This document shows positions 1 to 64,000 of a DNA stretch of 64,000 nt, piece after piece. The notes below the pieces were generated by a model. It worked only from the letters and a program-made list of their open reading frames with translations, was not told the origin of the DNA and ran no database searches. Position numbers and translations under genes: made by a program. Where the stretch lies: the NCBI RefSeq assembly GCF_003730195.1, contig NZ_QWGG01000001.1:1-64000 (forward strand), in the 5' to 3' direction. How positions within the stretch are numbered: the stretch's first letter is position 1; the number at the start of each line of letters is the position of its first letter. The DNA comes from Halosimplex salinum. Lineage in GTDB: Archaea > Halobacteriota > Halobacteria > Halobacteriales > Haloarculaceae.

Positions 1-17
1 CCGACGCATAAGCCGGG

Positions 18-56
18 ATGAGGAGGCATTGGTGGACACAGCCGTTGCCTCCTCAT
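18..56. repeat. perfect 11-bp inverted repeat (hairpin)
   Basis: ATGAGGAGGCA at 18-28 pairs with TGCCTCCTCAT at 46-56 across a 17-nt loop. It sits just before the decayed helix-hairpin-helix fragment and could be a terminator of a gene lying left of the window. No T-run follows the second arm directly, so the role is unproven. Confidence 0.5.
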
Positions 57-111
57 TGCTCTCAAAAAGATGCCTCGATAAGCCGCCGCTGTCACGTGGT
101 TCGTCTCCTAA

Positions 112-408
112 CTAAAGACGGATGACCAAGCCACCTTTGACCCTTCTCGTGAAGAAGAAATCCGTGATCAGTTCCGTGAAATGGTTATTGACGCCTTCGG
201 GAACTATCTAAACCCGGTTGAGATGCGGGAGCAGGACATTAAAAATACAGAGCTGTCAGATATTAAGGGAATCAGCAACGGATTAGTTGAGACACTGAAT
301 GATAACGGCTACGAGTCAATTGAAGATGTTCGTGCGGCCTCAGTTGAGGAGCTGTGTCAACTCGACGGCATCGGCGAGACAACTGCGGAACGACTGGTGG
401 ACGCATAA
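112..408 (+). pseudogene. helix-hairpin-helix protein fragment (start missing)
   Basis: The open frame runs from just after a TAA at 109-111 to the TAA at 406-408, but the first ATG is at 181, so about 23 upstream codons are open with no start. The C-terminal 50 residues contain a helix-hairpin-helix unit (SDIKGISNGLVETLNDNGY, then LDGIGETTAERLVDA), a non-specific DNA-binding fold. The base composition is visibly more AT-rich than the neighbouring chromosome, which suggests transferred DNA. Either a short 75-residue protein starts at 181, or this is the 3' end of a larger virus- or plasmid-type gene; the start-less upstream coding stretch favours the latter. No specific function can be assigned. 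Confidence 0.5.
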
Positions 409-500
409 CAGCCACTCTTCTTATAGGTCGGCAGTTACGCACTATACCGCCTCGGTCGCGACATAGGGCGGTGCTTGCTAATGTGTATCTCCGTCCGCAA

Positions 501-776
501 TCAGAAAATGAAGCGCAAGGGTAGGAGTTCGGACCAGAATAGGAATCCAGCAAGAATCCCTGCGACGTAAGGGATGCCGAAACTAAGCGCGACGAGCAGA
601 TAGATGATACTTCCGGTGAAACGGTCCTCCCAGTAGGCCACGAGGAGGAGTCCGACGAGCGTGAACTGGGAGGTCCACAGGTCTTCGGAATGCTCGTAAT
701 ACACCGTTTCCGCGGCGTCGCCGAGCCAGTCCTCGTCTTTGATCAGCGCGAGCAGGAAGTCGGCCTCGACGTACAT
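501..776 (-). pseudogene. truncated VapC PIN toxin fused to membrane-protein tail
   Basis: Residues 1-51 (MYVEADFLLALIKDEDW, then LWTSQFTL) match the N-terminus of haloarchaeal VapC PIN-domain ribonucleases, including the first catalytic Asp at position 6. From about residue 52 (base 623 downward) the PIN pattern stops and the frame encodes two hydrophobic segments (SIIYLLVALSFGIPYVAGI and FLFWSELLPLRFIF) that look like the C-terminus of an unrelated small membrane protein. The remaining acidic PIN residues are missing, so toxin activity is not expected. The ATG directly follows the stop codon of the antitoxin gene (TGA-ATG), the usual vapBC arrangement. The most economical reading is a deletion that joined two genes. 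Confidence 0.7.
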
Positions 777-1007
777 TCAGCGACCGGCCTCGTCAAGCGC
801 GTCTCCGCGCGCTGACTCAGGGAGTTCGTCGGCCGATCGGTCGACGTCGGCGAACTCCTCGCGGAGCGCCGAGAGCGGGTCGTCAGCGACCGGTACCAGC
901 TTGATCCCGCTGTGTAACTCGACGATCCGATAGCGTTCGCCGTACTGCTCTCTGCTCTCTCTAGGGAGCTTCAATCGCCCACAGTCGTCCAGCGTCGCCT
1001 CTGTCAC
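777..1007 (-). CDS. vapB: AbrB/VapB-type antitoxin
   Basis: This 76-residue protein has a short swapped-hairpin AbrB-type DNA-binding N-terminus (TEATLDDCGRLKLPRESREQYGERYRI) followed by an acidic C-terminal tail that in this family wraps the PIN toxin. The GTG at 1007 is chosen because it puts the conserved GRLKLP motif at the expected distance from the start; a longer upstream open frame is not family-like. It lies immediately upstream of the truncated toxin, so it now looks like an orphan antitoxin that may still repress its own promoter. The family assignment is confident; present activity is inferred. Confidence 0.8.
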   Translation of the reverse strand: MTEATLDDCGRLKLPRESREQYGERYRIVELHSGIKLVPVADDPLSALREEFADVDRSADELPESARGDALDEAGR

Positions 1008-1150
1008 ACGCTCGAATACGAGAGGGAAACTGGTCAATGTTCCCACGGCGACAGAGCTTACCCATCTGTCGATGGACGCCCATCCCCGCAATCTCACCAC
1101 CACGCGCCCGCCGGCGGGCCGGTTTTCCGGCCGAGACTCCAAGGGAGCGT

Positions 1151-2310
1151 ATGGTCACGCTCGCAGACGCCCGTCGATTCGTGAAGCGAGTGTTCGCCGA
1201 CGTCTCCGAGAAGAACGTCACGTTCATGGCCGCCGGGCTGGCGTACAACGCCTTCATCTCGCTGGCGCCGCTGTTGTTCGTCCTCTTCATCGCGCTCAAC
1301 GTCGTCGGCGGGGGACTCGAGGACCGTGTCGTCTCAGCGGCCCAGGAGTGGCTCCCCGGTCCGATCGCGGAGGTGGTCGCGGAACTGTTCGCGGGGGACC
1401 CGTCGGCCGGCGGCGCCTCCGTGATCGGGCTCGTCGTGCTGATCTGGGGAGCGCTCAAGATCTTCCGCGGCCTCGACACCGCCTTCTCGGAGATCTACGA
1501 GACGACCGGGAGGAACTCGTTCCTCGACAAACTGCGGGACGGGCTGGTCGTCTTCGTCGCGCTCGTCCTCGCGGTGCTGGCGACGGTCGGCGTCAGCGCC
1601 GCGGTGGCGCTGTTCGCGGACACGGTCCCGCTGCTCAGCTACACGTCGCCGCTCGTCCTGCTCGGCGGCCTCCTCCTGGCCTTCCTCCCGATGTACTACG
1701 TCTTCCCCGACGCGGACCTCGGGATCAGGGACGTCTTGCCGGGCGCGGCGTTCGCCGCGGTCGGCTGGGCGGCCTTCCAGAGCCTCTTCCAGGTGTATCT
1801 CGCGTTCAGCGACCCGGGGTCGGGCAGCTTCTTCGGCGGCGTCATCGTCGTCGTCACGTACCTCTACTTCTCGGCGCTGGTCCTCCTGCTCGGCGCGGTG
1901 ATAAATGCAGTCACGGGCGACCACTCCTCCGGCCGCCCCGGCGGCGGGGGGGGGGGGGGGGGGGGCCCCCCCCCCCCCGGGGGGGGCCCCCCCCCCCCCC
2001 CGCCCGCCCGGGGGGGGGCGGCCGGGGGGCGCCCGACCCTCAGACCGTACGGGAAGCCACGTTCACCCGCGAGCAGCTCGGTGCCTACCTCCGCGGACTC
2101 GACGAACGAGTGACCGCTCGCTACGACGCCGCGAACGTCGGGTCCGACGAGGCGGGGCCACCGCGGCCGGAGGGACCGGTCCAGCTCCTCGAGTCCGTCG
2201 AGAACGAGGCGGACGGTCGCCGGTGGACGGTCCAGCTCAGCTGGCCGGTCAGCGACGAGCGCCCCGCCGACGAGGGCCCCGAGTCGACCGCCACGCCCGC
2301 AGACGACTGA
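1151..2310 (+). CDS. YihY/UPF0761-family membrane protein, frame broken by G/C tract
   Basis: The ATG at 1151 opens a YihY-family (formerly RNase BN-like) integral membrane protein. FMAAGLAYNAFISLAPLLF marks TM1, several more TM helices follow, and WGALKIFRGLDTAFSEIYET is the family signature. The reading is clean to about codon 260, then enters alternating poly-G and poly-C runs (1946-2018). After the tract the family's soluble C-terminus (TVREATFTREQLGAYLRGLD to the stop at 2308-2310) continues in a different frame, while the original frame stops at 2111-2113. The frames differ as if one base were missing or two added. The homopolymer tract looks like a sequencing/assembly artefact, so the gene is probably intact in the organism. 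Confidence 0.8.
1946..2018. repeat. alternating poly-G/poly-C homopolymer tract
   Basis: The order is G20 (1946-1965), C13 (1966-1978), G8 (1979-1986), C15 (1987-2001), then short C runs and G9 (2010-2018). Nothing similar occurs elsewhere in the window. It falls inside a coding region and coincides with a frame change, as expected for poly-G read artefacts or an unresolved low-coverage patch rather than real DNA. Confidence 0.9.
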
Positions 2311-2315
2311 GCGCT

Positions 2316-3218
2316 TCAGCCGCCGTCGTCGACGGCGATCCGACCCTGAAGCTCCTGTTCCGGCGCCGGACTGATCGTGATGTCGGCGGCCTCGAACCGC
2401 TCGGTGACCGCCGTCGCGAACGCCGAGCGAGCCGAGAGCACCTCGGCCTGACGGACGTCTGTCAGCCAGAAGTGGACGCGGAGGACGACGGCGTCGTCGC
2501 CGAGTTCGTCGACGAAGGCCACCGGTTCCGGGTCGGTGACCACCGCGTCGAGTTCGCGGGCGACGTCGACGAGGAGCGCGGCGGCCTCGTCGGGGTCGTC
2601 GGCGTAGTCGATGTCGACCCGCTGGACGACGCGATAGCGGTTCCGGCCGAACGGACGGGTGATCGGCTGTCCGGTGAGGATGGTGTTCGGGACGGTCACG
2701 AGCGCGCCGTCGGGGTTCTCGACGCGGGTGACCCGGAGGGTTATCGCCTCGACGGTCCCCTCGCCGTCCTCCCACTGGATGTAATCGCCGACGCTGAACT
2801 CGGGGTCGAACACGAGGACGAGGCCGCTGACGAGCGAGCCGACGACGCTCTGCGCGGCGACGCCGACCGCGAGCGTCCCCGCGGCGACGACGAGCGCCGA
2901 GCCCGTGAGGACGTTCGCGTACCCCGCTACGCCGGCGCCGACGACGAGCGCGAGCAGGACGACGAGCACGCGGACGTATCGAGTGATCGCGTCCTGGATG
3001 GTCGGGTTGTCGCGGTTGCGGCGGCGGACGACGCGACTGATAGCGGGTTCGAGGAGGTACCAGCCGAGGAGGAGGACGACGATAGTACCGACGACGAACC
3101 ACGCTCCGCGGACGACCGTCGGCGCGAAGTCGACGAGTTCGTCGGGGCCGACGCCGGGCGTCGGTGACGGTGTCGGCGTCGCGGTCTGGGCAACCGCGTG
3201 CGCGACGGACGCGACCAT
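2316..3218 (-). CDS. small-conductance mechanosensitive channel (MscS family)
   Basis: The 300-residue protein has an N-terminal hydrophobic region, two TM helices (about 38-58 and 84-104) and a pore helix rich in Gly/Ala (TLAVGVAAQSVVGSLVSGLV). The canonical MscS beta-domain entry FDPEFSVGDYIQWEDGEGTVEAI and the VPNTILTGQPITRP segment follow, and then the cytoplasmic C-terminal domain. These channels open under membrane tension and release solutes during osmotic downshock, which is relevant in a halophile. Its stop is 5 bp from the convergent end of the YihY gene, so the two genes end tail to tail. The start ATG at 3218 fits the family length. Confidence 0.9.
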   Translation of the reverse strand: MVASVAHAVAQTATPTPSPTPGVGPDELVDFAPTVVRGAWFVVGTIVVLLLGWYLLEPAISRVVRRRNRDNPTIQDAITRYVRVLVVLLALVVGAGVAGYANVLTGSALVVAAGTLAVGVAAQSVVGSLVSGLVLVFDPEFSVGDYIQWEDGEGTVEAITLRVTRVENPDGALVTVPNTILTGQPITRPFGRNRYRVVQRVDIDYADDPDEAAALLVDVARELDAVVTDPEPVAFVDELGDDAVVLRVHFWLTDVRQAEVLSARSAFATAVTERFEAADITISPAPEQELQGRIAVDDGG

Positions 3219-3410
3219 GCCGCGACGCCCGTCGCCCGCGGACTAAGGTATGCGGCGAGTACCGGCGGGCTCCCCTCTGCGACCGCGCCAGTTACCGACC
3301 GCCAGCGCCGGAACGGCGCCGGTGGGACCGGGAACGGCTCCGGTGGAACTCGGAACGGTCGTCGTCGGAACAACAGAAAGCACTTTCCGACGGAGCGTTA
3401 CCGACCGGGC

Positions 3411-3962
3411 ATGGCAGACACGAAACGGGTCGCCGGAGGCGGTCTCGCAGGGGGAATCGCGGCGTGGGTCGTCGGCTATCTCGTCGTCTACCTCCTCAAC
3501 GCGAGCGAGATCGAGAACTCGCTCGGGTCGGGGGTTCTGGAGGCGCTGACGAACGAGAACGTCACGTGGAAGCTCGTCGGGTGGATCTTCTACAACGCGC
3601 ACAACGTCACCGTCAAGATCCCCGGGCTGTTCGGCCAGACGTCACAGAACTTCGTCGCCGGGAGCGAGGAAGCGGCGCTGACCGCGCTGTTCGTGGTCCC
3701 GCCGGTCCTGTTGGTCGCGGCCGGCGTCGCCGCCGCCTGGAACACCGCCGCGGACCCGACGACCGCGGCGCGAAACGGTGCCGGCGTCGTCCTCGGGTAC
3801 CTCCCGCTGTCGGTGCTCGGCGTGTTCCTCTTCGCCGTCTCGGTCGGCGACGCGACGGCGGGCCCGAACCTCGTCACCGGCGCCCTGCTGGCGGGAGCCG
3901 TCTACCCGTTCGTGTTCGGCGCCGTCGGCGGGCTGGTCGGCGGGCACCTCTCCGCGGAGTAG
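3411..3962 (+). CDS. haloarchaeal multi-pass membrane protein of unknown function
   Basis: The ATG at 3411 gives a 183-residue protein (MADTKRVAGGGLAGGIAAWV). It has four or more hydrophobic segments: about 8-28, a long one at 88-109, one at 122-142 and one at 151-175. A polar extracytoplasmic stretch with two NVT/NVT-type sequons (NENVTW, AHNVTV) lies between the first two helices. No catalytic motif is visible and I do not recognise a named function. An earlier in-frame start would add about 70 Arg/Gly-rich residues untypical of a membrane protein, so it is rejected. It lies between the divergent MscS gene and the XRE regulator and seems to stand alone. Confidence 0.75.
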   Translation: MADTKRVAGGGLAGGIAAWVVGYLVVYLLNASEIENSLGSGVLEALTNENVTWKLVGWIFYNAHNVTVKIPGLFGQTSQNFVAGSEEAALTALFVVPPVLLVAAGVAAAWNTAADPTTAARNGAGVVLGYLPLSVLGVFLFAVSVGDATAGPNLVTGALLAGAVYPFVFGAVGGLVGGHLSAE

Positions 3963-4051
3963 GACGGACCGGTCCGACGGGTCCCCGGTCGCTCTCTCCG
4001 GGTTCCGGCGGTCCGACACCCTTTTGTCGACAGTCGTCGATCACTTGCCAA

Positions 4052-4759
4052 ATGGGCCAGGGACAGCGTCGCGAACTGGCGGAGAAGATCGCCGGCGAGA
4101 TCGCTCTCAGCGACGACCCCGGCGGGACGCTCCGCAAGTGGCGTACGGACTTCGAAGTGGCACAGACGGAACTCGCGGCCGAACTCGACGTCTCGCCGTC
4201 GGTCGTCTCCGACTACGAGAGCGGCCGCCGCGAGAGCCCGGGGATCGGCGTCGTCAAGCGGACCGTCGAGGCGATGCTCGACATCGACGAGCGCCGCGGC
4301 GGGAGCCACATCCGACAGCACGCCCGGGTCCTCTCGGCGGGCTTCGACGCCGAGATCGTCCAGGACCTCCGTGAGTACCCGGCCGCCGTCGCCGTCGACG
4401 ACTTCTACGAGGCCATCGGCGCCACCGAGATCGTCGGCGGCTCGCAGGACACCGTCGCCGGCCACACGGTCATCGACAGCATTCAGGCCATCTCGCGGCT
4501 CTCCTCCGAGGAGTTCTACCGACTGTACGGCCAGTCGACCAACCGCGCGCTCGTGTTCACGAACGTCACCAGCGGCGAGGGCGCGATGGTCGCGCTCAGA
4601 GTGTTGAACCCGACGCCCAACGCCGTCGTCCTCCAGGGCCTCGACGACGAGAGCGTCTGGGAACACGCTGACGACCTCGCCCGCATCGACGGCTACTCGC
4701 TGGCCGCCTGTCCGACCAACCTCGACGAGATGCTCGCCCGGATCCGCGACCTCCCGTAG
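4052..4759 (+). CDS. XRE-family helix-turn-helix transcriptional regulator
   Basis: The 235-residue protein starts at the ATG at 4052, about 27 nt after a TATA-like CCTTTTGTC. Residues 25-85 form a Cro/CI-type helix-turn-helix (LRKWRTDFEVAQTELAAELD, then SPSVVSDYESGRR). The remaining 150 residues are a conserved archaeal C-terminal domain (VIDSIQAISRLSSEEFYRLYGQ, NRALVFTNVTSGEGAMVALRV) thought to bind a ligand or mediate oligomerisation. It has no obvious operon partner: the next gene starts 60 bp downstream with its own spacing. The regulated genes cannot be deduced from the sequence. Confidence 0.85.
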   Translation: MGQGQRRELAEKIAGEIALSDDPGGTLRKWRTDFEVAQTELAAELDVSPSVVSDYESGRRESPGIGVVKRTVEAMLDIDERRGGSHIRQHARVLSAGFDAEIVQDLREYPAAVAVDDFYEAIGATEIVGGSQDTVAGHTVIDSIQAISRLSSEEFYRLYGQSTNRALVFTNVTSGEGAMVALRVLNPTPNAVVLQGLDDESVWEHADDLARIDGYSLAACPTNLDEMLARIRDLP

Positions 4760-4819
4760 CGTGCGACTCCGACCCACACCGGAACAACGCTCAAGAGTCG
4801 CCGGCGAGTGCCGACGGAC

Positions 4820-5344
4820 ATGAGCGGACCGGTGTTCATGACGGCCGAACGGGTGACCTTCCACCCCGTGGCGGAGGACGACCTGCCGTTCCTGCAGGAG
4901 ATCATCAACGACCCGGACGTGCGTGAGGGACTGGCTGCGACGGACCCGACCAGCATGGCCGACGAGCGCGAGTGGTTCGAATCGCTCGGCGAGGACGGCG
5001 TCCAGTTCCTGATGCGGGTCGACGGCGAGCGGGTCGGGACGATCAGCTACCGCGGCGTCAGCGAGGAGTGGGGCGTCGCCGAACTCGCGTACTTCTTCCA
5101 CCCCGACCACTGGGGCAACGGCTACGCCACCGAGTCCGTCGAGCGGATGACCGAGTACGGCTTCGCCGAGCGCCGACTCGACAAGGTCTGGGCGCGCGTG
5201 CTCGCGTTCAACGACGCCTCGGTGCGCGTCCTGGAGAAGGCCGGCTTCGAGCACGAGGGAACGCTCAGGGACCAGGCGTTCGCCCGCGGCCGTCGGGTCG
5301 ACGTGGAGCGGTACGGCCTGCTCGCTGGCGACCGGGAGGCCTGA
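4820..5344 (+). CDS. GNAT acetyltransferase (RimJ/RimL type), copy 1
   Basis: A 174-residue N-acetyltransferase of the RimJ/RimL class: an N-terminal strand (RVTFHPVAEDDLPFLQEIIND), a central strand (VGTISYRGV), the acetyl-CoA-binding motif A region (ELAYFFHPDHWGNGYATESV) and motif B (LDKVWARVLAFNDASVRVLEKAGFEHEG). The ATG at 4820 is preferred over a GTG at 4808 because it matches the second copy's N-terminus (GPVF). It transfers acetyl from acetyl-CoA to an amine; protein N-termini or small molecules are both possible. It is followed after 3 bp by a paralogous gene, so the two form an operon from tandem duplication. Confidence 0.85.
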   Translation: MSGPVFMTAERVTFHPVAEDDLPFLQEIINDPDVREGLAATDPTSMADEREWFESLGEDGVQFLMRVDGERVGTISYRGVSEEWGVAELAYFFHPDHWGNGYATESVERMTEYGFAERRLDKVWARVLAFNDASVRVLEKAGFEHEGTLRDQAFARGRRVDVERYGLLAGDREA

Positions 5345-5347
5345 CGG

Positions 5348-5917
5348 GTGCCGGGCCCCGTCTTCCTCCGCGGCGACGGCGTGACGCTCCACCCCGTCGA
5401 GGAGTCCGACGTGGACTTCTGTACGCGCCTCGTGAACGACCCCGAAGTCCGGCACGGGCTCTCGATCGCCCGGCCGAAACGCCACGACGAGGAGCGCGAG
5501 TTCCGCGTCGAGGCCGACGACGACGTGGTCCCGTTCGTCGTCTGTGCCGGCGACGTTGCGGACGATCCAGCGGACGGCGAACGCCTCGCCTCCCCGGACG
5601 ACAGCGACCGCGTCGGCGTCGTCGACCTCGTGGACGTCGACGAGCAGTTCGGCAACGCCGAAGTGGGCTACTTCTTCGCGCCCGAGGCGTGGGGCAACGG
5701 CTACGCCACCGCGGCCGTCGAGCGGGTCGTCGAGTACGCCTTCGCCGAGCGGCGACTACACAGGGTCCACGCCCGCGTGTTCGAGTTCAACGAGGGGTCG
5801 GCCCGCGTCCTCGAGAAGGTCGGCTTCGAGCGCGAGGGCGTCCTGCGCGAACAGGCGTACATGCACGGCGAGTACGTCGACACCATCCGCTACGGCCTGC
5901 TCGAATCGGAGTGGTGA
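5348..5917 (+). CDS. GNAT acetyltransferase (RimJ/RimL type), copy 2
   Basis: This 189-residue paralogue of the preceding gene has the same order of motifs (GPVFLRGDGVTLHPVEESDVD, EVGYFFAPEAWGNGYATAAVERVVEYAFAERR in two adjacent parts, FNEGSARVLEKVGFEREGVL). It differs by an acidic insert around residues 72-98 (DVADDPADGERLASPDDSDR), which probably forms a surface loop near the substrate cleft. The GTG start at 5348 lies 3 bp after the upstream TGA, implying translational coupling. Substrate preferences of the two copies may have diverged; neither can be predicted from sequence. Confidence 0.85.
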   Translation: MPGPVFLRGDGVTLHPVEESDVDFCTRLVNDPEVRHGLSIARPKRHDEEREFRVEADDDVVPFVVCAGDVADDPADGERLASPDDSDRVGVVDLVDVDEQFGNAEVGYFFAPEAWGNGYATAAVERVVEYAFAERRLHRVHARVFEFNEGSARVLEKVGFEREGVLREQAYMHGEYVDTIRYGLLESEW

Positions 5918-5951
5918 CGGGAGCCTCTCGACCGGCCGACACCGGTCTCCG

Positions 5952-6656
5952 TCACTCGATCGGGGGGTATTCGTACCCGTCTCCGTCGTCGTCCGAGTCC
6001 GTCTCCGAACCGGCCCCGTCGTCGCCTGTGGCCGTCTCCGTCCCGTCGCCTGTGGCCGTCTCCGGCCCGTCGGGCCGGACGACCGTCCCGTCGGGCCGGA
6101 GCACCCACCACACGTCGTTCGCTCCCTGCCCGTTGGCGTCGCCGGGCTCCTCGTCGCTGGCGAAGTAGTACAGCGGCCAGCCGTCCGCCGCGACCTGCAC
6201 TGACCCGTCCTCGCGTTCGAACGTCGTCACCTCCGCGGACACCTCGGATCCAGCGCTCACCGCGGACGCGTCTTCGACGGTGAGCGGCGGCCACGCCTCT
6301 GCACAGCCGTCGTAGCACGTGCTCGCGCCCTCTCCCCGCGTATCCGAGTCGAACATGTACAGCGTCATCCCCTCGCCGTCGACGAGGATCTCCCCGAGAT
6401 CGGGATGGGAGTCGACCCGGACGAGCGCGTCGGCCGCTTCGGTCGCTGGCTCCGTCGTCGCCCTGGGCGTCTCGGTAGGTGTCGCGGTCGCCGATTCCGT
6501 CGGCGTCTCGGTCGGCGTTTCGGTCGTCTGCGTCTCCGCCCCCGGCCCGGCGGCCCCGTCGTCGGGTGTCTCTGTCGCGTCGTCGTCACCGCCACAGTCG
6601 GCGAGCGTGACGGTCGTTACGGTCGCCGCCAGCACCTGGCGTCGGGTGGGCTCCAT
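5952..6656 (-). CDS. Tat-exported lipoprotein with secreted repeat domain (COG4315-like)
   Basis: The N-terminus has a twin-arginine signal (TRRQVLAATVTTVTLADC) ending in a lipobox-like LADC, so it is probably exported folded and lipid-anchored. Residues 25-75 are a Thr/Glu/Pro-rich linker typical of haloarchaeal surface lipoproteins. From about residue 80 there are two copies of the short secreted-repeat motif (PF03640 type): GEILVDGEGMTLYMFDSDTR with CYDGCAEAWPPL, then VQVAADGWPLYYFASDEEPGD. Function is unknown; bacterial relatives are small exported proteins. A TATA-like element at 6684-6692 places transcription start almost at the ATG. The C-terminal tail is Asp/Glu/Thr-rich. Confidence 0.85.
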   Translation of the reverse strand: MEPTRRQVLAATVTTVTLADCGGDDDATETPDDGAAGPGAETQTTETPTETPTESATATPTETPRATTEPATEAADALVRVDSHPDLGEILVDGEGMTLYMFDSDTRGEGASTCYDGCAEAWPPLTVEDASAVSAGSEVSAEVTTFEREDGSVQVAADGWPLYYFASDEEPGDANGQGANDVWWVLRPDGTVVRPDGPETATGDGTETATGDDGAGSETDSDDDGDGYEYPPIE

Positions 6657-6683
6657 GATCGAACCGACTCCAATAGGATTGAT

Positions 6684-6692
6684 GATATTTTT
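6684..6692 (-). promoter_or_regulatory. TATA element for the 6656 lipoprotein gene
   Basis: Read on the minus strand, AAAATATC is centred about 28-31 nt before the ATG at 6656, which predicts a leaderless or near-leaderless transcript. Confidence 0.5.
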
Positions 6693-6771
6693 CCGAACTC
6701 AGTCCGAAATCTCTCCGGGGTGGAACCGAGGTGGCACCGAAGTCCGGACGAGCGGGCGCGCGACGGGGCGA

Positions 6772-7911
6772 CTACAGGCCGAGTTCGCGGCCGAGGACGA
6801 GCCGCTGGATCTCGCTCGTCCCCTCGCCGATCTCCATGAGTTTGGCGTCGCGGAAGAAGCGCTGGGGGGCGAAGTCGGTGGTGTAGCCGTAGCCGCCCAG
6901 CACCTGTACGGCGTCCTCGGCGACCTCCCGGGATATCTCCGAGGCGTCGAGTTTCGCCATCGAGGACAGGCGCGTCACGTCCTCCCCTTCGTCGTACTTC
7001 ACGGCGGCCTTGTGGGTGAGCAGGCGCGCCCGTTCGATCTTGCGGTCCATCGCGACGAGCATGTCCCGGACGGCGTCGAACTCGCCGATGGGCTGGCCGA
7101 ACTGCTCGCGCTCCTTCGCGTAGGAGAGCGCCGCCTCGAAGGCTCCCTGTGCGAGCCCGACCGAGAGCGCCGCGATGGAGATCCGGCCGCCGTCGAGCGT
7201 CTTCTTCGTCTGGTCCCAGCCCTCGCCGGGCTCGCCGAGGATGCGGTCCTCGGGGATCCGCACGTCCGAGAGCGTGATCTCGCACGTCGGCGAGGCGTTG
7301 AGCCCCATCTTGTCCCACACGGCCGATATCTCGAACCCGTCGTCCTCCGGGTCGACGATAAAGGTCGAGATGCCGTCGTAGCCCGCACCGGGTTCGGTGA
7401 CCGCCTTCACCAAGACCGAGCCCGCGACGTTGGCGTTCGTGATGAACTGCTTCGTCCCGTTCAGCACCCACTCGTCGCCGTTCCGTTCAGCAGTGGTGTC
7501 CATGTCCGACGCGTCGGATCCGGACCCGGGTTCCGTGAGCGCCCACGACCCGACGTACTCGCCGGTCGCCAGCGGGCGGAGCCACCGCTCTTTCTGCTCC
7601 TCGGTGCCGAACAGCTCGATGGGTTTGCTCGCCAGCGAGACGTGCGCCGCGTAGGAGAGCCCGATCGAACCCGACACCCGCCCCAGTTCCTCGGTGACCA
7701 GCGCGTACATAAGCTGGTCGCCGCCCAGCCCGCCGTACTCCTCGGAGATGGGGACGCCCATCACGTCGAGCCGTGCGAGTTCGTCGAACACCTCCGCTGG
7801 GTAGCGGTGTTCGTCCTCGATGTCCTGCGCGATGGGAGCGATCTCTTCCTCGCAGAAGTCGCGCACCGTCTCCCGGATCATCCGGTGCTCGTCGGGGAGG
7901 GTGAAGTCCAT
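6772..7911 (-). CDS. acyl-CoA dehydrogenase
   Basis: A 379-residue FAD enzyme of the short/medium-chain acyl-CoA dehydrogenase family. It oxidises acyl-CoA to trans-2-enoyl-CoA and passes electrons to ETF in fatty- or branched-chain acid degradation. The N-terminal helical domain starts MDFTLPDEHRMIRETVRDF. The middle domain has the FAD/substrate signature (SWALTEPGSGSDASDMDTTA, KQFITNANVA). The C-terminal domain carries GGYGYTTDF and RDAKLMEIGEGTSEIQRLV, with the conserved catalytic-base glutamate in EGTSEIQ. The ATG at 7911 matches the family N-terminus. No beta-oxidation partner gene is adjacent, so the acyl chain preference is open. Confidence 0.95.
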   Translation of the reverse strand: MDFTLPDEHRMIRETVRDFCEEEIAPIAQDIEDEHRYPAEVFDELARLDVMGVPISEEYGGLGGDQLMYALVTEELGRVSGSIGLSYAAHVSLASKPIELFGTEEQKERWLRPLATGEYVGSWALTEPGSGSDASDMDTTAERNGDEWVLNGTKQFITNANVAGSVLVKAVTEPGAGYDGISTFIVDPEDDGFEISAVWDKMGLNASPTCEITLSDVRIPEDRILGEPGEGWDQTKKTLDGGRISIAALSVGLAQGAFEAALSYAKEREQFGQPIGEFDAVRDMLVAMDRKIERARLLTHKAAVKYDEGEDVTRLSSMAKLDASEISREVAEDAVQVLGGYGYTTDFAPQRFFRDAKLMEIGEGTSEIQRLVLGRELGL

Positions 7912-8002
7912 ACGCAAGTATTGCCGAGAATCGGAATAAAGGCTGTGTCGGGGGCGGGGCGCCGCCGGGACCTCGCCGCCGGTCGACACGTGTGACAGAA
8001 CC

Positions 8003-8010
8003 ACTAAACC
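8003..8010 (+). promoter_or_regulatory. TATA-like element before the RIO-type kinase
   Basis: ACTAAACC is centred about 28 nt upstream of the ATG at 8035, consistent with a leaderless transcript. Confidence 0.4.
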
Positions 8011-8034
8011 CGTGGAGCGTGACTCGGCGGACAG

Positions 8035-8832
8035 ATGGCGTTTCGGCGATTTCTCCGGGGGACGGTCCCCTGGCCGACGCTCGAAGGCGCGGTCCGCGAG
8101 GTGATGGACCGCTACGGGCTGGAGACGGCCAGAGTCGTCTTCCTCGAGGCCGACAACTGGCTGTCGACCCCCTGCGTCGTGAACGACCGACTGTTCGTCA
8201 AGGTCGTCACCGAGCAGAACTCGCTGGTCCACGCGCTCCTGACGGCCGGACGCAACCTCGGCGCCTTCTCCTCGGGCACGGAGGGCTTCTTCGAACGCTT
8301 CGACACGCCCATCGAGATGGCCGAGCACGAACTGGAGGCCAACGAACGCATGCGGGAGATCGGCGTCAACGCCCCGGAACCGAAGGAGGCCTTCGAGTAC
8401 GACGACGTCGCGGTGATGGTGCTGGAGTACCTCCCCGACTTCCGGTCGCTGGACGAACTGCCGCCCGAAGAGGTCCGCGAGCACGCGGTCGACCTGTTCG
8501 AGAACCTGGAGCGGATGCACGACAACAACCTCGCGCACGGCGACCTCCAGCGCGAGAACGTCCTCGTCTCCGGCGGGAACCTCTACTTCATCGACGCGAC
8601 GAAAGTCCGCGACGACGCTATCGAGGACGCTCGCGCCTACGACACGGCCTGCGCGCTGGGCGCGCTCGAACCGCTCGTCGGCGCCCGCGAGGCCGTCGCC
8701 GCCGCGCTCGAAGTCCACGACCCCGACGAACTGCTCGACGCCCGCGACTTCCTCGACTTCGTCAACATCCGCCCGGAACACGACTTCGACGGCGCGGCCG
8801 TCAAAGGCGAGATCGAGAAACACGCGGCCTGA
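8035..8832 (+). CDS. RIO-type atypical serine/threonine kinase
   Basis: A 265-residue protein kinase-like protein. The phosphate-anchoring lysine is in RLFVKVV (about residue 56). A helical RIO-like insert follows, then the catalytic loop HGDLQRENVL (His-Gly-Asp with Asn four residues on) and a metal-binding FIDATKV that replaces the usual DFG. RIO kinases are small, lack the classical activation loop, and act in ribosome maturation or tRNA modification (Bud32). This one is more divergent than RIO1/RIO2, so its target is unknown. The start has a TATA element at the leaderless distance. It is monocistronic and convergent with the EamA gene. Confidence 0.8.
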   Translation: MAFRRFLRGTVPWPTLEGAVREVMDRYGLETARVVFLEADNWLSTPCVVNDRLFVKVVTEQNSLVHALLTAGRNLGAFSSGTEGFFERFDTPIEMAEHELEANERMREIGVNAPEPKEAFEYDDVAVMVLEYLPDFRSLDELPPEEVREHAVDLFENLERMHDNNLAHGDLQRENVLVSGGNLYFIDATKVRDDAIEDARAYDTACALGALEPLVGAREAVAAALEVHDPDELLDARDFLDFVNIRPEHDFDGAAVKGEIEKHAA

Positions 8833-8866
8833 ACGCGCAGTGACGGCCCGCTCGGCGGTTCGCGCC

Positions 8867-9775
8867 TCACTCCGTTCGCGAACGCGACGTGAGATAGATT
8901 CCCCCCAGCACGACCACGCCGCCCGCGACCGTCCACGTTCCGGGGACTTCCGCCAGCAAGACGAGCGCGAGCAGCGTGCTCGCGACGGGTTCGCCGAGCA
9001 GCGAGACGCTCACCACCGACGACTCGACGTGCTCGAGCGCCCAGTTGATGACGGTGTGACCGAACACGCCGGGGCCGACGGCCATCGCGAGGAACAGGAC
9101 CCACTCCCGCGGCTCGTAGCCGACGAGACTGTCGCCCTGTGCCAGCAGGATCACGAGTAGAGCGACGGTACAGGCCGAGTAGACGACCGTGACGTACGGC
9201 ACGAGCGCGACTCGCGAGCGGAGCGACCGCCCGGCGAGGACGTAGACGGCCATCATCACCGCACCGAGTATCGCGAGCGCGTTCCCCGCCAGCGGCCGCG
9301 GGCCGACCAGCCCGCCGGTGAGAAACTCGCCCGCGGACATGACGACGGCGCCCGCCACCGCGACGAGGAGCCCGGCGACCTTCGGGACGGTGAGTCGCTC
9401 GTTCAGGTAGACGGCGGCGCCGACGGCGACGAACAGCGGCTGCGACTGGACGAGCGTCACCGACGCCGCGACGCTCGTCCACTCGATAGACTGGAACCAC
9501 GCGGCGAAGTGGACCGCCAGCGCGACGCCGGTCACGCCCGCGGCGAGCGCGTCCCGTCGCCCCAGCGAGCGCAGGTCCTCGCCGTGTTTCGAGAAGGCGA
9601 GCGGCGCGAGCAGCCCCACCGTGAAGAGGACGCGGTAGAAGGCCGCTACGCTCGGGGGCGCGCCGCTCCAGCGGACGAGAATCGCGCTGGTCGACACCGC
9701 GAGGATGGCGACCACCAGCGCTCCCATCGGCGACACGCGCGCTTCGAGGCGACGCGACAGCGTCTCACCGGCCAT
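8867..9775 (-). CDS. EamA/DMT-family permease
   Basis: The 302-residue protein has ten predicted TM helices in two EamA halves (AILAVSTSAILVRWSGAPPS and NALAILGAVMMAVYVLAGRS begin the two repeats). The short Arg-rich C-terminus is cytoplasmic. Members of the drug/metabolite transporter superfamily export amino acids, nucleosides or other metabolites; substrates cannot be read from sequence. GEPVASTLLALVLLAEVPG near the end is the typical second-repeat signature. It lies 78 bp downstream of the rhomboid gene on the same strand and may be co-transcribed with it. Confidence 0.9.
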   Translation of the reverse strand: MAGETLSRRLEARVSPMGALVVAILAVSTSAILVRWSGAPPSVAAFYRVLFTVGLLAPLAFSKHGEDLRSLGRRDALAAGVTGVALAVHFAAWFQSIEWTSVAASVTLVQSQPLFVAVGAAVYLNERLTVPKVAGLLVAVAGAVVMSAGEFLTGGLVGPRPLAGNALAILGAVMMAVYVLAGRSLRSRVALVPYVTVVYSACTVALLVILLAQGDSLVGYEPREWVLFLAMAVGPGVFGHTVINWALEHVESSVVSVSLLGEPVASTLLALVLLAEVPGTWTVAGGVVVLGGIYLTSRSRTE

Positions 9776-9853
9776 TGGCCACCCTTACGCGACCGCCGTC
9801 TTTCATCTTCCGGTGGGCGAAGTCCGGGAGGAGCAGCCGGCGGGCGGCGCGCG

Positions 9854-10534
9854 CTATCCGAACCGGGCGGTGTCACCCGAGAACAGGACGGCACCGGTCG
9901 GCCGGACGAGCCCGTATCCGAGGCCGATAGCGACGCCGGTCAGGTGGCCCACGACGCCGACGGTAGCCGTCCCCAGCACGAGGCTCAGGAGGCCGAAGAC
10001 GGCCTGGGCGACGATAACGCTCCCGAGCAGCACCCAGACCCAGGTCACGTCTCCCTGCCAGTCGCCCGTCGCCAGCCGATATCGGACGCTGTCGACGACG
10101 ACGAGCGCGGTCATCGCGAGGACGATGCCGCTCGCGCCCAGCGTGCCGACCCCTCGACCGGTGGCGCCGAGCGCGACGTACGACGCCACCTGTGCGGCGG
10201 TCGTCGCGAGGCCCGACGCGGCGACGAGAGCGAGGTACTGCCGCCGGCCCAGTCGGCGCTCGACGATGCCGCCGAACAGGAGCAACTGGACGACACTCGA
10301 CGCGAGGTGCCGGTAGCCGGTCGGCAGGTGCGCGAGCGGCGCGAGCAGCCAGCCCGGCGACGGCTCGGGCGTGGCGACGAACAGGTCGACGAACGTCGCG
10401 TAGCCGAAGGTCCGCCAGACGTACCACTCGGCGGCGAAAACGAGCGCGAAGAGCAGACAGAGAGAGATGGTCGCGGGGACGGTTCGCAGCCAGCGGAGGC
10501 CCCGCGTCAGCGGCGACGCGGCGGCCTCGGTCAT
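9854..10534 (-). CDS. rhomboid-family intramembrane serine protease
   Basis: The 226-residue protein has six TM helices. The catalytic pair of the rhomboid family is visible: the nucleophile serine in GTLGASGIVLAM (GxSG) and the partner histidine in GVVGHLTGVAIGLGYG. A first loop with HLPTGYRHLASSVVQ corresponds to the region preceding the active site. Rhomboids cleave TM substrates within the bilayer. The ATG lies 5 bp after the stop of the ribonucleotide reductase gene on the same strand, so the two are very likely co-transcribed. No functional link is known to me, and the pairing may be read-through convenience. Confidence 0.85.
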   Translation of the reverse strand: MTEAAASPLTRGLRWLRTVPATISLCLLFALVFAAEWYVWRTFGYATFVDLFVATPEPSPGWLLAPLAHLPTGYRHLASSVVQLLLFGGIVERRLGRRQYLALVAASGLATTAAQVASYVALGATGRGVGTLGASGIVLAMTALVVVDSVRYRLATGDWQGDVTWVWVLLGSVIVAQAVFGLLSLVLGTATVGVVGHLTGVAIGLGYGLVRPTGAVLFSGDTARFG

Positions 10535-10539
10535 TCAGC

Positions 10540-13500
10540 TCAGCACTCCGACCAGCCGCAGGACTCGCAGGTCTTGCAGCCTTCGGAGTAGTACAGCGAG
10601 AGCGAGCTACACTCCGGACACTCGGGGCTCTCGCCAGCCTCGATCAGCTCCTGCTGGGCGTCCTCGTCGGCCTGCGCGCCCTCGGGACCGGGCTCGCCCG
10701 CATCGCTGCCGGGTCTGGCGTCCATGGACACGGACGCACCGCCGTCGGTCTCGGGTTCCGCGGCCCCAACGTCCTGGTTGGGGTTGCTGTCGTCCTCGCT
10801 CGCGCGTTCCGAGGCGCTTCGCGCCTCGCGCTCCTCGGCGGTCTCCTCCAGCGTCGCCTGCTGGGGGTAGCCCTTGTCGATCTCGTCGTCGAGGTAGCGA
10901 CGCAGGGCCGTGCCGATGGCGTCCGGGATGGACTGGATCTGTTCGCCCTTGTCCCAGGCGACCTTCGGCGAGCGGATGCCCTGGAGTTCGTCGGCGATCT
11001 CGTGGGGATCGACGCCCGCGCGCAGGGCCGTCGAGATGGTCTTGGCCAGCGCCTCCGTGAAGGAAGCGGTGAACCCGCCGGAGTTGCCGATGTTGGCGAA
11101 CAGCTCGAAGGGGCGCTCGGCCTCGGGGTCCTCGTTGATGTTGACGTAGAGCTTCCCGTAGCCGGTGTCGATGCGCTGGGTGACGCCGTGGAGCACGTCC
11201 GGGCGCGAGCGCTTCTGGGCGTACTCAGGGCGGTCGCCGTCGGCGGCACCGAGCAACTGCTCGGTCTCCTCGGCGACGGCCGTCTGCACCGCGTCCTCCT
11301 CGAGGAAGGCGTCGAGCCCGCCGAAGACCTCCTCGATCTGGGCGACGACCTCGCTGGCGTCCATCTCGGAGAACTCGGCGTTCTGGGCGCGCGTGGTGAG
11401 CACCTGCTTCGAGCGGGTGCCGTCGCGGTAGTACGTGACGCCCTTGCCGCCGTGGTCGTAGATGTACTCGAAGACCTCCGCGGCGTCCTCGGTCGTCGAG
11501 TCGTTCGGGGCGTTCACGGTCTTGGAGATGGCGGAGTCGACGCCCTCCTGGCAGGCGACCTGGATGCCCGCGTGTTCCTTCGCGGAGAGCGAGCCCGTGG
11601 TGACGAACAGCTCACCGACCGCGTCGGGGACGGTCGTCAGACCGTCGACGCCGTCGAACTCGTTGTTGGCCATCTGCTCCTGGGCCTCTTCCTTCACGGC
11701 GTCGATGTCGAGGTCGTTCTCCTCAAGCACGCGGAGGAAGTAGTCGTCGAACTCGACGAGCATCTCGTCGCCCTGGACGTCGTCGGAGACGTTCTTGTAG
11801 TAGGCGACGTTGTAGATGGGCTCACAGCCGCCCGTGGTGTTGCCGACCATCGAGGTCGTGCCCGTCGGCGCGATGGTCGTCGTGTTGTGGTTGCGCAGCG
11901 CGAAGCCCTCGGCCCACTCGTCGGCGTCGAGGCCGGTCTGTTTCTCGAACCACTCGCGGTACTCGGTGGGGTTCGCGTACTTGGAGTTGTCCCACTCGGC
12001 GAAGGCGCCGCGGTCCTCGGCGAGCTCGTGGCTCGCCCACTTGGACTCGTGGTTGATGTGGCGCATGAGCTGGCGGGCGACCTCGTTGGAGACGTCGTCG
12101 CCGTACTTCATGCCGAGCTGGATGTACAGCTGTGCGAGGCCCATGACGCCGAGGCCGATCTTGCGCATCTCCCGGACGGTCTCTTCGATCTTCGGGACCG
12201 GGAAGTCGGACATCGTGACCACGTTCTCGAGGAACCGGGTCCCCATCTCGATGCGGTAATCGAACGAGTCGAAGTCGATAGCTTCCGCGAGGAAGGCGTC
12301 GACCGCGTCCTCCAGGGAGTCGTACTCGTCGGCGTGTTCCTCCGACCAGACGCGCCAGTCCGGCGCGTCGCGGGCCGCGAGCGTCGAGAGGTTGATGTGC
12401 CCGAGGTTGCAGGCCTCGTACTCCTCGAGGGGCTGCTCGCCGCAGGGGTTCGTCGCGAGGATGCGGTGGTCCGGGTGCTCCTCCACGTCGAAGGAGTGTT
12501 CCTTGTTCACTCGCTCGAGGTAGATGACGCCCGGCTCGCCGTTCTCGTGGGCGCCGTCGACGATACGCTCCCAGATCTTCCGTGCGGGGACCGAGAGCAC
12601 TTCGCCGACCTCGACGTGGTCGCCGAGGTCGAACATCTCGTACAGTTCCTTCGTCTCGGCGGTGGCGACGTGAGGTTCCTCCGTCCGCGGGTTGGTGAAG
12701 GTGTACTCCTCGTCGGCCTTGACGGCCTCCATGAAGTCGTCGGTGATGCCGACGGAGATGTTGAAGTTCGAGAGGTGGCCCTCGACGGCGTTACGGAGGT
12801 GTTTCGGGACCTTCCCGTCGTCGTCGATGAGTTCGCGAGCCTCCTCCAGCGCGTCGGCGAAGGAGTTGTGCGTGAAGTCGTCGGGGTCGTTCAGGCGAAG
12901 CGTGTGCGCCAGCGAGACGTCCTTGTTCTTCGCGTGGATGAACTGGATGACGTCGGGGTGGGAGACGCGCATGACGCCCATCTGGGCGCCGCGGCGTGCG
13001 CCGCCCTGGGCGATCGTCTCGCACATCTGGTCGAACGTGCGCATGAACGTGATGGGTCCCGAGGCGATACCGCCGGTGGAGCCGACGGCGTCCCCGTACG
13101 GTCGGAGTCGCCAGAAGGCGTAGCCCATGCCGCCGCCGGACTGGAAGACCTCCGCGGCCTCCTTGGCGGTCTGGTGGATGTTCGTGATGTCGTCCTCGGG
13201 CGAGTCGACGAAACAGGCCGAGAGCTGCTGGAGTTCGTCGCCGGCGTTCATCAGCGTCGGCGAGTTCGGCATGAAGGAGAGATCCTCCATCAGCGTCTGG
13301 AACTCCGCGGCCGTCTCCTCGACGTGGTCACGGACGCCGTCCGGGAGTTCCGGGACGACCGTGTCGTAGGCGAACTTGTTGACGTTGTACTGGTCCAGCG
13401 TCGTCTCGGCGTCGTCGTCGACGGTGGTCCCCTTGCCGAACACTTCCTCGGCGAGCTCGTCCCGGCGCGGGTGGTCGGGCTTGAGCTGGTCGGGCGTGAC

Positions 13501-13743
13501 CGTGACTTCGACGTCGCGGTTCTCGGCCTCGTACACCGCTTCGGCGAGCGCGATGTTCTTCGCGACGCGGTCGAACAGGTCCTCCTGCTCCTCGACGGGG
13601 TCCCCGTTGGCGTCCTTGCGCAGATAGCGCGCAGGTAGAATATTGTGATACGCGTTGCCCGTCAGGCGCTCCTCGAGCGTGTCCCCCTCGGTGCGCTTGA
13701 TCGGCAGGTCGATGTCGCCGACTCCGAGATCGGCGTTACTCAT
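10540..13743 (-). CDS. nrdJ: adenosylcobalamin-dependent ribonucleotide reductase (class II)
   Basis: This 1067-residue enzyme reduces ribonucleotides to deoxyribonucleotides with adenosylcobalamin as radical source. Visible signatures are LSACFVDSPEDD with an active-site Cys, GGGMGYAFWRLRPYGD, the radical-site region ATNPCGEQPLEEYEACNLGH, and APTGTTSMVGNTTGGCEPIY. The C-terminus has a redox/zinc cluster (CPECSSL then CKTCESCGW). A 65-residue Ser/Asp/Glu-rich linker lies before that tail. No intein interrupts the conserved blocks. The start at 13743 (MSNADLGVGDIDLPI) is preferred over one six codons earlier. Regulation may involve the imperfect repeat CCAAA-N6-TTTGG at 13846-13861. Confidence 0.95.
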   Translation of the reverse strand: MSNADLGVGDIDLPIKRTEGDTLEERLTGNAYHNILPARYLRKDANGDPVEEQEDLFDRVAKNIALAEAVYEAENRDVEVTVTPDQLKPDHPRRDELAEEVFGKGTTVDDDAETTLDQYNVNKFAYDTVVPELPDGVRDHVEETAAEFQTLMEDLSFMPNSPTLMNAGDELQQLSACFVDSPEDDITNIHQTAKEAAEVFQSGGGMGYAFWRLRPYGDAVGSTGGIASGPITFMRTFDQMCETIAQGGARRGAQMGVMRVSHPDVIQFIHAKNKDVSLAHTLRLNDPDDFTHNSFADALEEARELIDDDGKVPKHLRNAVEGHLSNFNISVGITDDFMEAVKADEEYTFTNPRTEEPHVATAETKELYEMFDLGDHVEVGEVLSVPARKIWERIVDGAHENGEPGVIYLERVNKEHSFDVEEHPDHRILATNPCGEQPLEEYEACNLGHINLSTLAARDAPDWRVWSEEHADEYDSLEDAVDAFLAEAIDFDSFDYRIEMGTRFLENVVTMSDFPVPKIEETVREMRKIGLGVMGLAQLYIQLGMKYGDDVSNEVARQLMRHINHESKWASHELAEDRGAFAEWDNSKYANPTEYREWFEKQTGLDADEWAEGFALRNHNTTTIAPTGTTSMVGNTTGGCEPIYNVAYYKNVSDDVQGDEMLVEFDDYFLRVLEENDLDIDAVKEEAQEQMANNEFDGVDGLTTVPDAVGELFVTTGSLSAKEHAGIQVACQEGVDSAISKTVNAPNDSTTEDAAEVFEYIYDHGGKGVTYYRDGTRSKQVLTTRAQNAEFSEMDASEVVAQIEEVFGGLDAFLEEDAVQTAVAEETEQLLGAADGDRPEYAQKRSRPDVLHGVTQRIDTGYGKLYVNINEDPEAERPFELFANIGNSGGFTASFTEALAKTISTALRAGVDPHEIADELQGIRSPKVAWDKGEQIQSIPDAIGTALRRYLDDEIDKGYPQQATLEETAEEREARSASERASEDDSNPNQDVGAAEPETDGGASVSMDARPGSDAGEPGPEGAQADEDAQQELIEAGESPECPECSSLSLYYSEGCKTCESCGWSEC

Positions 13744-14194
13744 GTGTCGTACCCCTCCCACTGGCGATTCCGGCGCCGGATCGAGAGCGTGACCGCTGTG
13801 GCGTCATACCTATCATTTGTGACGGAATTTCTGTTTGTTTCGGTCCCAAATAACCCTTTGGTTGCGGGAATTTGTCGGGTTCCTCAAGTGTCTGAATGTC
13901 GAGCATTCGCGCCGCTACAGGCATCACTCGCTGTGTAACCGTGCGTTCCGTTCATACGGCGATTACCTCTTAAACGTAGGTGGACCAGAGTGAAAGTAGT
14001 TCGCCTTCCGCTAGAATCGCACGACAGCGACCGGATCTGCAGTGGAAGTGATAGGGGGTTGCGGATCGAGACCGGACGCGAGTCCGATCCTGTGACTGTC
14101 GATCACTGCCACAGCGTGTGTGTATAATTGTTCTTATACATGTGGTGGCATGGAAGGGGATCCGACTCCCGTCCGGTGTTCTACGAAAGGGGCG

Positions 14195-14206
14195 GAAATT
14201 TATATA
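14195..14206 (+). promoter_or_regulatory. strong BRE/TATA-like promoter with no clear gene
   Basis: GGAAATTTATATA is an excellent archaeal BRE plus TATA match. The predicted start point is about 14226-14232, where a GTG at 14225 opens a 54-codon frame of doubtful status. It could instead drive a non-coding RNA. Confidence 0.5.
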
Positions 14207-14224
14207 AGAAATATTGTGGTTGGC

Positions 14225-14389
14225 GTGCCTTTGCGGGACGTAACGGTCGGGTCACGTCGTGTGAGTCACGACGGAACGGTCTGTGATTGGCGGGCTGCTG
14301 ACTGTACGGGCTCAACCTCGACTGTGCGCGGTGGCGGGATGTGCGGCCGTACGGCAACTCAGTGGAATCGGATCGACGGTGACGAGTAG
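14225..14389 (+). CDS. doubtful 54-residue leaderless ORF
   Basis: A GTG at 14225 sits at leaderless distance from the TATA element at 14199-14206 and opens a frame to the TAG at 14387-14389. The peptide (VPLRDVTVGSRRVSHDGTVC and onward) has three cysteines and no recognisable domain, and is neither clearly acidic nor codon-biased like its neighbours. It is listed only because the promoter is strong; it may equally be an untranslated RNA or chance. Confidence 0.2.
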   Translation: MPLRDVTVGSRRVSHDGTVCDWRAADCTGSTSTVRGGGMCGRTATQWNRIDGDE

Positions 14390-14493
14390 TGCGGTCGGGT
14401 GATATCGCTCCATCGACGCCTGTCGGAACAGAGCGCTAGATGGGTTTCGCATCCGCACCGAGCGAAGCGAGGCGCGGTTCTACCGAGCGCCCC

Positions 14494-15495
14494 TCACTCG
14501 ATGGTTCGTTCGAGAAACTGCCGGATAGCATCGGGACCCGCGGGCGGGAGGTCCGCGAAAACGGGCTCGGGCGACCCGCCTTCCTCGACGTGTGTCGCCT
14601 CGTAGACCGACTGGGCGTGTGTCGGGTCCGCCGCCAGCAGGTCCATCGCCACGCGTTCGGACTCGATGTCTTCGACGCTCTCGACCCAGACGTGGTTCAG
14701 GTCGTGTAACTCGTAGAAGACCGCGTTCACACCGGCGTTCTCCAGGGCGTCGAAAAACTGGCGGCTGTGTTCGACGTCCACCACCTCGTCCCGGCGGCCG
14801 TGCATCAACAGCGCCGGCGGGCTCTCGGGCGTGACGTGCGTGACGGGACTGGCCTGTGCCCACCGCTCGGGGTGTTCGGACTGGGGGCCGCCCAGCAACA
14901 GCGGAATGAGTCCCTCGCCTTCTTCCGTCCCGTCGCTCTCGTCCTCGACGAGCCTGAAGTCGGCGGCGCCGTACCAGCTGACGACGGCCTGTACGGCACC
15001 GGATTCGTCGGGCGCGACGGTCTTCTCGACCTCGTCGGCGTAGGCGTCTCCGAGGTCGGTGACGTCGTCGACGACGCCCGCGAGGAGGGCGAGGTGCCCA
15101 CCCGCGGAGGAGCCCCACGCGGCGATCTGGTCGGCATCGTAGCCGTACTCGCCGGCGTGGGCTCGAAGCCACCGGATCGCGGCTTTCACGTCGACGAAGT
15201 GGTCGGGGAAGCGACCCCGTGGGGTGGGGTTCGCCGGGTCGTACATCTCTTCGACGGCCGCCCGCTCGGGGGCCTCCTGGAGGCGGTAGCTGACGCTGGC
15301 GATAGCGCACCCCCACTCGGCGGCGTACTGCTCGGGGTCGGGAATGTTCGAGCGCGTCGCCGCGATCCAGCCGCCGCCGTGGACGTAGACGACGAGCGGC
15401 GGGTTCTCGCGGTCCGGCAGGTAGAGATCGAGTTTCATGTCACCGCTCTCACGCTCCGCGTAGGGGATTCCCTTCTCGATAGTAGTATCAGCCAT
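14494..15495 (-). CDS. alpha/beta-hydrolase esterase (HSL/BD-FAE-like)
   Basis: A 333-residue serine hydrolase with the oxyanion-hole motif HGGGW (residues 40-44) and the nucleophile elbow GSSAGG. The acid is probably in the LMHGRRDEVVDVEHS segment and the His in DLNHVWVESV. This arrangement is that of the hormone-sensitive lipase/carboxylesterase and kynurenine formamidase-like group acting on small esters or amides. A Tyr/Asp-rich insertion (DDVTDLGDAYADEVEKTVA) forms a lid. No signal peptide is seen, so it acts in the cytoplasm. TATA is at 15511-15521, leaderless distance, within a small inverted repeat. Confidence 0.85.
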   Translation of the reverse strand: MADTTIEKGIPYAERESGDMKLDLYLPDRENPPLVVYVHGGGWIAATRSNIPDPEQYAAEWGCAIASVSYRLQEAPERAAVEEMYDPANPTPRGRFPDHFVDVKAAIRWLRAHAGEYGYDADQIAAWGSSAGGHLALLAGVVDDVTDLGDAYADEVEKTVAPDESGAVQAVVSWYGAADFRLVEDESDGTEEGEGLIPLLLGGPQSEHPERWAQASPVTHVTPESPPALLMHGRRDEVVDVEHSRQFFDALENAGVNAVFYELHDLNHVWVESVEDIESERVAMDLLAADPTHAQSVYEATHVEEGGSPEPVFADLPPAGPDAIRQFLERTIE

Positions 15496-15510
15496 TCTAT
15501 CACGAACAAT

Positions 15511-15525
15511 ATAGTATAAGATACT
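15511..15525 (-). promoter_or_regulatory. promoter and overlapping inverted repeat of the 15495 esterase
   Basis: The minus-strand TTATACTATATT lies about 25 nt before the ATG. AGTAT-AAG-ATACT at 15513-15525 overlaps it, so a repressor could cover the TATA box. The operator function is inference only. Confidence 0.4.
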
Positions 15526-15581
15526 AAAGGTTTAGAGATCGAATCCCGGTTCGCCGGTCGAGGCTCACGGTCCGGGGATCG

Positions 15582-16415
15582 TCAAACCGTCGTGAGGAAC
15601 GCCCGGAGTTCCTCGGTCGCACGCTCTCGCTCGTCCCAGAAGACGCAGTGTCCGGCGCCGTCCACGTGCGCGAGTCGCCCGTCCGGGAGGAAGTCGGCTA
15701 TCTCCCGTTCCCGCTCGCGTTCCGCCTCGTCCGCGTCGGCTTTCAGGATCAGCGTCGGCGCCTCGATGTCGCCGTACCGCTCGGTGGGGTCGGCGAGTCC
15801 GTCCTCGAACATGCGGGATATCTCGGGTCGGAGCCGGCGCCTGGCTTCGGCCACTCGGCGCGCGAGGTCAGGCTGTCCGCGCTCGGCGAGGTCCCGGAAC
15901 ATCGTGTCGGACTCGAGCAGTTCCTCGACGCTGCTGTCCTGCCACTCCGCGACCTGTGCTTCGATGTTCTCGTCCGGGCTGTCTTCGACTACGTCGTCGT
16001 TGACCCCGTCGAGCATCCAGACCGGGTCCTCAAGGACGACGGCGCGCGGTCGGTCTGGTCGGCGGGTCGCGGCCACCGTGACCGTGTCGGCACCCATGGA
16101 GTGGCCGAACAGGATCGGGTCCTCGAGCGCGAGCGCATCGAGCAGTCCGAGCAGGTCCGCAGCACGCTCGGGTGGGCCGTACCCCCCGTCGGGGGCGTCG
16201 GAACGGCCGTGCCCGCGAGCGTCGTACAGCACCACGTCGAACTCGGCTCCGAGTTCACGGGCGAGGTCGAGCCGACAGTACCCGTCGTCGGTGAAGCCGT
16301 GGGAGACGACGAACGGCGGACCCGACCCGCCAGTGCGACAGTAGTGCAGCTCGATGCCGTTCGTCTCGACGAATCCGCGCTCCCACTCCTCCGGGATCTG
16401 CGTCTGTCCACTCAT
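15582..16415 (-). CDS. alpha/beta-fold hydrolase
   Basis: A 277-residue protein with the classical alpha/beta-hydrolase layout: VVSHGFTDDGYC (oxyanion HG), VVLYDARGHGRSDAPDGGYG, the nucleophile elbow FGHSMGAD, a helical cap with ISRMFEDGLADPTERYGDI, the acid in LILKADADEAE and the catalytic His in VDGAGHCVFWDE. It resembles bacterial esterase/haloperoxidase-like enzymes; the substrate is not predictable. It is cytoplasmic. An 86-bp gap separates it from the next hydrolase on the same strand. The two are not paralogous in detail (HGGGW class versus HGxxD class). Confidence 0.85.
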   Translation of the reverse strand: MSGQTQIPEEWERGFVETNGIELHYCRTGGSGPPFVVSHGFTDDGYCRLDLARELGAEFDVVLYDARGHGRSDAPDGGYGPPERAADLLGLLDALALEDPILFGHSMGADTVTVAATRRPDRPRAVVLEDPVWMLDGVNDDVVEDSPDENIEAQVAEWQDSSVEELLESDTMFRDLAERGQPDLARRVAEARRRLRPEISRMFEDGLADPTERYGDIEAPTLILKADADEAEREREREIADFLPDGRLAHVDGAGHCVFWDERERATEELRAFLTTV

Positions 16416-16520
16416 CTGTCAGGTTCTCACGGTCGGAAAAGAAAAATCATTCGGCATTGCTCGGCCGCGTAGACGCGCGATTGCCTCGTTTTCGGCTGCA
16501 TCGTCCACGATCCTGGTGTT

Positions 16521-16978
16521 TCAGGATTCGTAGACGAAGCGTTCGACCACCGCATCCGACTCGCACGTGGTTCCGTGCCCGGTCGCGCAGGGACCGAGGA
16601 AGACGCCCGTGAACCCGGTGGTCACCTTCGTCGAGAGGGAGCGAGCCGCCCCCGAAGCGAGTTCTTCGCCGTCTACGCGGAAGCGGTACTCGTCGGTATC
16701 GGCCGCCACAGTCAGGTCGGTCGATGCCCCGACCGGGGTGCGTCCGACCACTTCCGTCGCGTCTCCGATACGGAGACGGACGACGGCTTCCCGCCGACCG
16801 TTCCGACGGGTCACGCCGAGTTGATAGCGGTGCCGTTCGTTGGCTACCACTGCGAGGCCGGCCTCGTCGCCGTCGACTGGGTCGAAGGACAGCGACATCT
16901 CGGCCCGACAGTCGAAGGCCGTCTGTCGCCGGCCGACGAAGGTCGATCCGGATTCGTCGAGGGTTTCCGGCCGCGATG
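16521..16978 (-). pseudogene. C-terminal fragment of GH43-type beta-xylosidase
   Basis: About 151 codons encode a region that matches the beta-sandwich C-terminal domain of GH43 beta-xylosidases: FVGRRQTAFDCRAEMSLSFD, DEAGLAVVANERHRYQLGVT, GFTGVFLGPCATGHG and the terminal ERFVYES. The catalytic five-bladed propeller is entirely absent, and the coding similarity begins exactly at the stop codon of the membrane-protein gene at 16979, in another frame and without a start codon. It is therefore a 3' remnant left when an upstream part was deleted or replaced. The sequence is free of internal stops, so the event may be recent. Fold assignment is by motif recognition only. Confidence 0.65.
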
Positions 16979-17299
16979 CTAGTCGGCCTGCCGCTGAACG
17001 CCGTCGGGCGTCTCGGCGGCTACTCCCGGGACGAACAGGGAGAGGGCGATGAACGTCATCCCCAGTCCGACGAAACACGTCTGGATCAGGCCCGAATGTA
17101 GCGTCGATAGCTGGAACACGTTGTAACAGATCCCCTCGAGGACCGAGCCGACGCTCAGGAACGTAAACCCGCCGGCCACCGCGAGCAGTCGCTGGCTTCG
17201 CTCTCGCTTCGCCGCTCGATAGCCCTGAAACGCGACGAACAGACCGAGCAAGACGATGGCAGCTTTCGCGAGAAGGAGTCCGACGAACACTACTTCCAC
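16979..17299 (-). CDS. small membrane protein paired with wHTH regulator (DUF7521-like)
   Basis: A 106-residue protein with three TM helices (VFVGLLLAKAAIVLLGLFVAF, AGGFTFLSVGSVLEGICYNV, IQTCFVGLGMTFIALSLFV) and a short Arg/Lys-rich cytoplasmic loop (YRAAKRERSQR). Haloarchaeal genomes often carry this type of protein directly behind a winged-helix regulator, and here its ATG overlaps the regulator gene by 10 bp. The pair may be a membrane-linked one-component regulator; the ligand is unknown. The family number is from memory and should be checked. Confidence 0.75.
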   Translation of the reverse strand: MEVVFVGLLLAKAAIVLLGLFVAFQGYRAAKRERSQRLLAVAGGFTFLSVGSVLEGICYNVFQLSTLHSGLIQTCFVGLGMTFIALSLFVPGVAAETPDGVQRQAD

Positions 17300-17649
17300 C
17301 CCGATTGCATCGCGTCCCAGATAGCGCGGAAGCGGTCTGGTGCGTCGTTGCGTCGTTCGACGTCGATCTCGAGGTCCCCGTCTTCCAGGGTGACAGCGAG
17401 TCGGTCGAGGTTCGACTCGAACCGCCTGTAGTGGTTGCCGTCGGCCCGGATTTCGACTCGTTCACGGAGGAGGCCGACGTCGAGCAGGTCTTCGATACGG
17501 CGGTAGATCGTCGCGAGCGATGCGTCGCAGTGGCCTTCCAGCCGCTGGGCCGACATCGCCTGCTGGTCTGTCGCCGTGAGGATGTGCTTGCCGATGTCGT
17601 CACTGATCACGTCGATGATCCGATCGTCCGGTCGCTCTGCTTCGGCCAC
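17290..17649 (-). CDS. winged-helix transcriptional regulator (ArsR-like)
   Basis: A 119-residue winged helix-turn-helix protein: ILTATDQQAMSAQRLEGHC, the recognition-helix region DASLATIYRRIEDLLDVGLL, and the wing VEIRADGNHYRRFESN. The C-terminus (LAVTLEDGDLEIDVERR) is acidic. It probably controls its own operon with the overlapping membrane-protein gene. TATA on the minus strand at about 17673-17680 (AAGTATAT) is 28 nt from the ATG, so the operon is leaderless. Confidence 0.85.
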   Translation of the reverse strand: MAEAERPDDRIIDVISDDIGKHILTATDQQAMSAQRLEGHCDASLATIYRRIEDLLDVGLLRERVEIRADGNHYRRFESNLDRLAVTLEDGDLEIDVERRNDAPDRFRAIWDAMQSGWK

Positions 17650-18025
17650 GGGAGGGAGTGGGACTGCCGAAGATATACTTATCCGCCGGCTAAACCGGTC
17701 GGCGAATCGGACGAACCGGCTGGCAGGTGTCGATCGCGCGTCCGACCGCTGGCCCGGACACGGACGATCCGAGCGTTTGCAGCCAGTGCGAACACGCTGG
17801 CATATTTATTCTGAACAGTCGCCTCTGCCCGGACACAGTGACCGCCCGACGCGATACCCGTCCGATTGCTGTGACGCGGACCAGCCAATGGAACGACGAG
17901 CGTGGATCGACTGAACGGCCGGGCCGCTCCGTCCCCGTGGGGAACGTCCACCCGGACGGTGGGTCACCCGAGACACGCGCTTCACGCGAGGGGAGACCGA
18001 ACGCACTCGACGCGAGGGCGAACCG
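17650..18025. other. 376-bp divergent intergenic region
   Basis: Leftward the region contains the TATA of the regulator operon (17673-17680). Rightward a TATA-like CATATTTATTC at about 17799-17809 could serve the lipoprotein-carbamoyltransferase operon, leaving a roughly 190-nt leader, which is long for haloarchaea. No additional gene is evident. Confidence 0.5.
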
Positions 18026-19084
18026 ATGACGGACCGGCGAGTGACCCGACGGCGGGTACTGCTCGGCACCGGGGCCCTCGTTGGACTGGCAGGGTGTTCC
18101 GGCCTCACCGAGAGGGGCACGGAGTCGACCCGCTCGTCACCGACAGGGAGCGACTCGACGGCCACGGACACCGAGGGCGCCGTCGCGCCCCCGGAGACCG
18201 AGTCGATGACCAGGACCGCGACCGAGACCAGAACCGCGACCGCGACCGAGACCGAAACCCCGGCCCCGACAGCGACCGATGCCGGGCCCGGATACAAGCA
18301 GGACCACTGGCACGGACGGCTCTTCTTCGAGATCGACGGCGAACTCGTCGACTTCGACCAGCCGAACTACTACCTGGACACCATCGAAGACGAGCGCCCG
18401 GAGACGGTGTACTTCCACTTCCACGACGGGGCACACGGTCCGAACGAGTGGAGTAACGAGAAGCGGATCGTCACGTTCCAGCGGGCCCTGAACCTGCTAC
18501 CGGGTATCGGGTACGAACGACGCGACGGCGCGCACCGCGTCACCTACGAGGGGACGGCGTACGACGCCTCCCGGACCGGGACGGACGTCACGATCCACCG
18601 CGGGACAGAGCGGATCGACCCGACGACGTACGAGGTCCGCCACGACGACAACTTCTGGGTCACCGTCCAGACCGAGGAGGGTACCGGATCCGCTACAGAC
18701 GAGCGCAGCGGCAAGCTCGTCGTCGACGTGAACAACCGCCGGCTCGAGTTCGGATCGGCCGCACGGCAAGCCGGTTCGGACCGGTTCGAGTTCCGGGACG
18801 ACGGCGAGCCCTACACCTGGTACAGCGCGGGCGATCCGGTGACGCTGGAGCGCGCGCTCGCGACCGTCCCGTACCTCTCCTACGACCGCAGTGGCGGGGG
18901 CCACGTGGTCAGGTACGAGTCCGGCGACGCCCTCGCGGGAACCTACCGCGAGACCGCCGACGCGACGCAGATCATCGCCCGCCAGCGTACCACGCCCGTC
19001 GATCCCACCTCGTACACGCTGCAGGACGGCGACATCGTCTGGGTGTACGTCCACACCGCGAACGCTCCCGACAACGAACACTGA
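18026..19084 (+). CDS. Tat lipoprotein with two His-rich repeat domains
   Basis: The 352-residue protein begins with a twin-arginine signal and lipobox (TRRRVLLGTGALVGLAGC; Cys-24), then a Thr/Glu/Ser linker to about residue 88. Two copies of a roughly 115-residue domain follow (97-216 and 229-344). Shared landmarks are a GRL/GKL strand, F-H/E-F-x-D-G, a VTFQRAL/VTLERAL helix, YERRDGAH/YDRSGGGH, and a closing IDPTTYEVRHDD / VDPTSYTLQDGD. The first copy is His-rich (DHWHG, YFHFHDGAHG), which suggests metal binding; the second has lost most of these His residues. It should face the cell exterior. It is followed after 2 bp by a carbamoyltransferase gene, so the two form an operon. Confidence 0.85.
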   Translation: MTDRRVTRRRVLLGTGALVGLAGCSGLTERGTESTRSSPTGSDSTATDTEGAVAPPETESMTRTATETRTATATETETPAPTATDAGPGYKQDHWHGRLFFEIDGELVDFDQPNYYLDTIEDERPETVYFHFHDGAHGPNEWSNEKRIVTFQRALNLLPGIGYERRDGAHRVTYEGTAYDASRTGTDVTIHRGTERIDPTTYEVRHDDNFWVTVQTEEGTGSATDERSGKLVVDVNNRRLEFGSAARQAGSDRFEFRDDGEPYTWYSAGDPVTLERALATVPYLSYDRSGGGHVVRYESGDALAGTYRETADATQIIARQRTTPVDPTSYTLQDGDIVWVYVHTANAPDNEH

Positions 19085-19086
19085 GC

Positions 19087-20844
19087 ATGTCCGGGTACAC
19101 ACTCGCGTTCAAGCCGGCGATCGGTCTGTACGGACAGCACGACCCGAGCGCCGTCCTCTTCGAAGACGGTCGCCTCGTGTACGGGATCGAGGAGGAACGG
19201 CTCACACGCCAGAAACACGCGGTCGACACGTTCCCGGAGCGGGCGATCCAGTCGTGTCTCGACTACCGCGACCTCGCCCTGTCGGATGTCGACCGGGTGC
19301 TTCTGCCCTACGACCCGACCCTCCGGTCGAAGCTGATTCCGCACCACGTGCGGGACGCGTTCCGCGTGGACGGCGCAGTCCGGACGCTCACGTCCGTCGA
19401 GACCCTCGTGAAGACCCAGGCGAAGAGCCGGTTTTTCCCGAGGCGTGAGGTCGAGTCCAGGCTGGCCGCGCTCGGCGACTCCGTGCCGCCGATCGAGACG
19501 CGGTCTCATCACGCCTGTCACGCCGCGAGCGCCTTCCATCCGTCCGGCTTCGAACAGTCGCTCGTGCTCACCGTCGACGCCAAGGGCGAGTACGACTCGA
19601 CGGTGGTGTGGTGCGGCGACGCGGACGGCCTCGAACGCGTCCGAACCTATACGCACCCCAACAGCCTCGGTCTCTTTTTCGCCATCGTCACCGAGTACCT
19701 CGGCTACCGGATGTTCAACGGCGAGGGGAAGGTGATGGGGCTCGCCCCCTACGGGAACGAGAACCCGTCTGTCGAGCGAACGCTTCGGTCGCTGATCGAC
19801 ACGGGCGTCGACTACGACGTCACGGAACTCACCCGTCGATGGGGGACAGGACACGGCGTCCGCCGCCTGGAGGCGGCGTTCGACCGCGACCGGACCGAGA
19901 CGCCGGAGGAGTTCACCCAGTGGGAGAAGGACCTGGCGTACACCGCGCAAAAACTCCTCGAGGAGACGGTGCTCGCTATCGTCGAGGAGTACACCGAGAC
20001 GGTGGGCAGCGATACCCTCTCGCTCGCCGGCGGCGTCGCCCTCAACTGCAAACTGAACAAGCGACTTCGAGAGTCAGACGCCGTCGACGACGTCTTCGTT
20101 CAGCCAGTGGCGCACGACGCCGGCCTCGCCGTCGGTGCGGGCCTGCTCGAGCGGTCCCCCGCGGAAGTGCCGCAACTCGAAACTGTGTACTACGGCCCGG
20201 AGTACGACGCCGACGAGATTCGAGACCTCCTGGAGTGGAACAAGATACCGTACAGCGAGCCCGAGGACACCGAGCGCGTCGTCGCCGAACGTCTGGCTGA
20301 CGGCGATCTGGTCGGGTGGTTCGACGGTCGCCTCGAACTCGGCCCCCGGGCGCTCGGGAACCGGAGCATCCTCGCCGATCCGCGGACCGCCGAGTCCCGT
20401 GACCGTGTGAACCGGTTCGTCAAACACCGCGAGGAATGGCGGCCGTTCGCCCCCTCGATGCTGGAAGCGGCAGCAGACGAGTACCTCGTCGACGGCGAAG
20501 CAGCCCCGTTCATGATCTCGGCGTTCGACGTGGACCCGGCCAGGCGCGACGAGATCGAGGCCGTTCTGCACCCGGCCGACGACACGACACGCCCGCAGAC
20601 TGTCGCCCAGCGACAGAACCCGCGGTACCACCGCCTTATCTCGGAGTTCGCCGATATCACCGGCGTTCCGGTCCTCCTCAACACGTCGTTCAACGACCAC
20701 GCCGAGCCCATCGTCACGACGCCGACGGAGGCGCTGAAGGACTTCTTCGGGATGGGGCTCGACGTCCTCGCCTTCGAAGGCCTCGTCGTCGAGAAGTCGA
20801 CTATCGAAACCGACAGACCGGCCGTGCCCGCCAGGACCACGTGA
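19087..20844 (+). CDS. NodU/CmcH-family carbamoyltransferase
   Basis: A 585-residue O-carbamoyltransferase. The N-terminal Kae1-like domain has HDPSAVLFEDGRLVYGIEEE, the metal-site motif HHACHAASAF, TVDAKGEYDSTVVW and MFNGEGKVMGLAPYG. LSLAGGVALNCKLN and VQPVAHDAGLAVGAGL follow, then the C-terminal YrdC-like part (ELGPRALGNRSILADPR, REEWRPFAPSML, VPVLLNTSFNDHAEPI). These enzymes make a carbamoyl-adenylate from carbamoyl phosphate and ATP and transfer it to hydroxyls of antibiotics, nodulation factors or surface sugars. The start at 19087 lies 2 bp after the lipoprotein stop. The acceptor in this archaeon is unknown; a surface glycan is a reasonable guess. Confidence 0.9.
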   Translation: MSGYTLAFKPAIGLYGQHDPSAVLFEDGRLVYGIEEERLTRQKHAVDTFPERAIQSCLDYRDLALSDVDRVLLPYDPTLRSKLIPHHVRDAFRVDGAVRTLTSVETLVKTQAKSRFFPRREVESRLAALGDSVPPIETRSHHACHAASAFHPSGFEQSLVLTVDAKGEYDSTVVWCGDADGLERVRTYTHPNSLGLFFAIVTEYLGYRMFNGEGKVMGLAPYGNENPSVERTLRSLIDTGVDYDVTELTRRWGTGHGVRRLEAAFDRDRTETPEEFTQWEKDLAYTAQKLLEETVLAIVEEYTETVGSDTLSLAGGVALNCKLNKRLRESDAVDDVFVQPVAHDAGLAVGAGLLERSPAEVPQLETVYYGPEYDADEIRDLLEWNKIPYSEPEDTERVVAERLADGDLVGWFDGRLELGPRALGNRSILADPRTAESRDRVNRFVKHREEWRPFAPSMLEAAADEYLVDGEAAPFMISAFDVDPARRDEIEAVLHPADDTTRPQTVAQRQNPRYHRLISEFADITGVPVLLNTSFNDHAEPIVTTPTEALKDFFGMGLDVLAFEGLVVEKSTIETDRPAVPARTT

Positions 20845-21087
20845 CCCCCGCCGCCTCCGCCAGGTTGTACAGCACGTCCAGAATCACTTCTCGTTCGGCG
20901 GTTTCGGAGTCGATCTCCGTGAGGGAGGTATCTGAGACTCGGACGTCCTCGAAATCCAGAATCCGAACGCAATCTGCGGACAGTTCGACTATCTCGGAAT
21001 CGCGTGAGGATCGGAATGGACTCGCGGGGGTCTCGCGAACGTAGTGAGTGAGACCTCGCGAGGAAATGACCGAACGAAGTGAGGGAA
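20845..21087. other. lower-GC integration-scar remnant beside tRNA-Ala
   Basis: This stretch is less GC-rich than both flanks and contains a minus-strand coding-like frame (ADCVRILDFEDVRVSDTSLT, then EREVILDVLYNLAEAAGV) that has no start codon of its own. Upstream that frame runs into the 17-bp copy of the tRNA 3' end at 21013-21029. An inverted repeat (GGTCTC and GAGACC near 21029-21054) follows. The likely reading is the end of a lost element integrated at the tRNA gene. Confidence 0.45.
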
Positions 21088-21100
21088 TGGACTCGCGGGG
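21013..21100. repeat. 17-bp direct repeat of tRNA-Ala 3' end (att-like)
   Basis: GGAATGGACTCGCGGGG occurs at 21013-21029 and again at 21084-21100, where it includes the acceptor 3' strand and part of the T-stem of tRNA-Ala. A duplicated tRNA 3' end next to a truncated ORF is the classical footprint of a tRNA-targeting integrase. No integrase gene is nearby. Confidence 0.6.
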
Positions 21101-21159
21101 ATTTGAACCCCGGGCCTCTTCCTTGCGAAGGAAGCGATCTGCCACTGATCTACGAGCCC
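21088..21159 (-). tRNA. tRNA-Ala (anticodon CGC)
   Basis: The 72-nt cloverleaf starts GGGCTCG and closes with CGAGTCC plus discriminator A. The anticodon stem CTTCC/GGAAG encloses the loop TTCGCAA, so the anticodon is CGC, which reads GCG. The T-arm is CCGGGGTTCAAATCCCCG-like. No intron is seen and CCA is not encoded. It lies downstream of rpsJ in the same direction. Confidence 0.95.
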
Positions 21160-21272
21160 GCGTATATCGCTCACACCGCGGACGGGATAAGTCCTGCGCG
21201 TGAGAGCGGCTTCGGGAGTCAGTCACACGGACGGGGTCCGGCGACTGCGGTGGCGCGTGCCACCGGGTCGGT

Positions 21273-21581
21273 TCAGTCCTCGAGGACGATCTCGATGGAG
21301 ACGTCGTTCGGGACCTGGATGCGCATCAGCTGGCGCAGTGCGCGTTCGTCGGCGTCGATGTCGATGAGACGCTTGTGGACGCGCATCTCCCAGTGCTCCC
21401 ACGTCGCGGTCCCCTCACCGTCGGGGGACTTGCGAGTGGGAACCTCGAGCGTCTTGGTCGGGAGCGGGATGGGCCCCGACAGCTCGACGCCGGTCTTGTT
21501 GGCGATGTCGTCGACCTCGCCGCAGATCGAGTCGAGGTCTTCGGGACTGGTGCCGGCCAGCCTGACGCGTGCTTGCTGCAT
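21273..21581 (-). CDS. rpsJ: 30S ribosomal protein S10 (uS10)
   Basis: A 102-residue archaeal S10: [59 protein letters not shown] and the C-terminal [15 protein letters not shown]. It is a small-subunit protein of the 30S head. The ATG is 3 bp after the EF-1A stop, matching the conserved archaeal tuf-rpsJ order. Expression is presumably driven by the EF-1A promoter. Confidence 0.98.
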
Positions 21582-21584
21582 GAG

Positions 21585-22853
21585 TTATTCGCGCTCGTTG
21601 ACCTTCATGACCTGACCGGCTGCGATGGTCTGGCCCATGTCGCGGATGGCGAAGCTCCCGAGCTCCGGGATCTCGCTCGCGGACTCGATGCTGAGCGGTT
21701 TCTGCGGTCGGATGGTGACGACCGCGGCGTCGCCGTTCTGGATGAAGTCCGGGTTCTCCTCCTCGGCCTCGCCCGTCGCGGGGTCGATCTTCTGGTCGAT
21801 GGACTCGATGGTACACGCGACCTGTGCCGTGTGGGCGTGGAAGACCGGGGTGTAGCCGGCCGTGATGACCGACGGGTGCTGCATCACGACGATGCGGGCC
21901 TGGAAGGTCTCGGCGACCGACGGCGGGTCGTCGGCGGGACCACAGACGTCGCCGCGGCGGATGTCGTCCTGGCCGATGCCGCGGACGTTGAATCCGACGT
22001 TGTCACCGGGGCCGGCCTGGGGCACCTCTTCGTGGTGCATCTCGATGGTCTTGACCTCGCCACCGACGTCGGACGGCTGGAAGGAGACGTTGTCGCCCGT
22101 GTTGAGCATCCCGGTCTCGACGCGTCCGACGGGGACGGTACCGATACCGGAGATGGTGTAGACGTCCTGGATCGGGAGGCGCAGCGGCGCGTCCGTCGGC
22201 GGCTCCGGCTCGGGCAGCGCGTTGAGCGCCTCGAGCAGGATCTCGCCGTCGTACCAGTCCGTGTTCTCGGACTCGCTGGCGATGTTGTCGCCCTCGAAGG
22301 CCGAGACGGGGATGAACTTCGCGTTCTCCGTGTCGAAGCGAACCTGGTTGAGCAGGTCCGTGACTTCCTCGACGGCTTCCTGGTAGCGACCTTCCTCGTA
22401 GTCGACGAGGTCCATCTTGTTGATGGCGACGATCATCTCGCCGATGCCCAGCGTGCGGGCCAGGAAGACGTGCTCCTGGGTCTGCGGCTGGACGCCGTCG
22501 TCGGCGGCGACCACGAGCACGGCGTTGTCCGCCTGGGACGCGCCCGTGATCATGTTCTTGACGAAGTCGCGGTGGCCCGGACAGTCGACGATGGTGAAGA
22601 AGTACTCGTCGGTGTCGAACTCCTGGTGGGCGATGTCGATGGTGACACCGCGCTCTCGCTCCTCCGCGAGGTTGTCCATGACGTAGGCGAACTCGAAGCC
22701 ACCCTTGCCCTTCTCCTCGGCGTCTTCTTTGTGCTGTTCGATCACGTGCTCGGGGACGTTCCCTGTCTCGTACAGGAGTCGCCCGACGAGCGTGCTCTTC
22801 CCGTGGTCAACGTGGCCGATGATGGCCAAGTTCTGGTGCGGTTTGTCGCTCAT
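21585..22853 (-). CDS. tuf: translation elongation factor EF-1 alpha
   Basis: The 422-residue GTPase delivers aminoacyl-tRNA to the ribosome. The G motifs are intact: GHVDHGKST (G1), the switch I region [12 protein letters not shown] (G2), DCPGHRDF (G3), NKMD (G4) and VSAFEGDN (G5). Domains II and III follow ([36 protein letters not shown]). A TATA element at 22905-22913 on the minus strand gives a leader of about 30 nt. It is co-transcribed with rpsJ. Confidence 0.98.
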
Positions 22854-22904
22854 TGGTGTATCTCACGCGCAGAGGCGCTATGTGGAAGTCTTTTGGCGGT
22901 TAGT

Positions 22905-22913
22905 GTTAAAACC
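22905..22913 (-). promoter_or_regulatory. TATA element of the tuf-rpsJ operon
   Basis: The minus-strand GTTTTAACA is centred about 56 nt before the EF-1A ATG, which predicts a leader of about 28-30 nt. Confidence 0.5.
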
Positions 22914-23093
22914 ATTTCGATAGCGCCTCCACGATATCCCGCCGCCGTCTTGCGATTTGGCAACCGGTCCCACGGATCGCACCCTGTGGTCTGTCCGCCG
23001 GTGCGCGCGTGGGAGACATCTCTCTCGGTGGAACGGAACCGGGGAAACTCTCGGCGGAAGACGGTCGGAGAACCCAGCAGATCCGGAGGACGG

Positions 23094-24050
23094 TCAGTTC
23101 TCGTCGAGCCGACCCACGTCGGCCAGCACGGCGGTCGCGGTCTCGGGGCCGCCCGCGCCGCGCCCGGAGACGTTGAGGCGGCCGGCGTGTTCGGTCTCCA
23201 GCTGGACGATGTTGTTCGTCCCGGTCACGGCGAGGGTGCCGTTGGCGGGGACGAGGCGCGGTCCGACGCGGACCTCGCCCGCGGCGGTCACTTCGCCGAT
23301 CAGCCGGACGGTCCGGCCGTCCTCGGTCGCGAGGTCGAGCGCGCTGCCGGGGATCTCCTCGATGCCCTCGACCTCGGCGTCTTCGAGCGTGTACTCGCGG
23401 CCGTTTCCGTGAAGGACGTTCGCGAGGATGACGAACTTCAGCGCGGCGTCGGTGCCGTCGACGTCGAAAGTCGGGTCGGCCTCGGCGACGCCGAGATCCT
23501 GGGCCTCCGCGAGGACGTGCTCGTAGTCGAGCCCCTCGGCGGCCATCCGCGTGAGGATGAAGTTGGCCGTCCCGTTGAGGACGCCGCGGACCGTGGTGAT
23601 GTGGTCCGCGTCGAAGTCGGCGATGGTCGAGAGGACCGGCATCGCGCCGCCGACGGTCGCCTCGAAGAGGACGCGGCCGTCGCTCTCGCGCTCCAGCTCG
23701 CGGAGGTCGGCGTACCGCTCGGCGACGGGGCCCTTGTTCGCCAGCACGACGTGCCGGTCACGTTCGAGTGCCGTTCGAACGTGCCCGAAGCCGGGCTGAG
23801 CGTCGCCGAGCGTCGTCGGCGTCGCCTCGACGAGCACGTCGTACGCGCCGTCGAGCGCGTCGTCGAGCGTCGCCGTCCCGACGACGCCGTCGGTCTGTTT
23901 CGACTCCAGCGCGCTCGCCACGTCGATCCCGTCGGGGTCGACGACGGCCGAGGAGGAGTCGGCCAGGGCGGTGACAGTGTGGCCGTAGTCGGCGGCGAGT
24001 TCGGCGACCGAGGACCCGACGGCGCCGGCGCCGAGGACGGCGAGTCTCAC
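23094..24050 (-). CDS. hom: homoserine dehydrogenase
   Basis: The 318-residue NAD(P)-dependent enzyme converts aspartate semialdehyde to homoserine on the way to threonine and methionine. The Rossmann motif MRLAVLGAGAVGSSVAELAA is at the N-terminus. The catalytic domain has HVVLANKGPVA, FEATVGGAMPVLSTI, GVLNGTANFILTRM and the GVAEADPTFDVDGTDAALK segment with the catalytic region. It lacks a C-terminal ACT domain, which instead is encoded by the preceding gene overlapping by 4 bp (GTGA). The two proteins may form a split, feedback-regulated enzyme. The start is GTG at 24050. Confidence 0.95.
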   Translation of the reverse strand: MRLAVLGAGAVGSSVAELAADYGHTVTALADSSSAVVDPDGIDVASALESKQTDGVVGTATLDDALDGAYDVLVEATPTTLGDAQPGFGHVRTALERDRHVVLANKGPVAERYADLRELERESDGRVLFEATVGGAMPVLSTIADFDADHITTVRGVLNGTANFILTRMAAEGLDYEHVLAEAQDLGVAEADPTFDVDGTDAALKFVILANVLHGNGREYTLEDAEVEGIEEIPGSALDLATEDGRTVRLIGEVTAAGEVRVGPRLVPANGTLAVTGTNNIVQLETEHAGRLNVSGRGAGGPETATAVLADVGRLDEN

Positions 24051-24580
24051 GCGGCATCACCCGCCGTGAGCGGCTCGATGAGACGGAGGTCCTTCTCGTG
24101 AGCGATGTCGCGGACGGCCGCGAGCGTCGCGTCGGTCGCGCCCGCCTCGGCGGCCAGCCGGAGGCGTGCGCTCGACACGTCGTCGGTGCCCTCCGGTGCC
24201 GACAGCGAGAGGTCGGTGACGGTCGCGTCGGTCGACTCCTGGATGCGCGAGAGCGTGTGCGAGAGGTCCGTGTCGACGATGTGGCCGGAGACGACGATCG
24301 TCAGCGACTCGCTGTAGTGCTGGGTGCCGGCCTGGATGACGTTGATGCCGGCGTCGCGGAGCGCGTCGACGATCTCCTCGAAGCGCTCGGGCGTCGCCTC
24401 GAGGTCGACCTCGACGGGGATGTGACCCCGTGGTGTGAGGTTCCCCCGCTCGTGGAAGATAGAGAGGAGGTTACCGCCGTTGTCCGCGATCGGGTGGAGC
24501 GCCCGGAGGAGCTCGCCCGGCTCGTCCACGAGTTCGAGCCTGACTGTGTACGCCCGCACCTCGTCGGTCGAGTCGCTCAT
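24047..24580 (-). CDS. ACT-domain regulatory protein (probable homoserine dehydrogenase partner)
   Basis: A 177-residue protein with two ACT-like amino-acid-binding units: VRLELVDEPGELLRALHPIADNG in two adjacent strands and helix, then SLTIVVSGHIVDTDLSHTLS. Archaea with a short homoserine dehydrogenase commonly keep this gene directly upstream. It probably binds threonine or methionine and modulates the dehydrogenase. The gene has a perfect Shine-Dalgarno (24586-24595) 5 nt before its ATG, unusual among leaderless neighbours, and is preceded by a 13-codon upstream frame whose stop overlaps its start. Confidence 0.85.
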   Translation of the reverse strand: MSDSTDEVRAYTVRLELVDEPGELLRALHPIADNGGNLLSIFHERGNLTPRGHIPVEVDLEATPERFEEIVDALRDAGINVIQAGTQHYSESLTIVVSGHIVDTDLSHTLSRIQESTDATVTDLSLSAPEGTDDVSSARLRLAAEAGATDATLAAVRDIAHEKDLRLIEPLTAGDAA

Positions 24581-24618
24581 CGCCCGATCACCTCCCTGCT
24601 GCGCTCGCGTGCACTCAT
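24577..24618 (-). CDS. 13-residue upstream ORF (possible leader peptide)
   Basis: ATG at 24618 opens MSARERSREVIGR and stops with TGA at 24577-24579, overlapping the ACT-gene ATG as ATGA. The TATA element at 24641-24650 is about 27 nt upstream, so the predicted transcript begins at this ATG. Four of 13 codons are arginine. Codons for REVI also form the Shine-Dalgarno of the next gene. It may be a translated leaderless mini-ORF or chance. Confidence 0.35.
   Translation of the reverse strand: MSARERSREVIGR
24586..24595 (-). promoter_or_regulatory. perfect Shine-Dalgarno for the ACT-hom operon
   Basis: The minus strand reads GGAGGTGATC, a 10-nt complement to the archaeal 16S rRNA 3' end, ending 5 nt before the ATG at 24580. 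It decides the start and is rare among haloarchaeal genes with short leaders. Confidence 0.75.
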
Positions 24619-24640
24619 TAGGGATGACTCACTGGGGGCG

Positions 24641-24650
24641 GCTATATCAA
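24641..24650 (-). promoter_or_regulatory. TATA element of the ACT-hom operon
   Basis: The minus-strand TTGATATAGC is centred about 27 nt before the ATG of the 13-codon upstream frame at 24618, so transcription should begin near that ATG, 38 nt before the ACT start. Confidence 0.55.
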
Positions 24651-24749
24651 TCCGGCCATTCCGGTCGTCGGCTCGCCCGACGAGCCGGCAGCCCGTCTGC
24701 TCGCCGAACCGATACCTATTACTGGTCTGTTACTCTACGCACTGACAGA

Positions 24750-25928
24750 ATGCCCTCCCTACCCACAGGCGTGTTGAGTAGTACAGCAGCGAAAGCGGTC
24801 GTCGTCGTCGCGTTCGTCGCGGTCGGCGGCGTCGCGGCGGCTCAGATCGGTGTCATCGACGGGATGATGAGTTCCGAGGACGCCGAGGCGCTCGACCAGG
24901 TGCCCGACGGCGTCGACAGCGTCGCCGCGATCGACGGGAGCATCCTCGAAGAGGACGTCAGCGAGCGGCTCTACGCGACCGCGTACAACGCGACCGTTCG
25001 CCAGGAACTCGAGGCCGAGGAGAGCGAGGAGAACGAAACCGAGATGCGGCGGAGTTCACCGGCCGAGATGGTGCCGGCGAACCTGACCGCCGCGCTCGAC
25101 GAGGCCGAGAACGAGAGCGGGCTGGACCCGCGCGCGGTCGACGAGGTCGTCGTGTTCAGCCAGGAGCGCAACTTCAGTCAGCAGGACTACGCGGGCGCCG
25201 TCGTCCACGCCGACTGGAACGAGTCGGCCGTGGTCGCGGCCGCCTCCAACAGCAGCGACTCTGAGTACGAGAACACCACTGTCGAGGGTGTGACCGTGTA
25301 CAAACCCGTCGAGAACGAGACCGAAGAGGACGAGATGACCTTCGGCGCGCCCGACCCCGAAGAGTGGATCGCCGTGCTCGACGACGGCCAGTACGCCTTC
25401 GGGACCGACGAGGCCGTCAACGACACCATCCAGGTCGAAGTCGGGAACGCGGACCCGGTCGACGGCGACCTCCGCACCGCCTTCGAGGAGACGCGCGACG
25501 GCTACGTCCGGTACGCCCAGCGCTCGCAGAACGTCAACGTCACGCGGATCAACCAGACGATGGGCCAGCGAACCGGCCTCAACGTCACCGCGTACGCGCA
25601 GGCGTACAACGACCTCCACGTCACCGCCGGGTCGTACTACCTCACGGAGGACAGCCTGGGCTTCGAGTCCCGGACGCTGACGAACTCGACGGACACCGCG
25701 CGGGACGTCGAGGACCTCACGCAGGGGTTCATCTCCATCCAGGCCGGCGCCATCCAGAACGAGACGATCGAGAACGAACTCCGCTCGGCGGAAGTGACTC
25801 GCGACGGCACGACGGTCACGGTGACGCGCGAGACCTCCGTCGAGACGGCCGAGAAACTCCTCCGCTGGTTCGGGTCGGCCGTCAACGAGGAGCAGACCGG
25901 TGACTCGGGCGCAGAACCTGTCGCCTAA
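24750..25928 (+). CDS. exported protein with 15 N-glycosylation sequons
   Basis: The 392-residue protein has an N-terminal hydrophobic segment (KAVVVVAFVAVGGVAAAQ, about 15-32) that serves as signal or anchor. The rest is highly acidic and extracytoplasmic. It carries 15 N-x-S/T sequons (for example YNAT, ENET, ANLT, WNES, SNSS, ENTT, VNVT, INQT, LNVT, TNST, QNET), far above chance. No enzyme motif is visible. The middle contains EWIAVLDDGQYAFGTDEAVNDT, reminiscent of families that compare a stored value with a threshold, but I assign no function. An ABC permease gene starts 26 bp downstream, so they probably share an operon. Confidence 0.8.
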   Translation: MPSLPTGVLSSTAAKAVVVVAFVAVGGVAAAQIGVIDGMMSSEDAEALDQVPDGVDSVAAIDGSILEEDVSERLYATAYNATVRQELEAEESEENETEMRRSSPAEMVPANLTAALDEAENESGLDPRAVDEVVVFSQERNFSQQDYAGAVVHADWNESAVVAAASNSSDSEYENTTVEGVTVYKPVENETEEDEMTFGAPDPEEWIAVLDDGQYAFGTDEAVNDTIQVEVGNADPVDGDLRTAFEETRDGYVRYAQRSQNVNVTRINQTMGQRTGLNVTAYAQAYNDLHVTAGSYYLTEDSLGFESRTLTNSTDTARDVEDLTQGFISIQAGAIQNETIENELRSAEVTRDGTTVTVTRETSVETAEKLLRWFGSAVNEEQTGDSGAEPVA

Positions 25929-25954
25929 GACGGGGCCCGCTTCACTCTACCCGT

Positions 25955-27028
25955 ATGGCAGTCGGACCGCTCCTCGAGAAGGAACTGTTCTGGCTCCGCC
26001 GCAACTGGGGAGCGGTCGCGCTGGTCTTCCTCCTCGCGCCCGCGCTGTTCGGCCTCGCCACCGCCTCCTTCGACCAGACGGTCCCCCGCGACGTTCCGGT
26101 CGCGGTCACGCCCGCCAGCGACGCCGTCACCGACGACGAACTGGAGGCCGTCACCGGTCTCGTGGGGACGGTCTCCGCCCCTCGGCAGTTCGACTCGCCG
26201 GAGGACGCACGGACGGCGCTTCGGCGCGAGCGAGTGTACGGCGTCCTCACGGTCGGGTCCGGGCTCTACGAGAGCGGTGCGAACGTGACGCTCTCGGTCG
26301 CCATCGACGGCGGGATGGTGACCTACACGGAGCCGTCTCGCGTCGTGACCGCGACGCTGCGCGACCGCGCCGAGGTGTTCCCCTCGACCGTGACCGTCGA
26401 ACGGCGGGTCGACGGTCCCCAGCGCACGCTCCCGGAGTTCCTCTTCGCGACGGCGCTCGTCTACCTGCTCGCGGGGTACGCCTTCACGTACGTCCCGTAC
26501 CACCTCGCCCGCGAGCGGCGGGTGTTCGAGCGCGTCCGCGTCGAGTCGTCGCTGTGGTCGCTCCTCGCGGCCAAGGCCGTGCTGTTCGCGGCGCTCGGCG
26601 CGCTCGCGGTCTGTAGCATCGGTCTCGTCGGCGCGGCGCTCGTCTATCGGGTCGCAGTCGCGGACCCGGTCACGCTCGGCGTCCTCGGGCTGACCGGCGT
26701 CGCGCTCGTCGCGGTGGGCCTCGGCGTCTCCTTCCTCACCCGCTTCTCCGTGGCCGGGCGGTTCGTCAACGTCGCCCTGCTCGCTGGACTCGTCGCCTTC
26801 TCGAACCCCGTGTACCCGACGGGGTTCTTCTCTGCGACCCGGCGGACGCTCGCGGGCTGGATGCCCGTCTACCACGCCACTGTCGTCGTCCGCGGCCTCG
26901 CCCTGAAAGGGCTCTCACCGGGGCTCTTCACGGACCGACTCCTCCTCGCGGGCGGGTTCGCCGCCGCCTCGGTCTGCTGGCTCGCGGGCGCGGTCGTCGC
27001 CTACGAACGGAGGGGTCGCGATGGATGA
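25955..27028 (+). CDS. ABC-2/CcmB-like transporter permease
   Basis: The 357-residue protein has a first TM helix just after a cytoplasmic LLEKELFWLRRNWGAVAL motif. A large extracytoplasmic domain follows (residues 45-160), then a cluster of five TM helices (LPEFLFATALVYLLAGYAF, LLAAKAVLFAALGALAVCS, ALVAVGLGVSFLTRF, and two more). This is the layout of ABC-2 type exporters. It overlaps the ATPase gene by 8 bp. The exported substrate is unknown; the upstream sequon-rich protein could be its partner. Confidence 0.85.
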   Translation: MAVGPLLEKELFWLRRNWGAVALVFLLAPALFGLATASFDQTVPRDVPVAVTPASDAVTDDELEAVTGLVGTVSAPRQFDSPEDARTALRRERVYGVLTVGSGLYESGANVTLSVAIDGGMVTYTEPSRVVTATLRDRAEVFPSTVTVERRVDGPQRTLPEFLFATALVYLLAGYAFTYVPYHLARERRVFERVRVESSLWSLLAAKAVLFAALGALAVCSIGLVGAALVYRVAVADPVTLGVLGLTGVALVAVGLGVSFLTRFSVAGRFVNVALLAGLVAFSNPVYPTGFFSATRRTLAGWMPVYHATVVVRGLALKGLSPGLFTDRLLLAGGFAAASVCWLAGAVVAYERRGRDG

Positions 27029-27677
27029 GATCCGACTCGACGGCGTGTCCAAGCGCTACGACGGCGTCGTAGCGCTGTCCGGTGTCGACCTCCGGTTCGC
27101 GACAGGTGACCTGCACGCGCTCGTCGGCCCGAACGGGTCGGGCAAGTCGACGCTGTTCTCGCTCGTGCTCGGACTCGACCGACCCTCCGCGGGGACGGTC
27201 CACCGCCCCGAGGAGCGGGTCGGCTCGGGCTTCCAGACGCCGAGTCTCTACCCCGACCTGACCGTCGACGAGAACCTCCGGGTGTTCGCCGCGATGGGCG
27301 ACGCCGGCGAGGAGTGGCTCGGGACCGTCCGCACGGAACTGGGGCTCGACGGCGTCCGAGAGCGCGTCGTCGCCGACCTCTCCGGCGGGTACCAGCGCCT
27401 CGTCGACGTGGCGCTCGCGTTCGTCCGACGCCCAACGTTCGTCCTCCTCGACGAACCGCTGGACGAACTCGACGACGCGGCCCGCGACCGAGTAGTGGGA
27501 TTCGTCGCCGACTACTGCGAGGGCGACCGCACGGTCGTGGTCTCCACCCATCACCTCGACGCCTTCGGGCCCTCGCTCGACCGGCTCACCGTCCTCGCAG
27601 ACGGCGCCGTGCTGTACGACGAGCGCGTCGACGGTCAGGAGGAATATCTGGCGCTGTATCGAGAGCTGGTGGCGTAG
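27021..27677 (+). CDS. ABC transporter ATP-binding protein
   Basis: A 218-residue nucleotide-binding subunit: Walker A GPNGSGKST, a Q-loop in SGFQTPSLYPDL, signature LSGGYQRLVDVAL (LSGGY variant), Walker B FVLLDEPLDELDD and H-loop STHHLD. It has the short form used by ABC-2 exporters and lacks a C-terminal extension. The ATG lies inside the permease gene (8-bp overlap), which indicates translational coupling. The operon ends at a double hairpin (27722-27772) before the convergent fusA gene. Confidence 0.95.
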   Translation: MDEIRLDGVSKRYDGVVALSGVDLRFATGDLHALVGPNGSGKSTLFSLVLGLDRPSAGTVHRPEERVGSGFQTPSLYPDLTVDENLRVFAAMGDAGEEWLGTVRTELGLDGVRERVVADLSGGYQRLVDVALAFVRRPTFVLLDEPLDELDDAARDRVVGFVADYCEGDRTVVVSTHHLDAFGPSLDRLTVLADGAVLYDERVDGQEEYLALYRELVA

Positions 27678-27721
27678 CGGCTACACTGGGCGAAACGAGA
27701 GAAGGAGGTAGAGCGAGCGTC

Positions 27722-27777
27722 CGCGCGCCGAAGGCGCGCGGTTCACCGAATTCGCGCTCCGCGCGAATTCGGCTTTT
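27722..27777 (+). terminator. double hairpin with T-run, terminator of the ABC operon
   Basis: An 8-bp stem (CGCGCGCC/GGCGCGCG, 27722-27740, GAA loop) is followed by a 12-bp perfect stem (CCGAATTCGCGC at 27746-27757, GCGCGAATTCGG at 27761-27772, TCC loop) and then CTTTTT. It ends the rightward ABC operon; being symmetrical, it could also act on leftward transcripts. Confidence 0.7.
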
Positions 27778-27792
27778 TCACCCATGTTTTTG

Positions 27793-27840
27793 GCGGCCGG
27801 GTTCCCGCAGTGAGCGGAGCGAACGAGGAAACCCGGCCGC
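27793..27840 (-). terminator. 11-bp inverted repeat between ABC operon and fusA
   Basis: GCGGCCGGGTT at 27793-27803 pairs with AACCCGGCCGC at 27830-27840. It lies just beyond the fusA stop codon, so it may end the leftward EF-2 transcript; the inner loop carries the common haloarchaeal GAGCGGAGCGAACGAG sequence. Confidence 0.5.
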
Positions 27841-27852
27841 GAAAAAGATGGT

Positions 27853-30042
27853 TTAGAAGTAGTCGATCGCTTCGTGGAGTTCCTGCTTCATGCCCTTGCG
27901 CTCTCGGATCTCCATGATCGTCTCGCGCTGGAGGTTGTCGGCCATGACCTGGAAGCCGGCATTCTCGGTGTTCCAGGAGGCGCGGCCCTCGGTCGCCGAG
28001 CGGATGTCAGAGGAGAAGCCGATCATCTCGTCGACGGGCGCGACGCCCTCGACGACCATGAGGTCGCCTTCCTGGTACATGTCGTCGACGCGGCCACGAC
28101 GGCCCTGGATCTCGCCGGAGGCGGCGCCCATGTGGTCGTTGGGCACGTCGATGCGGACCTGCTGGATCGGCTCCAGGAGGCGGACCTCGGCGTCGATGAG
28201 GGCGTTGTGGATGGCCTGGCGGGTGGCCGGGATGACCTGTGCCGGGCCGCGGTGGATGGCGTCCTCGTGGAGGCGCGCGTCGTGGAGGCGGATGAGCGAG
28301 CCCTGGACGGGTTCCGCAGCGAGCGGGCCGTCGTTGAGGGCCTCTTCCATCCCTTCGAGGACGAGCTCCATCGTCTCGTTGAGGTGCTGGATACCCTTCG
28401 TGTCGTCGATGATGACGTTCGTCCCGTGGATGTGCTCCACGTTCTGGGAGGTGTCCTTGTCCATGCCGGCGTCCTGGAGCGCCTCGCGGCGCTCGAGCTC
28501 GGGCATGTCCATGGAGGCCTCGCCGTGCTGGATCGTGTCGACGACGTCCTCGGAGAGCGGCGTCACAGTGATGTAGAAGCGGTTGTGACGGTTCGGGGAG
28601 ATGCCCTCGACCTCGCGGGACTCGGTCTGGGGCGCCTCGCGGAAGACGACGATCGGTTCACCGGTGTTGATCGGGATGCCCTGGTTGCGCTCGATGCGCT
28701 GGCCGATGACTTCGAGGTGCAGCTCGCCCTGCCCGGAGATGAGGTGCTCGCCGGTGTCCTCGTTGATCTCGATCTGGATGGTCGGGTCCTCCTTGGCCTG
28801 CTGCTGGAGCGTCTCGATCAGCTTCGGGAGGTCGTCCATGTTCTGGGCCTCGACGGACTTCGTGATGACCGGCTCCGAGATGTGCTCGATGGACTCGAAG
28901 GGAGTCATCTCGACGGAGGAGACCGTCGAACCCGCGATTGCGTCCTTGAGACCGGTGACGGCGGCGATGTTCCCGGCGGGAACGCGCTCGACTTCCTCGC
29001 GTTCACCGCCCATGTAGATACCGACCGACTGGACGCGGTTCTTGCCGGCGGTCCCGGAGACGTACAGCTCCTGCCCTTTCTCGAGGGTGCCGGAGAAGAC
29101 GCGGCCCGCGGCGATCTCGCCGGCGTGGGGGTCGATACCGATGTCGGTGACCATCATGACGACTTCGCCGTCCTCGTCGACGAACTGCATCGACTCGGCG
29201 ACTTCGGAGTCCGCGTCGCCGCGCCAGATACGCGGGATACGACGGGGCTGGGCGTCGACCGGGTTCGGGAAGTGCTCACAGACCATGTCGAGGACGACGT
29301 CCGAGAGGGGCGTCCGGTCGTGGAGCTCCCCTCGCTTGTCGGCCTGTTCGAGGTCGATGATCTCGCCGAAGTCCATGCCGGTGCGCTGCATCGACGGCAT
29401 CGAGACGCCCCACTTGTAGAGGGCGGACCCGAAGCCGACGGTGCCTTCCTCGACGGAGACCGTCCAGTCCTCGTCGATGTCGTCCATCTCCTCGGTCATC
29501 GCGCGGATGAGCTCGTTGACGTCGCGGATGACGTCGAGGAGTCGCTCCTGCATCTCCTCGGGCCCCTCCTGGAGCTCGGAGATGAGGCGGTCGACCTTGT
29601 TGATGAACAGCGTCGGCTTGACGCCCTCGCGGAGCGCCTGTCGGAGCACCGTCTCGGTCTGGGGCATCGCGCCCTCGACTGCGTCGACCACCACGAGCGC
29701 GCCGTCGACGGCGCGCATCGCTCGGGTCACGTCGCCACCGAAGTCGACGTGGCCCGGCGTGTCGATGAGGTTGATGAGGTGGTTGGTGTCCTCGTACTCG
29801 TGGGTCATCGAGACGTTCGCCGCGTCGATGGTGATACCGCGCTCCTGCTCGTCCTCCTCGGTGTCCATCGCGAGCTGTTCGCCCGCGGTGTCGTCGGAGA
29901 TCATGCCCGCGCCGGCGAGCAGGTTGTCAGTAAGCGTCGTCTTTCCGTGGTCCACGTGAGCCGCGATGGCGATATTCCGGATGTGCTCCGGGTTGTCCAT
30001 CAGTGTCTCACATTCCTGTACGATTTTCTTACGTCGGCCCAT
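27853..30042 (-). CDS. fusA: translation elongation factor EF-2
   Basis: The 729-residue GTPase drives ribosomal translocation. G motifs: [28 protein letters not shown] and NKVD. Domain IV carries the diphthamide region and its flanks ([18 protein letters not shown] upstream, [15 protein letters not shown] with the target-type His). The C-terminus ends [12 protein letters not shown]. The ATG at 30042 ([15 protein letters not shown]) gives the normal archaeal length; longer upstream reading lacks family similarity. It is separated from rpsG by a 6-kb block of unrelated genes, unlike the usual rpsL-rpsG-fusA run. Confidence 0.98.
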
Positions 30043-30334
30043 TATACGGCTCTCTATCAATGCGGGCGTCAAAAGGGTGCTGTTTCCATCTGCGTGTGAT
30101 CGTAAGGAGCACGCATATCCAAGTGCGGTCGGAGAGCGTCTCGGTGCCGGCATGCCGGCGTTTCCAGGCGGTGACGACGGACGGCCCAGCGACGGAGGAC
30201 GGCGGTCGCGGGACGGGCGGGGTAGACGGTGTGATCGTCGTCTCGTCCACCGGATTTCGAACCCAGAGTGACACCGGTCGGCCGTGCCAGACCCCCGCAA
30301 GAGTAATACTCTCGAAACCCCTGTCTTGTGTCGT

Positions 30335-31132
30335 ATGGACGTGCGAGTGCGCGGCCCCGGCCCGGAGGCGCCGTTTCTCGGGGCGCGCGACCTGTTCGAG
30401 ACGGAACGGACGCTGAAGCGACCGGTGACCGTCGAGATACGCGAGGATCCCGACGAGCGGACGCGAGTGAGCCACGACGAGGAGAGCCATCTGTTCATCA
30501 TCTCGCGGCAGGCGGCGACGAGCGCGATGGCACGCGAGCTCGCGCTCCACGAGTTCGCGCACATGCACCACTACGAGCGGAGCCACCCCTCGCACACGCA
30601 GTCGATGGAGGAGGTCATCTTCCTCGCGCTCGCCGGACAGTCCGTCGAGCAGCGCAAACTCACCCACTGCTACCAGATCGCGAATCACATGAAAGACATC
30701 TACGCCGACGACGTGTGGCTGGAGGTCGCACCCGCGGACAAACTCGTGGCCTTCCTCGAGTCCAGCCTCGCGGCCGCGGTCGCCGACCGGCCGCGGGACC
30801 CGCCTGCGTGGGGGAGCGCGGTGACAGCGCCGCGGCAGGCGGGCCCGGCGCAACCGGCCGCGCAGTCGGGTCCGGTCGCCGACCCGGACATCACGGCGGT
30901 CAACGCGGCGTTCGCGCTCGGACTCGTCGAGCGACACGACCTCGTCGCCGCGGACCACCGGATGTACGACCTCGCGCACGCGGCCGCTCAGGACGCGCCA
31001 GAGGTGGACGTGTCGGCGTTCACGCGTCGATTCCGGACGCTGGCGCGGAATCCCGATGACAGCGAGTACCGGAAGGCGCTCGTGGACGTGACGCGAGCGT
31101 ACGCGACCGGCGGCGAGCAGGCCGCGGACTGA
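30335..31132 (+). CDS. HEFAH metalloprotease-like protein (DUF5781-type)
   Basis: The 265-residue protein has HEFAH (an HExxH zinc-binding motif, about residue 73-77) followed by [11 protein letters not shown], and a later [21 protein letters not shown] that could supply a third ligand. The fold resembles archaeal putative zinc peptidases; proteolysis has not been shown. A Pro/Ala-rich linker (about 160-180) precedes a C-terminal helical domain. The ATG at 30335 is about 29 nt after a TATA-like GTAATACT within GAGTA-A-TACTC. The DUF number is from memory. It is monocistronic and lies between fusA and the sugar dehydrogenase. Confidence 0.75.
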
Positions 31133-31159
31133 GAAGCGCGAAATCGAAACGACGCGTCG

Positions 31160-32596
31160 CTACTCCTGCGTGATTCTGACGAGTACGTCGTCGCGCTCGG
31201 TGGGGAACTCGCCTTCGGCGCGGCCGTCGCGGTTGGAGGTGATGACGTAGATATCGCCATCGGGCGACTGCTCGACGTGGCGGATGCGGCCGAGTTCGTC
31301 CTCGAAGGCGGTGTGCATCGTCGCGATGTACTCGTCGTCCGACCAGTCGTCGGTGACCTGCGCGTAGCCGTCCTCGGCGGGCGGCAGTTCCCCGCCCTCG
31401 GGAGTCAGCGTCGTGATCATGAGCTGCTGGCTGATGAGCCCGCCAGTGATCATCCGGTTTTTCAGCGCCGGCACCTCGTCGCCGGTGTAGAAGAGCGACC
31501 CCGTGGGGGCGACGCTCTGCCCGCCGGAGTTGAACAGCGGCGGGTGGAAGCCGCTGTCGGGGTAGTCCTCGCGCTCGTACACCTCGTTCCAGCTGTAGTT
31601 GTCACCGGGGACGAGTCGGTTGATCTCGTCACGACCGGTCGGCCCATGTTCGGAGTTGATCGGCGTGCCGTCGGGGAGCCAGACGATCCCCTGGGGGTTG
31701 CGATGGCCGTAGGTGAACACCCGCGGGTCGGCGTCGTCGCCCAGATCCGGGTTGTCCGGTGCCGGGTCGCCGGACGGGGTGATCCGGAGGATCTTCCCGG
31801 CCAGCGTCCCGGGATCCTGAACGATATCGGGCTGGCCGCCGTCGCCGCAGGTGACCCAGAGGTAGTTCCGCGGGCCGAAGGTGATCCGGCCGCCGTTGTG
31901 GTAGCTGTCGGCGGGGATCTCGTCGACGACCGTCTCCACCGGCGTCCCGGGCTCGTCGGAGTCCACGTCGAACGCGCTGACCTTGTTGTACTTCACGGTC
32001 TCGTCGTTCTCCTCGACAGTGTAGGTGTAGTAGACGAATATCCACGGGGGGTCCGGGTAGGTCGGATGGACGGCGATGCCGAGCGTCCCGCCTTCGCCGC
32101 CCTTGACCCACCAGGGGGGGTCCTCGTCGGACCCGGGCTCGATGGAGCCGGCGTCGATGGCGTCGCTCGGCTCCGCGACGGTTTTGACCTCGTCGCCGTT
32201 CAGTCGGAGCACCCGACCGACGCGCTCGGTGAGAAACATTTCCCCGTCGGGCGTGAACGCGATGTCCCACGGCACCTCCAGGTTTTCGACCAGAACCTCG
32301 GTTTCGAGCGACGCGTCGAGGGGCGAACTCGTCGGCGCCTCCCAGTCGGGGTCGTAGGCGGACCACTCCTCCAGCGGACGGCCGACGACGGACGCGGTCG
32401 TCGCCGTTCCGTCGGTCGGCCCGCCGTCGCTGCCGTCCGAACCACTGCCGGAACCGCCGCCGTCACCGTCACCGTCGCCGCCGCCGCTGTCGCTCGGCGA
32501 CGCGGTTTCGGTCGAGCAACCGGCCAGACCGGCGACGCCGGCGGCGGTCAGCGCGAGGAACCGACGGCGAGACCGGTCCGTCGAGTCGGGATGCAT
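31160..32596 (-). CDS. PQQ-dependent sugar dehydrogenase, Tat lipoprotein
   Basis: The 478-residue protein has a twin-arginine signal (SRRRFLALTAAGVAGLAGC) with lipobox Cys, a Gly/Asp/Ser linker, then a six-bladed beta-propeller of the soluble aldose sugar dehydrogenase family. Motifs are LEVPWDIAFTPDGEMFLTER, GGEGGTLGIAVHPTYP, DSYHNGGRITFGPRNYLWVT, YGHRNPQGIVWLPDG and NSEHGPTGRDEINRL. These enzymes oxidise aldoses with PQQ outside the cytoplasm. It starts 12 bp after the biotin-transporter T component with an SD (GGAG) between them, so it is translated from the same transcript. Confidence 0.9.
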   Translation of the reverse strand: MHPDSTDRSRRRFLALTAAGVAGLAGCSTETASPSDSGGGDGDGDGGGSGSGSDGSDGGPTDGTATTASVVGRPLEEWSAYDPDWEAPTSSPLDASLETEVLVENLEVPWDIAFTPDGEMFLTERVGRVLRLNGDEVKTVAEPSDAIDAGSIEPGSDEDPPWWVKGGEGGTLGIAVHPTYPDPPWIFVYYTYTVEENDETVKYNKVSAFDVDSDEPGTPVETVVDEIPADSYHNGGRITFGPRNYLWVTCGDGGQPDIVQDPGTLAGKILRITPSGDPAPDNPDLGDDADPRVFTYGHRNPQGIVWLPDGTPINSEHGPTGRDEINRLVPGDNYSWNEVYEREDYPDSGFHPPLFNSGGQSVAPTGSLFYTGDEVPALKNRMITGGLISQQLMITTLTPEGGELPPAEDGYAQVTDDWSDDEYIATMHTAFEDELGRIRHVEQSPDGDIYVITSNRDGRAEGEFPTERDDVLVRITQE

Positions 32597-32602
32597 GTCA
32601 GA

Positions 32603-32609
32603 CTCCTAT
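32603..32609 (-). promoter_or_regulatory. Shine-Dalgarno of the sugar dehydrogenase gene
   Basis: On the minus strand TAGGAGT follows the bioN stop codon directly and lies 6 nt before the ATG at 32596. It implies translation from a longer upstream transcript, not a leaderless start. Confidence 0.55.
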
Positions 32610-33346
32610 TACGCGACCGGAATGAATCTTCCGGGAACGAGCGTGAACAGCGGGGAGCACGCCAGCGCGAGGCCCAGTGCGAGTACCGGGTAGTCCCGAC
32701 CGCGAAACCGGAGCGCCGGCAGGGTCGGATTCCACGCGAAACAGCGCGCCCGGAGCGCGAGCGTCAGGCGGTCGGCGCGCAGGAACGACCGCTGGAGCCC
32801 GCGCGCGAGGATTCGCCGGACCCGGTCGCGGAGCGGTCGACGCTCCCCGCCGCGGGCGCGAACTGCCGTCCGGATCGCTCGCAGGTCCCCCAGCACGACC
32901 GGGAAGAACCGGAAGACGAGCCCGACGCCGACGCCGAACAGCCGTCCGACCCGGCCCGGAACCATCCGCTGGATCGCGGCTCTCGTCTCCCGGACCGGCG
33001 TCGTCCGCACGTAGACGGCGCTGACGAACACGACCGGGACGACGCGTGCGACCGAGCGGAGCGAGTCGAGCGCGGGCCCGACCCGGAACCACGGGTCGCC
33101 CAGCGCCACACCGCCGAGTATCGGTCCGACGGCGAGGAAGGCGAACACCACCCAGTAGGCCCGGAGGACGCTGACCGGCGACAGCCGCCCTGCCGCGAGC
33201 GCGGCGACCGCGACCAGTCCGCCGACGGCGAACCCCGCCGGCGTCGGATAGGCGAACACGGTGATAGCGAGGCCGAACTGGACGGCGAGTTTCCCCCGCG
33301 GGTCGAGCCCGTGAGCGACCGAATCGCCCGGTTCGTAGGTCAGCAT
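32609..33346 (-). CDS. bioN: biotin ECF transporter T component (EcfT/BioN)
   Basis: The 245-residue T component has about five TM helices (LAVQFGLAITVFAYPTPAGFAV, VLRAYWVVFAFLAVGPILGG, VVPVVFVSAVYVRTT) and a cytoplasmic coupling segment with two Arg-rich motifs (RAIRTAVRARGGERRP, RLTLALRARCF), matching the A-R-G coupling helices of EcfT. It links the substrate-binding BioY to the ATPase. The gene overlaps bioM by 7 bp. Biotin is assigned because the S component is BioY-like. Confidence 0.9.
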   Translation of the reverse strand: MLTYEPGDSVAHGLDPRGKLAVQFGLAITVFAYPTPAGFAVGGLVAVAALAAGRLSPVSVLRAYWVVFAFLAVGPILGGVALGDPWFRVGPALDSLRSVARVVPVVFVSAVYVRTTPVRETRAAIQRMVPGRVGRLFGVGVGLVFRFFPVVLGDLRAIRTAVRARGGERRPLRDRVRRILARGLQRSFLRADRLTLALRARCFAWNPTLPALRFRGRDYPVLALGLALACSPLFTLVPGRFIPVA

Positions 33347-34044
33347 CGCGGGTCACGGACGCCGACATCGTCGAGTCGGTCCAGCGCCGGTCCGGGGTCG
33401 TCGTCCAGGACCACCCGGCCGTCGGCGAGGCCGACGATGCGGTCGGCCCGTTCGACCACGTCGCGCAGGTCGTGCGTGACGACGACGAGTCCGGTCCCCC
33501 CTGCGGCGAGTTCGTCGAGTTGCGCCAGTACCGACTCGCGGGCGCCCCGGTCGAGGCCGGTCAGCGGTTCGTCCAGCACGAGGTGGTCGGGGTCCATCGC
33601 GAGCACGCCCGCGATGGCGACCCGTGCCTGCTCCCCGCCGGAGAGCCGGTCGATCCGCTCGTCGCCGCGTCCGGCCATGTCGACGGCCGCGAGCGCCTCC
33701 GCGACGCGTCGGTCGATCACCTCGCGGTCGAGTCCGAGGTTCTCCGGGCCGAACGCGACGTCGGCGCCGACGGTGCCCGCGACGAACTGGTCGCGCGGGT
33801 GCTGGAACACCATCCCCACGTGCGTCCGCGCGTACACGGGGTGCTCGGTCACGTCCCGCCCGTCGACGGTCACGGTCCCGGAGTCGGGTTCCAGCAGAGC
33901 GTTGAAGTGCCTGACGAGCGTGGTCTTGCCGCTCCCGTTGCCGCCGACGATGGCCACCGCTTCGCCGTCCTCCAGCGTCAGCGATACGTCGTCGACGGCT
34001 GCGGCGTCACCGTACCGGTGGACGAGGGAGTCGGTCTCGATCAT
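33340..34044 (-). CDS. bioM: biotin ECF transporter ATPase (BioM)
   Basis: The 234-residue ATPase has Walker A GGNGSGKTT, Q-loop MVFQHPRDQFVA (the HPRDQF variant is usual for ECF ATPases), signature RLSGGEQARVAIAG, Walker B LVLDEPLTGLD and H-loop VTHDL. It powers uptake of biotin through BioY. It overlaps bioY by 4 bp (ATGA) at the start and bioN at the end, so the three genes are strictly coupled. Confidence 0.95.
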   Translation of the reverse strand: MIETDSLVHRYGDAAAVDDVSLTLEDGEAVAIVGGNGSGKTTLVRHFNALLEPDSGTVTVDGRDVTEHPVYARTHVGMVFQHPRDQFVAGTVGADVAFGPENLGLDREVIDRRVAEALAAVDMAGRGDERIDRLSGGEQARVAIAGVLAMDPDHLVLDEPLTGLDRGARESVLAQLDELAAGGTGLVVVTHDLRDVVERADRIVGLADGRVVLDDDPGPALDRLDDVGVRDPRC

Positions 34045-34622
34045 TCACGGATCGCGAGGTGACCGCCCTCGACGACGCCGACGGTGACGAACACTTTCAC
34101 GACGTCCGGCGGGAAGAACGGCGCCATCGCCGCGGCCGCCGCGCGGACGGAGATGCCCAGCACCTCGGCCATCCACGGAACTCCGACCGCGTAGACGACC
34201 GCGAGCCCCGCGAACAGCCCGACCAGCTGGACCGGCACGGAGATGTCGTCGAGCGACCGGGGCGCCACCTGCCGGTGCGTGATCGCGCCGGTGACGACGG
34301 CCCCGAGGAGGAAGCCGACGAGGAACCCACCGGTTCGGCCGCCGAACTGGCCGATGCCCGCCGCGCCGTTCGCGAACACCGGTGCGCCCGCCGTACCGGC
34401 GACCAGATACAGCGCCATCGCGAACCCGCCCCACACCGGCCCCAGCAGCAGTCCGGCGAAGAAGGAGCCGAACGGTTGCAGCGAGAAGGGCACGCCCACG
34501 CTCGGGATGGGGATCGACAGCTGTGCGAGCGCGGCCGTCAGCGCCGCCAGCACCGCCGCAGCGGCGAGATTCCGCACTGTGTCGTCCGCGACCAGATCCA
34601 CGGACTCGTACTCTTCGGTCAT
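34041..34622 (-). CDS. bioY: biotin transporter substrate-binding subunit BioY
   Basis: The BioY-family membrane protein has six TM helices. Visible family signatures are LAQLSIPIPSVGVPFSLQPFG (biotin-binding region) and LYLVAGTAGAPVFANGAAGI with GGRTGGFLVGF. The ATG at 34622 (MTEEYESVDL) gives 193 residues; a start nine codons earlier is possible. A TATA-like ATCTATGTC about 28 nt upstream supports 34622 as leaderless. It heads the bioYMN-sugar dehydrogenase operon and faces the divergent aldo/keto reductase gene. Confidence 0.92.
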   Translation of the reverse strand: MTEEYESVDLVADDTVRNLAAAAVLAALTAALAQLSIPIPSVGVPFSLQPFGSFFAGLLLGPVWGGFAMALYLVAGTAGAPVFANGAAGIGQFGGRTGGFLVGFLLGAVVTGAITHRQVAPRSLDDISVPVQLVGLFAGLAVVYAVGVPWMAEVLGISVRAAAAAMAPFFPPDVVKVFVTVGVVEGGHLAIRE

Positions 34623-34692
34623 GTGTACGCGTCCACCGTTAACCGACATAGATGCTCTGGTTTACGAGCCGCGCCGGACCGCCGACGCGTGG

Positions 34693-34700
34693 GTTTACGG
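34693..34700 (+). promoter_or_regulatory. TATA-like element of the aldo/keto reductase gene
   Basis: GTTTACGG is centred about 27 nt before the ATG at 34723. A second GGTTTAC lies 33 bp upstream (34659-34665). Confidence 0.4.
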
Positions 34701-34722
34701 TCCCTGCGTCCCCAGCGGCCCC

Positions 34723-35541
34723 ATGGAGTACGTCACCGTCCAGGACGCACAGGTCCCCGCCCTCGGCCTCGGGACGTGGCAACTCACCGGCGAGGAGTGC
34801 TACGAGACGGTCTCGACCGCCCTCGAACTGGGGTATCGCCATCTCGACACGGCCCAGATGTACGAGAACGAGACGGAGGTCGGCCGCGCTATCGCCGACT
34901 CCGACGTCGACCGCGACGACATCTGGCTCACGACGAAGGTCACGCCCGGCAACGCCCGCACCGACGACGTGATCGAGAGCACGCGCGAGAGCCTGGAGCG
35001 CCTCGACACCGGCTACGTCGACCTCCTCCTGCTCCACTGGCCGAACCCGCTCGTCTCCTTTCGCGACACCGCCCGCGGCATGGCCGAGTTGCGCGACGAC
35101 GGCCTGATCCGCCACGCCGGCGTCAGCAACTTCCGGCGCTGGCGTCTCCGCCGCGCACGCGAGAAGTCGCCCATCCCCCTCCTCGCCGATCAAGTCCGCC
35201 TCCACCCCTTCTACACCCACGAGGCGCTCCGGGAGTACTGCCGGTCAGTCGACGCGATGGTGACCGCCTACAGCCCGCTGGCCCACGGCGGCCTGATCGA
35301 CGACCGCGTCCTCGCCGAGATCGGGAAGCGCTACGACAAGACGCCCGTGCAGGTCGCCCTCCGCTGGGTCACCCAACTGGCCAACGTCTCGACCATCCCC
35401 AAGACCACGAGCGAAGCCCACCTGGAGCAGAACATCGACGTCTTCGACTTCGAACTCACCGACGCCGAGCGGGAGGCCATCGCTCGCCCCTCCTATGCGA
35501 AATCCGCGAAGCTGTTCCTCCGTAACGAGATGGGGATCTGA
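34723..35541 (+). CDS. aldo/keto reductase
   Basis: A 272-residue NADPH-dependent oxidoreductase of the AKR superfamily (TIM barrel). It has ALGLGTWQLTGEEC at the N-terminus. The catalytic tetrad is LDTAQMYENE (Asp-Tyr), WLTTKVTPGN (Lys) and LLLLHWPNP (His). Substrate-side motifs are GVSNFRRW and AYSPLAHGG, and the cofactor phosphate region is STIPKTTSEAHLEQNIDVFDF. It resembles 2,5-diketo-gluconate or glyoxal reductases; the substrate is not fixed. The ATG at 34723 is leaderless. It is divergent from bioY. Confidence 0.93.
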   Translation: MEYVTVQDAQVPALGLGTWQLTGEECYETVSTALELGYRHLDTAQMYENETEVGRAIADSDVDRDDIWLTTKVTPGNARTDDVIESTRESLERLDTGYVDLLLLHWPNPLVSFRDTARGMAELRDDGLIRHAGVSNFRRWRLRRAREKSPIPLLADQVRLHPFYTHEALREYCRSVDAMVTAYSPLAHGGLIDDRVLAEIGKRYDKTPVQVALRWVTQLANVSTIPKTTSEAHLEQNIDVFDFELTDAEREAIARPSYAKSAKLFLRNEMGI

Positions 35542-36079
35542 GAGAGAGGATCAACACTCTCCGGGTGCGGTGGCGCGCGCCGCCGAGCGTTTCATCGCGA
35601 GGCGCCGTCGCGCGAGGTCTTCGTGAACGGAGTGAACGAAGGCTTGTCAGAGCTTGCTCTGACAGTGGACGAGTGAGGGAACGGAGTGACCGAACGAGTC
35701 GGCTGGGGAGGTGTGAGGCCGTCTGCGGTGCTGTGCTGAGGTCCTGGTGGACTGAAAGGGCGATACGCGCTCGCGTTCAGTTCAGTCGTCTGAGCGACCC
35801 CTACCTGAGCGACCGCAGGGAGCGAGGGTATGTCGCTCAGCGACCGCGAGAGGGAGACGCGACCGCAGGGAGCGTCTCGACACGCGAACGGGGAGCGAAG
35901 CGACCCGTGAGCGAGCGGGTCGAGGGCTTTCGTCGCTCGCCGTCGCTCGCCGTCGTCGGTCGTCTCGGGAACTCACAGTGAGTGGGGCGCAAGGCTCCAA
36001 ACCGCCACCGAAACCGACTGCGATACCAGCCACTACGCGACGAGTGACGAAAACGGAGAGTAGAGTCGTCAGAACGAGA
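35542..36079. other. 538-bp palindrome-rich intergenic region
   Basis: No gene is supported. The region is packed with haloarchaeal spacer motifs: TGTCAGAGC-TT-GCTCTGACA (35645-35664), CTGAGCGAC at 35805-35813 with GTCGCTCAG at 35832-35840, two CGACCGCAGGGAGCG copies, and many GAGCGA/TCGCTC words. It separates the convergent aldo/keto reductase and rpsG genes, so the hairpins could end both transcripts. Confidence 0.6.
35645..35664. terminator. perfect 9-bp hairpin
   Basis: TGTCAGAGC (35645-35653) and GCTCTGACA (35656-35664) are separated by TT only. It is one of several hairpins in the convergent gap between the aldo/keto reductase and rpsG; a terminator role is inferred from position. Confidence 0.4.
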
Positions 36080-36697
36080 TTACCTGGCGGCGGCGGCGAC
36101 GCGCTCGTTCTCCTCTTTCTGGTTGACGGAGTAGGTCGAGACGTCGTTGCTGGCGGCGCCGATGAGCTGGTTAGCCAGCGCGTCCTCGGCGTCGGTCGGC
36201 GTCTTGAACGACGCGCTGTAGACGCCGTCGGCGATGAACTTCAGGGCCTGGTCGACGCGGCGCTGGGGCGCGACGTCGACGGCCTTCGGGACGGAGATGC
36301 CACCGTACTTCAGGCGAACGGTCTCCTCGCGCGGGGCGGAGTTCTCGACGGCGCTGACGAGGACCTGGATGGGGTTCTCCTCCGTGCGCTCGTGGACGAT
36401 GTCGAAGGCGTCCTGCGTGATGCGCATGACCTTCTGCTTGTCGCCGGTGTTCTCCTCGGTCTGCATGAGGCGGTTGATCAGGCGCTCGACGACGCTGATC
36501 TCCGACTTCTGGAACTGCTTGCCGGCGTGGCGACCCATCGTGTGGGCGATGGGCGTGACGGTGATGTAGCGCTCGGTGGAGGGGTCGGAGTACTCGATGT
36601 CGGTGACCTCCCACTCGCCGAACAGCTTGGCGGGCGCGCTCTCTTCCTCTGTCTCGGCCGGTTCCTCCTCGGCCTCGGATGTGTCTTCTGCACTCAT
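36080..36697 (-). CDS. rpsG: 30S ribosomal protein S7 (uS7)
   Basis: The 205-residue archaeal S7 has the acidic Glu-rich N-terminal extension (EDTSEAEEEPAETEEESAP) common in halophiles. The conserved core follows: AHTMGRHAGKQFQKSEISVV, ERLINRLMQTEENTGDKQ, ENPIQVLVSAVENSAPREE and VDVAPQRRVDQALKFIADG. It nucleates assembly of the 30S head. The gene lies 2 bp after rpsL. fusA, which usually follows, is displaced by 6 kb. Confidence 0.98.
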   Translation of the reverse strand: MSAEDTSEAEEEPAETEEESAPAKLFGEWEVTDIEYSDPSTERYITVTPIAHTMGRHAGKQFQKSEISVVERLINRLMQTEENTGDKQKVMRITQDAFDIVHERTEENPIQVLVSAVENSAPREETVRLKYGGISVPKAVDVAPQRRVDQALKFIADGVYSASFKTPTDAEDALANQLIGAASNDVSTYSVNQKEENERVAAAAR

Positions 36698-36699
36698 GG

Positions 36700-37128
36700 T
36701 TATCGGACCGGCTTCTCCGCGTTCCCGCGGACGAGCTCGATCATGGAGACGCCGTTGACCTTCTCGACCTTGTAGTTCACGCCCGAGAGGTCGCCCATCG
36801 CGCGACCCTTCGCGCCGCCGATGCCGGCGATGGTGACCTCGTCGTGCTCGTCGATGAACGAGATAGCGCCGTCACCGGGACAGAACGCGGTGACCTGCTT
36901 CCCGTTCTTGATGAGCTGGACCCGGACGCACTTCCGGATCGCGGAGTTGGGCTGTTTCGCTTCGATACCGACCTTCTCCAGGACGATGCCTCGCCCCTGG
37001 GGCGCGCCCTCGAGCGGGTCGGACTTCTGACCGAGTCCGCGCTCGCGGCGTGCGTAGTCGGAGTCGGACCACCGATGCTGCTGGCGGTCCTTCTTCAGTT
37101 TGCGTGCGGCGTATTTGCCGTTCGCCAT
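36700..37128 (-). CDS. rpsL: 30S ribosomal protein S12 (uS12)
   Basis: The 142-residue archaeal S12 has [40 protein letters not shown], the [15 protein letters not shown] loop near the decoding site and KAEKPVR-like basic end (GNAEKPVR). The PNSAIRKC segment is the streptomycin-region loop. The ATG at 37128 ([14 protein letters not shown]) is chosen; longer reading upstream is not conserved. The usual nusA-rpsL proximity is interrupted by a 1.5-kb insertion on the opposite strand. Confidence 0.98.
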
Positions 37129-37240
37129 AGTAGCGGTGAGTACCCGACGGAGGTACTTAAGCGTCCTCTTTCGGGTCGTCGCCTGTGACGTTCCCACGTG
37201 CCTCCCCTGCAGTGATCTCGGGCACCGTAGCGACACCAGT

Positions 37241-37249
37241 GCTTATGCG
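37241..37249 (+). promoter_or_regulatory. TATA element of the DICT-domain gene
   Basis: GCTTATGCG is centred 27 nt before the ATG at 37272, so the transcript is predicted to be leaderless. Confidence 0.45.
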
Positions 37250-37271
37250 GCATCACGCCCACAACAGTCCC

Positions 37272-38174
37272 ATGGCCGGCTCTCTCGGTGCAGTTATCGA
37301 CGACCTCGCGAGCGAACGACGCGAACTCGTCGCGGTCAATCCACCCGACGACGACGAACCGCTAGACGAGGTGCTCGACTACTTCGAGCGGTTCGACGTC
37401 TCCGGCATGACCCGCATCTCCGACTCGGCGCTCCCCGACGGCACCCTCCTGGTGACGGACGGCGACCGCTGTCTGGGCGCCGCGGACCTCTCCGACCTCC
37501 ACGCCTACCTCTTCGACCCGGGCGTCTCGCCCGGCGGAACGCCCGAAGCGCCCGCCGACTGGCCGGCGACCGAGACGGACGCCGGAGAGACGGGTGCCGA
37601 CGAGGCGGGTGCCAACGGGACGGGCGGCGGCTGGTCGGCGGACGAACCGGCCGCGAACGCCGACGACCCGAGGCGACTGACCGACGCGACGCTGACGGGC
37701 GTCCAGCAGTTCCTCGCCCGACTGGACAACAGGGTGTACACCGTCTCCGGGGAGCCCGCGACACCGATGGTCGGCGTCTCCCGACACATCGAACAGCGGG
37801 CGCTCGCGGCCAGAGGCGCAACCGTCCACGCGGGCTTCCAGTCTCTCTCCCGACTGCGCGACCAGCGACAGACGCTCGACACCTACCGGACGCTCGCCGA
37901 ACGCGGAACGGAAGTGAACCTCTACGGCGTCCACGACTGGGACCCGCCCCGCATCGACGGCGTCTCCGTCTACGCCGACGAGGAGGGCGCCGTCAGTGAC
38001 TACTGGTTCGTCGTCGTCGACAGCGACGAGTACGGCGGCGGCGCGCTCGTCGCCCGAGAGGACGAACCGGACGTGTACACCGGCTTCTGGACGTTCCGTC
38101 CGTCGCTGGTCGCCGACGTGGTCGACGTCGTCGAGGGAGCCGTCCAGCCGGAGCTGACCCGTGTAGACGGCTGA
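37272..38174 (+). CDS. DICT sensory domain protein
   Basis: A 300-residue cytoplasmic protein. The N-terminal part (SLGAVIDDLASERRELVAVNPPDDDE) and a C-terminal DICT domain (MVGVSRHIEQRALAARGATVHAGFQSLSRL, YRTLAERGTEVNLYGVHDWDPP, DYWFVVVDSDEYGGGALVA) are separated by an Ala/Asp/Gly-rich linker (about 85-130). DICT domains occur next to diguanylate cyclase and two-component modules and may sense light or redox signals; here there is no output domain. It sits between nusA and rpsL on the opposite strand, so it is an insertion into the ribosomal/RNAP cluster. Confidence 0.85.
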   Translation: MAGSLGAVIDDLASERRELVAVNPPDDDEPLDEVLDYFERFDVSGMTRISDSALPDGTLLVTDGDRCLGAADLSDLHAYLFDPGVSPGGTPEAPADWPATETDAGETGADEAGANGTGGGWSADEPAANADDPRRLTDATLTGVQQFLARLDNRVYTVSGEPATPMVGVSRHIEQRALAARGATVHAGFQSLSRLRDQRQTLDTYRTLAERGTEVNLYGVHDWDPPRIDGVSVYADEEGAVSDYWFVVVDSDEYGGGALVAREDEPDVYTGFWTFRPSLVADVVDVVEGAVQPELTRVDG

Positions 38175-38282
38175 GCGGTCACCGGGAGCCACTACACCCG
38201 CTCGGTCCGGGGCTACTCCCGGGCAGTCTCCGTCACGTCCTCTCGGCTCGTCCCCTCGGCCCGAATAGTCTTCCAAACAGAA

Positions 38283-38289
38283 TTTATTA
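38283..38289 (+). promoter_or_regulatory. TATA element of the frameshifted 38314 gene
   Basis: TTTATTA is centred 28 nt before the ATG at 38314, so the promoter survives although the gene is frameshifted. Confidence 0.45.
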
Positions 38290-38313
38290 CAGGCAGACAC
38301 CAATGCACTGACC

Positions 38314-38627
38314 ATGGGTGTGACGGATGCAGTGAGAGGCGTACTGCCGACGGGTGCTAGCGAGTGGGAGTGGGACGCGACGACGGCGGCCGCCCTGGTG
38401 CTCTCGTTCGGTGCTCGGCTGTACGACTGCGGGACCACACTCCTCGGAACCGCGAACTCGTCGCGGCGACGGGGGACAGGGACGCCCTCTGGCTGGTCGT
38501 TTCGGGCTGGCGGGCTGATGGGGACCAGTACCAGCGGGCCCTCACCGACCTCCGTGCAGACGGCTACCGGCCGACCGAGCGGTACGACGAACACTGCGCA
38601 GTGAGTCTCTACGGATTCGAGCGCTGA
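38314..38627 (+). pseudogene. frameshifted small haloarchaeal protein
   Basis: The first frame encodes MGVTDAVRGVLPTGASEWEW, ATTAAALVLSFGARLYDCG and then degenerates to Arg/Thr/Gly-rich nonsense. The +2 frame carries a coherent C-terminus (RELVAATGDRDALWLVVSGW, RALTDLRADGYRPTERYDEH, CAVSLYGFER) ending at the TGA at 38625-38627. The switch falls near 38435-38450. Together they give about 103 residues, the size of a known small haloarchaeal family of unknown function. One indel explains it, either a real mutation or a sequence error; the good TATA element suggests the gene was recently functional. Confidence 0.65.
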
Positions 38628-38657
38628 GAGAAGGGAGCGGCCGCCGATGCGGCCTCG

Positions 38658-39083
38658 CTACGTCAACTCGATCTCGTCGACGTCGTAGTGACGGGCGGCG
38701 AGTCGGCGCGCGGCGTCGATGTTCCGGCCGTCCGCCCCGATGGCGGCGCCGCGGTCCTCGTCGGCCACCTCCGCGTAGGCGACGCGGTCGTCGTTCTCGC
38801 TGATGGTGACGTTGTACACCGCGGCGGGCGCGAGCGCGCTGGCGACGAAGTCCGCGGCGGTCGGCGCGTCCTCGACGAGTTTGATCTCGCGGTCGAGTTG
38901 CTCCTCGACGCGCTGGACGTGCTGGCCGCCCGGCCCGATCGCTTCGCCCATCTCGCCGGCCGAGACGAGGAAGATCAGCCGGTCGTACTCCTCGTCGACG
39001 ACGCAGTCCCGGGCCGTCGCGCCGGTCTCGTCCTCGAACAGCGCGATGAACGCCATCGCCTCGTCCGAGAGCGTGACCGTCAT
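38658..39083 (-). CDS. nusA: NusA-like KH-domain transcription factor
   Basis: The 141-residue archaeal NusA consists of two KH domains only: ARDCVVDEEYDRLIFLVSAG with GEAIGPGGQHVQRVEEQLDR, then ASALAPAAVYNVTISEND with GAAIGADGRNIDAARRLAAR. Each has the GxxG nucleic-acid-binding loop (GPGG, GADG). It lacks the bacterial N-terminal RNAP-binding and S1 domains. Its start abuts the rpoA2 stop (39084), so it is the sixth gene of the RNAP operon. Confidence 0.95.
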   Translation of the reverse strand: MTVTLSDEAMAFIALFEDETGATARDCVVDEEYDRLIFLVSAGEMGEAIGPGGQHVQRVEEQLDREIKLVEDAPTAADFVASALAPAAVYNVTISENDDRVAYAEVADEDRGAAIGADGRNIDAARRLAARHYDVDEIELT

Positions 39084-40286
39084 CTAGTCGGCCTCTTCCG
39101 CGCCGTCGCGGGCCGTCATCCGCAAGTCAACGTCGCCGGTGCCGAGCTTGATCGGCTTGCCGACGATGACGTTCTCCGTCACGCCGTTGAGGTCGTCGAC
39201 CTCGCCGTGGATGGCGGCGTCGAGCAGGTGGTTGACCGTCACCTCGAAGGCCGCCCGCGCGAGCACGGACTCCTTGTTGCCGGAGATGCCGTGGCGACCG
39301 ATGGACTCGATGGTGCCGCGGTTGGTCATGATGTCTCCGACGAGCATCAGGTGGCGGATGTTCACGTCGTCGAGCCCCTGGTCGGCGAGCGTGTCCATCG
39401 TCTCGTTGATGAACGACTCGCGGGCCGCCTCGACGCCGAGCTGGCGGTACACCTCGTGGATGTTGTTACAGCTCGTCCGCGAGGCGTCGACGCCCTCGAG
39501 GTCGAGCACGTCGCCCAGCGCCGACCCCTCGGTGTAGAGGACGAACTCCTCGCCGTTCTCCGTCTCCTCCTTCCGAATGACGACGCGAGTGACCTCCTCG
39601 ATGCCCTTGAAGACGATGTCGCGCAGTTCCTCGACCAGCTGGAGCAGGTCGCGGTAACTCGGCTCCTCCGGGCCGAACTCGACGACCGTCGGCGCCGGCG
39701 TGCGAACCTCGACGCCGAGGCTCGAACTGATGCTCTCGGAGATGTCGGCGACGACCGACTCCAGACTGTCGGCGGTCGGCCACCGCTCCTCGAGCGTGTC
39801 CTCGTTGAGGTCGATCTGGACGAGCATGTCGGCGACGTTCGTCGACACGTCGCCCAGCTGGAGGATCTTCGTCGACTCGATGTTCCAGACGACTTCGTGG
39901 GCTCGCTCGCGGTCGGTCGCGTACTCCTCCTCGAGGTGGACCTCCATCGTCGGCGTGTCCGGCTCCTTCCGCGCGTCCACGAGCTCGATGAGTCGCGGCA
40001 GCCCCTGTGTCACGTCCAGGTCCGCGACGCCCGCGTAGTGGAACGTGTTCATCGTCATCTGCGTCCCCGGCTCACCGATGGACTGGGCGCTGACCGTCCC
40101 GACGGGGTCGAGCGGGTCGACGCGGGTGTCGAGATACTGGCTCTCGACCGCCCGCACGATGTCGTCGACCTGCTCGATGGTGAGATCGCCCTTGTCCTCG
40201 AGCGTGTCGTACACTTCCTCTTTCAGTCGGTTGGGGAGTTCGGTGTCCTCGACGATGGCCTCGACGTCCTCGGTGATCGCGGCCAT
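39084..40286 (-). CDS. rpoA2: DNA-directed RNA polymerase subunit A''
   Basis: The 400-residue C-terminal fragment of the largest subunit (Rpo1C) contains the trigger-loop/jaw region: [20 protein letters not shown] and [21 protein letters not shown]-terminal cleft residues include [20 protein letters not shown] and [20 protein letters not shown]. The split between A' and A'' is normal in archaea. No intein is present although the [13 protein letters not shown] site is a known insertion hot spot. It starts 2 bp after the rpoA1 stop. Confidence 0.97.
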
Positions 40287-40288
40287 GG

Positions 40289-43200
40289 TCAGTCACCCCC
40301 CGCCGCTTCCATCCACCAGTCGTCTGCGTGCTCGGAGATGTTGGTCGGGCCCTCCTCGCGAGCGAGGAAGTCCTCGCGCTCGGCGGCGTCCTCGAACTCC
40401 TCGTCGACGACGCGGTTGGCGATCTCCTCGACGTCCACGGTCGGCCCCTCCAGACTGGAGGAGTTGTGGACCGGCGAGGTGCCGTCCTCGCCGAACTCGA
40501 ACTGGACGATGGTGTCCGAGGTGTCCCGGACGGTGCCGTCGTACTGCGTCTCCAGTTCGGAGAGGGCGTTGATGAGACGACGCTGGAGGTAGCCGGACTT
40601 GGACGTACGGACTGCCGTGTCGACCAGGCCCTCGCGGCCACCCATCGCGTGGAAGAAGAACTCCTTGGGGCCCAGCCCCGTCCGGTAGGACGCCTCGACG
40701 AACCCGTGGGCGTCCGCGGAGAGGTCGTTCGGCTTGAAGTGGCTGAGGGTGCGGTCCTCGTACCCGCGGTTGATCCGCTCGCCGCGGACTGCCTGCTGGC
40801 CGACACAGCCGGCCATCTGGGTGAGGTTCAGCATCGACCCACGCGCCCCGGAGTCGGCCATGATGACCGCCGGGTTGGCGTCGCCGAAGTGGTCCTCCGC
40901 GATGTCACCGGCGGTGTCACGGGCCTTCGAGAGCGTCGACATGATCTTCATCTCGAGGGTCTCGTCGAGCGGACGGCCCGGCAGCGGCTCCATCTCGCCG
41001 CGCTCGTACACGTCGATGAGTTCCTGGACCCGTTCGTAGGCGTTGTCGATCGCCTCGTCGATCTGGTTCTCGGCCTCCGGCGGCACCGACTCGTCGTCGA
41101 TACTGATCGAGAACCCGAAGTGCATCATCGTCCGCATCGACAGCGCGGCGATCTCGTTCACGAAGATACGCCCGCGCGTCTTCGAGTACTCCTTGGCGAG
41201 CGTGTCGACGACCTCGCCGCCGAACGCACCGACGGCGTCCTCGTCGATCGTCCCCTCGAGCATCTGGCCGTCCTCGATGACGACCGTGTCGCCGGCCGAG
41301 GAGACGAACTCGAGGTTCAGGTCGTCGGGCAGCAGCTCCGAGAACAGCGTCCGACCCGTCCAGTAGGCCTCGCCCTCGTCCTCGCCGTCGGGGGCGGGCA
41401 GTTCGTCGATACGCGTCGCGCGCAGCAGGTCGAGCGCCTGCGTCTCGTTGAACTGCGGGTTCGTGTGCGTCAGCAGGTACGTGCCCGTGATGTGGTCCTG
41501 GATGGCGCCGATGATGTTCTCGCCGAAGCGCGGCGAGAGCATCTGTTCCTGCACGCGCATCAGGACGCGCGCCTCCGCGCGCGCCTCCTCGTTCTGGAGG
41601 GCGTGCATGTTCATCTCGTCGCCGTCGAAGTCGGCGTTGTACGGCGGGCAGACCGTCGTGTTCAGGCGGAACGTCTTGTACGGCATCACGACGACCTCGT
41701 GGGCCATGATCGACATCCGGTGGAGCGACGGCTGCCGGTTGAAGATCACGATGTCGCCGTCGATGAGGTGCCGGGAGACCTCCCAGCCCGGTTCGACCTT
41801 CTCGGCGAGTTCCTCGCAGTTCTTCTCGGTCACCTTGAGGCGACGGCCGTCGTGGCGGCGGACGTAGTTGGCGCCCGGGTGCGTCTCGGGCCCGTTCGCC
41901 ACGTAGCGCTGGGCCTCGTCGAGGTTCCGCTCGTTGACGTTCATCGTCTGGGTCATCTCCGTCGCCACGCGGTCGGGGACGCCGACCTCGTTGAGCGACA
42001 GCGTCGGGTCCGGGGAGATGACGGTTCGAGCCGAGAAGTTGACGCGCTTCCCGGACAGCGAGCCACGGAAGCGCCCTTCCTTGCCCTTGAGGCGCTGGGA
42101 GAGGGTCTTCAGCGGGCGACCGGAGCGGTGTCGCGCCGGCGGCGTGCCCGAGATCTCGTTGTCCATGAAGGTGGTGACGTGGTACTGCAGCAGTTCCCAG
42201 AGGTCCTCGATGATCAGCTGGGGCGCACCGGCCTCGCGGTTCTCCATGAACCGCTGGTTGATGCGGATGATGTCGACCAGCTTGTGAGTCAGGTCGTCCT
42301 CGGAACGCTGGCCGTTGTCCAGCGTGATGGAGGGACGAGCGGTGACCGGCGGAACCGGGAGCACCGTCAGGATCATCCACTCCGGCCGGGAGCGCTCGGG
42401 GTTGATCCCCAGCGCGTCGATGTCCTGGTCCGGGATCTCCTCGAACCAGTCGCGGATGTCCGAGGGCATCAGCTTGTCCATGTCCTCCTCGACGAGGTAC
42501 TCGGCCGACGAACTCACGTCCACGTCGAGTTCGTCGAGGTCGTTCAGGCGCCCGAGCGCCCGACCGAGGTTCTTGAGCTTCTCGATGTCGTTGCGGTCGG
42601 GTCGGTAACTCCCCGAGAGGAGTTCCCGTATCCGGTCCGCGCCGAAGTCATTGTCGTCGAGTTCCTCGGCGATGTCCGTGGGGCGAACCGCCTCGCCCTC
42701 CGGCGGGTCCATCGCGCGTTCGAGGCGCTTGGAGAGCTCGCCGTGGGGGACCTCGATGATCTCGTAGTAGGTGGTCGGCTTCTCGTGTTTGATGTCGAAC
42801 TGCTTGGCGCCGCAGTACGGACAGTAGTCGACCTTGCGGCACTCGCGGATGGCCGACTTGAGCACGTCGCTCGGGTCCTTGTTGAGCTCCTTCGCGCGGC
42901 GGAGCTGTTCGCGGTAGTGGTCTTTGCGCTGTTCGGCCTTGTCCTCGGCGTCGGCCTCGCGGCGGCCGTCGACGGGAGTCAGGCGCGAACACTCGCGGCA
43001 GGTGCCGCGAAGGAGGCGACGGATGAGCTTCGCGAAGCCCACGTGGATGACCGGCGCGGCCAGTTCGATGTGGCCGAAGTGGCCGTTACACGACCCGCTG
43101 TGCTTGCCGCAGGTCTTGCACTCCAGCCCGGGGTCGATGACGCCCAGGCGCGGGTCCATCAGGCCCATGTCGATGGGGAAGCCGTCGTCGTCGTACGTGT

Positions 43201-43303
43201 CGGCCGTGATCACTTTCGTGGCCGACATCTCGCGGTACTCCTCTGGGTCCATCAGCCCGAAGCTGATCTGACCGATCTCCTGGGGTGTTCCTTGTGCGCT
43301 CAT
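40289..43303 (-). CDS. rpoA1: DNA-directed RNA polymerase subunit A'
   Basis: A 1004-residue Rpo1N. Zinc sites are [20 protein letters not shown] and CRECSRL with CPYCGAKQF. The catalytic Mg motif is intact: [13 protein letters not shown]. The bridge-helix region includes [23 protein letters not shown] in adjacent parts and [20 protein letters not shown]. It is about 30-40 residues longer than some archaeal homologues because of acidic loops. No intein is seen at DFDGDEMN. It lies between rpoB1 and rpoA2 with 1-2 bp spacers. Confidence 0.98.
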
Positions 43304-43304
43304 G

Positions 43305-45131
43305 TTAGACTGCGTCCTCCAGTTCGATCCGCGGCGCGATTCCCAGCGCCTTCATCTCGTCGAGCAGGAGCTTGAAGGCGTAACTCATCTCGACCTCGTG
43401 AATCTCGGTCTCCTCGTCACAGTTGGGGCAGTAGACACGCCGCTGCTCGACGTTCTCCACCGCCGTCATCCCGCACTCGCCACAGACGTTGATGAACTCG
43501 CGGTCGGACTCGTCGAGCAGGCGCTCCTTCAGCGCCATCGCGGCACCGTGCCCGATGAGCACGTCGCGTTCCATCTCCCCGACGCGGAGCCCACCCTCGC
43601 GGGCGCGCCCCTCCGTCGGCTGACGGGTCAGCACCTGCACCGGCCCGCGCGAGCGGGCGTGGATCTTGTTCGAGACCATGTGGTAGAGCTTCTGGTAGAA
43701 GATGGTCCCGACGAAGATCTCCGCCTCGATCTGCTCGCCCGTGATGCCCGAGTACATGATCTCCTTGCCGCTGGACATGAAGCCGCGCTCCTCCAGCGAC
43801 CCGCGGAGCTCGTCCTCGTCCTCGCCCGTGAAGGCGGTGCCGTCGACGCGGCGGCCTTCGAGCGAGCCGACCTTCCCGCCGATCATCTCGAGGATGTGCC
43901 CGACGGTCATCCGCGACGGCAGCGCGTGCGGGTTCAGGATGAGGTCCGGCACGACGCCCTGCTCGGTGAAGGGCATGTCTTCCTGGGGCGCGATGTGACC
44001 CACGACACCCTTCTGGCCGTGCCGCGACGCGAACTTGTCCCCGAGTTCGGGGATCCGCTCGTCGCGCACGGAGACCTTCGAGAGCTTCGAGCCGTCCTCG
44101 CCCTCCATCAGCGTCACGGTGTCGACGACCCCGGACTCGCCGGAGCGCATCGTCACCGAGGTCTCTCGCCGCTTCTGCGGGGAGAGCCCGCCCATGTCGT
44201 CCGGCTCTTCGAGGAACCGCGGCGGCGACGTCTTCCCGAGGAGCACGTCGTTCTCGCCGACGTGCGTCTCGGGGTTGACGAGGCCGTCCTCGTCGAGGTG
44301 GGTGTACGCTTCCTCGCCGCGAGCGCCGCGGACCTCCTCGTCGGGGATCTCGAAGTGGTCTTCCTGTCCGCCGGGGTAGCGTCGCTCCTCGCCCTCGTAC
44401 GTTCGGAAGAAGTGCGAGCGCGCGAGCGCGCGGTCGACGGAGCCCTGGTTCATGACCAGCGCGTCCTCGATGTTGAACCCCTCGTAGCTCATGACCGCGA
44501 CGACGAAGTTCTGTGCCGCCGGTCGGTCGTCGTACCCGATCTGCTCGGTCGTCTGGGTCTTGACCAGCGAGAGCTGCGGGTAGTGCAGGAGGTGCTGGCG
44601 CGTGTCCGGGCGGATCCGGTAGTTCGCGCTCGGCAGCCCCAGCGACTGCTTGATCATCCCCGACCCCATCGTAATGCGTGGCGAGGCGTTGTGTTCGGGG
44701 TAGGGGATCATCCCCGCGCCGATACCGAACATCAGCTGCGGGTCGACCTCGAGGTGCGTGTGGTCCTCGGTGAGGTCGTCTTCGTCGACGGCGACGAGGA
44801 TGTCCTCTTCCTCCTCGGCGTCGATGAACTCGATGTACCCGCGCTCGACGAGCTCCTCGAACTCCAGATCGCCGTTCGAGAGCGCCTCGACCTCCTCGTC
44901 GGAGGCCAGCGGCTCGCCGTTCTCGATGACGAGCAGCGGGCGACGCGCTCGGCCGGCGTCGGCGTTGACGATGACTTCCCGGGTTCGATTCTTCACGGAA
45001 ACGTTGACCATCTCGCTCACGTCGCCGCGCCGGCGCGCCTGCCGGATCTGGTCTGCGAGCTGGTGCGGGTCGGGGTGTGTCCCGACGAGGCTCCCGTTGA
45101 CGTAGACTTTGGCTTCCTGTTGCTGGCTCAT
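43305..45131 (-). CDS. rpoB1: DNA-directed RNA polymerase subunit B'
   Basis: The 608-residue C-terminal half of the second-largest subunit (Rpo2C). It carries [20 protein letters not shown], the conserved [52 protein letters not shown] and a zinc ribbon near the end (CGECG and YCPNCDEE). The split from B'' is typical of Euryarchaea. Stop and start codons are 1 bp apart from both neighbours. Confidence 0.98.
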
Positions 45132-45132
45132 G

Positions 45133-46698
45133 TTAGTCGTCCGCTGGCTGCTGGTCGATGGACTCGATGCCCGGGATGCCCGAGACGCCCATCGCCGCCA
45201 GTTCCTGTTTCAGTCCCTGTTCGTCCTCGACGTTCTGTGACAGCTCCATCGCCTGCGCGAAGTTCTTCACGAGCCCACAGTTGGGCCCCTCCGGCGTCTC
45301 GGAGGGACAGATGCGACCCCACTGGGTCGCGTGCAGGTCCCGCGCCTCGAAGTGGGGCTGCGAGCGACTGAGCGGCGAGCGCAGTCGGCGCAGGTGGGAG
45401 AGAACGCCCATGTAGTCCGTTCGGTCGACCAGCTGGCTCACGCCGGAGCGGCCGCCGACCCAGTTCCCCGTCGCGATCGGGTGTTCGAGCCGCTCGGTCA
45501 GCACGTCCGAGCGGACCACCGTCGACACGGAGAGCTGTCGGTTGCGCATGTTGGCGCGTTCGAGCTGGTACTTCACGTCGCGCGCCAGCTTGTTCAGCGC
45601 TGTCCGGAACAGGTCCTTCATCAGGTCGCCCGAGACTTTGAGGCGCTTGTTGGCGTAGTGGTCCTTGTCGTCGGCGTCGCGGCGTTCGAGCGCGAGCTCG
45701 AAACACGCCTCGGCCATCCGACAGAGGTAGTACGCCTTGTTGATGCGCACGTCCTCCTCCTCGACGCCGTCCTCGTGGAGGTGCGGGAGCAGGTAGCGGT
45801 CGATGACGTAGTTGGCGCGTTTGAGCTGGTAGTTCTTGCCCTGGCCCGACGCGACGCGCGTCCCGAGTTCCTCGATGGCGCCCTCGGTCGTCTGGACCTC
45901 GGCGGCCTCCAGGTTCTCGAGCATGAACTTCACGATCTCCGGGTCCTCGGAGACGCGGTGGACGATCTCCTCGTCGGATTCGAGGCCGAGCGCCCGGATC
46001 AGCGTCACGAAGTTGATGCTCCCCGACACCGAGGGGAACGAGACCTCGAGCAGCCCGTCGCGGGTGCGCTCGACGAGCACGAGCGCGCGGTAGCCACGGC
46101 GCTGGGAGAAGGTCTTCGCGACTTCGATGGTGTCGCCGTACTTCGTGTCCGTCTCGGCGAGGATCTTGTTCGGCGCGAGGTCCTCGCTCGTCATCAGCAC
46201 GCGCTCGGAGCCGTTGACGATGAAGTACCCGCCGGGGTCGGCGGGGTCTTCGCCGATGTCGATCAGCTCTTCGTCGGTGAACCCGGCGATGTTACACTTG
46301 TCCGACCCGACCATGATCGGCATGCGGCCGATCTTGGTCTCGGTCTGGTCGACGACGCGTTCTTCCTCTTCCTCGCCGCCCTTGATGATCGCCATCTCCA
46401 TGAAGACGGGCGCGGCGTAGGTGATGTTCCGCAGTCGTGCCTCCTGCGGATACAGCAGTTCTTCGGAGCCGTCGGCCTCTCGAACGCGGGGGGTGACCAC
46501 GCGGACGTCCCCGAGCTCGACATAGACGGGCTCTTCGCCCTCCTTGTCGCCGATGTCCGTCTCGATGGTCGCCTTCTCGTCGACGACCTCCTGCATCCCT
46601 CGGCCGAGGAACGCGTTGAACGAGCGGAAGTGGTGTTCTGCGAGCCGTTCCCTCGAGAAATACTCACGCGATATCTCGCGTCTGTCCTTGATGTCCAT
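45133..46698 (-). CDS. rpoB2: DNA-directed RNA polymerase subunit B''
   Basis: A 521-residue Rpo2N that forms the protrusion and lobe. Conserved stretches are [35 protein letters not shown]-like ([19 protein letters not shown]), and the C-terminal [20 protein letters not shown], which is the fork region. The ATG at 46698 ([16 protein letters not shown]) is chosen, 1 bp after the rpoH stop; an upstream TTG would overlap rpoH. Confidence 0.97.
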
Positions 46699-46699
46699 A

Positions 46700-46936
46700 T
46701 TATTCAACCACGAGTCGGTATACGACTGCTCGGTCGGTCGTTCGCGAGTCCCGTGTCACTCGGACGACGTCGCCTGCTTCGGCGTCGGCTTCGAGGTCGC
46801 GCAGCGCGGGATCGGTGCGTTTGATCTTCGGCAGGTCCGTTTTCTTGATGTTGTACTCCTCGAGCACGCCCTCGATCTCGTCGCCATCGAGGATCGTGTG
46901 GTCCGGAACGAGTTCGTGTTGGCTTACGTCTACCAT
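46700..46936 (-). CDS. rpoH: DNA-directed RNA polymerase subunit H (Rpo5)
   Basis: The 78-residue protein matches archaeal Rpo5: [40 protein letters not shown] and [20 protein letters not shown]. It is equivalent to the C-terminal domain of eukaryotic RPB5 and contacts downstream DNA. It is the first gene of the operon rpoH-rpoB2-rpoB1-rpoA1-rpoA2-nusA. A TATA-like TTTTATGG at 47002-47009 gives a leader of about 40 nt. Confidence 0.97.
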
Positions 46937-47001
46937 GTGTGGGGCTGTTTGGAGTGAGAAGTTGCTGTCACGAGATACTACAGACGGCTATAACCGCGAA
47001 C

Positions 47002-47009
47002 CATAAAAC
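47002..47009 (-). promoter_or_regulatory. TATA element of the RNA polymerase operon
   Basis: The minus-strand TTTTATGG is about 70 nt before the rpoH ATG, with a second TATA-like GGTTATAG at about 46987-46994. Both predict short leaders. Confidence 0.45.
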
Positions 47010-47223
47010 GCTTACCAAGTCCGGCCAGCAGAGCTACTCGAACTGCGTGCGACCGCCGTGATTCCGCGACGTCGATGCTTCGTGCCCCTCGATACGCAAA
47101 CCTGATTGATAGGTGTTGGGGTGTGCGGGGAAGTGCCACGGTTTCGGTGGCGGATATCGGGTGACGGCGGGGCAATCCGAACTGGAAAGCCTTTTCCGTG
47201 TGTTCCTCCCAGATGTGAGTGTA

Positions 47224-47296
47224 GCCCGGGTGGTGTAGTGGCCCATCATACGACCCTGTCACGGTCGTGACGCGGGTTCAAATCCCGCCTCGGGCG
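47224..47296 (+). tRNA. tRNA-Asp (anticodon GTC)
   Basis: The 73-nt cloverleaf has acceptor GCCCGGG paired with CTCGGGC and discriminator G. The D-arm is TGGTGTAGTGGCCCATCA. The anticodon stem CGACC/GGTCG encloses CTGTCAC, so the anticodon is GTC. The T-arm is GCGGGTTCAAATCCCGC. CCA is not encoded and there is no intron. It faces away from rpoH; a partly duplicated 3' end lies downstream. Confidence 0.96.
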
Positions 47297-47298
47297 CT

Positions 47299-47353
47299 TC
47301 TCTGATTTCAACGGCGCGGAGTTTCATCTCCGCGCCTCTCTCGAAATCAGAGA
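47299..47353 (+). terminator. nested double stem after tRNA-Asp
   Basis: An outer 11-bp and an inner 9-bp perfect stem start 3 nt after the tRNA. The position suits a tRNA terminator or processing signal, though the palindrome density nearby suggests a mobile-element remnant. Confidence 0.45.
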
Positions 47354-47580
47354 GCGGCAGTACGGGATTTGAACCCTATCAGTCGCGCGCAGCGAACGAA
47401 GTGAGCGAGCACGTCTGATTCCGGTTCAAATCCCGAGAGACGCCGTCGGCGTCTCTCGACCCTCGCGAACGCTTCGCGTTCGCTCGGTCCCGCCTCGGGC
47501 GCTTTCTGTCGCGAACAACCTGGCGAGCACCGCATGCGCTCGCCACCGCGAGCGGCGAAGTGCCAGTGTCAGCGGAGAAA

Positions 47581-47588
47581 CTAATACG
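47581..47588 (+). promoter_or_regulatory. TATA-like element before the 47610 gene
   Basis: CTAATACG is centred 26 nt before the ATG at 47610; a leaderless start is predicted. Confidence 0.4.
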
Positions 47589-47609
47589 CCGGCGCATCTC
47601 GGCCAGACT

Positions 47610-48014
47610 ATGGAGCCGGAAGCCGGTGGATCGACCTGGGTGCCGGACAGGGTGCCGACGTGGATAGACGTGGCCGCCGGCGTGCTCTCGGGCGCACTGT
47701 TCGTCAGCAACTTGACGACGACCTCGCAGATCGGCTGGACGTGGGTCGCCGGGGGATTCGTCGCGACCGTGCTCGTCGCCGGTCCGCTGGCGCAGTCGTC
47801 GGTCGGGAACGGGCTGGGGGGCTGGTTCCGAGCCATCGGCGTGATCGGTCGGGCTGCGGTTATCGTGGCGTTCGCCGTCGGGGTCTGGGCGGTAGACGAG
47901 TACGTCGGGATCCCGGCGGCGATCCGCACGGGGCTCGCGAGCGGCGTCTTTCTGGGCGTCGCGGTGTTCGTCGCAGCGCACGTCCTGCGTTCGCGCGCCG
48001 TCGAGGGGTGGTGA
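47610..48014 (+). CDS. small four-helix membrane protein
   Basis: The 134-residue protein has four hydrophobic segments: WIDVAAGVLSGALFVSNLTT, WTWVAGGFVATVLVAGPLA, AIGVIGRAAVIVAFAVGVWAV and SGVFLGVAVFVAAHVL. Loops are short. Nothing suggests an enzyme. The TATA element at leaderless distance supports the start. The next gene begins 44 bp downstream with its own TATA element, so it is probably monocistronic. Function unknown. Confidence 0.75.
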   Translation: MEPEAGGSTWVPDRVPTWIDVAAGVLSGALFVSNLTTTSQIGWTWVAGGFVATVLVAGPLAQSSVGNGLGGWFRAIGVIGRAAVIVAFAVGVWAVDEYVGIPAAIRTGLASGVFLGVAVFVAAHVLRSRAVEGW

Positions 48015-48030
48015 CGCGGTCCGCCAAAGC

Positions 48031-48038
48031 GTATATGC
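48031..48038 (+). promoter_or_regulatory. TATA element before the 48059 gene
   Basis: GTATATGC is about 25 nt before the ATG at 48059, which supports that start over an in-frame ATG at 48035 inside the TATA element. Confidence 0.5.
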
Positions 48039-48058
48039 CTGCGTGCGAATGGGTCGGT

Positions 48059-48712
48059 ATGGACGAAATCGACGGCGGGGAGATGCCTCGCGTGCTCGTC
48101 GAGGAGTTCCTCGAGCGGGAGGAGGGGACGCGAGCGCTGCTCGACGACCTCGAACGAGCGATGCTGGAGGGCGACCACGAGAGCGTCCGGGACCGTATCC
48201 GCGACCTCGCGGAGAACAACCAGCACGTCTTCTACGCGGTCGCGCTCTCACTCTCCGGGTCGAAGCAGTTCTACGGCGACGTGGAGGCCCAGCTCGGCGT
48301 CGAAGCCGCGAACGTGCTCCGCGATTTGGGTGAGACCTACCCGGCGCTGGCCGAACCGTTCGGCGTGGTCCGCACCGAGCAGACCCGAGAGCGCCGCAAC
48401 CCGATCACGGAACTGGAGGCGGCGACGACGTACCACTCGGAAGCCGAGGTGCCCGTCGTCAGCTACGCTCCCAAGTCCGGCGCGGTAGAACTGTTCTCGG
48501 CGCAGGGGTCGCCCGAGGAAGTGTTGCAGTTCGCCTCGTATCTCGTGCAGGCGACGACGGACTCGCTCGACAGCGCGCTCGACCACGACTACTCGGTCAA
48601 CACGGAGGAACTCGGTGCGCTGATCGACCGGCAGGAGGAACTGGAGAGCGAACTCGGCCGACTGCGCGACCAGATCGACGAGCTACGGCGGACGCCGGTC
48701 GGCGACGAGTAG
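48059..48712 (+). CDS. haloarchaeal coiled-coil protein of unknown function
   Basis: The 217-residue acidic soluble protein begins MDEIDGGEMPRVLVEEFLER. Helical segments dominate: GTRALLDDLERAMLEGDHES, VRDRIRDLAENNQHVFYAVA. A central part has EAATTYHSEAEVPVVSYAPK and GAVELFSAQGSPEEVLQFAS. The C-terminal 30 residues (LIDRQEELESELGRLRDQID) form a coiled coil. No named family is recognised. The final codons and stop are repeated downstream in 28-bp units (48686-48769). Confidence 0.75.
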   Translation: MDEIDGGEMPRVLVEEFLEREEGTRALLDDLERAMLEGDHESVRDRIRDLAENNQHVFYAVALSLSGSKQFYGDVEAQLGVEAANVLRDLGETYPALAEPFGVVRTEQTRERRNPITELEAATTYHSEAEVPVVSYAPKSGAVELFSAQGSPEEVLQFASYLVQATTDSLDSALDHDYSVNTEELGALIDRQEELESELGRLRDQIDELRRTPVGDE

Positions 48713-48769
48713 ACGGCGGACGCCGGACGGCGACGAGCAAACGGGGGACGCCAGACGGGGACGAACAGG
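48686..48769. repeat. three 28-bp tandem repeats covering a gene 3' end
   Basis: Units at 48686-48713, 48714-48741 and 48742-48769 share CGGCGGACGCCGG...CGACGAG. The first contains the last codons and the TAG of the 48059 gene; in units 2 and 3 the TAG is changed to CAA/CAG, so the copies have diverged. Confidence 0.75.
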
Positions 48770-48843
48770 CCGGTTCGCCCGCGCGTCCGCCCGCGGCACC
48801 TGTACTTTATTACCACCGGAGGGAATAGACCCGGTGGGCTTTC

Positions 48844-49131
48844 ATGGTGGAGCGACTGACCAATCAGGTCGAGAAGGAGGAACGGGACCTGCGCATCCTC
48901 GAGGCGGTGATCGAGTCCGGGCCGATCGGGATCGTGCGACTGGCCGAGGAGACGGACGTCCCCGAGCACAAAGTTCGGTACTCGCTGCGGATGCTGGAGA
49001 ACGACGGCCTCGTCGATCCGACGCCGAACGGCGCGGTGCCGGCCGACGACATCGACGAGCGACTCGCCGAGATGAACGAGGGGATCGACCACCTGATCGA
49101 GCGGCTCGAAACGCTCGAGGACGTCTTCTGA
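48844..49131 (+). CDS. winged helix-turn-helix DNA-binding protein
   Basis: The 95-residue protein has an N-terminal wHTH: LRILEAVIESGPIGIVRLAE, ETDVPEHKVRYSLRMLENDG, LVDPTPNGAVPAD (wing). A C-terminal amphipathic helix (LAEMNEGIDHLIERLETLED) probably dimerises. It is common in Halobacteria as a stand-alone small regulator. The TATA-like CTTTATTA at 48805-48812 lies 36 nt before the ATG. The 49205 nucleotidyltransferase gene follows after 73 bp with its own TATA element. Confidence 0.85.
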   Translation: MVERLTNQVEKEERDLRILEAVIESGPIGIVRLAEETDVPEHKVRYSLRMLENDGLVDPTPNGAVPADDIDERLAEMNEGIDHLIERLETLEDVF

Positions 49132-49204
49132 GGCGGCGCGGTGCGGGCCGGTCGCCGCGGATTCGCGGCAGGGTTTAGTGACAGGCGGCTGTTTGTGTGC
49201 CCAG

Positions 49205-49915
49205 ATGAAAGCAGTCATTCTCGCGGCGGGGCGGGGCACGCGACTCGGAGCGCTCACCGAGGACCGCCCGAAGCCGCTCGTCGAGGTCGACGGACGACCG
49301 CTACTGTCCCACGGGCTCTCGGAGCTAGCCGACCTGGGGGCCGAGGCGTTCGTCCTCGTCGTCGGCTACCGGAAGGAGGCGATCATCGAGCACTACGGCG
49401 ACGAGTTCGAGGGGGTTCCGATCACGTACGTCCACCAGCGCGAACCGATTGGACTGGCCGACGCCGTCCTCCAGGCGGAGCGCGTCGTCGACGACGATTT
49501 CCTCGTGTTCAACGGCGACAACGTGATGTTCGGCAATCTCGACGACGTGGTCGAGCGCCAGGGGCGTGACGGCGTGGACGCGACGCTCCTGGTCGACGAG
49601 GTCTCGCGGGACGAGGCCGCCGAGACCGGGGTGTTCGTCACCGACGACGACGGCCGCCTCGACGCGGTCGTGGAGAAACCGGACGACCCGCCGTCGACGC
49701 GGGTCCTGACGGGGCTGTTCGCGTTCAGCCCCGAGATATTTCACGCCTGTCACCTCGTCCAGCCCTCCGACCGCGGCGAGTACGAACTGACCGACGCCAT
49801 CGACCTCTTCCTCCGTGCCGGTCGCCGCGTCGAGACGGTCCCCTTCGAGGGCTCGCGCGTGAACGTCAACACGCCCGCCGACAGGGACCGGGCCGAACGG
49901 CTGGTCGAGCGGTAG
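49205..49915 (+). CDS. sugar nucleotidyltransferase
   Basis: A 236-residue NTP-transferase. The N-terminal signature MKAVILAAGRGTRLGALTED and RPKPLVEVDGRPLLSHGLSE match glucose-1-phosphate uridylyl/thymidylyltransferases (GxGTRL and PKP). FNGDNVMFGNLDDVV is the metal/NDP-binding Asp, ETGVFVTDDDGRLDAVVEKP the product loop. It makes nucleotide-sugars for surface glycans or exopolysaccharide. It lacks the C-terminal left-handed helix of bifunctional enzymes. The ATG at 49205 is preferred over a start nine codons upstream because it begins with the family motif; GGGTTTAGTG is at TATA distance. Its 3' end is repeated in 30-bp units. Confidence 0.9.
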   Translation: MKAVILAAGRGTRLGALTEDRPKPLVEVDGRPLLSHGLSELADLGAEAFVLVVGYRKEAIIEHYGDEFEGVPITYVHQREPIGLADAVLQAERVVDDDFLVFNGDNVMFGNLDDVVERQGRDGVDATLLVDEVSRDEAAETGVFVTDDDGRLDAVVEKPDDPPSTRVLTGLFAFSPEIFHACHLVQPSDRGEYELTDAIDLFLRAGRRVETVPFEGSRVNVNTPADRDRAERLVER

Positions 49916-49971
49916 ACGGCGTGTCGGCGACTGGTCGAGCGGTAGGCGGCGTGTCCACGACTGGTCGACGG
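49901..49971. repeat. 30-bp tandem repeat covering the 3' end of the nucleotidyltransferase
   Basis: Units 49901-49930 and 49931-49960 (CTGGTCGAGCGGTAG-ACGGCGTGTC type) plus a partial third at 49961-49971. The TAG stop lies inside the first unit; the second unit has the same TAG. Confidence 0.8.
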
Positions 49972-49999
49972 AAGCGACGGTAGAACGGGTAGTATCGGA

Positions 50000-50128
50000 T
50001 TACTCGGAGGGGTTGTTGCCGCGCTGGAAGAGGTACAGCATCTCCCACATCGCGTCGTCGAGGTCACGGCCGTCGGAAGCGTCCTCCAGCTGGCTGTACA
50101 GGCTGTCCGATACCTGAATCTCTGGCAT
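50000..50128 (-). CDS. 42-residue small acidic protein
   Basis: ATG at 50128 to TAA at 50000-50002 encodes MPEIQVSDSLYSQLEDASDG, RDLDDAMWEMLYLFQRGNNP, SE. The pattern of an N-terminal strand (EIQVSDSLYSQLE) followed by an amphipathic helix resembles short haloarchaeal proteins related to ribbon-helix-helix or antitoxin-like families. It is acidic with haloarchaeal codon usage. It lies between the nucleotidyltransferase 3' repeats and the divergent SppA gene. DNA binding is possible but not demonstrated. Confidence 0.7.
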   Translation of the reverse strand: MPEIQVSDSLYSQLEDASDGRDLDDAMWEMLYLFQRGNNPSE

Positions 50129-50305
50129 ACATCGTCACACACGGCGATAGCTAATAAAGACCCGCTGAGTCGGAAGCGAGTTAACGTTCGGAGAACGGCT
50201 GTATCGACCGTCTCGGCGGGCAGATGGGACCATGCGACCGCTGCGGGGCGACGGTCCAGGCAAGATACTGGTACGTCGGTATGGAGATCCGGTATATCAA
50301 ATGGA

Positions 50306-50333
50306 TTTTTAGATTGAACAACCTTCATGAAGG
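50306..50333 (+). promoter_or_regulatory. promoter and palindrome of the sppA gene
   Basis: TATA-like TTTTTAGA at 50306-50313 predicts a start at about 50336. A perfect 12-bp palindrome CCTTCATGAAGG (50322-50333) lies between the TATA box and the start, a position where a repressor could act. Confidence 0.45.
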
Positions 50334-50355
50334 GGTCGTACATTGTCCGGGGTGT

Positions 50356-51321
50356 ATGGTGGACAGAACCGATTCGGCCAGGACGACCACGGTACTGTAC
50401 GTGATCGTCGTGGTCGTCGCCGTCCTGATTGGCACCGTACTCGCGCCAGTCGTCTGGAGTGCGACACAGTCCTCTTCAGACAACTCGGGGGATCCGACCG
50501 TGTCCGTCGTCACCTTGCGAGCCGGGACCGACCCCGGTCCGGTGAACGACGTCAAGGAAGATCTCCGTGAAGCGAGAACCAACGACTCGATCGAGGCTGT
50601 CGTCCTGCGGATCGACAGCCCCGGCGGCGCAGTCGCGTCGAGCGAAGAACTGTATCTGGCGATGAACCAGACCGCGCGGCAGATGCCGGTCGTCGCCTAC
50701 GTCGAGGGGACGGCCGCTTCGGGGGGATACTACGGCATCGCGCCCGCCGACCGGATCTACGTGAAACCCAGTTCGACGGTCGGTTCGATCGGCGTCATCG
50801 TCAGCGCGCCGCTGAGTGCGCTCGAACAGGCGGAAGCCGAGAGCAAGACGTACCTGCGGACCGGTCCCGACAAGGCGACCTACGACAAGGACCAGTTCCG
50901 CGAGGAGATGGAGACCCTCCACAACGCCTTCCTCGACACGATCATGAAACACCGCGGTGACGAACTGGAGCTGTCGCGCGAGGAGGTCGGCCACGGTGAC
51001 GCCTACCTCGGCCCGACCGCGCTCCAGAACGGGTTCGCCGACGAGGCCGGCGACCTCGACTCCGCGATCAGCTACGCTGCGTCGCAGACCGATGCTATCG
51101 AAGACGGCCAGTACAACGTCCACTACGAGGAGCCGATCAGTCCGTCCGGCGGCGCTATCCTCCTCTCGGAGGGTGCCGAGAAGACCGACGGAAACATCGT
51201 CTACGTGGACAAGTCCGGCGAGGGAACGACGGAGTTCCAGCGACCGGTGACCTACTACGCGGTCTGGGGTGTCCCCGTCACGGAGGACGCCCAGGAGGTG
51301 AGCACCAATGAAAGCGAGTGA
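50356..51321 (+). CDS. signal peptide peptidase SppA-like (S49) membrane protease
   Basis: The ATG at 50356 (MVDRTDSARTTTVLYVIVVV) gives 321 residues with one N-terminal TM helix (about 11-30). The S49 protease domain follows: AVVLRIDSPGGAVASSEELY, VEGTAASGGYYGIAPADRIY (catalytic Ser in AASGGYY), VGSIGVIVS, and RTGPDKATYDKDQFREEME with the probable catalytic Lys. The protease faces outward. It cleaves membrane peptides such as signal-peptide remnants. A longer reading from 50224 adds a Cys-bearing stretch (CDRCG, CPGC) but crosses the TATA element. It overlaps the next gene by 14 bp. Confidence 0.85.
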   Translation: MVDRTDSARTTTVLYVIVVVVAVLIGTVLAPVVWSATQSSSDNSGDPTVSVVTLRAGTDPGPVNDVKEDLREARTNDSIEAVVLRIDSPGGAVASSEELYLAMNQTARQMPVVAYVEGTAASGGYYGIAPADRIYVKPSSTVGSIGVIVSAPLSALEQAEAESKTYLRTGPDKATYDKDQFREEMETLHNAFLDTIMKHRGDELELSREEVGHGDAYLGPTALQNGFADEAGDLDSAISYAASQTDAIEDGQYNVHYEEPISPSGGAILLSEGAEKTDGNIVYVDKSGEGTTEFQRPVTYYAVWGVPVTEDAQEVSTNESE

Positions 51322-52306
51322 CGTTCTCAAACCGCTCGGCGTCTTCGTGGTCGTCATCGCGGTCATCCTGGCCGGGACGGCGGTCGTCTCCACGCTCAGC
51401 GGCGCCGGCTCAGGCGCACCGTCCGACGGCGAAGACATCCAGGGCCAGTCGCCCGACGCGTTCCAGCCCGGGAACGCCATCGTGACGAGCGCGCCCGAAG
51501 ACGGCGACATCTCCGTCGACGGGAGCGGCGAGGAGAAACGCATCCTCGTCGACAGCAGTCACGGGAACCAGTACTCGCAGTCGGACCTGGCGGCGATCGA
51601 AGAGGCGCTCGTCCAGGCCGGTCACGAGATCGACTTCGCACCCAGCAGCGAGGACGGCGGCTTCGGCGAGAGCAACTACAACGCCACGCTCCGCCAGTAC
51701 GACGCCGTCCTGATCGTCCAGCCGACCGGTTCGTTCTCCGACGCGGAGATCGCGGGTCTGACGGAGTTCGCCGACGGCGGCGGTCGCATCGTCGTGCTCG
51801 GCGAGCCGCCCCAGCTACAGGTCAGCGGCGGCCTCACGGCTCAGGTCTCCGAGGTCCGCTTCGGGGCACAGGGCCTGACCGAGGAGTTCGGTCTCCGGCT
51901 GGGCAGTGACGGGCTCTACAACGCCGACGACGACTGGAACGACAACAACTACGAGAGCGTCGTCGCCAGTCCCGACGGCGACAGTTCGCTGACCGAGGGC
52001 GTCGACAACGTCACCCTGGACTCGCCGGGCTACGTCGTCCAGACGGGCGACGACGCGTCGGTGCGCGTGCGGGCGGGCCCCGGGACGAAGACGCTCGAGC
52101 GACGACAGGCGGGCCAGCACCCGGTCGCGGCCCAGAACGACAACTTCGTCCTCGTGGCGGACACGTCGTTCCTCAAGTCCTCGGAGCGATACGACATGGA
52201 CAACGAACAGTTCATCAGCAACCTCCTCGACTTCCTCGTCTCCGGTGACAAGGACGACGACGTCCCGTCGGGCGGCGACGGTGGCGGTGGCGGCCTCGGC
52301 GAGTAA
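51308..52306 (+). CDS. DUF4350-type membrane-anchored protein
   Basis: The 332-residue protein has an N-terminal TM segment (PLGVFVVVIAVILAGTAVVST). The extracytoplasmic domain resembles the DUF4350/glutamine-amidotransferase-like fold: EEKRILVDSSHGNQYSQSDL, GHEIDFAPSSEDGGFGESNY, YDAVLIVQPTGSFSDAEIAG, LTEFADGGGRIVVLGEPPQL. The tail is acidic and Gly-rich. The ATG lies inside sppA (14-bp overlap), so the pair is translationally coupled. It may regulate or guide the protease; its biochemical role is unknown. Confidence 0.8.
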   Translation: MKASDVLKPLGVFVVVIAVILAGTAVVSTLSGAGSGAPSDGEDIQGQSPDAFQPGNAIVTSAPEDGDISVDGSGEEKRILVDSSHGNQYSQSDLAAIEEALVQAGHEIDFAPSSEDGGFGESNYNATLRQYDAVLIVQPTGSFSDAEIAGLTEFADGGGRIVVLGEPPQLQVSGGLTAQVSEVRFGAQGLTEEFGLRLGSDGLYNADDDWNDNNYESVVASPDGDSSLTEGVDNVTLDSPGYVVQTGDDASVRVRAGPGTKTLERRQAGQHPVAAQNDNFVLVADTSFLKSSERYDMDNEQFISNLLDFLVSGDKDDDVPSGGDGGGGGLGE

Positions 52307-52435
52307 GCGAGACCGACCTCTCTCGCGGAGCGTTCTCTCTTTTCACGACTGACTACGTCCGCCGCGAGAAGTCGATACGTTCGGGGAACCGGTCGTTCGA
52401 ACTGCGGACGCCTCCGACGAAGCGTCGGTCGGCGA

Positions 52436-52771
52436 CTATCCCTTCTTGAACCCGACGAAGAAGCCGCCGGTGAAGCCCGCGCTGACGGGGATGACCGAGA
52501 GGAAACTCACGATGACGCCCGGTGGTTGGTTGGCTGTCGCGGCGTCGCCGGCGGCCGAACTGGCGTTGACGAGTCCCGCGGAGAGTCGCTCCCAGTCGAC
52601 TGCGAGGATCCCCTGTGACTCGAGGAACTTGAACAGGGCCAGTTCGAGGCCGATCAGGAACGCGATGATCTTCGCGACCTTCTTGGCCGTGAACCCGATC
52701 AACCCGCCGATCACCGCCCCTGTTCCCAGTTCCAGGCCGATCTGTTGCAGGCCGAACTCTACCATATCCAT
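52436..52771 (-). CDS. FUN14-family membrane protein
   Basis: The 111-residue protein matches FUN14 proteins: LQQIGLELGTGAVIGGLIGF, TAKKVAKIIAFLIGLELALF, KFLESQGILAVDWERLSAGL and a C-terminal FTGGFFVGFKKG. Three TM helices and the GxxxGxxxG glycine patterns are typical. Mitochondrial FUNDC1 is the eukaryotic relative; the archaeal role is not known. Minus-strand TATA-like GCCTTATCC about 22 nt before the ATG. Convergent with the DUF4350 gene. Confidence 0.9.
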   Translation of the reverse strand: MDMVEFGLQQIGLELGTGAVIGGLIGFTAKKVAKIIAFLIGLELALFKFLESQGILAVDWERLSAGLVNASSAAGDAATANQPPGVIVSFLSVIPVSAGFTGGFFVGFKKG

Positions 52772-52839
52772 CCCGGTGTCGGCGGGGGGATAAGGCTCTT
52801 TTGTCCGCTCGTTCGGCTCGCGCCGCTCGCCGACCAGAG

Positions 52840-52847
52840 TTTAAATA
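52840..52847 (+). promoter_or_regulatory. TATA element of hflX
   Basis: TTTAAATA is centred 28 nt before the GTG at 52872, so the mRNA should be leaderless with a GTG start. Confidence 0.6.
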
Positions 52848-52871
52848 CGCGGACGACGTAGCCTCGCGCGA

Positions 52872-54182
52872 GTGACGGAGGAGCAATCCGAACGGCGGGC
52901 TGTCGTCGCCAAGCGCGTCGACAGCGGAACGCCGGACACGACGGAGATCCGCGATCTCGCGCGAGCCGCCGGCTACGACGTGGTCGGCGAGGTCACACAG
53001 ACCCGGACGGAAGACCCCGCGACGCTCCTGGGCGAGGGGAAAGTCGCGACGCTCGCCCGGCGGGTCGCCGAGACGGACGCGACGGCGGTCATCTTCGACA
53101 ACCAGCTCGGACCGTACCAGACGTACAACGTGGGGAACGAACTCCCGACGGGCGTCCGACTGATCGACCGCTTCCGACTGATCCTGGAGATATTCGGCCA
53201 GCGCGCCCGGACGAGGAAGGCCCAGCTACAGGTCGAACTCGCCGAACTGCGGTACGAACTCCCGCGCGCCGAAGCGAAAGCGAGTCTGGCTCGCCGCGAC
53301 GAGCGTCCCGGGTTCATGGGGCTGGGCGAGTACGACGAGAGCCGCGAGCGGGACATCAAAGCGCAGATTTCCCGTATCCGCGAGGAGCTCGAACAGATCG
53401 CGAAGACCGAGGAACACCGCAGGGAACAGCGCCGCGAGTCGGGCTTCGACCTGGTCGCGCTGGCCGGATACACGAACGCCGGGAAGTCGACGTTGCTTCG
53501 CCGGCTGGCCGAGGACGTCGAGGTGGACGAGAACGAGGACCTCCACCCGGACCTGGACGCGACCGCCGAGTCCGAGGACCGCCTGTTCACGACCCTCGGG
53601 ACGACGACCCGGCGGGCCGACATGGAGCAGCGAGACGTGCTCGTCACCGACACGGTCGGGTTCATCTCCGACCTGCCCCACTGGCTGGTCGAGTCGTTCA
53701 AGTCGACGCTGGACTCGGTGTACCGGGCCGACCTCGTCCTGCTGGTCGTCGACGTGAGCGAACCGATCGAGGAGATCCGCGAGAAGCTCGTGACGTGTCA
53801 CGACACGCTCGCCGAGCGCAACGAGGCACCGATCGTCACGGTCCTCAACAAGATCGACACGGTCGACGACGAAGAGGTCGAGCGAACGCGCGAGTCGCTG
53901 TCGGCGCTCGCCCCGAACCCGGTCGCAGTCAGCGCCAGGACCGGCGAGCGCGTCGACGAGCTCCGCGACCGCATCGACGCGGAGTTGCCCGACTACGAGC
54001 GCGAGCGACTCGTCCTGCCGATGACCGACGACACGATGTCGCTCGTCTCGTGGATCCACGACCACGCCCGCGTGGAGTCGGTCGACTACGGCGACCAGGT
54101 CGTCATCGATTTCGAGGCCCGCCCCGCGGTTGTCGAACGCTCGCGATCGAAAGCCGGCGACCTCGTCGAAGCCTCGGCCTAA
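52872..54182 (+). CDS. hflX: GTPase HflX
   Basis: A 436-residue ribosome-associated GTPase. The N-terminal HflX domain has AGYDVVGEVTQTRTEDPATL, GEGKVATLARRVAETDATAV, FDNQLGPYQTYNVGNEL and the linker LRYELPRAEAKASLARRDER. The G domain has GYTNAGKST (G1), DTVGFISDLPHWLVESF (G3 and its neighbour), NKID (G4) and SARTG (G5). HflX splits or rescues stalled ribosomes. The GTG start at 52872 is fixed by the TATA element. It is monocistronic, with a 6-bp gap to the convergent thioesterase gene. Confidence 0.95.
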   Translation: MTEEQSERRAVVAKRVDSGTPDTTEIRDLARAAGYDVVGEVTQTRTEDPATLLGEGKVATLARRVAETDATAVIFDNQLGPYQTYNVGNELPTGVRLIDRFRLILEIFGQRARTRKAQLQVELAELRYELPRAEAKASLARRDERPGFMGLGEYDESRERDIKAQISRIREELEQIAKTEEHRREQRRESGFDLVALAGYTNAGKSTLLRRLAEDVEVDENEDLHPDLDATAESEDRLFTTLGTTTRRADMEQRDVLVTDTVGFISDLPHWLVESFKSTLDSVYRADLVLLVVDVSEPIEEIREKLVTCHDTLAERNEAPIVTVLNKIDTVDDEEVERTRESLSALAPNPVAVSARTGERVDELRDRIDAELPDYERERLVLPMTDDTMSLVSWIHDHARVESVDYGDQVVIDFEARPAVVERSRSKAGDLVEASA

Positions 54183-54188
54183 CGCCGT

Positions 54189-54653
54189 TTAGCTCTCCTC
54201 GTGTCGATTTTCCCGCCATTCGAGCGCTCTCTCGCGGAGTTCCCGGCAGCGCTCGCCCTCGACGGTGAGGTCAGGTACCGGCACCGGGGACCCGTCTTCG
54301 TCGATGGCGACGAAGACGAACTGTGACTCCGTGGTCATCTCCTGTTCGCCCGAGCGCGGGTTCTCGCGAGCGGCGCGGAGGTGGACGTTGACGCTGGAGC
54401 GCCCCTCGTCGTAGACGAACGCCTCGATGACGACCACCTCGCCGGTCGGGACCGGTCGGTGGAAGTCCATGCGGTCGATAGAGGCGGTGACGCAGGGCTC
54501 GCCGGCGAAGCGCATGGCCGACATGGCGCCGAGTTCGTCCATCCACTTCATCACGTTCCCGCCGTGGACGGTGTCGTAGTTGTTGGCGTGGTTGGGCTGG
54601 ACGCGCCATCGGTTCTCCAGATAGGTGTCGCTGACGTTGGGCACGTTCCCCAT
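54189..54653 (-). CDS. acyl-CoA thioesterase (hotdog fold)
   Basis: The 154-residue hotdog-fold protein has NHANNYDTVHGGNVMKWMDE, the helix with LGAMSAMRFAGEPCVTASID, DFHRPVPTGEVVVIEAFVYD and SSVNVHLRAARENPRSGEQE. It matches acyl-CoA hydrolases of the YciA/BACH type, where the NxxNxxxxVHGG and Asp of WMDE are active-site elements. It hydrolyses acyl-CoA to CoA and fatty acid. The ATG at 54653 (MGNVPNVSDTYLENRW) begins the family pattern. Confidence 0.9.
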   Translation of the reverse strand: MGNVPNVSDTYLENRWRVQPNHANNYDTVHGGNVMKWMDELGAMSAMRFAGEPCVTASIDRMDFHRPVPTGEVVVIEAFVYDEGRSSVNVHLRAARENPRSGEQEMTTESQFVFVAIDEDGSPVPVPDLTVEGERCRELRERALEWRENRHEES

Positions 54654-54717
54654 GTGGTGTGGGAGACTTGTCGGTCTACCGGCCGCCGGGTCGCAGATTC
54701 CGGGCTGCCGCTCTCGG

Positions 54718-56028
54718 TCAGACCTCTCGAACTGTGGCGAAGACGTCGCTCTCGGGGCGAAGTGAGAGCGACGGCGTGAAGGTGAGCGGCTCATCGACCG
54801 AGACGTCCAGGTCGACGCGGTCGACCATCGTCGCGAGCGCGAGCACGAGTTCGAGGCGGGCGAATCGCATCCCGATACAGTGGCGCGGCCCGCCGCTGAA
54901 CGGGAAGTACGCGTACTCGGGGCGGTCGGCGTCCCGCTCCCAGCGCGTCGGGTCGAACGTGTCGGGGTCGTCCCAGAACCGCTCGTCGCGATGGAGCACC
55001 CACTGCGGGGCCATCACCTGCGCCCCCGCGGGGAGGGCGTAGCCGCCGAGTGTGACGGCTTCCGTGGCCTCACGGCTGGTCGCGAACGCCGGCGGATAGA
55101 GGCGGAGGGTCTCTCGGACGACGTTCTGGACGCGTTCCAGGTCGTCGAAGTCGTCCGCGCCTGGCAGGTCGCCGTCCAGCACCTCCTCGACCTCCGCGAC
55201 GAGTCGCTCGCGGGTCTCGGGATGGCGACTCAGTTCGTACCAGGCGTAGGTGAGCGTGACCGCCGAGGAGTCGTGGCCCGCGAGGAGGAGCGCAGCGAGG
55301 TTGTCCTGCACTTCTGCCATCGATATCTCGTCACGCTCGTGGGCCGCCAGCAGGACGCCCACGACTGTCGCGTCGCCGGGGCCGCTGTCGGCGATCACGG
55401 CCGAGATGTAGTCGTCGAGGTCACCGACGGCGCGGTCGAACCGCCGCTGGGTCGGCGTCGGCACCCAGTCGGGGAGCAACTGGCCGGGCCGACGGAAGTC
55501 GGTCTTCGCGACGAGCGCGTCGGCGGCCTCGTGGACCACCGCCTCGTCGCCCGTCAGGTCGACGCCGAGGAGCGTGTCGCCGAGGATATGGAGAGTCAGC
55601 TGGCGCATCTCCGCCCAGAGGTCGAGCCGGTCGCCCGGTTCCCAGTCGGCGACGTGGGCAGCGGTGCGCTCGGCCATCCGGTCACCGTACCCGCGGACGC
55701 CCGACCACTCGAAGGCCGGCTGGAGCGCGCGGCGGAGGCGCTTCCATCGCTCGCCCTCGGTCGCCGTCACGGCGTCGTCCTCTATCCCCGCGAACGTCTG
55801 CCGCTGTGCCCGACTGAGCGTGAACTGCGCCTGGTCCGAGACGAGCATCCGCTCTATCAGGTGGGGGTCGGTCACCATGTACATCGAGCGACCGGGGAAC
55901 TCCAGTGCGACGACGTCGTCCTCCGTCGCCCACTCCCGCATCGCGCTCCACGGGTCCCGTGCGAACGCCAGTCCGTGCCCCATCAACGGTACCCCGCCCG
56001 GACTCGGCGGCCGTTTCGCTCCGCTCAT
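54718..56028 (-). CDS. cytochrome P450
   Basis: A 436-residue P450. The I-helix oxygen-binding motif is LLLAGHDSSAVTLTY, the K-helix ExxR is RETLR, the meander has FDPTRWERD, and the heme-thiolate loop FPFSGGPRHCIGMRF supplies the axial Cys. The N-terminus is soluble (MSGAKRPPSPGGVPLMG) with no membrane anchor. Related haloarchaeal P450s are CYP174-like, but I do not assign a subfamily. It hydroxylates an unknown lipophilic substrate. The neighbouring alcohol dehydrogenase, 74 bp upstream on the same strand, could act on its product. Confidence 0.95.
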   Translation of the reverse strand: MSGAKRPPSPGGVPLMGHGLAFARDPWSAMREWATEDDVVALEFPGRSMYMVTDPHLIERMLVSDQAQFTLSRAQRQTFAGIEDDAVTATEGERWKRLRRALQPAFEWSGVRGYGDRMAERTAAHVADWEPGDRLDLWAEMRQLTLHILGDTLLGVDLTGDEAVVHEAADALVAKTDFRRPGQLLPDWVPTPTQRRFDRAVGDLDDYISAVIADSGPGDATVVGVLLAAHERDEISMAEVQDNLAALLLAGHDSSAVTLTYAWYELSRHPETRERLVAEVEEVLDGDLPGADDFDDLERVQNVVRETLRLYPPAFATSREATEAVTLGGYALPAGAQVMAPQWVLHRDERFWDDPDTFDPTRWERDADRPEYAYFPFSGGPRHCIGMRFARLELVLALATMVDRVDLDVSVDEPLTFTPSLSLRPESDVFATVREV

Positions 56029-56102
56029 AGTCGAAGCGACGCCCGGAACGGACAAGTGGTTACCCCCGCGTATCCCGCGCTGTTTATCCGTCGACGGCGG
56101 TC

Positions 56103-57149
56103 TCAGGGTTTCACGAGCACCTTGATCGCGTCGCGCTCGTCCATGGCGCGGTACCCCTCGGCGACCTCCTCCAGCGAGACGGTCTTCGTGAAGATGGGCG
56201 AGGGGTCGAGCGTCCCGCCGAGCACGTCGGCGAGGAGTTCGTCGGCGTAGGCGCGGACGGGTGCGACCCCGCCCGCGAGCGTGACGTTGTCGCCGAAGAA
56301 GTCGAACAGGTCGAGGCCGTCGCCCATGCCGTGCGGGACGCCGACGTAGCCGACCGTGCCACCGGGTCGACAGGCGCCGACTGCCGTCTCCATCGCCCCG
56401 GCGGCGCCGACGCACTCGAGGACGTGCTCGGCGCCGCCGTGCGTGAGATCTGTCACGCGTTCGGCTTCGTCGTCGACGCCGTCGCTGCCACCGAGGACCG
56501 TCTCCGTCGCGCCGAACTCCTCGGCGAGGTCGAGACGGTCAGGGTGGTGGCCGACGGCCACGATGCGGGAAGCCCCGAGTCGGCGGGCTGCGAGCACGCC
56601 ACAGAGGCCGACCGCGCCGTCGCCGACGACGACGCAGGTACTCCCGGCCTCGACCCCGGCGCTCACTGCAGCGTGGTGGCCGGTCCCCATCACGTCGGTC
56701 AGCGGGAGCGCCGCCTGCAGGGCGTCCTCGTCGTCGGCGTAGCGGTCGGGGATCCGGACGAGCGTCCCGTCGGCGTGGCGCGCGCGGACGAACTCGCCCT
56801 GCGCCCCGCCGTTGTCGCCGCCCCACGAGTCGCCGTTCACGCAGGAGGTGTGGAGACCGCGCCGACAGAACTCGCACTCGCCGCAACTGATCACGAACGG
56901 TCCGAACACCCGGTCTCCGGGCCGGACTCGGCGCACGCCCTCGCCGACTTCCTCGACGATCCCCATCGGTTCGTGGCCGATACGCGAGGGCACGTCGCGG
57001 TCGCTCTCACCCCGATACGGCCAGAGGTCGGACCCACAGACCGCAGTGTGGGTCACCCGGACGACGGCGTCGCCGGGATCTTCGATCTCGGGCCGGGACA
57101 CGTCCTCGACGCGAACGTCTCGCTCGCCGTGGTACACTGCCGCGCGCAT
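56103..57149 (-). CDS. zinc-dependent alcohol dehydrogenase
   Basis: A 348-residue MDR-family enzyme. The catalytic zinc ligands are VCGSDLW (Cys) and RIGHEPMG (His-Glu). The structural zinc lobe has CGECEFCRRGLHTSC. The Rossmann part is CVVVGDGAVGLCGVLAARRL. It resembles threonine/glutathione-independent formaldehyde-type dehydrogenases; alcohol specificity is open. The gene precedes the P450 gene, separated by 74 bp, and they may form an operon. Confidence 0.93.
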   Translation of the reverse strand: MRAAVYHGERDVRVEDVSRPEIEDPGDAVVRVTHTAVCGSDLWPYRGESDRDVPSRIGHEPMGIVEEVGEGVRRVRPGDRVFGPFVISCGECEFCRRGLHTSCVNGDSWGGDNGGAQGEFVRARHADGTLVRIPDRYADDEDALQAALPLTDVMGTGHHAAVSAGVEAGSTCVVVGDGAVGLCGVLAARRLGASRIVAVGHHPDRLDLAEEFGATETVLGGSDGVDDEAERVTDLTHGGAEHVLECVGAAGAMETAVGACRPGGTVGYVGVPHGMGDGLDLFDFFGDNVTLAGGVAPVRAYADELLADVLGGTLDPSPIFTKTVSLEEVAEGYRAMDERDAIKVLVKP

Positions 57150-57383
57150 GATCGAACTGATCGACTACAGCGGGAAAAAGGGCCGAGATGGACGGCGTCG
57201 GAGGTTCGATCCGGACGCCGACGGACTCGCTCCGTTCGTCTGGCGAACAGGCGACGCGACGACAGCAGCGCGCGGCGGTCGCGTCGCACGACCGCAGTCC
57301 ACCGCGCGGCGGTTCTCAGCGCACACGCCGGCGTGGTCTCGGTATCCTATTTGAAGGTTCGCACGGGGTGAGGTGACGTGCCG

Positions 57384-57917
57384 TCAGATCTCGCGTTTCG
57401 ACTTCTCGACGACTTCGACGCCCTCGATCCCCGTCTCAGGGTAGTCGCCGCCGGCGTCCTTCTCGGCGGATTTCACCATGTCCCAGACGACGTTGAGGCC
57501 GGTGGTCACGCCTTCGAGGGCCTCCATCTCGCAGCCGGTCTTGCCGGTCGTCTCGACGGCGACGGTCAACTCGACGTGGCCCTCGCCGAGGTCGAAGGCG
57601 GTGTCGACGTTCGTGATCGGGATCTGGTGGCACATCGGGATCGTCTCCCAGGCGTGTTTGACCGCCTGGATCGCGCCGATGCGGGCGGTCGCGAGCACGT
57701 CGCCTTTCTCCACGGAGTTCTCGCGAACGGCGGCGACCGTCTCGGGACGCAGGCGGATCCACCCGCGGGCGACTGCACGACGCGCCGTGTCAGGTTTGTC
57801 ACCGACGTCGACCATCTGCGCCTCGCCGGACTCGTCGGTGTGGGTCAGCTCGGCGTCCACAGCCCCGGTTTCGTCCGGCGTGTCGCCGCTCTCTGTTTCC
57901 GTCCGGTCCTCGCTCAC
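57384..57917 (-). CDS. moaC: cyclic pyranopterin monophosphate synthase MoaC
   Basis: The 177-residue enzyme acts in molybdenum cofactor synthesis, forming cyclic pyranopterin monophosphate. Motifs: MVDVGDKPDTARRAVARGWI, ARIGAIQAVKHAWETIPMCH, QIPITNVDTAFDLGEGHVEL, and the active-site KTGCEMEALEGVTTGLNVVW. The N-terminal 30 residues are an acidic extension. The GTG start overlaps the upstream NAD(P)HX-repair gene (GTGA), so the two are coupled. MoaA is not adjacent. Confidence 0.97.
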   Translation of the reverse strand: MSEDRTETESGDTPDETGAVDAELTHTDESGEAQMVDVGDKPDTARRAVARGWIRLRPETVAAVRENSVEKGDVLATARIGAIQAVKHAWETIPMCHQIPITNVDTAFDLGEGHVELTVAVETTGKTGCEMEALEGVTTGLNVVWDMVKSAEKDAGGDYPETGIEGVEVVEKSKREI

Positions 57918-59362
57918 GCGGCGTCACCTCGCTCGGTCCAGAGGACGCGAGGGATCTCGTCGTGGAGGTCGGTCGCGACGAGGCCGTTGTTCCGCTCCTC
58001 GAAGGCTCTGTCGCCGGCGGCGCCGTTGGCGTAGGCGGCCATCGCGGCGGCGTCGAGGGGGTCCTGCGTCGCCGCGAGCGCGCCGGTGATCCCGGCGAGC
58101 ACGTCGCCCGTGCCGCCGACGGTCATGCCCGCGTTGCCGGTCCGGTTCACCCGGGTCGTCTCGCCGTCCGAGACCACGTCGTACTTCCCTTTCACGAGGA
58201 CGACCTGTCCGAGGTCGGTGGCGAAGCGCTCGACGATGTCCGCGCGCTCGCGCCAGTCGTCGCTCACCCGGCCGCCCATCTGCGCGAACTCGCCCTGGTG
58301 GGGCGTGCAGATCAGGTCGGCCTCGGTATCGACCGCCGGCACGCGCGAGAGCGCGTCGGCGTCGACGACCGCCGTCCCGGAGTAGCCCGAGAGGAGCCCT
58401 TCCACGGCCTCGAGCGTCTCCTCCTCGTCGCCCAGCCCCGGGCCGATGACGACGGTGTCGTGGTGGCGGGCCATCTGGAGGAGGAAGCCCACTTGCCGGG
58501 GTTCGAGCTGTTTGCCCTGGTAGGGCCGGACGATCAGGTCCTCGCCGAACCCCTGCAGTTCGCGCCCGACGACCATCGGGCAGGCGACCCGAACGAGGTC
58601 GGCACCGGCCCGAAGCGCGGCCTTCGCGGAGAGGGCCGGTGCGCCCGCGTAGGGGCCGCCGCCGATGACGAGTACCTCGCCGTTCTCCCCTTTGTGGCTG
58701 TCCGGTCGACGGTCGTCGAGGCGCATCAGGTCGCCACGCTCGACGAAGCGCTCGGCGGCCGCGGGGATGCCGATGTCGGCCACGGTCACGGCGGCGTCCA
58801 GGGCCGACAGTCCCGGCTTGGTGTCGTGGAACGTGACGACGTGGTCGGCCTCGACGGCCGTCTCGGCGAGCTGGCCGGTCTCGGCGTCCATCCCCGACGG
58901 CACGTCGACGGAGACGACGGTGGCGTCGCTCTCGTTGATGCCGGTGGCGGCGGTCCGCTCGGGTTCGCGGAGGTCGCCCGAGATGCCGGTGCCGAGCATC
59001 GCGTCGACGACGACGTCCGGGTCGCCGAGTTCGAAGGCCGCGGAGTCGCGGACCGTCTCGACGTCGTACTCGCCGGCGGTCAGCGCCGTCCAGTTCTCGC
59101 GGGCGATGTCCGTGGTGATCGTCTCGGGGCGCCCCAGGAGCGTCGTCGTCACGTCGAAGGCTTCGAGGAAGCGGACCGCGACGAAGGCGTCGCCGCCGTT
59201 GTTCCCCCGCCCCGCGACGACGCGGACGCTCGCCCCCTCCTCGGCGACGTCGCGAACCCCTCGCGCGACGGCGTGTCCGCTCGACTCCATCAACTGCTTC
59301 CGCGGGACTCCCATGGCCGCGGCGTTCTCGTCCACGACGGCCATCTCGCTGCCCGTAATCAT
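57914..59362 (-). CDS. nnr: bifunctional NAD(P)H-hydrate epimerase/dehydratase
   Basis: A 482-residue fusion that repairs damaged NAD(P)H hydrates. The N-terminal epimerase half has QLMESSGHAVARGVRDV, VVAGRGNNGGDAFVAVRFLE and VVSVDVPSGMDAETG. The C-terminal dehydratase half is a ribokinase-like fold with VIGGGPYAGAPALSAKAALR, VVIGPGLGDEEETLEAVEGL, CTPHQGEFAQM and NRTGNAGMTVGGTGDVLAGI. The ATG at 59362 (MITGSEMAVVDENAAAMG) matches the family; the ATG at 59389 adds nine residues. Overlap with moaC suggests an operon. Confidence 0.95.
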   Translation of the reverse strand: MITGSEMAVVDENAAAMGVPRKQLMESSGHAVARGVRDVAEEGASVRVVAGRGNNGGDAFVAVRFLEAFDVTTTLLGRPETITTDIARENWTALTAGEYDVETVRDSAAFELGDPDVVVDAMLGTGISGDLREPERTAATGINESDATVVSVDVPSGMDAETGQLAETAVEADHVVTFHDTKPGLSALDAAVTVADIGIPAAAERFVERGDLMRLDDRRPDSHKGENGEVLVIGGGPYAGAPALSAKAALRAGADLVRVACPMVVGRELQGFGEDLIVRPYQGKQLEPRQVGFLLQMARHHDTVVIGPGLGDEEETLEAVEGLLSGYSGTAVVDADALSRVPAVDTEADLICTPHQGEFAQMGGRVSDDWRERADIVERFATDLGQVVLVKGKYDVVSDGETTRVNRTGNAGMTVGGTGDVLAGITGALAATQDPLDAAAMAAYANGAAGDRAFEERNNGLVATDLHDEIPRVLWTERGDAA

Positions 59363-59542
59363 GAGCGGGCGTTCGCCCGCCCACCGCATAAGGGTGGGGG
59401 CACTCGGCGCGGATCCGACCCGTCTCGTCGCTCGGTCCGCCCGGAGACGGCGACCGGCGCGGGATACTTATCGCCCGCGTGAGTAAGTAGCACACGTGTC
59501 CGGCCGGCGCCGGAGACCGGCGTCACTCGGCCACGTCCTACC

Positions 59543-60526
59543 ATGACTACCCACAGCGAGCCGCTCGGTTCGGTGCTGGAGACCGTCGGCGAGACGCCGC
59601 TCGTGCGAGTCCGGGCCAGCCCCGAGGCGGTGCCGGTGTACGCGAAGCTCGAGTCGTTCAATCCGGGCGCGAGCGTCAAGGACCGCATCGGCCGCTACAT
59701 GCTCGAAGCGATGCTCGACCGCGGCGACCTCCCGCCCGGCGGGACGGTCGTCGAACCGACCGCGGGGAACACGGGCATCGGGATGGCACTGGCGGCGACC
59801 CGGCTCGACGTGGAGGCGGTGTTCGTGGTCCCGGAGAAGTTCAGCGTCGAGAAACAGCGCCTGATGGCCGCCCTCGGTGCCGAGATCGTCAACACGCCGA
59901 CCGACGACGGGATCGGCGGCGCCATCGACCGCGCCTACGAGATCGCCGACGGGCGCGACGACGCCGTCGTCCCGGAGCAGTTCTCGAACCCGCTCAACGT
60001 CGAGGCGCACTACGAGACGACCGCCCCCGAAATCTTCGAGGCGCTGGACTCGGTCGGGGCCGTCGTCGCCGGCATCGGCACCGCAGGCACGCTCATGGGG
60101 CTGGCCCGCTACGCCCGCGAGCAGGACCCGGAGACCCGCGTCGTCGCGGTCGAACCCGAGGGGTCGCAGTTCGCGACGCTCGAGGGCCGCGAAGTCCCGG
60201 AACGCGACTACCTGACCGAGGGGATCGGCACGCACGATCCCGAGCGGAACGATCTCTTCGATCCGTCGCTCGTCGACGAGGTGCGACAGGTGACCGACCG
60301 GGCTGCGCAGGCCGAACTGAAGCGGCTGGCCCGCGACGAGGGACACCTCGTCGCCTCGAGTTCCGGCGCCGCCAGCGTCGCGGCTCGCCGCGTGGCCGAG
60401 GCCATCCGTGACGGCGAGGTCGACGCCCCCGCGGCCCCGGTCGTGACCGTCTTCCCGGATTCCAGCGAGCGGTACCTCTCGAAGGAGATCTACGCCTCCT
60501 TCGAGGAGTGGAGTGAACACACGTGA
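59543..60526 (+). CDS. cysK: cysteine synthase (PLP-dependent)
   Basis: A 327-residue PLP enzyme. The Schiff-base lysine is in FNPGASVKDRIG, the asparagine loop EPTAGNTGIGMALAA binds substrate, and AGIGTAGTLMGLARY holds the PLP phosphate. It converts O-acetylserine or O-phosphoserine plus sulfide to cysteine; archaeal members may use either. The stop overlaps the next gene by 4 bp (GTGA). Together the two handle cysteine and transsulfuration. GATACTTATCG at about 59463-59472 is an upstream TATA candidate. Confidence 0.92.
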   Translation: MTTHSEPLGSVLETVGETPLVRVRASPEAVPVYAKLESFNPGASVKDRIGRYMLEAMLDRGDLPPGGTVVEPTAGNTGIGMALAATRLDVEAVFVVPEKFSVEKQRLMAALGAEIVNTPTDDGIGGAIDRAYEIADGRDDAVVPEQFSNPLNVEAHYETTAPEIFEALDSVGAVVAGIGTAGTLMGLARYAREQDPETRVVAVEPEGSQFATLEGREVPERDYLTEGIGTHDPERNDLFDPSLVDEVRQVTDRAAQAELKRLARDEGHLVASSSGAASVAARRVAEAIRDGEVDAPAAPVVTVFPDSSERYLSKEIYASFEEWSEHT

Positions 60527-61701
60527 CCGACGACACCACATCCGAGCCAGTCGAACAGTTCGAGACCCGTGCCGTCCACGCCGGGCAGGAGCCGGACGCC
60601 GAGACCGGCGCCGTGATGACGCCCATCTACGCCACGTCGACCTACGAGCAGGACGCCCCCGGCGACCACCGCGGCTACGAGTACTCCCGGACGGGCAACC
60701 CGACGCGGACCGCGCTCGAGGACAACCTCGCCGCGCTGGAGGGCGGCGCCTTCGGCCGCGCGTTCTCCAGCGGGATGGGCGCGATCAACACGGTCCTCAA
60801 CCTGCTGTCTGCGGGCGACCACGTCGTCACCGGCGACGACGTGTACGGCGGCACCCACCGCATCTTCCGCGACGTCTTCGAGGACTACGACATCTCGTTC
60901 ACGTTCGTGGACACCACCGACGTCGACCGCGTCAGGGAGGTCGTCACGCCCGACACCGAACTGCTGTGGCTGGAGACGCCGACCAACCCGTTGATGCGGA
61001 TCGTCGATATCGAGGCGCTCGCCGAGGTCGCCCACGAGAACGGCGCGCTCTGTGCGGTCGACAACACGTTCGCGACCCCCTACCTCCAGCGGCCGCTGGA
61101 TCTCGGGGCCGATATCGTCGTCCACTCGCTGACGAAGTACCTCGGCGGGCACTCCGACGTGGTCGCGGGGGCCGTCGTCACCGACGACCCGGGACTGGAC
61201 GAGCGGTTCGGGTTCTACCAGAACAGCGTCGGCGCGACCCCCGGTCCCTTCGACTGCTTCCTCGTCCTCCGGGGCGCGAAGACGCTGCCCGTGCGGATGG
61301 ACCGCCACTGCGCGAACGCCCGCGAACTGGCGACGTGGCTCGACGACCATCCCGACGTCTCGCGGGTGTACTACCCCGGACTGGACTCGCACCCGAGCCA
61401 CGACCTCGCGGCGAGCCAGATGGACGACTTCGGCGGGATGCTCTCGGTCGAACTCGACGCGTCGCTGGAGGAGACGGCCGACGCGGTGATGGCGACGGAG
61501 GTGTTCACGCTGGCCGAGAGCCTCGGCGGCGTCGAGAGCCTGATCGAGCAACCGGCGACGATGACCCACGCGGCCGTCCCCGCCGAACAGCGCCGCGCGG
61601 TCGGCCTCACTGACGGCCTCGTCCGACTCAGCGTCGGCATCGAGCACGTCGAGGACCTGCGAACCGACCTCGAACAGGCGATCGACGCTGCGCTGGACTG
61701 A
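60523..61701 (+). CDS. cystathionine gamma-synthase/lyase family PLP enzyme
   Basis: A 392-residue Cys/Met-metabolism PLP enzyme: TRAVHAGQEPDAETGAVMTP, YEYSRTGNPTRTALEDNLAA, SSGMGAINTVLNLLSAGDHV, YGGTHRIFRDVFEDYDI and the Schiff-base lysine in VHSLTKYLGGHSDVVAGAVV. LGGVESLIEQPATMTHAAVP contains the substrate carboxylate-binding part. It may act as cystathionine gamma-lyase, forming cysteine, or gamma-synthase. It starts with GTG overlapping the cysK stop. The pair suggests a reverse transsulfuration or cysteine-supply operon. Confidence 0.92.
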   Translation: MTDDTTSEPVEQFETRAVHAGQEPDAETGAVMTPIYATSTYEQDAPGDHRGYEYSRTGNPTRTALEDNLAALEGGAFGRAFSSGMGAINTVLNLLSAGDHVVTGDDVYGGTHRIFRDVFEDYDISFTFVDTTDVDRVREVVTPDTELLWLETPTNPLMRIVDIEALAEVAHENGALCAVDNTFATPYLQRPLDLGADIVVHSLTKYLGGHSDVVAGAVVTDDPGLDERFGFYQNSVGATPGPFDCFLVLRGAKTLPVRMDRHCANARELATWLDDHPDVSRVYYPGLDSHPSHDLAASQMDDFGGMLSVELDASLEETADAVMATEVFTLAESLGGVESLIEQPATMTHAAVPAEQRRAVGLTDGLVRLSVGIEHVEDLRTDLEQAIDAALD

Positions 61702-61731
61702 CGGCGCCGAAACGCGGGGGCCGCGCCCGGC

Positions 61732-62010
61732 TCACCGCCTGATCTCGAACCCGTCGAGCCCCTCCGGCTGGCCGTACTCGGCCTCGACGTCGTCGACACG
61801 CGCCTGCGGACTCCCCTCGTGACACCACTCGACCATCCCTTCGACGGCGTCCGCCGGTCCCTCGAACACCGCCTCGACGCGGCCGTCGTCGAGGTTCCTC
61901 ACCCAGCCGTCGACTCCGCACTCGCCGGCCTGGTCGCGAGTGGTCGCCCGGTAGAAGACGCCCTGTACCCGGCCCGAGACGTAGACGTGTGCGCGCGTTC
62001 GATCTGCCAT
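61732..62010 (-). CDS. acyP: acylphosphatase
   Basis: The 92-residue ferredoxin-like protein has the active-site pattern VSGRVQGVFYRATTRDQAGE (phosphate-binding loop with catalytic Arg) and VDGWVRNLDDGRVEAVFEGP (Asn). It hydrolyses acyl phosphates such as carbamoyl and acetyl phosphate. The ATG at 62010 gives the family length. Its 3' end converges with the transsulfuration gene (30-bp gap). Confidence 0.95.
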   Translation of the reverse strand: MADRTRAHVYVSGRVQGVFYRATTRDQAGECGVDGWVRNLDDGRVEAVFEGPADAVEGMVEWCHEGSPQARVDDVEAEYGQPEGLDGFEIRR

Positions 62011-62131
62011 GCGCGCCGGTAGCGCTCCCGTGTTGAAAAAACGCCGCGCCGAACTGCGGAACCGACTCCTCCGATCCACGCGCCGCTCGCGGGTCGTCGC
62101 GTTTGCACGTCTGTCGTTACCACCGTCGACG

Positions 62132-62193
62132 ATTGGACAATTCCGGGTATTGGACCGGAGAAATTGCGAGAAGTTTTCGGAACTACCGGAAAA
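62132..62193 (+). promoter_or_regulatory. imperfect inverted repeats upstream of citrate synthase
   Basis: CAATTCCGG at 62138-62146 faces CCGGAGAAATTG at 62155-62166, and an 18-bp-spaced ATTGGAC pair (62132-62138, 62150-62156) overlaps it. A further AGTTTTCGG/CCGGAAAAGT pair follows at about 62172-62194. Regulation of citrate synthase is plausible but unproven. Confidence 0.35.
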
Positions 62194-62243
62194 GTCCCGC
62201 GTGTTCCAACAAACCTTTGGTAGTGCTCGATACAGGGGAGATC

Positions 62244-63377
62244 ATGAGTGACGGTGACCTGAATCGCGGACTGGAAGGGATCAGGGTGGCGGAGACGCGA
62301 CTGAGCGACATCGACGGGGAGGCCGGGGAACTCACCATCGGCGGGTACCCGGTCGGCGAACTCGCGCGCAACGCCACCTACGAGGAGAGCGTCTTCCTGC
62401 TCTACAACGACCGGTTGCCGTCGGCCGACGAACTCGACGAGTTTCGGACAGCCCTTGCCGAACACCGGGAGATCGGTGACGAGGCGCGGGCGGTGCTCCG
62501 GCGAGCGGCCGAGGAGGAGAAACCGGCGATGGACGCGCTTCGGATGGGCGCCGCGGCGGCGAACCTCGGCACCGGCGCCGAGGACCCCGAGGCCGACGCC
62601 CGGCGGGTGATCGCAGTGTTCCCGACCATCGTCGCGACGTACTGGCGCTACCGTGAGGGCGACGACCCCGTGGAGCCCCGCGCGGACCTGCGCCACGCGG
62701 CCAACTACCTCTACATGCTCACCGGCGAGGAACCGGACGAGGCCGCGGTCCGCGGCGTCGAGACGTACCTCAACACCGTGATCGACCACGGGCTGAACGC
62801 GTCGACGTTCACCGCGCGGACGGTCGTCTCGACGGAGTCCGACGTGGTGTCGGCGGCGACGGCCGCAGTCGGCACCCTCAAAGGACCGCTCCACGGCGGC
62901 GCACCGGGACCGGTGCTGGACATGCTCAACGCGGTCCACGAGCACGGCGACCCGGAGGGGTACGTCCGCGAGAAACTGGAGGCGGGCGAGCGGCTGATGG
63001 GCTTCGGTCACCGCGTCTACCGCGTCCGCGACCCGCGGGCGGCCGTCCTCTCGGACGCGGCCTCGGAGTTCTACGACGAGGCCGGCGACACCGACTTCTT
63101 CGAGTCGATCGAGGCGTTCGAGGAGGTCGCCGTCGACGCGCTCGCCGAGCACAAGCCCGGTCGCGACCTCGACACGAACGTCGAGTTCTACACCGCCGCG
63201 CTGCTGGACGGCGTCGGCGTCCCGAAGGAACTGTTCACCACCTGCTTCGCCATCTCCCGGGTCGGCGGCTGGACCGCCCACGCACTCGAACAACTGGACG
63301 ACAACCGCCTCATCCGTCCCCTCTCCAGCTACGTCGGCGACCACGACCGCTCGTGGACGCCCGTCGACGAGCGGTAG
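62244..63377 (+). CDS. citZ: citrate synthase
   Basis: The 377-residue enzyme condenses oxaloacetate and acetyl-CoA to citrate in the TCA cycle. Active-site parts: LKGPLHGGAPGPVLDML (His), MGFGHRVYRVRDPRAAVL (His-Arg) and LDTNVEFYTAALLDGVGVPK (Asp region). N-terminal LEGIRVAETRLSDIDGEAGE and LTIGGYPVGELARNATYEES match the archaeal/Gram-positive type. ATG at 62244 follows an SD-like GGGGAG. The upstream 230 bp are AT-rich with several inverted repeats. Confidence 0.96.
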   Translation: MSDGDLNRGLEGIRVAETRLSDIDGEAGELTIGGYPVGELARNATYEESVFLLYNDRLPSADELDEFRTALAEHREIGDEARAVLRRAAEEEKPAMDALRMGAAAANLGTGAEDPEADARRVIAVFPTIVATYWRYREGDDPVEPRADLRHAANYLYMLTGEEPDEAAVRGVETYLNTVIDHGLNASTFTARTVVSTESDVVSAATAAVGTLKGPLHGGAPGPVLDMLNAVHEHGDPEGYVREKLEAGERLMGFGHRVYRVRDPRAAVLSDAASEFYDEAGDTDFFESIEAFEEVAVDALAEHKPGRDLDTNVEFYTAALLDGVGVPKELFTTCFAISRVGGWTAHALEQLDDNRLIRPLSSYVGDHDRSWTPVDER

Positions 63378-63419
63378 CGTCGACGGCGCGAACGTCGGTC
63401 GTTCCCCCTCGCTTCTCCG

Positions 63420-64000
63420 CTATCGCAGGTAGTGGAACACGTACGTCTGCGCGTAGCCGGCGAACTCGCCGCCCAGGGCCGCCCGGATGGCCCGCGAGGT
63501 GTCCGCGTAGTTGCCCCGGTCGCAGTCGGGGTAGTACTCATCGATGGTCGTGCGGATCCACGTGTCCAGCGGGACGGCTTCGAGGTAGTCCAGCGCGAAC
63601 AGGAGCACGCAGTCGGCCACCTTGTCGCCGACGCCGACGAAACGCGTGAGCGAGTCGCGGGCGTCCTCGTAGTCCAGACCGACTGCCTCCTCCGGGGCCG
63701 CCTCGCCGTCGGCGACCATCCGCGCGGTGTCGCGGACGTACGGCGCCCGGTATCCCAGCCCGAGGTCTCTGAGTTCCGCCTCCGTCGCGGCGGCCAGTTG
63801 CTCGGCCGTCGGGAAGCCGTGGTAAGTGCGACCGTCGAACTCGACGGTCGGGCCGAACGCGCGCTCGAGTTCGCGCTGCATCCCGTGGATGCGGGCGACG
63901 CGCATCTGGGCCGAGCAGATGAAGGAGACGAGACAGGGGAACGCGGGGTCGTCGACGAGGTGCATCCCCCAGTAGGCGTCGAACGCGCGCTCGATCACGT
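63420..64000 (-). CDS. OGG-type 8-oxoguanine DNA glycosylase (partial, 5' end outside window)
   Basis: The visible 193 codons run to the right edge and continue beyond it, so the N-terminal part is missing. It carries CLVSFICSAQMRVARIHGMQ, FPTAEQLAAATEAELRDLGL, and the helix-hairpin-helix plus active-site segment RFVGVGDKVADCVLLFALDY followed by EAVPLDTWIRTTI. The Lys of GVGDKVADC and the Asp of VPLD match the catalytic Lys and Asp of OGG1. It removes 8-oxoguanine from DNA. A GTG at 63998 is not a credible start because the OGG N-terminal domain would be lost. Confidence 0.88.
   Translation of the reverse strand, partial: VIERAFDAYWGMHLVDDPAFPCLVSFICSAQMRVARIHGMQRELERAFGPTVEFDGRTYHGFPTAEQLAAATEAELRDLGLGYRAPYVRDTARMVADGEAAPEEAVGLDYEDARDSLTRFVGVGDKVADCVLLFALDYLEAVPLDTWIRTTIDEYYPDCDRGNYADTSRAIRAALGGEFAGYAQTYVFHYLR

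Follow-up and report, generated by a model that had tools for sequence, protein, structure and literature searches.

Organization of the locus

The window, a 64,000-nucleotide stretch of Halosimplex salinum DNA, encodes a Tat-type lipoprotein and, separated from it by 2 bp, a class III carbamoyltransferase. Divergent from this unit is a gene pair (16979–17649) for a winged-HTH regulator and a DUF7521 membrane protein, with a predicted operator lying between the two transcription units. The features of the locus are:

16979–17299, minus strand: DUF7521 small membrane protein, 106 aa (PF24365, E 5e-17), paired with the HTH gene at relatives' enzyme loci
17290–17649, minus strand: winged-HTH regulator, 119 aa (HTH_20 and HVO_A0261_N hits, below the Pfam cut-off)
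17673–17680, minus strand: TATA-like box AAGTATAT, some 25 nt upstream of the HTH start codon side (placed by eye)
17773–17795, no strand: predicted operator palindrome GCGTTTGCAGCCAGTGCGAACAC (locus comparison, alignment of seven loci)
17803–17810, plus strand: TATA-like box TATTTATT adjoining the operator, a putative promoter for the lipoprotein–enzyme unit (seven-locus alignment)
18026–19084, plus strand: Tat-type lipoprotein with two beta-grasp-like domains, 352 aa (ORF, duplication alignment, model)
18296–18676, plus strand: domain 1, His-rich (HWHG, FHFH, H137, PNEWSNEK), kept in 10/10 orthologues (model residues 5–131)
18695–19063, plus strand: domain 2, degenerate copy (alignment and model residues 138–260)
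19087–20844, plus strand: class III (NodU/TobZ-type) carbamoyltransferase, 585 aa, complete (ORF, Pfam, solved relatives)
21088–21159, minus strand: tRNA-Ala(CGC) bordering the accessory block (tRNA call)

A first-pass annotation of this DNA had placed both reading frames exactly, 2 bp apart, had described the lipoprotein as a domain duplication with a His-rich first copy and a degenerate second, and had called the enzyme NodU/CmcH-type; each of these readings was borne out. The two domains share 33% identity (E 1e-12), the first containing 8 His and the second 3, and the enzyme scores above the cut-offs for both PF02543 (E 1.8e-49, 169.5 bits, cut-off 24) and PF16861 (E 6.3e-64, 215.1 bits, cut-off 27). 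That annotation had missed three features: the operator, the divergently oriented HTH/DUF7521 genes and the insertion beside tRNA-Ala.

The locus belongs to an accessory block inserted beside tRNA-Ala. Of six congeners compared, four (G091, G092, G093, G094) are missing block 13762–21087 beside this tRNA gene; there, the counterpart of window gene 10540–13761 lies about 0.8–1.8 kb from tRNA-Ala, with nothing matching 14494–20844 between. For G089 and G090, no such counterpart turned up in the stretch fetched. At 21013–21029, 17 bases repeat the tRNA end.

The carbamoyltransferase

The enzyme joins a Kae1-like N-terminal domain to a YrdC-like C-terminal domain, the architecture of class III, and its best solved relatives are NovN (9s2t), TobZ (3ven) and GdmN (7vyj), with E values of 1e-82 to 1e-91. 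The iron-ligand positions H141, H145, D164 and D344 are kept in 76/76 aligned haloarchaeal homologues and the base position H18 in 75/76, these roles being assigned from GdmN as described in passages of PMC9633730. The catalytic residues are intact, and ATP- and carbamoyl-phosphate-dependent transfer is predicted. By alignment, loop 1 (FKPAIGLYGQHDPSA) is near-constant within the window's clade; the corresponding loop of GdmN forms part of the substrate pocket, and class III enzymes without a dimerisation domain usually modify polar acceptors, according to passages of the same source (PMC9633730). The GdmN-type C-terminal extension is absent from the window enzyme, which is thus TobZ-like. As no export signal was seen by eye, action in the cytoplasm is expected.

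This carbamoyltransferase family is known from antibiotics and Nod factors, NodU and NodB acting in rhizobial Nod-factor synthesis. Against the NodU nodulation equivalog NF041651, the window enzyme reaches 157.9 bits, compared with a curated cut-off of 1000. With TobZ (nebramycin O-carbamoyltransferase), NovN and GdmN it has in common the two-domain architecture, the iron ligands and the base, but it differs from them in standing outside an antibiotic cluster, with its own regulator and an exported lipoprotein. A carbamoyltransferase of the family is also described in connection with phage DNA in passages of PMC8670742. Our own cluster labels placed no sugar-biosynthesis genes within 6 kb of the window enzyme. 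Two other settings were considered and set aside: i) a secondary-metabolite cluster, no such genes adjoining the pair when the ORFs were read by eye, and ii) anti-phage defence, for which PADLOC returned no hit to lipoprotein or enzyme and only weak CARF/Csa3 hits to the HTH protein.

The lipoprotein and its domains

By eye, the lipoprotein N-terminus RRRVLLGTGALVGLAGC is a Tat/lipobox sequence (RRRVLLG...LAGC). Its LPAM_1 score, 16.7 bits, falls below the cut-off of 20, so that this profile by itself is no proof of a lipobox; LPAM_1 was the single Pfam hit at E 1 or better, and the Transcobalamin-C-like profile did not match. A Thr-rich linker lies between the lipobox cysteine and the two domains. 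Five histidines, H94, H96, H131, H133 and H137 (model residues 8, 10, 45, 47 and 51), are invariant in 10/10 orthologues, as is K146 (model residue 60). The FHFH motif is retained in copy two of two orthologues (L100, L105), the window's copy two being degenerate. Across the wider domain family, W142 is found in 41/41 aligned rows and H131 in 40/41.

An AlphaFold2 model (mean pLDDT 90.9, pTM 0.85) consists of two similar domains. The transcobalamin-type beta domain 4kki comes nearest in fold (Z 8.4, rmsd 3.3 over 92 residues), followed by 3u7z, named a 'putative metal binding protein' (Z 8.0, likewise rmsd 3.3 over 92 residues); the Foldseek matches are weak, at E 0.039 for 4kki, the best, and 0.05–0.11 for 3u7z. 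Each lipoprotein domain may resemble these structures in its beta-grasp-like arrangement, but not in sequence: phmmer found no solved relatives, and a profile search gave E 0.25 or worse. The modelled likeness is a hint of fold, not of function. Ubiquitin-like carriers (MoaD/ThiS/SAMP) end in Gly-Gly; the window protein ends in APDNEH and a Gly-Gly end occurs in 0/10 orthologues. A viral origin was rejected, with 0 matches in 50,697 phage records and nothing at E 0.001 or better in a viral fold library. Other haloarchaeal proteins with HHG/FHFH/WHxH domains (zinc-finger-TM and small lipoprotein types) belong to the same domain family but lack the enzyme beside them, their neighbours being NAD-synthase-like/enoyl-CoA-hydratase-like or Orc1-like/signal-peptidase-like by eye. 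The window pair offers a lead to the function of this His-rich family, which is widespread in haloarchaea.

Conserved linkage of lipoprotein and enzyme

Searching 146 genomes of the family at E 1e-30 gave enzyme matches in 33, and searching 392 genomes of the order, a set that overlaps the family genomes, at E 1e-180 gave matches in 78; other genomes of the window's genus had none at E 1e-30 (0/7). We fetched 77 enzyme loci, part of these matches (omitted order matches include G210, G226, G232, G235 and G317). Their tree contains a clade of 58 that includes the window enzyme, with support of 100/98. Neighbours were counted within the fetched stretches, the sugar-type labels being those that we gave by eye to our clusters within 6 kb. 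Inside the clade, the HTH gene is present at 28/58 loci, the full-length lipoprotein at 10/58, a second lipoprotein, C31, at 18/58 and sugar-type neighbours at 2/58, with neither HTH nor lipoprotein at 27/58. Outside it, the HTH, lipoprotein and C31 genes are each found at 0/19 loci and sugar-type neighbours at 16/19. The outside enzymes include a paralogue from the window's own genome (G000:C27:140244), an example of the haloarchaeal glycan-cluster carbamoyltransferases, which have the same domains and about 45–61% identity; these differ in lying among glycosyltransferase-, sulfatase- and epimerase-like genes (by eye), with HTH/DUF7521 at 0/19.

The linkage of the pair is conserved. The first-pass annotation had proposed co-occurrence across Halobacteria, beyond this strain, as the test of its pairing, and the enzyme proved to lie beside or near the lipoprotein gene at all ten full-length loci found, spread over several genera and three families: the window, G081, G022, G025 (two), G050 and G067 in the family, G220 and G283 in the order, and Halegenticoccus soli. 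Seven of the ten pairs are co-directional with HMM-envelope gaps of 6–21 bp; the others are separated by 228 bp (L105) or 1478 bp (L158) or are convergent (L100). Given the convergent L100 and the roughly 1.5 kb gap of L158, co-transcription is not universal. An eleventh lipoprotein, in G042, is a truncated copy with no enzyme beside it. Identity matrices for lipoprotein and enzyme are correlated (r 0.908, Mantel p 1e-4, n=10), as shared ancestry alone would also make them.

The annotation had further regarded the enzyme as standing outside any biosynthetic cluster, which holds, and with a cell-surface protein only, which does not: the unit has its own HTH/DUF7521 pair, and most of the clade's enzymes lack the lipoprotein (present at 10/58). 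Transcription from separate promoters, which it had taken as incompatible with its proposal, finds no counterpart in the footprint, where the sole operator/TATA combination lies upstream of the lipoprotein.

Regulator and predicted operator

Comparing intergenic stretches across loci yielded a predicted operator of the form GCGTTTGCA-N5-TGCGAAC, upstream of the TATA-like box. In seven aligned loci it always precedes a TTTAT/CTTAT box by a few bases; within this box TTAT is invariant (7/7) and TTTAT is found in 6/7. The window copy being imperfect, an inverted-repeat search passed over the operator. Support for the predicted site comes from its perfect, genome-unique match: six of six genomes (G000, G081, G022, G025, G063, G065) hold the perfect operator at one place each, always at the enzyme locus, which for the window's genome is a single site in 5.07 Mb, and there are 0 in G094, G092 and G075, where the enzyme is missing. 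At G063 and G065, which have no lipoprotein, the operator directly precedes the enzyme gene; the G221 locus carries it with two mismatches. In a shuffle test on the window alone, allowing up to 3 mismatches, 4 sites were found versus 1.89 expected, which is not significant.

HTH relatives are abundant (144/146 genomes), so that the information lies in the close subtype alone. Six copies in the 146 family genomes reach 63% identity or more, all at an enzyme locus, and the next best is at 48%. The HTH protein probably regulates the pair in vivo. Unit, linkage and operator are well supported.

A sister operator in related lineages

A sister palindrome, GATTTGCTG-NN-CAGCAAATC, was found with up to two mismatches in 10/10 genomes searched (eight of family f7, G064 and G122), at 1–4 places per genome; the reversed-pattern control gave 0 in 10/10. 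Most of these enzyme loci have the site ~69 bp before the enzyme start. Sites also precede genes for C31, for K6 (a membrane protein with SGCASCG) and for DsbA-like, SCO1 and HTH proteins. G203 has two unlinked sites, before its K6 and DsbA-like genes, and the enzyme's own site in G230 is too degenerate for the sister pattern. The sister-operator regulon is a prediction by phylogenetic footprint.

C31 is an exported lipoprotein with no Pfam hit above cut-off, the best being polysaccharide deacetylase (22.2 bits versus 23.1). Its model (pLDDT 73.5) matches CE4 deacetylases over residues 151–371 (Z 12–17) and carbohydrate-binding modules over residues 6–150 (CBM11, Z about 12), with the Haloferax tailed virus 1 turret as the top fold match (Z 20.4, rmsd 9.8, 330 residues). 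The metal motifs of CE4 enzymes seem, by eye, absent from the C31 consensus; with its catalytic motifs seemingly lost, C31 may only bind, as a pseudoenzyme. The arrangement recalls Nod-factor synthesis in that an enzyme of the NodU family shares its operator type with a lipoprotein of NodB-type (CE4) fold; it differs from it in the apparent loss of the CE4 motifs that sets the lipoprotein apart from NodB.

Proposed function and alternatives

The reading that we favour, and hold tentatively, is a regulated envelope programme in which a cytoplasmic enzyme carbamoylates a conserved polar acceptor and exported lipoproteins bind it. Probably under the control of DUF7521, its partner in the membrane, the HTH protein would act at the palindrome next to the TATA box, with the lipoprotein–carbamoyltransferase unit of a small accessory module as the regulated output. 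In the cytoplasm, the enzyme would activate carbamoyl phosphate with ATP and carbamoylate a single, conserved polar acceptor; the likeliest is a hydroxyl of a sugar (or an amino sugar) in a surface-glycan precursor. The lipoprotein would fold before Tat export and then be lipid-anchored outside, where its His-rich beta-grasp domain may bind the modified ligand or metal. Glycan carbamoylation gains indirect support from the co-regulated CE4-fold lipoprotein of the sister lineages. In its favour count also the sugar-type neighbours of 16/19 enzymes outside the clade and the second carA copy just upstream of the pair in Halorussus halophilus. Inside the clade such neighbours are found at 2/58 loci, so that what connects this subfamily to glycans is C31, kinship, and the GlmS-like and UDP-sugar-dehydrogenase genes close to one branch of the enzymes. 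Weighing against the reading, too, are the 27/58 clade members with neither HTH nor lipoprotein, the weakness of the redox/metal enrichment (below) and of the lipoprotein's fold matches, and the absence of redox or metal genes from the immediate surroundings of the pair in the window.

A target other than surface glycan, which we consider possible but prefer less, is a small molecule: the enzyme would make a carbamoylated metal- or thiol-handling metabolite in copper/thiol stress, and the His-rich lipoprotein would bind metal or metabolite outside. This would suit a sister operator common to DsbA-like, SCO1 and K6 genes, the lipoprotein's nearest folds, which include 3u7z and the cobalamin-binding domain of transcobalamin, and the truncated lipoprotein of G042, which lies near HTH and DUF7521 genes and a large protein whose CxxC repeats look, by eye, to be of heavy-metal type. 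It would also suit the islands near several loci with multicopper oxidase, plastocyanin, DUF302, DUF326, ArsP_1, TauE, rhodanese-lactamase or CcmE. On a Halorussus halophilus plasmid (NZ_CP044525.1), for example, the order runs CcmB, CcmA, CcmE, thioredoxin-domain protein, HTH, DUF7521-like, carA, lipoprotein, enzyme, DUF302, multicopper oxidase, thioredoxin, plastocyanin, DUF411 and TauE, the carA directly upstream of the pair being a second copy, 70% identical to the other on contig 1. Redox/metal-type neighbours occur at 21/58 clade loci versus 2/20 random windows (p 0.044), a weak enrichment for clusters chosen post hoc, and at 19 of the 31 loci having HTH or lipoprotein. Against a metabolite stand the lack of a biosynthetic cluster at the enzyme, the absence of such an island from the window and the weakness of this enrichment.

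It is improbable, to our judgement, that the pair is simply joint cargo of one accessory island, sharing a promoter and no common substrate. The absence of block 13762–21087 from four congeners, the frequent location of enzyme copies on plasmids and the lack of the lipoprotein in 48/58 clade members would all fit; adjacency kept in distant families at 53–85% mature lipoprotein identity, and an operator unique in each of six genomes, speak against it. The same 48 members without lipoprotein make it very unlikely that the lipoprotein itself serves as the substrate of the enzyme, being carbamoylated for example at the lysine of PNEWSNEK before Tat export, as does a similar NEK motif in L111, whose genome, G187, is not among the enzyme matches listed. 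The invariant K146 would accord with such self-directed modification, for which a NodU-like Streptomyces enzyme acting on a peptide lysine provides a precedent in passages of PMC13174530.

Returning to the carbamoylation of surface glycan, its inducing signal would presumably be envelope thiol/metal stress. An extension that we regard as doubtful is a stress-gated carbamoyl mark, the HTH/DUF7521 switch inducing glycan carbamoylation together with glycan- or metal-binding lipoproteins and disulfide/copper proteins. Inheritance of the enzyme with lipoprotein and switch, and related switches on other exported proteins, hint at a surface-modification programme. The parts are ordinary, and we found no report of their arrangement in open PMC papers: none on a lipoprotein–carbamoyltransferase system by title and abstract start, none on DUF7521, and nothing on the window pair in passages of a paper on haloarchaeal copper genes (PMC9240420). 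Through the conserved operator, a carbamoyltransferase is linked with an exported lipoprotein and, in sister lineages, with envelope proteins of Dsb/SCO1 type; the pair is weightier than a lone gene pair because its operator is genome-unique and exported proteins of sister lineages stand under a matching one. It yields a regulon open to testing, with a defined operator and roughly four to seven genes, and a route to the acceptor via comparative mass spectrometry.

Genomic setting of the pair and its relatives

Adjoining tRNA-Ala(CGC) is an accessory block (window 13762-21087) that is missing from the corresponding site in four congeners; 17 bases at window 21013-21029 duplicate the end of this tRNA. 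Directly after the gene for the small membrane protein DUF7521, the window carries a glycosidase-type domain that lacks a catalytic domain and looks like a gene remnant:

16521-16978, -, GH43 beta-xylosidase C-terminal domain (PF17851, E 9e-25)

Elsewhere, extra genes adjoin the lipoprotein/carbamoyltransferase pair or the enzyme. The pair is directly preceded upstream by a second carA in Halorussus halophilus (L153), and a 7TM histidine kinase gene lies 163 bp downstream of the enzyme, on the same strand, in two genomes (G063 and G065) with the enzyme locus and no lipoprotein.

L153 10366-11466, second carA (carbamoyl-phosphate synthase small subunit)
L090 7273-9039 and L091 11109-12923, loci with a 7TM histidine kinase gene after the enzyme

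The His-rich domain of the window lipoprotein is widespread among haloarchaea (loci L018-L038, L114-L130). With neighbours named by eye, it occurs in zinc-finger-TM proteins with NAD-synthase-like genes nearby, and also in small lipoproteins flanked by Orc1-like and signal-peptidase-like genes. In L083, L084 and L086, paired diverging two-domain homologues, in which the second domain is the His-rich copy, bracket a conserved gene group that includes an AAA-ATPase-like gene.

L083 6143-7075 and 12063-13052, pair of diverging two-domain homologues

C31 and a viral turret protein

C31, an exported lipoprotein of sister lineages, has a modelled fold similar to that of the Haloferax tailed virus 1 turret protein (Z 20.4, 17% identity), and this likeness suggests a glycan-binding architecture common to host and virus.

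L094 6019-7941, C31
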